DNA of 22,904 nucleotides, taken from positions 1 to 22,904 of IMG/VR virus record IMGVR_UViG_3300010354_000703; one strand, written 5' to 3'. Within the stretch, counting starts at the first letter, position 1. Every line of letters begins with the position of its first letter. The position numbers and the translations under genes were made by a program. This document shows, one piece after another, positions 1 through 22,904 of this stretch. This DNA comes from a virus. The notes under the pieces were generated by a model that was given only the letters and a program-made list of their open reading frames with translations, had not been told where the DNA came from and did not search any database.

Positions 1-665
1 CAAACCTCCACGATTAGCGGCCGGTAGTTCTTGTACCAGTCGTTCTCATTCGGGTAGCCGCGAGGATGACAGACAACGCGCGTGTCGCCGATCATGTAGT
101 CACACCGATCATGAGTGTGCCCGTGTACGATCAGCTTCGGCGGCTTCTTCATCTCCAAGATCTTGTAGGATAGCTCGGTCGCGAAGAAGTCGTTGCCGCC
201 AGAGTCCTTGTACTTAGGATGCACCGACTGATACGACGGCAAGTGATGAACTACCCACACGTCTGCACCTGAGTTGAATAGATGCTCCTTGTGAGTCATA
301 TGAGCTAACATATACTTCTCATAAGTCATGCCTCTGATATGACGACTATCTACCATGTACTCCTTGAAGTCCCACCAGCGAGTGGGCGAGATCTCGGTCC
401 ACAGCGTGGCACCCGCGATCTTGATGCCGTCTACCTCGACAGTATCAGGGAAGTCCATGTCCGCGTTGGCAAACGAGTTGCCGTAGTAGTCGTGATTGCC
501 CAAGACTGCGAAGTACCGATCACCCATCTCCTTCTTGAGCCAGTCGCGAAGGAGCTTGTCGGGGTGTGTATCGCCTGCGTTCAGATAGAACACGTCTGGA
601 TCCAGCTCCGGTGGATACCAGGCCTGGAACTCCATGTGTAGGTCAGAGATGATTCCGAACTTCAT
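1..665 (-). CDS. Calcineurin-like metallophosphoesterase (3' end outside window)
   Basis: The first 221 residues are visible; the C-terminus lies beyond the left edge. The translation carries the full motif series of the calcineurin-like phosphoesterase superfamily: SDLH at 7-10, GD at 31-32, GNHD at 56-59, VHHLPS at 139-144 and HGHTH at 181-185. These residues bind two metal ions and hydrolyse phosphoesters. The protein is probably cytoplasmic, as there is no signal peptide. The substrate cannot be told from the sequence; phage members of this superfamily include nucleotide and protein phosphatases. The ATG overlaps the stop of the 50-aa gene upstream (ATGA), so it is the third visible gene of a minus-strand operon. 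Confidence 0.88.
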   Translation of the reverse strand, partial: MKFGIISDLHMEFQAWYPPELDPDVFYLNAGDTHPDKLLRDWLKKEMGDRYFAVLGNHDYYGNSFANADMDFPDTVEVDGIKIAGATLWTEISPTRWWDFKEYMVDSRHIRGMTYEKYMLAHMTHKEHLFNSGADVWVVHHLPSYQSVHPKYKDSGGNDFFATELSYKILEMKKPPKLIVHGHTHDRCDYMIGDTRVVCHPRGYPNENDWYKNYRPLIVEV

Positions 666-814
666 TCTAATATCTCTTTCGATTTCACGACGCGAACATT
701 CTTAGCGCGCATGCCCTTCTCAGCCCATATCATGGCAGACTCAGAGCTATCAGTCATGACGACTGACTCGAACCAGCGATCCTCGATGGTGTAACGTACT
801 GTGTATTCTTTCAT
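662..814 (-). CDS. Small conserved-type phage protein, 50 aa, unknown function
   Basis: A 50-codon frame starting MKEYTVRYTIEDRW and ending in a Lys/Glu-rich tail. It begins at an ATGA overlap with the stop of the 381-aa gene and ends in an ATGA overlap with the phosphoesterase, so translational coupling on both sides supports it as real. The sequence alternates polar and hydrophobic residues at the start (two likely beta strands), followed by a helix around SSESAMIWAEKGMRAKN. This resembles small beta-beta-alpha proteins often seen in phages. I do not recognise a family and assign no function. Confidence 0.7.
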   Translation of the reverse strand: MKEYTVRYTIEDRWFESVVMTDSSESAMIWAEKGMRAKNVRVVKSKEILE

Positions 815-1956
815 TGCTTGATCACCCTCAATAGAATTGTATTCTCATTTATGCGATCCTGCAGAGTCGCTTCCTTCAGATCGTCCATGACCTTGCGCAG
901 GATGATCTTACCACCACTCAAGACGGACTGGACGATCTTCTCGGCCTGACGACCGGTCCGGCGAGTGCTCGTGGTCTTCTCGTCGAAGTTGACGATCGAG
1001 GACCTCTTAATATCTAGCCCGCCGCGATCGATAGCTCGGAACACAGTGAGAGTCTTATATTTGACGTTGTAAGTCCAGAGCTCTGCGGCTCCTACGATCT
1101 GCTCCGGCGACACCGAGGCCAGCTTGGTCTCTTGGTCTTCCTTCTTGTAACGGAAGTTCTTCAGCTTCTTCTCCACGCTCTGTGGCTTCTTCTTACGAGG
1201 AGCACGGAGCTTCTTGGCATTCTGCCCATATCGGAGCAGGTCGGACATCATCTTCTCTACGAACTCGAGTCGAGTCCTCAGCCACTTCTTCGAGTAGCCG
1301 GCGTAGCCCTCCTTGATCTGCGGATCAGACCCGTCGATGGCCTGCTCCAGCTCGTCGTAGATCTCGACGTAGTAAGCCGCCATCTTGGTGGTGTGCTGAG
1401 CGGGGATCTGAGCCTTCTGACAAAACTCGTAGGCATCGAACTCTGCTATCTCGCCACGCGCGTGCTTGTCCATCACTTCCTCGAGGTCGCCAATCAAGTC
1501 GTCTACGCGATCCTTGATTCGCTCTTGAATGTTGGGCTTCTCGGCGGCAGGCTTGTCCTCTCTCTTCTCATCAGTGGCGCGAGAGGCGAATGCCTCGGCC
1601 AGCCTCTTGTCGAAGAATGCCTTGGTCTGCTCTTCGACTGGAACACCTCGAGTGGCCATCCTGCCGATCCAAGCACACGTGAATGGAAAGAGGGAGTCAG
1701 GAACCGTCTTGAGTCGCTTGACATCATCCTTCCGGCCGAGGGTGGACAGGTAGTCAGAGAGCCACTCTCGAGCGTCGGAGAGCTCGGCCATAGACCCGTA
1801 CCACGTGTATGCCTTGGCCCTCTCGGACAGGGTCAGAGACTTCCCTGGCTTATACGTGGGTTCATCTCCGAGATACTTGAGATTCACCATGTAGACCTCA
1901 GATCTCGTCTTCTTGATCTTCTTTGGCAGAGCTTTCCGAATTAACTTCTTGGCCAT
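811..1956 (-). CDS. Conserved T4-like phage protein of unknown function, 381 aa
   Basis: First gene of the leftmost minus-strand operon. The start at 1956 has a Shine-Dalgarno-like AAGGA about 8 bases upstream and a promoter just before it. The protein is basic at its N-terminus (MAKKLIRKALPKKIKK), has a helical charged middle (about 115-175) and a Lys/Arg-rich stretch near 245-275 (LRAPRKKKPQSVEKKLKNFRYKK). The C-terminal third looks like an alpha/beta domain. The overall charge suggests nucleic-acid contact, but that is inference. Proteins of this general form occur in T4-like phages of marine and alphaproteobacterial hosts, from memory and unverified. No catalytic motif was seen. Confidence 0.75.
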   Translation of the reverse strand: MAKKLIRKALPKKIKKTRSEVYMVNLKYLGDEPTYKPGKSLTLSERAKAYTWYGSMAELSDAREWLSDYLSTLGRKDDVKRLKTVPDSLFPFTCAWIGRMATRGVPVEEQTKAFFDKRLAEAFASRATDEKREDKPAAEKPNIQERIKDRVDDLIGDLEEVMDKHARGEIAEFDAYEFCQKAQIPAQHTTKMAAYYVEIYDELEQAIDGSDPQIKEGYAGYSKKWLRTRLEFVEKMMSDLLRYGQNAKKLRAPRKKKPQSVEKKLKNFRYKKEDQETKLASVSPEQIVGAAELWTYNVKYKTLTVFRAIDRGGLDIKRSSIVNFDEKTTSTRRTGRQAEKIVQSVLSGGKIILRKVMDDLKEATLQDRINENTILLRVIKQ

Positions 1957-1983
1957 TACTCAGGATCCTTAAGATTTGACTAG

Positions 1984-2012
1984 ATCTTATCTGGTCGTAT
2001 GAAATATGTACA
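1984..2012 (-). promoter_or_regulatory. Candidate sigma70-type early promoter for the leftmost operon
   Basis: Reading the minus strand, TGTACA (2012-2007) is followed after 17 bases by TAAGAT (1989-1984). Transcription would start near 1977, leaving a leader of about 20 bases with a ribosome binding site AAGGA before the ATG at 1956. A perfect TTGACA also lies at 2018-2013, but its spacing to the -10 box is too long. The same TGTACA element recurs in two plus-strand candidate promoters nearby. Confidence 0.5.
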
Positions 2013-2127
2013 CTGTCAAATTTAGAGAAGCTCAGGAGCCCCTCCGACCAGTCTGGGGTAGGGTAATATGGCCTGCCGGCCACGGGGCTTCTGTGCGCTC
2101 CAGAGAGCTCTGGAAAGGCTCAAAAAA

Positions 2128-2193
2128 GTCTAATCTTTTCAGTGGCTTGCCTGCCAGTTCTAAGCCGTCTGCAAGCCATTGATATTGTTAGAC
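2128..2193. repeat. Imperfect inverted repeat (about 23-nt arms, 20-nt loop); terminator-like on the minus strand
   Basis: Arms 2128-2150 and 2171-2193 are aligned without gaps. GTCTAA pairs with TTAGAC at the base, and AGTGGCTTGC pairs with GCAAGCCATT at the top (10 pairs including one G-U). A partly paired 7-base segment lies between. On the minus strand the hairpin is followed at once by TTTTTT (2127-2122), as in an intrinsic terminator. On the plus strand it is followed by seven A residues. No gene lies on the minus strand immediately to its right, so as a terminator it would stop stray or antisense transcription. Confidence 0.55.
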
Positions 2194-2234
2194 AAAAAAA
2201 GTTCGTATCATGCGCACTTTTTTCACCCTGGGCA

Positions 2235-2263
2235 TGTACATTTAATGCGAGGCTGGGTATAAG
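2235..2263 (+). promoter_or_regulatory. Candidate early promoter for the small-protein genes
   Basis: TGTACA at 2235-2240, a 17-base spacer, then TATAAG at 2258-2263. Start of transcription near 2270 would leave a short leader with GGAG at 2280-2283 before the TTG start at 2292. The -35 element matches TTGACA only partly. It is supported by the same element in the two other candidate promoters. Confidence 0.4.
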
Positions 2264-2291
2264 AAGAAAGTAAGCTAATGGAGAGCAAATT

Positions 2292-2465
2292 TTGAACACG
2301 GTATTTGTCACCCTGACCGAGAACGGTCCGATGGTCCTGAACTTCCGGTCCAGCGCCGACTCTTTCCTCTCTAACGTCCTCATCGTCGCCGAGAAGCTTC
2401 GCGCTCTTGGTCACGACGTGACTGGCGCCGATCTTGGCAAGAAGTTCTTCGTGGGAGTGTACTAA
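2292..2465 (+). CDS. Small protein of 57 aa with a TTG start, unknown function
   Basis: The frame begins with TTG at 2292, preceded by GGAG at 2280-2283 with 8 bases between, and reads MNTVFVTLTENGPMVLNFRS onward to a stop at 2463-2465. That stop overlaps the ATG of the next gene (TAATG), which favours translation. No ATG lies near the ribosome binding site in this frame; the only ATG is at codon 14, well inside. The protein looks like a small alpha/beta fold: strands at the start, then a helix around DSFLSNVLIVAEKLRALGH. I do not recognise a family. It is first in a run of small early genes, a usual place for host-takeover proteins. Confidence 0.6.
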   Translation: MNTVFVTLTENGPMVLNFRSSADSFLSNVLIVAEKLRALGHDVTGADLGKKFFVGVY

Positions 2466-2674
2466 TGACCCTCGAAGAATTCGCTAAGATGGTCGCCCAG
2501 CATGACCTCACCTACAACTACACCGACGACGGCAGAGTCTGGCGTCTCGGACAGGAGTCCTACGACAGAGTCGTGGCCGCCTCCAAGCAGTTCCCCCGCG
2601 AGGACGTGGTCCGGATCTGGAACGAGGAAGTCGACCGCAAGCTGGTAGACGGCACCGGCTTCTATTGGAAATGA
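2465..2674 (+). CDS. Small acidic protein, 69 aa, unknown function
   Basis: Begins at the ATG overlapping the upstream stop (TAATG) and ends 4 bases before the -35 box of the next promoter. It reads as an N-terminal helix (TLEEFAKMVAQHD), two strands with aromatic residues (YNYTDDGRVWRLG) and a C-terminal helix, and it ends GTGFYWK. Codon use (C/G-rich third positions) matches its neighbours. No known domain recognised. Together with the 57-aa gene it forms a two-gene early unit. Confidence 0.65.
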   Translation: MTLEEFAKMVAQHDLTYNYTDDGRVWRLGQESYDRVVAASKQFPREDVVRIWNEEVDRKLVDGTGFYWK

Positions 2675-2678
2675 GCGG

Positions 2679-2707
2679 TTGACATTTTTAGAGCAACAGG
2701 ATAGAAT
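2679..2707 (+). promoter_or_regulatory. Consensus-like sigma70 promoter
   Basis: A perfect TTGACA at 2679-2684, a 17-base spacer and TAGAAT at 2702-2707 (five of six matches to TATAAT). This is the best host-type promoter in the window. The predicted start of transcription is about 2713-2715, exactly where the ATG of a small hydrophobic frame lies, so the first product may be leaderless. Confidence 0.75.
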
Positions 2708-2713
2708 GCTCAT

Positions 2714-2845
2714 ATGATGAAAACTCTACTCCTCTCTCTTCTCTTGACGGCGCCCACCCCTCCGGGGTTCTTGACTCTCGTCTTCCTCGTCACTTTCTTC
2801 TTCACACACGCACTACTCAAGGAGATCTCCCATGCACATCAATGA
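2714..2845 (+). CDS. Possible small hydrophobic membrane peptide, 43 aa
   Basis: The frame starts ATGATG at 2714 and encodes a short basic start (MMK), a Leu-rich hydrophobic stretch, a Pro-containing turn (TAPTPPG), and a second hydrophobic segment rich in Phe (TLVFLVTFFF). It ends 14 bases inside the next gene. There is no ribosome binding site, and the strong promoter would place the transcript start at or next to the ATG. It could be a leaderless membrane peptide, or this stretch could just be the leader of the 67-aa gene. The hydrophobic pattern also arises from a T/C-rich DNA strand, so caution is needed. Confidence 0.35.
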   Translation: MMKTLLLSLLLTAPTPPGFLTLVFLVTFFFTHALLKEISHAHQ

Positions 2846-3035
2846 AATCGAGGCCCTCGCCAACCGTCTCCGCAGCCTGCAGCGTCGGACCTATGCCTAC
2901 GGCAAGAACCGCGATCAGGTGGTTGAAGAGATCGGCATGATCGCTTCTGATCTCGAGGCTTACGTAGCCCGTCTGGATCACGACATGGATCTGGAGTACA
3001 TGGCCGATCATCACAACTACGCGATGGGGAAGTAA
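2832..3035 (+). CDS. Small helical protein, 67 aa, unknown function
   Basis: The ATG at 2832 has a strong AAGGAG ribosome binding site 6 bases upstream. The translation is almost wholly helical and charged (INEIEALANRLRSLQRR, then QVVEEIGMIASDLEAYVARL) with regular Leu/Ile spacing, suggesting a helical hairpin or short coiled coil. It ends with a His/Asp-rich stretch (LDHDMDLEYMADHHNYAMGK) that could bind a metal, though this is not a known motif. It is transcribed from the consensus-like promoter upstream, as expected of an early gene, and is followed after 1 base by the next ATG. Confidence 0.7.
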   Translation: MHINEIEALANRLRSLQRRTYAYGKNRDQVVEEIGMIASDLEAYVARLDHDMDLEYMADHHNYAMGK

Positions 3036-3036
3036 G

Positions 3037-3300
3037 ATGAAGAACAACGACCTCGAGGCGATGCGGAACCTCGATAAGCTCCCGCTCCCTGTTGCCAAGG
3101 AAGTGGCCAAGTCTTGGATGGTCAAGCCAAAGACGAAGAACGGCATCTACAGGTACAACAACCTGTTGCTCGACATCGAGCGCTCTCCATCCTCGGAGAA
3201 GCTCATGTTGACCATGTGGAACGTCATCCTGGCCGGCGAGGGACTCGCGGTTCCGAACTCCAAGTGGCAGCAGGATCACGCTAAGCACCTCTACACCTGA
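3037..3300 (+). CDS. Small basic protein, 87 aa, unknown function
   Basis: Follows the 67-aa gene after one base (TAAGATG) and shares its promoter. The translation has helices at 4-26 (NDLEAMRNLDKLPLPVAKEVAKSW), a basic patch (MVKPKTKNG) and a second helical part (LLLDIERSPSSEKLMLTMWNVILAGEG). No Cys or catalytic motif. I do not recognise a family. The next transcription unit has its own promoter, so this is the last gene of a two- or three-gene early unit. Confidence 0.65.
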   Translation: MKNNDLEAMRNLDKLPLPVAKEVAKSWMVKPKTKNGIYRYNNLLLDIERSPSSEKLMLTMWNVILAGEGLAVPNSKWQQDHAKHLYT

Positions 3301-3316
3301 ACCGCGAATATTCTCC

Positions 3317-3344
3317 TGTACACACACTCAGACACGGGTATAAT
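3317..3344 (+). promoter_or_regulatory. Candidate sigma70-type promoter for the protease-SWIM-glutaredoxin operon
   Basis: TGTACA at 3317-3322, a 16-base spacer and a perfect TATAAT at 3339-3344. The predicted transcript start is around 3351, the ATG of the SprT-like gene, and no ribosome binding site is visible between the -10 box and the ATG. This may be a second leaderless or near-leaderless unit. Confidence 0.5.
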
Positions 3345-3350
3345 CCAGCT

Positions 3351-3827
3351 ATGGCTAATAGCGATCTTACAGTCTACTCTATAGCATCCTCCCTCAAGTA
3401 CGGATACGACAACCGCTACACTAAGTGGTCTAAAGACGTCGTGTCTGCGATCAAGCTGGTGATGCCTCTGGCTCGTCAACTCTTGGATCTTCCACTTCAC
3501 ATCAAGATCCACCTCAAACCGAACCGGAAAGCCAACGCACACTATCAACACTCTGATCAGAAAGTAGTCATCGATCCGCGTCGCTGTAATACTATGTCGA
3601 AGGTGATGAGTGCCCTGATGCACGAGTTGGTCCACGCAGAGCAGTTCAAGCAGGGAAGGCTCGAAATGGGCATGCGCACCATGAAGTGGATGGGCAAAGC
3701 GGTGGTCCAGGAGACTCGAAACTACGAGAAGTATCGAGCCCAGCCGTGGGAGCGGGAGGCCTTCCGTAGAGAGAAGGAGCTCTGTGATGAGATAGCTAAG
3801 ATGCTAGAAGAGAAGTTGGAGAAGTGA
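3351..3827 (+). CDS. SprT-like zinc metallopeptidase
   Basis: A 158-aa protein with the zincin motif HELVH at 91-95: two His ligands and the catalytic Glu at 92. It is followed by helical sequence and PWEREAF at 132-138, whose Glu residues are candidates for the third zinc ligand. This layout, with a short N-terminal domain and HExxH in the middle, is that of SprT-like/WSS1-type small metallopeptidases. In the SPRTN branch these cut DNA-bound proteins. A role in clearing host or phage DNA-protein complexes is inference. It heads a tightly spaced operon: the SWIM gene begins one base after its stop. Confidence 0.75.
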   Translation: MANSDLTVYSIASSLKYGYDNRYTKWSKDVVSAIKLVMPLARQLLDLPLHIKIHLKPNRKANAHYQHSDQKVVIDPRRCNTMSKVMSALMHELVHAEQFKQGRLEMGMRTMKWMGKAVVQETRNYEKYRAQPWEREAFRREKELCDEIAKMLEEKLEK

Positions 3828-3828
3828 C

Positions 3829-4215
3829 ATGCGAGTAGGAGACGTAGTCACACTGAAAGTCCGCAATCCGATCTTCAAGTTCAAGCACGTGTACGCCTCT
3901 TACGTGGACGTGCCCGAGTTTCACGTCTATACTGGTAAGCTGGTAGCTCCGGGCAGAGGAGATCCTGCCGGCACTGTTCGCATCACCAGTGGAGATCCGA
4001 AATATCCGGTTCGTCTCATAGAGATAGACCGCATAGAGGACGCAGACGCTGCCACGGATCCGGCTCCAAATCAAGAGAGTTGGACTGTGGTCGGGTCCAA
4101 GGGGAGTAAATACCAGATAGTCAGGGACGGTGGCCACTACAGCTGCTCCTGCCCCGGCTTCGACTTCCGAAAGCGGTGTCGACACATAGAAGAACTGAGA
4201 GCGAAGGCAGCATGA
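3829..4215 (+). CDS. SWIM-type zinc finger protein, 128 aa
   Basis: The C-terminus carries a SWIM motif of the form CxC-x8-CxH: Cys106, Cys108, Cys117 and His119, within CSCPGFDFRKRCRHI. SWIM fingers bind zinc and usually contact DNA or proteins, often in recombination or helicase-linked factors. The first 70 residues look like a small beta barrel (VGDVVTLKV, FHVYTGKLV, RLIEIDRI), resembling an SH3/KOW-like fold. A beta barrel plus a SWIM finger would suit a DNA-binding accessory. It lies between a SprT-like protease and a glutaredoxin, overlapping the latter by ATGA. Confidence 0.75.
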   Translation: MRVGDVVTLKVRNPIFKFKHVYASYVDVPEFHVYTGKLVAPGRGDPAGTVRITSGDPKYPVRLIEIDRIEDADAATDPAPNQESWTVVGSKGSKYQIVRDGGHYSCSCPGFDFRKRCRHIEELRAKAA

Positions 4216-4460
4216 TAGAGATCTACAGCAAGACGGATTGCCCCTACTGTGAAATGGCCAAGGTCGCCATGCGAGGTTATCGTGTACAATTTACTGAGTA
4301 CGTGATAGGATCAGACATAACCAGAGAGGAGTTCTTTCAGAAGTTTCCAAATGCGAGGACAGTGCCTCAGATTATACTGAACGGACACCACATCGGCGGA
4401 TACAACGATCTTACAGAATGGATGAAACACAATGACCTCAGGAACTTTTTCAAGGGCTGA
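4212..4460 (+). CDS. Glutaredoxin
   Basis: 82 aa with the dithiol active site CPYC at 10-13, the cis-proline segment TVPQI at 50-54 and the GGYNDL glutathione-binding turn at 62-67. This is the full set for a classical glutaredoxin at the family's usual length. The enzyme reduces disulfides with glutathione; in T4-like phages it commonly feeds electrons to the phage ribonucleotide reductase (T4 NrdC). No reductase gene is in this window. I chose ATG 4212, which overlaps the SWIM stop (ATGA), over an upstream GTG at 4176 because the fold begins MIEIYSKTDC. Confidence 0.92.
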   Translation: MIEIYSKTDCPYCEMAKVAMRGYRVQFTEYVIGSDITREEFFQKFPNARTVPQIILNGHHIGGYNDLTEWMKHNDLRNFFKG

Positions 4461-4725
4461 TCGCCCCTACCTCATCGAGCAGCTCCACTCCAAGGTGCTG
4501 GAAGTAGACTTCATCAAGCGCGACGGCACTCGTCGCACCATGAGGTGTACTCTTCGCACTGACATGCTCCCTCAGCAGGAGAAGCCAGTGATCGACCTCA
4601 CCAAGTCTAATCGCGAGACCAAGGAGAACCTCGACGTCATCGCGGCCTACGACGTGGAGGCCAAGGGCTGGCGCTCGTTCCGTCTCGACTCCGTCGAGTC
4701 AGTCACTATCAGGGAGAAGGCGTGA
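4432..4725 (+). CDS. SH3-like beta-barrel protein (DUF2693-like), 97 aa
   Basis: The translation matches a family seen in T4-like phages that I associate with DUF2693 or an 'SH3 beta-barrel fold' annotation, from memory. It contains VLEVDFIKRDGTRRTMRCTL, then DMLP, and the C-terminal VIAAYDVEAKGWRSFRLDSV. Alternating beta strands around the conserved K-x-D-G-T turn and the final WRSFR strand suggest a small barrel, perhaps nucleic-acid binding. The ATG at 4432 lies 29 bases inside the glutaredoxin gene. A later start would remove the first strand. The stop overlaps the glycosyltransferase ATG (TGATG). Confidence 0.7.
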   Translation: MTSGTFSRADRPYLIEQLHSKVLEVDFIKRDGTRRTMRCTLRTDMLPQQEKPVIDLTKSNRETKENLDVIAAYDVEAKGWRSFRLDSVESVTIREKA

Positions 4726-5699
4726 TGGGTTTCGCATACAACAACATCGACATGACTAAGAAGTCTCGGGGAGGCAGCGAGCTCATGGCCGAGAGGCTGG
4801 AGAAGCGAATCGACCCCGAGATGCTCAAGCACTTCCAGATCCACGTGTCTCGCGTAGGAGAGGTCGACGACAGCAAGATCCAACTGCTTCAGTTGCAGGA
4901 CCTGCCTGGCGACCCGGCGTCGGATCACCTGAAGAACGGCGGCTACAACAAGTTCGAGCGCCTCATCTTCGTATCCAACTGGCAGATGCAGAACTACATC
5001 CAGTACTACGGCATCCCGTGGTACAAGTGCTGCGTGCTTACCAACGCCATCGTGCCGGTGCCTGCGTCGTTAGACTTGAAGCCAAAAGATCAGGTCAACA
5101 TCATCTATCACACCACTCCGCATCGCGGTCTCGAGTTGCTGGTTCCTGCATTCATCGAATTGGCCAAGAACCACGACGACGTACATCTCGACGTCTTCTC
5201 CTCGTTCTCCATCTACGGATGGTCGGAGCGAGATAAGCCGTACGAGCCTCTCTTCGACATGATCAAGCAGCATCCGAAGATGACTTATCACGGGGCTCGT
5301 CCCAACGAGGAAGTTCGCGAGGCTCTGTCGAAGGCTCACATCTTCGCTTATCCCAACATCTGGATGGAGACTTCTTGCATGGCCCTGATGGAGGCCATGA
5401 GCGCCGAGTGTCTATGCGTCCATCCGAACTACGGCGCCCTCTACGAGACCGCGTCGCAGTACACCTGGATGTACCAGTGGCAGGACAACAAGCAGGATCA
5501 CCTCAATAACTTCTATCAGATGCTCGACGGCGCAGTCAAGGCCGTGCGTAACATGAGCGAGGTCCTCGAGGATACGCTGCAGGGGCAGAAGATCTTCGCT
5601 GATCGGTTCTACAACGTCGACATTAAGAAGTACGCCTGGGAGGCGCTGCTCAAGTCAATCCTCATCAAGAAGCGAATCGCTCATCATGATAATCCTTGA
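4725..5699 (+). CDS. Family 4-type glycosyltransferase
   Basis: 324 aa with a two-domain GT-B layout. The N-terminal half has a glycine-rich SRGGSELMAERL stretch (about 14-25), typical of the acceptor-side loop, and IFVSNWQMQ near 81-89. The C-terminal half has IIYHTTPHRGLELLVPAF near 126-143 and the donor-binding segment with an E-x7-E pair at Glu215 and Glu223 (WMETSCMALMEAM), as in retaining GT4 enzymes. It probably moves a sugar from a nucleotide donor. In T4-like phages the obvious acceptors are modified DNA bases, but protein or surface glycans are possible. ATG 4725 overlaps the upstream stop; a GTG three bases earlier is less likely. Confidence 0.82.
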   Translation: MGFAYNNIDMTKKSRGGSELMAERLEKRIDPEMLKHFQIHVSRVGEVDDSKIQLLQLQDLPGDPASDHLKNGGYNKFERLIFVSNWQMQNYIQYYGIPWYKCCVLTNAIVPVPASLDLKPKDQVNIIYHTTPHRGLELLVPAFIELAKNHDDVHLDVFSSFSIYGWSERDKPYEPLFDMIKQHPKMTYHGARPNEEVREALSKAHIFAYPNIWMETSCMALMEAMSAECLCVHPNYGALYETASQYTWMYQWQDNKQDHLNNFYQMLDGAVKAVRNMSEVLEDTLQGQKIFADRFYNVDIKKYAWEALLKSILIKKRIAHHDNP

Positions 5700-6543
5700 T
5701 CTCAATCAGGTCATGATCTCCAACCTGATGGTCCAGCTGGGCAACCACACCAATCATCAGGTAGAAGAAGACTTGCTGCGTCATATGATCCTGAACTCCA
5801 TTCGCCTGTATAAGCAGAAGTTCTCTGGTGAGTACGGCGAGCTGGTCATCGCTTGTGACGATAAGAACTACTGGCGCCGAAAGGTCTACCCCTACTACAA
5901 GGCTAACCGCAAGAAAGCCAGAGAGAAGTCGGAGCTGGACTGGACTAAGATCTTTGAGTCCCTGAATAAGATCAGGGCCGAGCTCAGGGAGGTGTTCCCG
6001 TATCCGACCATCCAGGTGGACTCCGTGGAGGCCGACGACGTCATCGCCACTCTGTGCTCTCTCAAGGGAGCCACGGTGTCCAGCGAGCGGATCCTCATCC
6101 TGTCCGGTGACAAGGACTTCAACCAACTCCAGAAGTATGGCAATGTCGAGCAATTTGACCCAGTGAGAAAAAAATGGATCAAGACCGACGATCCGTATAA
6201 ATATGTACAGGAGCACATCATGAGGGGGGACACCGGAGATGGCATCCCGAACTTCCTCTCAGACGACGATACCTTCGTATCGGACAAGAGACAGAAGCCC
6301 CTCACGCAGAAGAAGATCGACGCCTGGCTAGGCAAGGATCCGAGCGAGTTCTGCGACGACATGATGCTCCGCAACTACAAGCGAAACCAACAGTTGGTGG
6401 ACTTTGAGTTCATACCAGAAGATGTCAAGACTCGCATCCTCGACGAGTACAAGGCCCAGTCCGGTAAGACCCGCGACAAGCTATTCAACTACTTCATCCA
6501 AAACAAGCTAAAGAATTTGATGGAAGTCATAGGCGACTTCTAA
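5686..6543 (+). CDS. rnh: T4-type RNase H / 5'-3' exonuclease (FEN-like)
   Basis: 285 aa, slightly shorter than T4 RNase H (305 aa). The FEN-family acidic residues are in place: Asp5 (MIILDLNQ), Asp58/59 (ACDD), Glu115-Asp117-Asp118 (VEADDVIA), Asp142/144 (SGDKDFNQL) and Asp182/185 (RGDTGDGIPN). Arg/Lys-rich YYKANRKKARE near 70-80 corresponds to the helical arch. The enzyme removes RNA primers and adjacent DNA from lagging-strand fragments at the phage fork, assisted by gp32, which is encoded downstream. The ATG lies 14 bases inside the glycosyltransferase gene. A T4-late-like TATAAATA at 6196 is inside this coding sequence. Confidence 0.93.
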   Translation: MIILDLNQVMISNLMVQLGNHTNHQVEEDLLRHMILNSIRLYKQKFSGEYGELVIACDDKNYWRRKVYPYYKANRKKAREKSELDWTKIFESLNKIRAELREVFPYPTIQVDSVEADDVIATLCSLKGATVSSERILILSGDKDFNQLQKYGNVEQFDPVRKKWIKTDDPYKYVQEHIMRGDTGDGIPNFLSDDDTFVSDKRQKPLTQKKIDAWLGKDPSEFCDDMMLRNYKRNQQLVDFEFIPEDVKTRILDEYKAQSGKTRDKLFNYFIQNKLKNLMEVIGDF

Positions 6544-6553
6544 GGAGATAATC

Positions 6554-6985
6554 ATGCGTAAGAGCGTAGCGGAGATTCTAGAAGAGATCGCCGCTCTGAA
6601 AAAGAAAGAAGACAAGATCATCAAGCTTCGCGAGAACGTGAGTAACATGGTGATGTTGAAGATCCTTCAGTGGACCTACGATCAGAGAATCAAGTGGCTC
6701 CTACCCGAGGGAGAAGTCCCGTATAATCCCACCAAGTACCTCGATCAGGAAGGCAACCTCTATAACGAGGCGCGCCGACTCTACCTGTTCGTGGAGGGCG
6801 GCAATCCGAATCTAAAGCAGATTCGTCGCGAGTTCTTATTCATCCAACTACTCGAGACACTGTCTCCTAAGGAGGCGCAGCTCCTGGCCTCCGTCAAGGA
6901 TAAGAAGCTCCCATACAAGGGCATCACTGAGAAGTTGGTACAGGAGGCATTCCCTGGTCTGATCAATGAGGCAGCACTGATATGA
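6554..6985 (+). CDS. Conserved T4-like phage protein, 143 aa (DUF6433-like)
   Basis: The sequence pattern is familiar from T4-like phages of marine and alphaproteobacterial hosts: an N-terminal helix (ILEEIAALKKKEDKIIKLREN), YNPTKYLDQEGNLYNEARRLYLFVEGGNPNL in two pieces, RREFLFIQLLETL, and a C-terminal DKKLPYKGITEKLVQEAFPGLI. I associate it with DUF6433, from memory. The function is unknown. Strong conservation next to replication genes suggests a core replication or regulation role, but that is inference. It has a good ribosome binding site (AAGGAG) before the ATG, 10 bases after the RNase H stop, and overlaps the next gene by ATGA. Confidence 0.75.
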   Translation: MRKSVAEILEEIAALKKKEDKIIKLRENVSNMVMLKILQWTYDQRIKWLLPEGEVPYNPTKYLDQEGNLYNEARRLYLFVEGGNPNLKQIRREFLFIQLLETLSPKEAQLLASVKDKKLPYKGITEKLVQEAFPGLINEAALI

Positions 6986-7137
6986 GCAAGACTTTTCATA
7001 AAGAGCCTGAGTACACTGACGGCGAGTATGGCAACTACTTCGCTCCGCACCAGAACAAAGACAATCGTCGCGCTAAGCGAATCGCGGTGCTCGCTAAGAA
7101 GAAGCGCCGAGACGATGACGAGGATTATGACACCTGA
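6982..7137 (+). CDS. Small highly charged protein, 51 aa, unknown function
   Basis: A short frame coupled on both sides: its ATG overlaps the upstream stop (ATGA) and its TGA overlaps the next ATG (TGATG). It begins MSKTFHKEPEYTDGEYGNYF, has a basic centre (NRRAKRIAVLAKKKRR) and ends in an acidic tail (DDDEDYDT). Basic patch followed by acidic tail suggests a disordered nucleic-acid or protein binder. Small proteins of this type sit next to phoH in other T4-like phages, from memory. No family assigned. Confidence 0.7.
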   Translation: MSKTFHKEPEYTDGEYGNYFAPHQNKDNRRAKRIAVLAKKKRRDDDEDYDT

Positions 7138-7391
7138 TGCCGACTTATACATTCACAGACTCCACTGGTAGAGAGTGGACGGAGTTCATGAGCATGAGCG
7201 AGCACGCCGAGTACTTACGTAGTAATCCGGATGTGCAGCAAGTACTTTATCCTACACCTCTCCTCGATCCGACCAGCCTGTCGGTCAAGGGGGTGAAGAA
7301 CAAGCCCGACTCGGGATTTAGAGACCTACTCAAAGATATGAAGAAGCGACACTCGGGAGGGTTGAGTAAGTCAACGATTAACACGTTCTAG
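7137..7391 (+). CDS. FmdB-like small protein lacking the zinc cysteines, 84 aa
   Basis: The N-terminus, MPTYTFTDSTGREWTEFMSMSE, follows the pattern of FmdB-type zinc ribbon regulators (MPTYEYxCxxCG ... F..MS). The C-terminus, with GFRDLLKDMKKRHSGG near 61-76, fits phage versions. All cysteines are absent: the first CxxC is DSTG and the second is replaced by NPDV. It therefore cannot form the usual ribbon, and the role (family function is itself poorly known) may rest on the C-terminal helix. It starts at the TGATG overlap and ends 7 bases before phoH. Confidence 0.65.
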   Translation: MPTYTFTDSTGREWTEFMSMSEHAEYLRSNPDVQQVLYPTPLLDPTSLSVKGVKNKPDSGFRDLLKDMKKRHSGGLSKSTINTF

Positions 7392-7398
7392 GAGTTCC

Positions 7399-8154
7399 AT
7401 GTACGAAGAGATCCAAGAGCTAACAAGAAAACAAAGAAAGCAGCTCAGAAGGAAGGAGAAACTTCAATACGATCCCAATCAGGCTCGTCGCGGCCTGGGA
7501 AATATGATGCTGAAGCGGGTCATGCCACTGACTGAGAATCAGCAGAAGACGTTCGAGGCCTACGAGTCCGGCAGGAATCTGCTGCTACACGGCATGGCAG
7601 GAACTGGCAAGACCTTCATCTCGATGTACCTAGCATTGGAAGACGTGATCAACAAGGAGGCCTACAATGATGTTACTGTCATTCGCTCTGTCGTTCCTAC
7701 TCGCGACATGGGCTTTCTACCTGGTAGCCAGGGCGAGAAGTCTAAGGCCTATGAGATGCCGTACTTCCCGATCGCAAAGGATCTCTTCAACCGCGGGGAC
7801 GCGTACGACATACTCAAGCAAAAGAAGCTGGTGAACTTCATCACCACCTCGTTCATCAGAGGAACCACCATCAACGACTCCGTCATCATCGTCGACGAGG
7901 TCGAGAACATGACTTTCCATGAGATAGACTCGGTCATCACTCGAGTCGGCAAAAACTGCAGAATCATATTCTGCGGAGACTTCAGACAGTCTGACCTGGC
8001 CAAGAGCGAGGATCGAAACGGCCTACTGAAGTTCATGGAGATAGTTGACAAATTACGCAACTTCGCTTACATTGAATTCGACAAAGACGACATCGTCAGA
8101 TCAGGATTAGTACGTGACTACATCATCGCTAAGACAAATCTCGGATACGCGTAA
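7399..8154 (+). CDS. phoH: PhoH-like P-loop ATPase
   Basis: 251 aa, of the short PhoH type widespread in marine and alphaproteobacterial T4-like phages. Walker A is GMAGTGKT at 65-72, Walker B VIIVDEVEN at 162-170 (Asp166, Glu167), and the sensor-like FCGDFRQSDL lies near 191-200. RSVVPTRDMGFLPGSQGEK (about 96-114) is the PhoH-specific loop. PhoH proteins are ATPases of uncertain role, linked to RNA metabolism and phosphate starvation in bacteria. The basic N-terminal helix (RKQRKQLRRKEK) may bind nucleic acid. AGGAG precedes the ATG. The last 41 bases overlap the nuclease gene if that uses its GTG start. Confidence 0.93.
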   Translation: MYEEIQELTRKQRKQLRRKEKLQYDPNQARRGLGNMMLKRVMPLTENQQKTFEAYESGRNLLLHGMAGTGKTFISMYLALEDVINKEAYNDVTVIRSVVPTRDMGFLPGSQGEKSKAYEMPYFPIAKDLFNRGDAYDILKQKKLVNFITTSFIRGTTINDSVIIVDEVENMTFHEIDSVITRVGKNCRIIFCGDFRQSDLAKSEDRNGLLKFMEIVDKLRNFAYIEFDKDDIVRSGLVRDYIIAKTNLGYA

Positions 8155-8866
8155 GGAGTTCTTACACCATCGTCTATCATTTGAAGAACTGAAGTCTCAT
8201 ACACTCGAGGGAGGATTCCGTCTGTACGAGAATGCGGACGGGGTCCTCTTTCCGTCTGTGACTACCGCTCTCGGAGACATGAAGAGGGAGTCGCTGATGG
8301 AGTGGCGCCGCAGAGTCGGCGAGGCCGAGGCAAACAAGATAGGTAGAGAGGCCGCTTCTCTAGGCACCAGGCTGCACACGATGTGCGAGAACTACCTGAA
8401 CAACGTGCCCGACTACGATCACAAGGCATTTCCCGGAGAGCTCGAGCTCTTCTCTAAAATGAGACCTGTACTCGACGAGCGAATCAGTGTAGTATACGCT
8501 CAAGAATTTCCGATGTACTCCCTCGACTTAGGAGTGGCCGGCAGGTGCGACTGCTTCTGCGTATTCGACGGGAAGCCCACGGTCGTAGACTTCAAGTCGT
8601 CCTCGAAATTGAAGAAAGAGGAGTGGATCGAGAACTACTTCATTCAGGCCACTGCGTACTGCCTGATGTTGCGAGAGAGATTCGGTCGTCCGATAGACAA
8701 GTTCGCCGTGCTGATCTCCTCGCCGGAGGGGATGCAGGTGTTTCACAAGGACACCGAAGACTATATAGAAGTGGCCAGAGACTACTTCAAGGGTTACCAC
8801 GCCAGGCACGGTCATACGCAGGAGTACTTCCGCGGCCTGATAGAGAGGAATGAGACATGTACTTAG
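8114..8866 (+). CDS. PD-(D/E)XK exonuclease (RecB/MGME1-like)
   Basis: 250 aa from a GTG at 8114. Motifs of RecB-family nucleases are in order: GTRLH at 84-88 (motif with His88), Glu131 in QEF, the core GRCDCF...VVDFKSS with Asp146 and Asp159-x-Lys161, and QATAY (Gln178-Tyr182), the QxxxY motif. It should degrade DNA ends in a metal-dependent way; recombination or host-DNA breakdown are both plausible. The start is uncertain: a strong AAGGAG sits at 8153-8158 but no normal start codon follows it in this frame, and conserved sequence begins around residue 20. The GTG with 41 bases of overlap into phoH is the only usual start available. Confidence 0.82.
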   Translation: MTTSSLRQISDTRKEFLHHRLSFEELKSHTLEGGFRLYENADGVLFPSVTTALGDMKRESLMEWRRRVGEAEANKIGREAASLGTRLHTMCENYLNNVPDYDHKAFPGELELFSKMRPVLDERISVVYAQEFPMYSLDLGVAGRCDCFCVFDGKPTVVDFKSSSKLKKEEWIENYFIQATAYCLMLRERFGRPIDKFAVLISSPEGMQVFHKDTEDYIEVARDYFKGYHARHGHTQEYFRGLIERNETCT

Positions 8867-9075
8867 ACTACTGGATGATCGCCATGCTCGTCGGTTGCTT
8901 CGGCGCCTGTGCATATCTCAGTCACTCCAGAGGTAGGCGAGACGGCATCCTCCTAGGCATAGAGGGAGCGTTCTCCTACTTAGAGAGACACAAGGTCATC
9001 TCGTTCTTGAAAGACGGATCCATCAAAGGCGCCAAGGGCAAGGTAGACGTCAAGAATTTGATGGACGAGGCATAA
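8857..9075 (+). CDS. Small single-pass membrane protein, 72 aa
   Basis: The ATG lies 10 bases inside the nuclease gene. Residues 5-21 (YWMIAMLVGCFGACAYL) form one transmembrane helix, followed by a positively charged SHSRGRRDG and a soluble C-terminal part ending VKNLMDEA. This suggests an N-out, C-in orientation by the positive-inside rule. T4-like phages often carry such small inner-membrane proteins of unknown function. Its stop codon TAA is embedded in the late-promoter-like CATAAATA upstream of the tmRNA. No family recognised. Confidence 0.7.
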   Translation: MYLDYWMIAMLVGCFGACAYLSHSRGRRDGILLGIEGAFSYLERHKVISFLKDGSIKGAKGKVDVKNLMDEA

Positions 9076-9078
9076 ATA
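9071..9078 (+). promoter_or_regulatory. Late-promoter-like motif before the tmRNA
   Basis: CATAAATA differs from the T4 late promoter TATAAATA by one base and is placed to start transcription around 9084, just ahead of the tmRNA acceptor piece. A related octamer (GATAAATA) forms both arms of the tail-operon promoter at 18908-18924. It also contains the stop codon of the upstream gene, so chance occurrence is possible. Confidence 0.4.
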
Positions 9079-9122
9079 GCGAACAGAATTATCGTAGAAG
9101 GAAGTTGAAAGACTACTTGGAC

Positions 9123-9150
9123 CCGGGTGCAACTCCCGGCGCCTCCACCA
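9123..9150 (+). ncRNA. tmRNA acceptor piece: T-arm and 3' acceptor strand with CCA
   Basis: T-stem 9123-9127 with 9135-9139, seven-base loop TGCAACT at 9128-9134, then the 3' acceptor strand 9140-9146, the A discriminator at 9147 and CCA at 9148-9150. The acceptor piece must extend upstream to about 9080-9110 to include the strand of the P2 helix. Confidence 0.9.
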
Positions 9151-9231
9151 CGAACACACCAGCCACCGAATAGAGCGTGTGGTCTTATATCGTGCTAGCC
9201 GATGAGATATGATAATCGGTGTGTTCTTGAT
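9151..9231 (+). other. tmRNA intervening segment, removed on maturation
   Basis: About 81 bases between the encoded CCA and the 5' G of the coding piece. GAACACACC (9152-9160) is perfectly complementary to GGTGTGTTC (9218-9226), so the segment folds back and continues the acceptor stem coaxially. This is the geometry expected of a permuted precursor awaiting end processing. Confidence 0.8.
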
Positions 9232-9361
9232 GGGGGCGAACTAGGATCGACAAGAGTGTAATAGGCGACTGGAGATAATCGTAGGCGACTACGTCAAGCG
9301 CAAAACGTTAAGTGCAAACGACAACTATGCACCTCGTTACGCCCTAGCGGCCTAACATGAG
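9232..9361 (+). ncRNA. tmRNA coding piece with proteolysis tag
   Basis: The 5' acceptor strand (9232-9238) leads into the D-like region and GGATCGACA, then the mRNA-like part. The resume codon is GCA at 9314-9316, the tag runs to GCC at 9350-9352, and TAA is at 9353-9355. The tag ends ALAA, a ClpXP-type degron. The end of the tag folds into a P5-like hairpin: CTCGTTA (9333-9339) pairs with TAAC-at-GAG (9353-9361), with GCC/GGC inside. Confidence 0.9.
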
Positions 9362-9366
9362 TTTTC

Positions 9367-9400
9367 GGTGGGTTTGACTTGGAAACAGAATAAACCCACC
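9367..9400 (+). other. Perfect 9-bp hairpin at the tmRNA 3' side
   Basis: GGTGGGTTT (9367-9375) pairs without mismatch with AAACCCACC (9392-9400) across a 16-base loop. No T-run follows, so it is not a standard intrinsic terminator. It may cap the coding piece, stop exonucleases, or mark the processing site between the tmRNA and the downstream mRNA. Confidence 0.65.
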
Positions 9401-9428
9401 ACTCTCAACACAAACACAGGAGACTACT

Positions 9429-9647
9429 ATGAATCCTTTCGAGATTCGACTCGCTCTGCTTAAACTCGCACAAGAGATTGAAAATGAACGAGCCATGAAT
9501 GAGCGCATTCGCCTAGAGAACGACTGGCAAATGATTCGCGAGAACGACACTAAGATCCCCTTCCCCACAGTTCCAGTAGTATCAGTCGAGGACGTCATCA
9601 AGGCGGCCGAGACTCTCAATGCCTTCGTATCGAAGAAGGACGCTTAA
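9429..9647 (+). CDS. Small helical phage protein, 72 aa, unknown function
   Basis: The ATG has an AGGAG ribosome binding site about 8 bases upstream, placed 28 bases after the tmRNA hairpin. The protein is an N-terminal helical region with charged and Leu residues (FEIRLALLKLAQEIENERAMNERIRLENDWQ), a Pro-rich linker (KIPFPTVPVV) and a second helix (VEDVIKAAETLNAFVSKKDA). The start, MNPFE-R, recalls a short family found in T4-like phages, from memory. The long first helix may form a coiled coil. No function assigned. Confidence 0.7.
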   Translation: MNPFEIRLALLKLAQEIENERAMNERIRLENDWQMIRENDTKIPFPTVPVVSVEDVIKAAETLNAFVSKKDA

Positions 9648-9662
9648 CAATAGGAGTAATGA

Positions 9663-10133
9663 ATGAAGTTTGCAAAGCACATCCTCGCCGCCGGCCTCTT
9701 GGCTTTGGCTACCGTTCCGGCCCACTCCGCCGCAGGAGTAAATGTAGGCACTCTCACCTGCGACGTAGACTCGGGAGTCGGGTATCTCATCGGATCTAGC
9801 AAGGACGTCGTCTGCGTCTATCGCGGCAACGGAAAGACCGAGCACTACGTCGGCAGCATCTCCAAGCTCGGGTTGGACCTCGGCGTCACCGGTAACCAGA
9901 CAGTAGTCTGGGCAGTGCTCGCTCCAGGTTCTCTCGGCAAGGGTGCTCTCGCCGGCAACTACTTCGGCGCCTCTGCCGAGGCCACTGTCGCCGTAGGCGT
10001 AGGTGTCAACGCCCTCGTAGGTGGCATGAAGAAGTCGGTCACACTCCAGCCGATCTCGGTGTCTGGACAGACCGGACTCAGCGCTACCCTGGCCGGTGCA
10101 TCGCTGCACCTCTCGCCAGTCAAGAACAAGTAA
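9663..10133 (+). CDS. Exported DUF992-type protein
   Basis: 156 aa. The first 22 residues form a signal peptide (basic start MKFAKH, hydrophobic core AAGLLALATV, AHS-AA cleavage site), so the mature protein should enter the periplasm. The rest fits the DUF992 family: VGTLTCDV with Cys33, GSSKDVVCVY with Cys51 (probably a disulfide pair), SISKLGLDLGVTG, VVWAVLAP, Gly-rich AVGVGVNALVGG and SVTLQPISVSGQTGLS. This family is, to my knowledge, concentrated in Alphaproteobacteria with unknown function. A phage copy suggests capture from a host. A good ribosome binding site (AGGAG) precedes the ATG. It lies between the tmRNA region and gene 33. Confidence 0.82.
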   Translation: MKFAKHILAAGLLALATVPAHSAAGVNVGTLTCDVDSGVGYLIGSSKDVVCVYRGNGKTEHYVGSISKLGLDLGVTGNQTVVWAVLAPGSLGKGALAGNYFGASAEATVAVGVGVNALVGGMKKSVTLQPISVSGQTGLSATLAGASLHLSPVKNK

Positions 10134-10161
10134 CACACTCACTCTATCAGGAGCTTCTCTT

Positions 10162-10401
10162 ATGAAAGTCAGTATTAAGTCGATGAGGTCGTCCTCTGAG
10201 ATCCTTCGTGGTATAGAGAAGCTCGTGATAGAGAAAGACATTCCCTACATAGACGCCGCCATTCACTACGCCGAGAAGAACAACATGGAGATCGAGACGG
10301 TGGCTAACATCATCAAGATGTCCACCGTCGTGAAGGCCAACATTCAGCTGGAGGCTGAGGCTCTCAACTTCATTCCGAAGACCGCACACCTCCCGATATG
10401 A
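10162..10401 (+). CDS. 33: Late-transcription co-activator gp33-like
   Basis: 79 aa. The core, YIDAAIHYAEKNNMEIETVANIIK, followed by ANIQLEAEALNFI, aligns by eye with T4 gp33 (YLEATTAFLEENSIPETQF ... IIEKIQSEAIDENLL). gp33 binds host RNA polymerase beta flap and links the sliding clamp to late promoters with gp55. Gene order 33-59-32 is the same as in T4, which strengthens the call. It is shorter than T4 gp33 (112 aa) and lacks a clear hydrophobic-acidic clamp-binding C-terminus like T4's DFLL. I chose ATG 10162 with AGGAG upstream over an earlier start at 10096 inside the DUF992 gene. Its stop overlaps gene 59 (ATGA). Confidence 0.8.
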   Translation: MKVSIKSMRSSSEILRGIEKLVIEKDIPYIDAAIHYAEKNNMEIETVANIIKMSTVVKANIQLEAEALNFIPKTAHLPI

Positions 10402-10973
10402 ATCCATTCGAGGCCTACACCACCTACCTGGCGGTGAAGAATCACTTCGAGCGTGACGGATACGACTACTTCAAGTATCGTGGCAAAGTGCCAGCGAAGC
10501 TGGAGTCCTTCTATGCTCGCAAGGACAGGTACTTCTTCGAGAAGCTGGCGCGCAAGGAAGACCTACTGGAATTCCTAGTCGCCAACTTCCTCGAGAATGA
10601 CAAGAGCTACTCGCGCGACCTCACACAGGAAGATGCCGAGCGAGTGTATCGAGACTGGGTGAAGAGGACTCAGTCGCTGACCTACAGATTCAGCGAGGAA
10701 CTCGAGAAGATCGAGGACCTGAAGCAGGCAGTCAGAGTAGAGGACGGGCAACACCCACAGCTACTGAAGATGTACATGCAGAAGAAGGTGTCAGCCGAGA
10801 CTATCCTAGTGATAGACTCTCTGGCCAACATCATCGAGGCGTGGGACAAGAAGATAGAGGACACAGTCATGTGGCCAACTATCAGGAGAAAGCTGGTCAA
10901 GTACAAGCCGTTTCTCAAGTTCGAGAAGGACAAGTTTCGAGAGATCGTTCTCGAGAGATACGTGAGGAACTGA
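10398..10973 (+). CDS. 59: Helicase loader gp59-like
   Basis: 191 aa against 217 in T4. It sits directly between genes 33 and 32, as in T4. The protein is helical and basic: MNPFEAYTTYLAVKNHF, YDYFKYRGKV, KLARKEDLLEFLVANFLEND, then a C-terminal domain around ALANIIEAWDKK and RRKLVKYKPFLKFEKDKFREIVL. gp59 binds forked DNA and gp32 and loads the replicative helicase gp41 at the fork. The N-terminal 'MNPF..Y..YLA.K.HF..D.YDYFKY.GK' pattern is characteristic of the family. The start overlaps the gp33 stop. The gene ends with two stop codons in tandem region TGATAA, about 100 bases before gene 32. Confidence 0.88.
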   Translation: MNPFEAYTTYLAVKNHFERDGYDYFKYRGKVPAKLESFYARKDRYFFEKLARKEDLLEFLVANFLENDKSYSRDLTQEDAERVYRDWVKRTQSLTYRFSEELEKIEDLKQAVRVEDGQHPQLLKMYMQKKVSAETILVIDSLANIIEAWDKKIEDTVMWPTIRRKLVKYKPFLKFEKDKFREIVLERYVRN

Positions 10974-11004
10974 TAATTTTTCTGTTCCATCTTTTGCTAC
11001 AGCA

Positions 11005-11073
11005 TGATATATAGAAAGGGCGTAAGCCCACATACGAAGCATACGCAACATACAACGCAATACGGAGAATACG
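11005..11073 (+). promoter_or_regulatory. gene 32 leader: extended -10, 5' hairpin and repeated ATACG motif
   Basis: TGATATATA (11005-11013) looks like an extended -10 box. A transcript starting near 11018 would begin with a GNRA-capped hairpin GGGC-GTAA-GCCC (11018-11029). It is followed by an unstructured leader with repeats of (C/A)ATACG at 11031, 11040, 11059 and 11068 and a variant CATACAACG at 11049. GGAG at 11064-11067 is the ribosome binding site. T4 gp32 represses its own translation through a 5' pseudoknot plus unstructured leader, so this is a candidate autoregulatory operator. Confidence 0.5.
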
Positions 11074-12006
11074 ATGGACTTCGCTTCCCTCAAGAAGAAC
11101 CGCACGGCTCAGCTCGAGTCACTCACCGCGGAACTCAACAAGCTCAACACCAAGACCAATCAGCAGGCGGCAGACGACCGTTTCTGGTATCCGGCCGTAG
11201 ACAAGGCCGGTAACGGCTACGCCGTGATTCGCTTCCTCCCTCCATCCGAGGGTGAAGACGTACCATTCATTCGCATCTGGGACCACGGATTCAAGGGACC
11301 AGGCGGGTGGTACATCGAGAACTCCCGCACTTCTCTCGGTCCTAACGAGAAGGATCCAGTCGGCGAGTACAACTCCAAGCTCTGGAACGCAACCGAGGAC
11401 GACAACTCGCCTCAGCGTCGACAGGCCCGCGCTCAGAAGCGCCGTCTCACCTACATCTCTAACATCATCGTGCTGAAGGATCCTGCCAATCCTGAGAACG
11501 AGGGCAAGGTGTTCCTCTTCAAGTACGGCAAGAAGATCTTCGACAAGCTCCAGGAAGTCATGCATCCGCAGTTCCCGGACGAGAAGCCGCTGAACCCGTT
11601 CGACCTCTGGGACGGCGCTAACTTCCAGGTCAAGATCCGCAACGTCGAGGGCTATCGCAACTACGACAAGTCTCAGTTCTCTGAGTCTGGTCCGCTGCTC
11701 GACGACGATGCCAAGCTCGAGAAGATCTGGAAGAGGCAGCACAAGTTGAAGCCGTTCCTCGATCCGTCCAATTTCAAGTCCTACGACGAGTTGAAGGCCA
11801 AGCTCTACAAAGTGCTCGGTCTCGACGAAGTCTTGACTGACGGTGTGGCTGACGCTCCTGCTGCTCGTAAGCCAGCTCCCGCTCCTAAGCAGAGCGACGA
11901 CGACGAGCTCCCCTGGTCTACGCCGAAGGAGTCGAAGAAGAACGCAGTGGTCGAGGATGATGACGAGAGCCTCGAGTTCTTCAAGACTCTCGCCGAGGAC
12001 AACTAA
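11074..12006 (+). CDS. 32: Single-strand DNA binding protein gp32
   Basis: 310 aa (T4: 301). Landmarks match T4 gp32 by eye: the basic N-terminal cooperativity region (LKKNRTAQLESLTAELNK), NGYAVIRFLPP, DHGFK...WYIEN, ANPENEGKVFLFKYGKKIFDK, FDLWDGANFQVKI and YRNYDKSQF. It ends with an acidic tail (EDDDESLEFFKTLAEDN) like the T4 protein-interaction domain. The protein coats single strands at the fork and in recombination and recruits gp59. The three zinc cysteines of T4 (77, 87, 90) are replaced here by Ser84, Asp94 and Gly97, and the protein contains no Cys at all; the His ligand equivalent (His71) remains. Its stop overlaps the stop of the convergent tail gene. Confidence 0.95.
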   Translation: MDFASLKKNRTAQLESLTAELNKLNTKTNQQAADDRFWYPAVDKAGNGYAVIRFLPPSEGEDVPFIRIWDHGFKGPGGWYIENSRTSLGPNEKDPVGEYNSKLWNATEDDNSPQRRQARAQKRRLTYISNIIVLKDPANPENEGKVFLFKYGKKIFDKLQEVMHPQFPDEKPLNPFDLWDGANFQVKIRNVEGYRNYDKSQFSESGPLLDDDAKLEKIWKRQHKLKPFLDPSNFKSYDELKAKLYKVLGLDEVLTDGVADAPAARKPAPAPKQSDDDELPWSTPKESKKNAVVEDDDESLEFFKTLAEDN

Positions 12007-13889
12007 GTGAGAATCGGCATGACTACGACGTGAGTGTGTCTCTTCGTTTTGTATCGTGGTCGTGCCGATAACATCTCATGAGCGAACTTGATGGCTTTGC
12101 TCTGAGGTACGACGTACTCTGGCTCTCCGGCTTCTGCCACGAGGGCCAGAGTACCTCCCTTTTTAGGCTCTACTTTTCCACCCTCGGCCAGCGGCCGCAC
12201 GATCTTCAGTAAGCTCTGAGTACCCCTAGAAGACTCAGTGACGGCGCCACCTCCTCCGCTAGAATCAGACTGATTTCCACCCAACACCACGATGCTGTCG
12301 CCAGTGAAGCTCTTCACGAATCCCACGTGACCGCCGCCGCCTCTGGTGAACACTGCTATGTCGCCTGGTTGAACTGCACTGACGTCTCCGCCACCTTCAC
12401 GACTCCATACGGGTGCACCGTAGTCCAAGAAGCTCTTAGCCCAGGCTGATCCTGTTCCGGGGCGACCATTGCTAGCGAGGACAGAGTTAGTGAAAGCCGC
12501 GCACCAGGGAGTCTTAGCGACATCCCACGGCTGAAAGTACTGACCGATGAATGCGTTGAGTGTCGAGCGATCCTTGCCTTCACTCATTCCTAGGTACTGG
12601 CTGGCCGTAGATAGCAGGTCACCAGTCGGCGGCGGAAGAGGACCAGCAGGAGCCTGCTCTCCGCCTCCGTAGAGATTCTGCATGTACTGAGTCTGCTCTT
12701 GCTCAGTCTGTGGTATCGTGAGCCGCGTACGATTCAAAGCCTCATTGACGGCTGCGTTGGCAGTAGTAGGCGGAGTCTGTGGCTTAGCGAATGGCTCTAA
12801 ATCAACCGCTGATACTGGACCAGGGTACTCGACAGGCGAGTCTACCATCTGCTCGGCGGGAGGAGTAGGCGGCGTAGGTCCTGCTATCGGAGGAGCTAGC
12901 ATCGCTTGTACCGAGGCCTGCTCACTAGTCTGCTGAGGAACTGGTTCGAGTGCTGCTACAGGAGCAGGAGGCTCCTTCATTTGCATGGTGGCGTCTGGCG
13001 TCGCCTGAGTCGAAGCTGCTTCTTCCTCTTCTTCCTCGTCTCCGGTGTAGAGGTAGTCTACCACGCCGTTGACTAATTCGTCTACGCTGTCACCCAGCGC
13101 GTAGTCGGCTACCGCGCCACCTACGAGGCCAGCGATGAATCCTGGTAGGGCTCCTACTCCGAATCCAAGAGCTCCACCCACCATCGCGCCGAGGAAAGCT
13201 CCGACCCACATGAGGCCAAAGCTGGCTACTGCGCGGGCCACGATCTGAGTGACTGCTTGGCGATACTCGCCCTTCTTCATATTGGGATCGAGTGCTTGAA
13301 GCTCGGACCATATTCCCCAGAGACCGATGGCTAGGCCGAGGATTCCTAGTCCCTTTGGCAACTTGTACTTGCTGTCAGGCGCTTTGGCTTCTTTAGGAGC
13401 TTTGCCTCCGGCTCTCTCTTCTCTCCACTTGTCTATCTTCGCTCTTCTGGCCGCTTCCTTCTCTGCGTTGCTGAGAGTCCTGTTGTTTCCTGGAGTCCTG
13501 CCACCCGTTCTATTCTTGAGGCGCCTGAGAGCCTCGAATCCACCGGCTGCTAAGAAGTCGATGAGAGCATTAGAGACGTCTTCTGCGCTCTTTGACGTAT
13601 TGCTGATGCCGTCTTCTCGAGCAGCCCTGGCATTCTGTAAGCTATTCATGGAGTCGCGAAGCTCGTCCATCTCTTCGCTCAGAGAAGTCAGTGCTCTACC
13701 TATCTTCTGAGACACCTGGCTCGTGGCGCTAGAGAGGGCGCGCAGACCTCTGACTTCTCTCTCGAGCAAGTCGTCCACGTTCTTGAGTATGTTCTGATTA
13801 CTGCGATAGTCGATAGGATAGAACGCTCTTAAAAAAGAGTTTCCTATCTTCGTCTTGATCTTGAGTAGTTCTCTGTCTGCTGTTGCCAT
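12003..13889 (-). CDS. Tape-measure-like tail protein with CHAP-type hydrolase domain
   Basis: 628 aa, last gene of the minus-strand tail operon. The N-terminal 110 residues are coiled-coil-like. Residues about 180-280 are hydrophobic and Gly/Ala-rich (GILGLAIGLWGIW; FLGAMVGGALGFGVGALPGFIAGLVGG). A Pro-rich linker (300-425) leads to a cysteine amidase/peptidase domain with PWCAAF (Cys463), GDIAVF, GHVGF (His521) and VLGGNQ (Asn539), as in TIGR02594/CHAP-like enzymes. The C-terminus has GGTLALVAEAGEPEYVVPQ, the 'G-E-x-x-P-E-x-V-x-P' signature typical of tape-measure protein ends. It probably lines or follows the tail tube and cuts peptidoglycan during DNA entry. Its stop overlaps the gp32 stop by 2 bases. 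Confidence 0.78.
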   Translation of the reverse strand: MATADRELLKIKTKIGNSFLRAFYPIDYRSNQNILKNVDDLLEREVRGLRALSSATSQVSQKIGRALTSLSEEMDELRDSMNSLQNARAAREDGISNTSKSAEDVSNALIDFLAAGGFEALRRLKNRTGGRTPGNNRTLSNAEKEAARRAKIDKWREERAGGKAPKEAKAPDSKYKLPKGLGILGLAIGLWGIWSELQALDPNMKKGEYRQAVTQIVARAVASFGLMWVGAFLGAMVGGALGFGVGALPGFIAGLVGGAVADYALGDSVDELVNGVVDYLYTGDEEEEEEAASTQATPDATMQMKEPPAPVAALEPVPQQTSEQASVQAMLAPPIAGPTPPTPPAEQMVDSPVEYPGPVSAVDLEPFAKPQTPPTTANAAVNEALNRTRLTIPQTEQEQTQYMQNLYGGGEQAPAGPLPPPTGDLLSTASQYLGMSEGKDRSTLNAFIGQYFQPWDVAKTPWCAAFTNSVLASNGRPGTGSAWAKSFLDYGAPVWSREGGGDVSAVQPGDIAVFTRGGGGHVGFVKSFTGDSIVVLGGNQSDSSGGGGAVTESSRGTQSLLKIVRPLAEGGKVEPKKGGTLALVAEAGEPEYVVPQSKAIKFAHEMLSARPRYKTKRHTHVVVMPILT

Positions 13890-13890
13890 C

Positions 13891-16233
13891 TTAGTACAGT
13901 GGGTTCATCGCTTCTTCGAAGTGAATGTCTGCGGTGACTTCTTCTCTAGCATGGCGTAAGTCTATGCCATTAAATATGTGTTCCATGTATGGCATATACG
14001 TAGAGAGCATGTTCTTCGTCTTCTCTTGCGGGCTTCCAGCAAATGAGCCCTTCTTTCGAGCGTCGATAGTCCTCTGAGATGAAGTTAGGGTATCTTCATC
14101 TTCTATCTGCTGCGGATCTTTTGGAGGTTGTAGGCCTATAGAGACGTCTCTGCCAGCCTTCGGCATATCAGCACTGAGAGGAGTTATCTTCGCTCCCTCC
14201 GCCATGGGCGCCGGTCCCTTGGCGCTCTGTATGACATTCATGAGAGTGCTAGTGTCGTGCTTTATGCCCTGGCCGTAGTAGCTGGCTCCCGTGTATGGAT
14301 TAGGCACAGATGCCCACTCTTGAGACAGAGCCTTGCCAAAGTCTTCATTCGACATCTGACCGGCACGCCACTTAGATCCCTTGCGCTTATTGTCTATCAA
14401 CCAAGTAGCGAATCTGTCTTGAGTCTCTGGTGTGAACTTCTCATCTTGACGTATGATGCCGGCGTTGAGTCCGTCTATCATAGTCTGTTTCATGAATTGG
14501 TATCTACCGATCGCAGAAGATCCCCTCTGCTTCCTCTGAGCTTCCATGACTTCGGCCACAGTCATGTCAGTCAGCGGCCTACCGTCCGTCGTATTCTGAT
14601 ACCCGAACTGAGTGTTGTAATCGGCACCTTCCGAGTCTGCCAAGTAGTCGAGGATAGGCCCGTATTCTCCTCCGCTGTACATGCTCGTCTGATCAGACCC
14701 TACACTGACCGTGGCGATAGTGTCACTCGGCGAAGCGGACTGATTCTGTCCACCGGTGAATCCGGTGTCTGTACGGATCTGAGGCGAAGCAGAAGTTCCT
14801 CCAGTAGTTTGAGGAGAGCTGTAGAGATTCTGAGTGTATGCGCCTTGACGTGCTTCAGTGTCAGGAACTTGACCAGGCGGAGTCACTTCTCTCTGAGCGG
14901 CTATGTCTTGAGCGGCACCCGTGGTTATACCGCCAGTGTCTCCACCCGTAGCTGGAGGAGTCTGAGACTGACCGCCGCCCTCAGATGCAGCCGCTGTTGC
15001 ACCCGCCAGTGTAGCTCCGGCGGCGCCTGCCATGGCGGCCATACCACCAGCTCCACCCATAGCTGCACCAGAAGTGGAAGTCGGAGTGATACCCGTCGTG
15101 GAGTCCGCCGTCTTACTCCTACCGAGGAGAGTGTTTACATAGGACTCGACGTATCCCTTCACAGAGTTTAAGACCAGTGCCCTCTCAGACCAGTCCAAGT
15201 CGTCGAAGTTAGGGACTACGTTGTTCTTGATGTCTACGGCGTTCTCTTCTTGATAGATGTCACGACATATTAAGTAAGTCTGGATGGCCAGCGTGCTGGC
15301 TACGCCGGCCACGTAACCGGCTGGTCCTCCGAGAGCTCCTACGTCAGGAGCGATACCCGAGGCGAATTCGAATCCTATTGCCTGCCAGCTGTCGCCAGAC
15401 ATGAAGCGACTGAATGAGAAGTAGCCTCCCACGAGTGCGCCGAAGATGGGGATACTCTTGAGACCGATGGTGGTAGCGATCCTGCCACCGAATTTAGAGA
15501 GATACGTCGGGACCTTTGGACCTATCTTCGCGAGAGCCTTCTGCTTCGCGGACATCGTAGAGCGACTGATAAGCGCGGCTGCACCAGCAGAGGCTCCCAC
15601 CGCCGCAGTGGCTCCTCCCATCTTAGCGAGATCGCTGGCCGGCGTGGGTACGCTAGTACTAGCGGCAGGTCCAGAGGCAGGTCCGACAGAGGCACCCTCC
15701 TCTCCACCCGTGCTGCTACCACTGAGTAAGTATGCTCCAGCTGCTCCGACCGCAGTAGCTCCAGCCAGTACGGCTCCTACTTTGCCGACCTTTAGCGCTC
15801 CCTTCAAGAAGCTGCCCGCTGCGCCTCCTGCCGCAGCTCCTGCTGCCCCCGCCGCCACGTCGTCGACTATGCTACCGCCGTCACCGCCACCTAGTTTGAC
15901 GTCTCGCAGGATGGCATCGAGAGTCTTCTGAATTCTCTGAAGAGCCTCCTCACTGCGCTGTGCATTGAGACGAGTCCTACCTTCGAGCTTATCTTCCTGA
16001 GATCTATATGCCCTGGCTTCTCTGTCTCTGACTCTCTTGGCTTGGAAGTCGTCGAGAGTCTTACTGACGTCTTTCGTATTCTGATTGACTTGATCGAGTA
16101 TTGCGTTGCCAGTTCGTAGATCCGAAGACACGTCTCGCATGGCGTCGTATAGCTGACGGAAGTCGCCGACTATACCGAAGCCAATTGCTCTGACGATCTC
16201 GTCCAGCGACTCTCTGACTGCTTCTTCAGCCAT
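13891..16233 (-). CDS. Tape-measure-like tail protein with lysozyme-like domain
   Basis: 780 aa, directly after the gp26/gp51 chaperone-type genes, the usual place of a tape measure. N-terminal residues 1-115 are coiled-coil-like. 120-175 and 203-330 hold Ala/Gly-rich hydrophobic segments. 370-515 is a low-complexity Ser/Thr/Gly/Gln linker. Residues about 522-672 form a muramidase-like domain: DSEGADYNTQFGY with Glu535, AIGRYQF (574-580), then TPETQDRFATWLI, resembling the lambda-lysozyme-like family (COG4678). It should cut glycan strands while the tail penetrates the wall. The ATG overlaps the end of the frameshift extension. Both this and the next protein share a linker motif (QNLY). Confidence 0.75.
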   Translation of the reverse strand: MAEEAVRESLDEIVRAIGFGIVGDFRQLYDAMRDVSSDLRTGNAILDQVNQNTKDVSKTLDDFQAKRVRDREARAYRSQEDKLEGRTRLNAQRSEEALQRIQKTLDAILRDVKLGGGDGGSIVDDVAAGAAGAAAGGAAGSFLKGALKVGKVGAVLAGATAVGAAGAYLLSGSSTGGEEGASVGPASGPAASTSVPTPASDLAKMGGATAAVGASAGAAALISRSTMSAKQKALAKIGPKVPTYLSKFGGRIATTIGLKSIPIFGALVGGYFSFSRFMSGDSWQAIGFEFASGIAPDVGALGGPAGYVAGVASTLAIQTYLICRDIYQEENAVDIKNNVVPNFDDLDWSERALVLNSVKGYVESYVNTLLGRSKTADSTTGITPTSTSGAAMGGAGGMAAMAGAAGATLAGATAAASEGGGQSQTPPATGGDTGGITTGAAQDIAAQREVTPPGQVPDTEARQGAYTQNLYSSPQTTGGTSASPQIRTDTGFTGGQNQSASPSDTIATVSVGSDQTSMYSGGEYGPILDYLADSEGADYNTQFGYQNTTDGRPLTDMTVAEVMEAQRKQRGSSAIGRYQFMKQTMIDGLNAGIIRQDEKFTPETQDRFATWLIDNKRKGSKWRAGQMSNEDFGKALSQEWASVPNPYTGASYYGQGIKHDTSTLMNVIQSAKGPAPMAEGAKITPLSADMPKAGRDVSIGLQPPKDPQQIEDEDTLTSSQRTIDARKKGSFAGSPQEKTKNMLSTYMPYMEHIFNGIDLRHAREEVTADIHFEEAMNPLY

Positions 16234-16411
16234 TTCTGGTTCTCATCTCTTCTTCTACTTGCTTCTTATACGCTATAGCCAAGTCGACGTATACGTCTCG
16301 CTCGAACGGTACCAGCGCCTCTATGTCGGCGATGGAGTACTTGTGATGGTGAGCCAAGCCAAACACTACCTCGTAGTAGTTCTTGAGGTTAGTGTGACTC
16401 AGCCCAATATA
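16226..16411 (-). CDS. 51: gp51-like C-terminal extension made by -1 frameshift from gp26
   Basis: A 61-codon frame, TAT at 16411-16409 to TGA at 16228-16226. Upstream in this frame a TAG lies about 13 codons away, and no ATG, GTG or TTG occurs between that stop and the slippery run. Normal initiation therefore cannot express it. Read through the slip, the peptide is YIGLSHTNLKNYYEVVFGLAH, then HHKYSIADIEALVPFERDVYV, and a helical end. The SLxH/IGLSH, 'LVPFERDVY' pattern resembles the downstream partner of tail assembly chaperones and gp51. Predicted fusion: 295 aa. It ends inside the start of the 780-aa gene (ATGGCTGA). Confidence 0.75.
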   Translation of the reverse strand, partial: YIGLSHTNLKNYYEVVFGLAHHHKYSIADIEALVPFERDVYVDLAIAYKKQVEEEMRTRNG

Positions 16412-16417
16412 AAAAAA
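16363..16417 (-). promoter_or_regulatory. Programmed -1 frameshift signal: T_TTT_TTT with downstream hairpin
   Basis: Reading the minus strand, GAT TTT TTT ATA in the gp26 frame provides an uninterrupted T7 slippery heptamer (16417-16411), five codons before the zero-frame stop. After a 15-base spacer a hairpin forms: ACACT-a-ACCTC (16395-16385) pairs with GAGGT-AGTGT (16372-16363), ten pairs with one bulge and a 12-base loop. This is the standard pairing of slip site and stimulatory structure. Confidence 0.72.
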
Positions 16418-17112
16418 TCGTTCAGGTTCCTGAGGATAGCCTTTCTGCTATGGCCGAGAGAGTTCTTGTAGTCTATCTCGTAGTGCATCTTAGGCATAGT
16501 CTCGAAGAATCGCGTGATCTTGGCGAAGGTGGCGATGTCGATGCTCTGAACGAACTCATCACGCTCGTCTTCTGGAGCATCGGCGAACACCGAGATCTTG
16601 TCTCCGCCCTCTACCACGAACTCGATGCAGTACTTCATGACCTCGAAGAAAGCCTTGGTCTCCACCTGCATGGTCGCGATCGCGTCGATCATCTGAGTAG
16701 TCGGATACTTCATGACGATAGCGATGTCGTCGTTGAGTTGGATCTTCGAATTATGAGCCGGATCTTTCCTCATCTCTACCTTGTCGAGGTCGATGTCGAA
16801 GCTGTACTCCTTGCCGTCCTCGTTGTCCGTCAAGTAGACCTTCGCCATGTTGCTGACAGACCTAGATCTCAGCTTCAAGAACAGGTACTCGATGTCGAAC
16901 GTGGCCAGCTTGTCGGAGTCGAACTCCGGATCCTGACAGCAGTTCCCGATGACCTGCTTCAGTGATAGGATGATCTCTTTCAAGTCTCCACTCTGTTGCG
17001 CCATGAGGAGGATCTTTTCCTCGGCTACTAAGAACGGTCTGAACTTATGAGTCTTCTGAGAAGAGGGAATCTCGAGTTCAAAGATCGGATACTTTAGTTT
17101 CGGCAGTGCCAT
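16399..17112 (-). CDS. 26: Baseplate hub / tail assembly protein gp26-like
   Basis: 237 aa in the unshifted form. The sequence resembles gp26 of T4-like phages: LPKLKYPIFELEIPSSQKTHKFRPFLVAEEKILLMA (in two parts) at the N-terminus, LSLKQVIGNC, FDIEYLFLKLRSRSVSN, a beta-rich centre, and a C-terminus MPKMHYEIDYKNSLGHSRKA ending LNDFFILG. In T4, gp26 and gp51 act in assembly of the baseplate hub. Position before the tape-measure-like gene and a frameshift into a second frame match the logic of lambda gpG/gpGT tail chaperones. GGAGATATAATATG gives a clear ribosome binding site and start. It follows the gp54-like gene by 14 bases. Confidence 0.82.
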   Translation of the reverse strand: MALPKLKYPIFELEIPSSQKTHKFRPFLVAEEKILLMAQQSGDLKEIILSLKQVIGNCCQDPEFDSDKLATFDIEYLFLKLRSRSVSNMAKVYLTDNEDGKEYSFDIDLDKVEMRKDPAHNSKIQLNDDIAIVMKYPTTQMIDAIATMQVETKAFFEVMKYCIEFVVEGGDKISVFADAPEDERDEFVQSIDIATFAKITRFFETMPKMHYEIDYKNSLGHSRKAILRNLNDFFILG

Positions 17113-17126
17113 ATTATATCTCCATG

Positions 17127-17879
17127 TTAACGTCTATTCTGTGCCGCGTTGTAGTCGAACGGCGTATTGATGTCTCCACCCGTGCTACCCGCGTCTATCC
17201 TATTGCCAGTGCGATTGCCGCTCTGATCCAGATTCTCGGTGTACCAGTCGAAGTAACTGAAGCTGACCGGAAGACTCAGGTACTGATCATTGAAGCTGTA
17301 GCTCAGCTGAACAGATCCGATCTCTATAGGGAATGCTCTGTTGATAACGGTCTTGCTCACGATGTCTAAGTTGAGCTCGCTGGCGCTAGAGGACTGAACG
17401 GTGCCACCCACTACGTAGAGCTCCATGTTGGACTCGTACTCGGACTTATACGCTGCCTCGAAAGCCTTCATTCCGTTGACTTCTGCTCTGTGAACTGCCC
17501 TGCCCTCTGTCGTGTAGTTGACGATTCCTCTCATCCAGTTTCTGAAGAACGAGAGCGTGTAGCCCTTGGCGTCGACTATGAACGTGGCGCTGATGGGCTG
17601 GAACATGGGTGTATGTGCTTTGAGTTCTACCGGGCCGTAGCCGTACGGCCTCGACTCCACTGTAGCCAGAGACAGACCGGGAAGTGTGATGCTGTCGCAG
17701 TAGAGCGTGATGTCTTCCACGTCGCCAGGGTTAGTTGGCATATTCAGTGCCCGAGCTGCTCCCGCTAAGCCAGGAGGTGGAGTGATGATCAGCTTGTAGA
17801 GATTGTTTCTCGCGACTCCCTTTCGAGCCATGAGAGCTCTGAACTGATCTATGTCGAAACTTCTTCCGATTGCCGGCAT
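17127..17879 (-). CDS. 54: Baseplate tail-tube initiator gp54-like
   Basis: 250 aa (T4 gp54: 320). Similar by eye to gp54 and the tail-tube fold: FRALMARKGVARNNLYKLII near the start (T4: EEFNNQAINADFQRNNMFSC), SITLPGLSLATVESRPYGYGPVELKAH, then SATFIVDAKGYTLSFFRNWM and a region ending SYSFNDQYLSLPVSFSYFDW. In T4, gp54 completes the baseplate hub together with gp48 and starts polymerisation of the gp19 tube. A gp19-like tube protein or another initiator is possible, as they share this fold. gp48 is encoded on the other side of the divergent promoter. It starts next to the preceding stop with no gap. Confidence 0.8.
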   Translation of the reverse strand: MPAIGRSFDIDQFRALMARKGVARNNLYKLIITPPPGLAGAARALNMPTNPGDVEDITLYCDSITLPGLSLATVESRPYGYGPVELKAHTPMFQPISATFIVDAKGYTLSFFRNWMRGIVNYTTEGRAVHRAEVNGMKAFEAAYKSEYESNMELYVVGGTVQSSSASELNLDIVSKTVINRAFPIEIGSVQLSYSFNDQYLSLPVSFSYFDWYTENLDQSGNRTGNRIDAGSTGGDINTPFDYNAAQNRR

Positions 17880-18476
17880 TTACTTGTACTTTCTCTTCGT
17901 TCCGATGATCTTTCTCGAGTCGGCGTATACCTTGCCAGAGCTGGCTCCCTGGAATCTCTGCAGAGGCAAGAAGATGGCTATCGGCCACTCGTCGGGCTCT
18001 ATGTAGAGGAACTGCGACTTGACGTGGCTAAACAAGTATCTCTTCAGGCAAGGTTTGAAATAACTCAGCCTCGAGTATTTAGTCAAGATGGAATACGACA
18101 ACTTGAGGTCTTGCGCCTCGTTCTTGGAGCCGAAGCCCACGAGGCTGCTGAACAGGCTGGCCCTGAGCGTCGGGGGTAAATAGTGGAGGTTGAGGCCCAG
18201 GAATCCTGTGGAGTCCATGTCTATCGGGAATACGAGGGGATACATGTCCCAGTAGGGCAACGTCTCTTTGTGCTTGGCGTCGTACTGAAAGAGGAACATG
18301 CTGCCCGGCAGAGGAGACCTAGTCAGGTTCTGCCTGTAGTCTCCGGCGGTGAGTAGCGTATTCGGACTGACTCGGCTGTTGCTGGCCTTCTGCCTGAACC
18401 ACTCGAGAGCGGACTTAGACTTCTTACCTGCCTCTACTGGTGAGACGTCGAGTATCTTATCGAATATGTTTGCCAT
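17880..18476 (-). CDS. Virion protein, possibly DNA end protector gp2-like, 198 aa
   Basis: The ATG overlaps the gp4 stop (TGATG) and the frame ends just before the gp54 gene. It contains a pattern I remember from T4-like phages of cyanobacteria and alphaproteobacteria: LPGSMFLFQYDAKHKETLPYWD, YPLVFPID, GFLGLNLHYLPPTLRA, and later PDEWPIAIFLPLQRFQG. In T4, genes 2 and 4 are neighbours, so a gp2-like role (capping DNA ends in the filled head) is possible. I cannot confirm homology, and a baseplate or neck role remains open. A start upstream at 18563 would overlap gp4 in another frame and is not favoured. Confidence 0.6.
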   Translation of the reverse strand: MANIFDKILDVSPVEAGKKSKSALEWFRQKASNSRVSPNTLLTAGDYRQNLTRSPLPGSMFLFQYDAKHKETLPYWDMYPLVFPIDMDSTGFLGLNLHYLPPTLRASLFSSLVGFGSKNEAQDLKLSYSILTKYSRLSYFKPCLKRYLFSHVKSQFLYIEPDEWPIAIFLPLQRFQGASSGKVYADSRKIIGTKRKYK

Positions 18477-18907
18477 CAGATGGTCTTGATCCCTAGTTCT
18501 CTCTCTGTCATGACGACGAAGTTCCAGCCTCTGTCTGCGCAGTACTCGCGAGCGGCCTTCCACTTGGCCTGGTTCTTGCCATATTCAAAGACTTCGTTTA
18601 CGTAGCGCCTGGTCAGTCGACCGGGCTGCTTTGGAGGCTCCGCCTGCTTGGCCGGCTTCACCTCGATGACCAGTATAGCGCCGTCAGTCTTCCTGACCCA
18701 GAAGTCAGGGAAGTACCGATGAATCCTGTTATCGACCGGCGACCTGTATGGTATGCAGAACTCTTCCGAGGCCCACTGGGATACTTCTTCGTGGGCGTCC
18801 AAGTAGCCCATCAGTTTTAGCTCCCAGCCGGATCTATAGATGATGTTCGTGGGGTCTCCGCGATACTTTTGTGGATTCTTGGGCTTGAAGCGGCCTTTAG
18901 AACTCAT
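18476..18907 (-). CDS. 4: Head completion nuclease gp4 (gp50/65-like)
   Basis: 143 aa, close to the 150 aa of T4 gp4. The N-terminus GRFKPKNPQKYRGDPTNIIY followed by RSGWELKLMGYLD is typical. PD-(D/E)XK-type active-site residues are visible: Glu29 in GWEL, Asp68 in FPDFW, and Glu82-x-Lys84 in VIEVK. gp4 is needed late in head completion, before tail joining, and the family carries this nuclease fold. First gene of the minus-strand tail operon. The ATG at 18907 touches the promoter palindrome. No ribosome binding site is visible, and the predicted leader is only a few bases. Confidence 0.88.
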   Translation of the reverse strand: MSSKGRFKPKNPQKYRGDPTNIIYRSGWELKLMGYLDAHEEVSQWASEEFCIPYRSPVDNRIHRYFPDFWVRKTDGAILVIEVKPAKQAEPPKQPGRLTRRYVNEVFEYGKNQAKWKAAREYCADRGWNFVVMTERELGIKTI

Positions 18908-18924
18908 GATAAATACTATTTATC
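18908..18924. promoter_or_regulatory. Palindromic divergent late promoter
   Basis: GATAAATACTATTTATC is a perfect inverted repeat around one central C. Each arm read outward is GATAAATA, one base from the T4 late promoter TATAAATA. It lies in the 39-base gap between gp4 (minus) and gp48 (plus), so a single palindrome can serve both tail operons. The plus-strand transcript would start near 18921, with AAGGAA before the gp48 ATG. The minus-strand leader would be only about 5 bases. Confidence 0.65.
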
Positions 18925-18946
18925 CGCATTCAAGGAACTTATCTAG

Positions 18947-20104
18947 ATGGCCTCCATTCCAGACGCTATAGCCACTGCAAAAGACGTCACGAGTAAAGTA
19001 GGAGCTATGATCCCGCTGGGGCAGATCAGCTCCGTAGTCCAGACTCTGCAGAACATACAGGGGTTCAATCCTGGGGCTTTCAGTCAGTTAACTGGTACTA
19101 TACAGAGCGCGCTGACGGGATTCACTCAGGCTTCTAGCATCCTTCAGGCATTCTCAGGCCAGTCGCCTCTTACTGCTATCACTAATACACTCAGCGCCAC
19201 CGGTCTGGCTGGCTCTTCTATAAGTCAGATCGCGGGCGCTGTTTCTTCGGCTTATCAGCAAGCGGATTCTTTCTTGAGCACTGTCTCGGCGGCGCAGAGC
19301 TGGCAGCAACTCAACAGCCAGCGTCCTAGTGTCGAGGAGTCTAGAGAGACTAATCTAGTGGGCGGCGGTCTACAGTTCCCGAAAGACATCGGCAAGTACT
19401 GGATCTACCTAGGATTCGAAGAAGCCAACTTCGGCACTATCATGGGTTCTAGCAGCGCTGTATATCAGAGAAAAGGAACCGGAAGTGTGACTCTCCCAAT
19501 TCCAATGAATCTCACTGATACAAATCAGCTAGCTTATCAGCCACTGTCTCTCACTGATCAGGCTACCAGCGCGCTCTCAGGCGCCGCTAGCGTTGCTTCT
19601 GGATTTACTAGTGTTAGAAACATGGCGGCTGGCTTGGCTTCTAAGATAGGCGTCGATAAGCTAGGAGATTTAGGTGGTGCTGGAGTAATTGCGGGCGCCG
19701 CGGCAGAATCTGCCGGTGCACTGCTCGGCTATGCATTGAATACTCATCAGACTCTCAAGTTCGTACAGCCAACATTAAAGACACATTCGTTATCTTGGAA
19801 GCTAGTACCTTCTAGCAAGGAAGAGTCCGAGGCTCTGCACACGATCATCAGGTACATCAAGTCCAGGATATATCCTACTACCGCGGCCGGCGGATTGGCC
19901 TTCCAGTATCCGAATCTCGTCAACGTCTACATGTACAACGGCGACAAGATGTACTTCTTCAAGCCTGCATATGTACAGGGCTTCGCGGTGAATTATACCA
20001 CGGAGGGCGGGCCGGCCTATCACAAAGACGAGTACCCAGTCTCCGTGCAGATCGACATGACTATAACAGAGACCGCGGTATGGCTCAGCACGGATAGGTT
20101 CTAA
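18947..20104 (+). CDS. 48: Baseplate tail-tube cap gp48-like
   Basis: 385 aa (T4 gp48: 364). The N-terminal 110 residues are Ser/Ala/Gln-rich and helical. The middle has YWIYLGFEEANFGTIMGSSS and SVTLPIPMNLTDTNQLAYQP, with the 'LPIP-x-NLTD' pattern of gp48. The C-terminal tube-like domain has FVQPTLKTHSLSWKLVPSSK, EESEALHTIIRYIKSRIYP, FQYPNLVNVYMYN, YVQGFAVNYTTEGGPAYHKD and a final EYPVSVQIDMTITETAVW. gp48 binds the hub, sits under gp54 and starts the tail tube. First gene of the rightward tail operon, with AAGGAA upstream of ATG. The next ATG follows 1 base after its stop. Confidence 0.88.
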   Translation: MASIPDAIATAKDVTSKVGAMIPLGQISSVVQTLQNIQGFNPGAFSQLTGTIQSALTGFTQASSILQAFSGQSPLTAITNTLSATGLAGSSISQIAGAVSSAYQQADSFLSTVSAAQSWQQLNSQRPSVEESRETNLVGGGLQFPKDIGKYWIYLGFEEANFGTIMGSSSAVYQRKGTGSVTLPIPMNLTDTNQLAYQPLSLTDQATSALSGAASVASGFTSVRNMAAGLASKIGVDKLGDLGGAGVIAGAAAESAGALLGYALNTHQTLKFVQPTLKTHSLSWKLVPSSKEESEALHTIIRYIKSRIYPTTAAGGLAFQYPNLVNVYMYNGDKMYFFKPAYVQGFAVNYTTEGGPAYHKDEYPVSVQIDMTITETAVWLSTDRF

Positions 20105-20105
20105 T

Positions 20106-21356
20106 ATGGCAGTCACTCGTAACTACTTCCAGAAGTTCCCGACGGTCTCTTACAACGACTACGTAGTCAGAGACATCAGCGCGCGCACCAAGCTGAGCCA
20201 GTACTTGATAGAGACTGGCGTAGCCTTGCTACCTTACACCATCAAGGAAGGCGAGCGCGCAGACAGCATCGCGTCGTTCTACTACAAGGATCCATACTAC
20301 GCCTGGGCCATCTATCTCGTCAACGGAATCATAGACCCCTATTCAGAGTGGCCCAAAGACTCCCAGTCTCTGGAGAATTACATCGAGACTAAGTACGGCA
20401 GCGTAGAAGCAGCTCGCGACACCGTGTTGAGGTACGAAGTAGACTGGGCTTCTGACACGACGCTGCTATCGCCCGCACAGTACGAAGCGCTGCCTCAAGT
20501 GAATAAGAAATACTGGAGCCCCCAGTACGGCTACAATAGAGAAGTCATAAACTACTTCAGAAGAAAGCTAGACTGGGCGCTCGATAACAATCGACTAGAT
20601 CAGATCACGGTGATCTCTAACAACTCAATCAATTCTCTGTCTGAGGCTTTCACCATAGGAGAGCGCCTGTACCAGTACAACTACTTGGACGACGTAGCAG
20701 TAAAGAGTACAGTAGTCTCTGTCGACGCTACAGACGCTAATACTCGCCTCTTCACTTACTCGAATGCTTCTTTCAACGACATCACATTCTCTTCTGGTAA
20801 CACTACTATCTTCGTGCGAAGCACTTCTAAGATCCTTCCTACGGCAAAAGTGTCAGGCACCAATATCCCAACAGGTGCTTACGTCAAGCACATCATCAAT
20901 GGAAATCACTTCGAGATCTCGGCCGCACCGACCGGATCACCTTCTAGCAATTCCACTTATACGTTCAACAATCCTGCTACGGCTGTCATGACGGTGCAGA
21001 AAGTCGACTTTTCAGAGGTGCGCTTCGCGAACAATGGCGTAGTCGCTACTCCAAATTCGTTCTTCACTTATGAGACAGCAGGACAGTACAGAGACGAAGA
21101 CAACTACGTCATCGGTAGGAGAGGCGGCGCTAACGTAGTAGTGTTGACGCACGTGCGAATCGACACGAATGCTGCTGCTAATGCTCTCTTATCGAATAGT
21201 CATCTTTCGAATGATGAGCTACCCTACTGGCGTTCGGTCGATGCCTACACTGACGAGCTCGAGAAGAACGAGCTGCGTAAGGAGATCTTTGTCCTCGACG
21301 TCAACGCCATAAACTCTCTTGACGACAACCTAGAGGCACTCTTGAAGAATGTCTGA
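20106..21356 (+). CDS. 53: Baseplate wedge gp53-like with inserted beta domain
   Basis: 416 aa, about twice T4 gp53 (196 aa). The N-terminus is classical gp53: NYFQKFPTVSYNDYVVRDIS, then YTIKEGERADSIASFYYKDP with YYAWAIYLVNGIIDPYSEWP, a LysM-like fold, followed by YVE-type helix (LENYIETKYGS). Residues about 183-300 contain a beta-rich, Ser/Thr-rich segment (FTIGERLYQYN; VSGTNIPTGAYVKHI) whose 'VSGTxIPxGxxVxxI' pattern is common in phage structural proteins. The C-terminus (KVDFSEVRFANN to LEALLKNV) resumes a wedge-like sequence. gp53 joins wedges around the hub. The last 8 bases overlap the next gene. Confidence 0.85.
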   Translation: MAVTRNYFQKFPTVSYNDYVVRDISARTKLSQYLIETGVALLPYTIKEGERADSIASFYYKDPYYAWAIYLVNGIIDPYSEWPKDSQSLENYIETKYGSVEAARDTVLRYEVDWASDTTLLSPAQYEALPQVNKKYWSPQYGYNREVINYFRRKLDWALDNNRLDQITVISNNSINSLSEAFTIGERLYQYNYLDDVAVKSTVVSVDATDANTRLFTYSNASFNDITFSSGNTTIFVRSTSKILPTAKVSGTNIPTGAYVKHIINGNHFEISAAPTGSPSSNSTYTFNNPATAVMTVQKVDFSEVRFANNGVVATPNSFFTYETAGQYRDEDNYVIGRRGGANVVVLTHVRIDTNAAANALLSNSHLSNDELPYWRSVDAYTDELEKNELRKEIFVLDVNAINSLDDNLEALLKNV

Positions 21357-22485
21357 ACCAGTCGACGTCATCAGAAGTATAACAGCCACTCTCAATGGTA
21401 GGGATCTCCTACCACTATCTAGTCGTATCGTAGTCGCGGAAGATATGGGAAGCACATTCACGAGGGCGACTATATACATTGCCCGCGACTCCAGATACGA
21501 GATGCAGGAAGCACTGGCCGGAGCTCCGGTGAACATCAGTATACAGCCTCAGAACGGACCAGCTCTGCAGTGCAAATTTGTGGTCCACTCGGCGAAGCCA
21601 CAGATGCACGAAGCCGGTAAGGGCCTGTTCGGCACCATCGACTGCGTAGACGAAGACTTTCCTAAAGCAGCTAGCGCCAGAATTCAGAAGGGATGGAAGC
21701 AGAAGAACGCCGACGACATCATCAAAGAAGTTCACAAGGAGATGGGTTCTGGTAAGCCCATCGAAGTGAGCTCGGGCATGAAGCAGGCCACAATGACTTC
21801 CGGTACGGGCATGCCACTCGAGATCATACGAAATGCGGGTCATCGCTCCAATGCAAAGAGCAGAGGTCACTACTTCAATACCAACAAGAATGGCGGCACC
21901 TCGAACTTCAAGACCATGAAAGACCTCACCAGTCAAGGGCCTAAGAGAAACTTCACTTACAACGCCGCTGGCTCTGCCAATCCTAACTCTCTAGGAGATC
22001 CGTCTACCGTGTTCGACATGCAGTACCAGGGAAGCCCAGTCACTGCGCAGAAGCAGACGAATGCTCAGGGTAAGAGATTCAACCCTCAGTTCGGTAAGTT
22101 CGCTAACAACTCCAAGGCTTCGGCCGGTCTCTCAACTCCTGGCCTGGGTGTCAAGGCAGGAGAGCCTAAAGTGCTCTTCCCGGTCGTCAACAGCATAGAG
22201 CAAGAAAAAGAGAAGAGGCACGAGGATCGCGATCAACAGAACTTGAACGAGTACACCGCTAAGCTGAGACTACTCGTCCCCTTATCGAGTGACATTCACG
22301 CGGGCGATATAATCAATCTCAATAGCGGTAGTGCAACTTACTTCAGTGACGCGAGTCCTAATAACGCGGCCTCTGGTAAGTGGCTGGTCTCGTCTCTGAT
22401 GCACGTAGTAGAACTGGGTGGTAAGGGTGATACGGCAGGCCATACCGGCCGAACTTTATTACACTGCATAGGAAAGATCTCGTAA
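21349..22485 (+). CDS. 27: Baseplate hub protein, gp27-like
   Basis: 378 aa, near the 391 aa of T4 gp27, and placed immediately before gp5, its partner. The N-terminal 100 residues are beta-rich (VIRSITATLNGRDLLPLSSR; FVVHSAKPQMH; GLFGTIDCVDEDFP). The middle has the hub pattern QKNADDIIKEVHKEMG, MPLEIIRNAGHRSNAKSRGH and YFNTNKNGGTSNFKTMKDLT. The C-terminus has AKLRLLVPLSSDIHAGDIIN and GKWLVSSLMHVVEL. The order of domains fits gp27/VgrG-type hubs, in which a trimer bridges six-fold wedge to three-fold spike. Similarity is by pattern only. ATG overlaps gp53 by 8 bases; TAATG overlaps gp5. Confidence 0.72.
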   Translation: MSEPVDVIRSITATLNGRDLLPLSSRIVVAEDMGSTFTRATIYIARDSRYEMQEALAGAPVNISIQPQNGPALQCKFVVHSAKPQMHEAGKGLFGTIDCVDEDFPKAASARIQKGWKQKNADDIIKEVHKEMGSGKPIEVSSGMKQATMTSGTGMPLEIIRNAGHRSNAKSRGHYFNTNKNGGTSNFKTMKDLTSQGPKRNFTYNAAGSANPNSLGDPSTVFDMQYQGSPVTAQKQTNAQGKRFNPQFGKFANNSKASAGLSTPGLGVKAGEPKVLFPVVNSIEQEKEKRHEDRDQQNLNEYTAKLRLLVPLSSDIHAGDIINLNSGSATYFSDASPNNAASGKWLVSSLMHVVELGGKGDTAGHTGRTLLHCIGKIS

Positions 22486-22904
22486 TGAAATCCTCCAACT
22501 TCGATCAAAGAGTCTCCATCTACACCGGCACGGTGGAAGACATCAAAGATCCTGAGCAGCTCAACAGAGTAAAGCTCCGCATAGTCTCACTACACGGTGG
22601 TACCGGTCAGACGCCGACTGATACCCTCCCCTGGACGAAGACTCTGTCGCCTGCTACTGGCGCGGGCGGTCCTAATCAGGGAGGCGGCGGAGGACAAGGC
22701 GGACTCAGCGTAGCCAAGGGAGCGGCCGTAGTAGTTCTCGTGAACAATGACAACTATGACGACATGACTATCTTGGGAGTCTTGCCGGTCAACAATACCG
22801 GAGAGAACATCATCGGCGCTTCGGCGGGTGGTCAGTCTTCCATGGCCCTCGGTGGTCTAGACGGAGGATCTACCGGTGGTAAGCACGAACCTGCCACCGA
22901 CATG
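22485..22904 (+). CDS. 5: Baseplate central spike gp5-like (5' part)
   Basis: 140 codons to the window end, starting at TAATG. The N-terminus is an OB-fold as in T4 gp5 and VgrG spikes: FDQRVSIYTGTVEDIKDPEQ, NRVKLRIVSLHGG, LPWTKTLSPATGAGG, then KGAAVVVLVNNDNYDDMTIL and GVLPVNN. The conserved 'LPWT..L.P' and 'G..V.V......D...ILG.L' steps are clear. The Gly-rich insert (GGPNQGGGGGQGG) lies in a loop. Whether the lysozyme domain and beta-helix of T4 gp5 follow cannot be seen here. The two upstream tail proteins carry hydrolase domains, so this spike may lack its own. Confidence 0.85.
   Translation, partial: MKSSNFDQRVSIYTGTVEDIKDPEQLNRVKLRIVSLHGGTGQTPTDTLPWTKTLSPATGAGGPNQGGGGGQGGLSVAKGAAVVVLVNNDNYDDMTILGVLPVNNTGENIIGASAGGQSSMALGGLDGGSTGGKHEPATDM

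Follow-up and report, generated by a model that had tools for sequence, protein, structure and literature searches.

Two-piece tmRNA genes have been known in phages since 2022, when one was published for the Methylophilales phage Melnitz and was read as acquired from an alphaproteobacterium (PMC9004378). The same study reported tmRNA genes in 402 of 18,146 phage genomes; among 133 distinct ones, 53 were two-piece, 50 of them aquatic, and a tmRNA was carried by 17 of 47 Melnitz-like contigs (PMC9004378). In Alphaproteobacteria the permuted form is the norm: 105 of the 115 genomes sampled here scored above the cut-off of the permuted tmRNA model, and so did 56 of 58 genomes of the SAR11 order. 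The permutation itself, which the original prediction for the locus described below had treated as remarkable, is therefore ordinary in this class of bacteria.

The sequence analysed here, referred to as the window, is the whole of a linear virus record of 22,904 bases (IMGVR_UViG_3300010354_000703). Judged by its genes, among them one for an RNase H/exonuclease at 5686-6543, it belongs to a T4-like myovirus. The stretch from 9080 to 9400 on the plus strand was confirmed by sequence analysis as a complete circularly permuted (two-piece) tmRNA gene of the alphaproteobacterial type.

Anatomy of the gene and its surroundings

On the window, ARAGORN called a single gene, a permuted tmRNA (tmRNA*) at 9056-9446 of the plus strand with the tag ANDNYAPRYALAA. 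Two Rfam models were matched over their full length, RF04321 (tmRNA_permuted) at 9088-9355 with 109.7 bits (cut-off 47, E 5.9e-21) and RF01849 (alpha_tmRNA) at 9046-9400 with 91.8 bits (cut-off 50, E 4.4e-24). Chance is excluded as the source of these matches. A permuted, phage-encoded tmRNA with a tag of its own had been proposed from the bare sequence, together with a check by the alphaproteobacterial Rfam model, and both programs bear the proposal out.

The gene begins with the acceptor piece, followed by an intervening segment and then by the coding piece. The acceptor piece (9080-9150, plus strand, 5' end approximate) contains the 3' acceptor strand, the T arm and an encoded A73-CCA. In the T arm (9123-9139, plus strand), CCGGG and CCCGG enclose the loop UGCAACU, which is of the G55 type. 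The G at position 55 was considered as a sign of decay and rejected, as the same loop types dominate the tmRNAs of Alphaproteobacteria themselves. Across the two pieces, GGGGGCG (9232-9238) pairs with CGCCUCC (9140-9146) to give an acceptor stem with a G3-U70 pair; the complete stem with its G-U pair and the encoded CCA had been predicted correctly. The intervening segment (9151-9231, plus strand, 81 nt) ends in UGAU directly 5' of G1, and its ends form a helix of 9 bp (9152-9160 with 9218-9226). It is probably cut out during maturation.

The coding, mRNA-like piece extends from G1 at 9232 to 9400 on the plus strand and, with about 169 nt, is longer than the roughly 130 bases first estimated. 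Its tag reading frame runs from the resume codon GCA through the stop codon TAA (9314-9355, plus strand) and specifies ANDNYAPRYALAA, which, as had been expected of a degron, ends in LAA of the ClpXP type. The piece closes with a 3'-terminal hairpin (9367-9400, plus strand), in which a stem of 9 bp (9367-9375 with 9392-9400) carries the conserved loop CUUGGAAACAGAA. In a close relative (L006) this stem is swapped for a different paired stem, and the loop is the same.

Further strands of the acceptor piece that pair with the coding piece lie at 9088-9093, 9103-9107 and 9116-9119 of the plus strand. When the single sequence was co-folded, the inter-piece helix was not reproduced exactly; the interaction energy obtained was unexceptional, with 23 of 200 shuffles as low. 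Pairing between the pieces is supported by covariation across phage sequences: among 73 distinct phage tmRNAs, the six pairs of the inter-piece helix are formed in 72-100%, with three to five pair types and many two-sided changes.

Upstream of the tmRNA, genes were predicted for a small transcriptional regulator (phrog_385, 7137-7391) and, in a conserved block, for a PhoH-like protein (phrog_170, 7399-8154, plus strand) and an exonuclease (phrog_298, 8114-8866, plus strand), the latter being the conserved neighbour on this side. Two small open reading frames of 72 aa each, belonging to no family, flank the tmRNA directly at 8857-9075 and 9429-9647, both on the plus strand. The conserved neighbour downstream specifies a gp33-like late-promoter transcription accessory protein (phrog_254, 10165-10401, plus strand) and is followed on the same strand by genes for a gp59-like DNA helicase loader (phrog_269, 10398-10973) and a gp32-like single-stranded DNA binding protein (11074-12006). 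Between the tmRNA and gp33, a reading frame at 9663-10133 starts like a signal peptide and matched no PHROG; it was not found in the close relatives L006 and L007, which suggests recent insertion or loss. On the minus strand, 12003-13889 specifies a large protein with a C-terminal stretch that looks CHAP-like or peptidase-like by eye; it may be a lytic tail component. A scan around the tmRNA for promoters of the sigma-70 type and for intrinsic terminators, which does not extend to phage promoter types, gave no match.

Permuted tmRNAs in related phages

Permuted tmRNAs were collected from related records by a pattern for the tag region. Exonuclease or PhoH genes upstream and/or gp33, gp59 or gp32 genes downstream, in the same direction, accompany 63 of 80 pattern-found tmRNAs, a count from which the loci of named phages and those reached by way of PhoH are left out; both flanks are present in 36 of the 80. 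Since this set had been picked by similarity in the tag region, a second one was drawn by gp32 alone, which makes the sampling blind to the tmRNA. ARAGORN alone misses many copies, and carriers in this set were therefore counted with RF04321. Of the 50 T4-like records, 26 scored above its cut-off. If three weak matches are counted as well, there are 29, and 28 of them are located 1.1-6.4 kb upstream of gp32, on the strand of that gene. Together with the published frequencies given above, these numbers do not support the view that such a gene is exceptionally rare.

About half of the relatives sampled through gp32 gave no tmRNA match, many of these records being fragments. The gene was likewise not found in the cyanophages P-RSM4, P-SSM7 and S-SZBM1, where the exonuclease gene is directly followed by gp33. 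Both observations mean that the tmRNA is dispensable. The alternative rescue factor ArfB (PF00472) was detected in none of 27 records of relatives lacking a tmRNA match. In the window, in Pelagibacter phages HTVC008M and Mosig, and in Melnitz, the tmRNA is situated between the exonuclease gene and gp33.

Single records deserve mention. Stenotrophomonas phage DLP_6 contains an unannotated permuted tmRNA (KU682439.2, 102838-103059; 136.8 bits; tag ANDDSFAPMAIAA) located in the tRNA region and not near PhoH or gp32. In the genome bin Rhodobacteraceae bacterium Water_Bin34, eight contigs account for eight permuted tmRNA matches, which suggests that phage contigs are present in it.

The structural features of the window recur in the relatives. 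T and acceptor stems are paired in 97-100% of the 73 distinct phage sequences. G3-U70 was seen in 73 of 73, where the parser had required it, and in 86 of 86 phage genes with a relaxed parser that had no such requirement. A terminal helix of at least seven pairs is formed by 64 of 64 phage intervening segments tested, compared with 18% of shuffled controls, and a long terminal helix of this kind by 20 of 27 bacterial segments. Phage segments usually end in UGAU immediately before G1, plausibly a processing signal. For 26 phage genes missed by the parser, loss of the encoded CCA was considered and rejected: CCA is visible in the Rfam alignments of those examined, and the genes were missed because the parser demanded GAC where they read GAU.

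For an assessment of the tag that is independent of the choice made by ARAGORN, translation was started downstream of a 17-base pattern spanning the resume-codon region only. Among 90 distinct sequences picked in this way, which are kin and do not count as independent events, the tag frame ends in AA in 84 and in LAA in 77; no such ends occur in the other two frames of the same sequences. In the last two tag codons of the 84 AA-ending sequences, bases one and two are invariant and the third is close to random, with 1.77 and 1.96 bits. This pattern marks selection acting on the peptide and is consistent with a ClpXP degron. Deviating tags were also observed. In some phages the tag ends in VA, not AA (L042, L087 and L100; ANDNSYRMVA, ANDNSFRQVA), possibly a weakened or different degron, and L042 scores in addition against the betaproteobacterial tmRNA model. 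ARAGORN gave an odd tag, AHNDNDFAAVRMSA, for two records (L240, L241) whose RF04321 scores are weaker; there the gene may be diverging, or the resume codon may have been placed wrongly.

The main benefit of the phage gene could lie in the tag itself, if a tag foreign to the host altered which tagged proteins undergo degradation or the rate at which they do. The 53 distinct phage tags, none of which is identical to any sampled bacterial tag, fit such a role, as does the tag of HTVC008M, ANFNEYALAA, which is unlike ANDELALAA, ANNKLALAA and the other SAR11 tags sampled. However, the ends relevant to known adaptors and to ClpX, the ANDN start and the LAA end, are conserved among the phages, which speaks for ordinary degradation, and the middle residues vary among bacteria too. 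Reprogramming as the main benefit is therefore considered rather unlikely.

Relationship to bacterial tmRNAs

In 337 alphaproteobacterial genomes, the closest bacterial DNA matched the window gene over only about 30-45 bases at a time, and with matches confined to such short stretches a host could not be assigned by tmRNA similarity. A first tree of 126 sequences placed phage and bacterial tmRNAs on opposite sides of one branch (support 99/90). The tree was enlarged to 161 sequences, 74 from phages and 87 from bacteria, by adding SAR11 and further members of the class. In this tree, 73 of the 74 phage sequences and none of the 87 bacterial ones are found on one side of a branch with support 98/97. 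The remaining sequence, L139, sits on a long branch, and T4-like neighbours are missing from its strand. Two label changes are needed on the tree, and a constraint uniting all phage sequences in one clade was not rejected (p-AU 0.504, 159 sequences); with an alignment of about 163 columns, a single origin and a few origins are not firmly separable.

Distances between the phage tmRNAs follow those of the exonuclease (r 0.81) and of gp59 (r 0.62); with gp32 they correlate weakly (0.39), and not at all among distant pairs. Taken with the tree, these distances indicate that the gene has a long history in phages and has mostly been passed on along with its neighbours, apart from some exchange; the weak gp32 correlation makes transfer between phages likely.

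These comparisons place the window gene on a separate phage branch, not among recent copies of host genes. For a recent capture from the host, by transduction or as the remnant of an integration site and with no phage-specific role, it can be said that tmRNA genes are common integration sites of mobile elements (PMC11915505) and that acquisition from an alphaproteobacterium has been suggested for Melnitz (PMC9004378). The phage is T4-like, however, and the gene is found at a conserved phage site in numerous divergent relatives. Together with the shortness of the best bacterial matches, the separate position in the tree and the peptide-level selection on the tag within the phage set, this makes recent capture highly improbable. 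Separation from all sampled host tmRNAs also argues against a recent capture from SAR11, one possible reading of the alphaproteobacterial origin given in the Melnitz paper.

Somewhat favoured, beyond the window itself, is a wider interpretation in which T4-like phages of Alphaproteobacteria and their allies have long had the permuted tmRNA as a semi-core gene. The gene would have been acquired once and inherited at the site between exonuclease and gp33, the branch diversifying independently of host tmRNAs, and would provide a private rescue RNA that borrows only SmpB, processing enzymes and proteases from the host. Three points were not found in the open-access literature searched: that many divergent phages share the exonuclease-gp33 locus, that phage tmRNAs form a separate branch, and that the tag codons show selection on the peptide. 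The second and third appear to be new, and earlier notice elsewhere is possible.

Proposed function and comparison with known systems

The window gene very probably specifies a functional two-piece tmRNA of a phage lineage, long resident there, which would use host SmpB for ribosome rescue and for tagging of proteins for ClpXP. One transcript would be cut on either side of the intervening segment, presumably by host enzymes, and the resulting acceptor and coding pieces would stay joined through base pairing. Host alanyl-tRNA synthetase would charge the RNA via G3-U70, and host SmpB, EF-Tu and ribosomes would use it. During infection, ribosomes stalled on broken mRNAs would be freed; the tag ANDNYAPRYALAA would be added after the alanine carried by the tmRNA, and its LAA end would direct the product to ClpXP. 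Most likely, the benefit would be a continued supply of available ribosomes at a time when host nucleic acids are under attack by the phage, and a copy of its own would make the phage independent of the host tmRNA supply. The gene would have been acquired long ago and inherited since then at one site, between exonuclease and gp33, though sometimes lost and sometimes exchanged among phages.

Observations on other phages are in line with such a role. When T4 infects E. coli, tRNAs are degraded but four host transcripts remain stable. SsrA is among them, and was speculated by the authors to keep ribosomes available (PMC9697503). Infection by lambda-immP22 is 10,000-fold less frequent when ssrA or smpB is missing (PMC2862035). 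Rescue after host takeover and altered degradation, the roles originally suggested, are both reasonable possibilities. Against the reading as a rescue RNA counts that such hosts already own a permuted tmRNA, which leaves the need for a second one unexplained.

As predicted, smpB is absent from the window, and SmpB was found in none of 54 related phage records, including Melnitz, HTVC008M and Mosig, which supports the suggested reliance on the host protein. Competition for host SmpB is then to be expected, and the phage RNA might act as a regulator or inhibitor that blocks or redirects trans-translation of the host. A precedent is the tag-less tmRNA of phage DS6A, which inhibits the endogenous tmRNA in E. 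coli (recounted in PMC11915505). An inhibitor would not need the alanine identity pair, the CCA and a selected degron tag, yet all these functional parts are kept, and inhibition as the main role seems quite improbable. Like reprogramming by the tag, it is possible but less well supported than ribosome rescue by a functional phage tmRNA.

With this reading, what was a curiosity of a few marine phages becomes general within a large group of environmental T4-like phages. It points to ribosome rescue as a bottleneck that recurs in infections, inviting comparison with phage-borne tRNAs, and the phage branch set against the host branch offers an evolutionary test. Cultured systems for the question are HTVC008M, Mosig and Melnitz.

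Melnitz resembles the window in having its permuted tmRNA after the PhoH/exonuclease block and before gp33, with an ANDN...ALAA tag, and in Mosig the gene likewise follows the exonuclease and precedes gp33; lack of a detectable SmpB is common to both. Melnitz differs in that its tmRNA is followed directly by a glutamine riboswitch (RF01739, 52.8 bits), and the Melnitz DNA matches the window over only about 170 nt at 73%. Such a riboswitch was considered for 8850-9700 of the window and rejected, as no match was obtained even at E up to 1. HTVC008M has an RF04321 match of 90.6 bits between exonuclease and gp33, but its tag is shorter and departs from ANDN. Its gene, at 145161-145370 of KC465899.1, is absent from the annotation of the record. 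The Rhodobacter phages RcSimone-Hastad and RcRudolph also carry tmRNAs with RF04321 matches and an ANDN...ALAA tag; their genomes are of another type, however, and the tmRNA adjoins HIRAN-domain and topoisomerase genes instead of gp33. In RcRudolph (OP009285.1, 49133-49421), the hypothetical protein RCRUDOLPH_61 is annotated over the permuted tmRNA, and the homologue in RcSimone-Hastad is unannotated. The permuted tmRNAs of Alphaproteobacteria (RF01849, RF04321) are set apart by the separate branch of the phage sequences and by the long terminal helix of the intervening segment, which is not universal in bacteria, but they share with the phage genes the gene order, the two-piece design, the T-loop types, G3-U70, CCA and tags of the ANDN...AA type.
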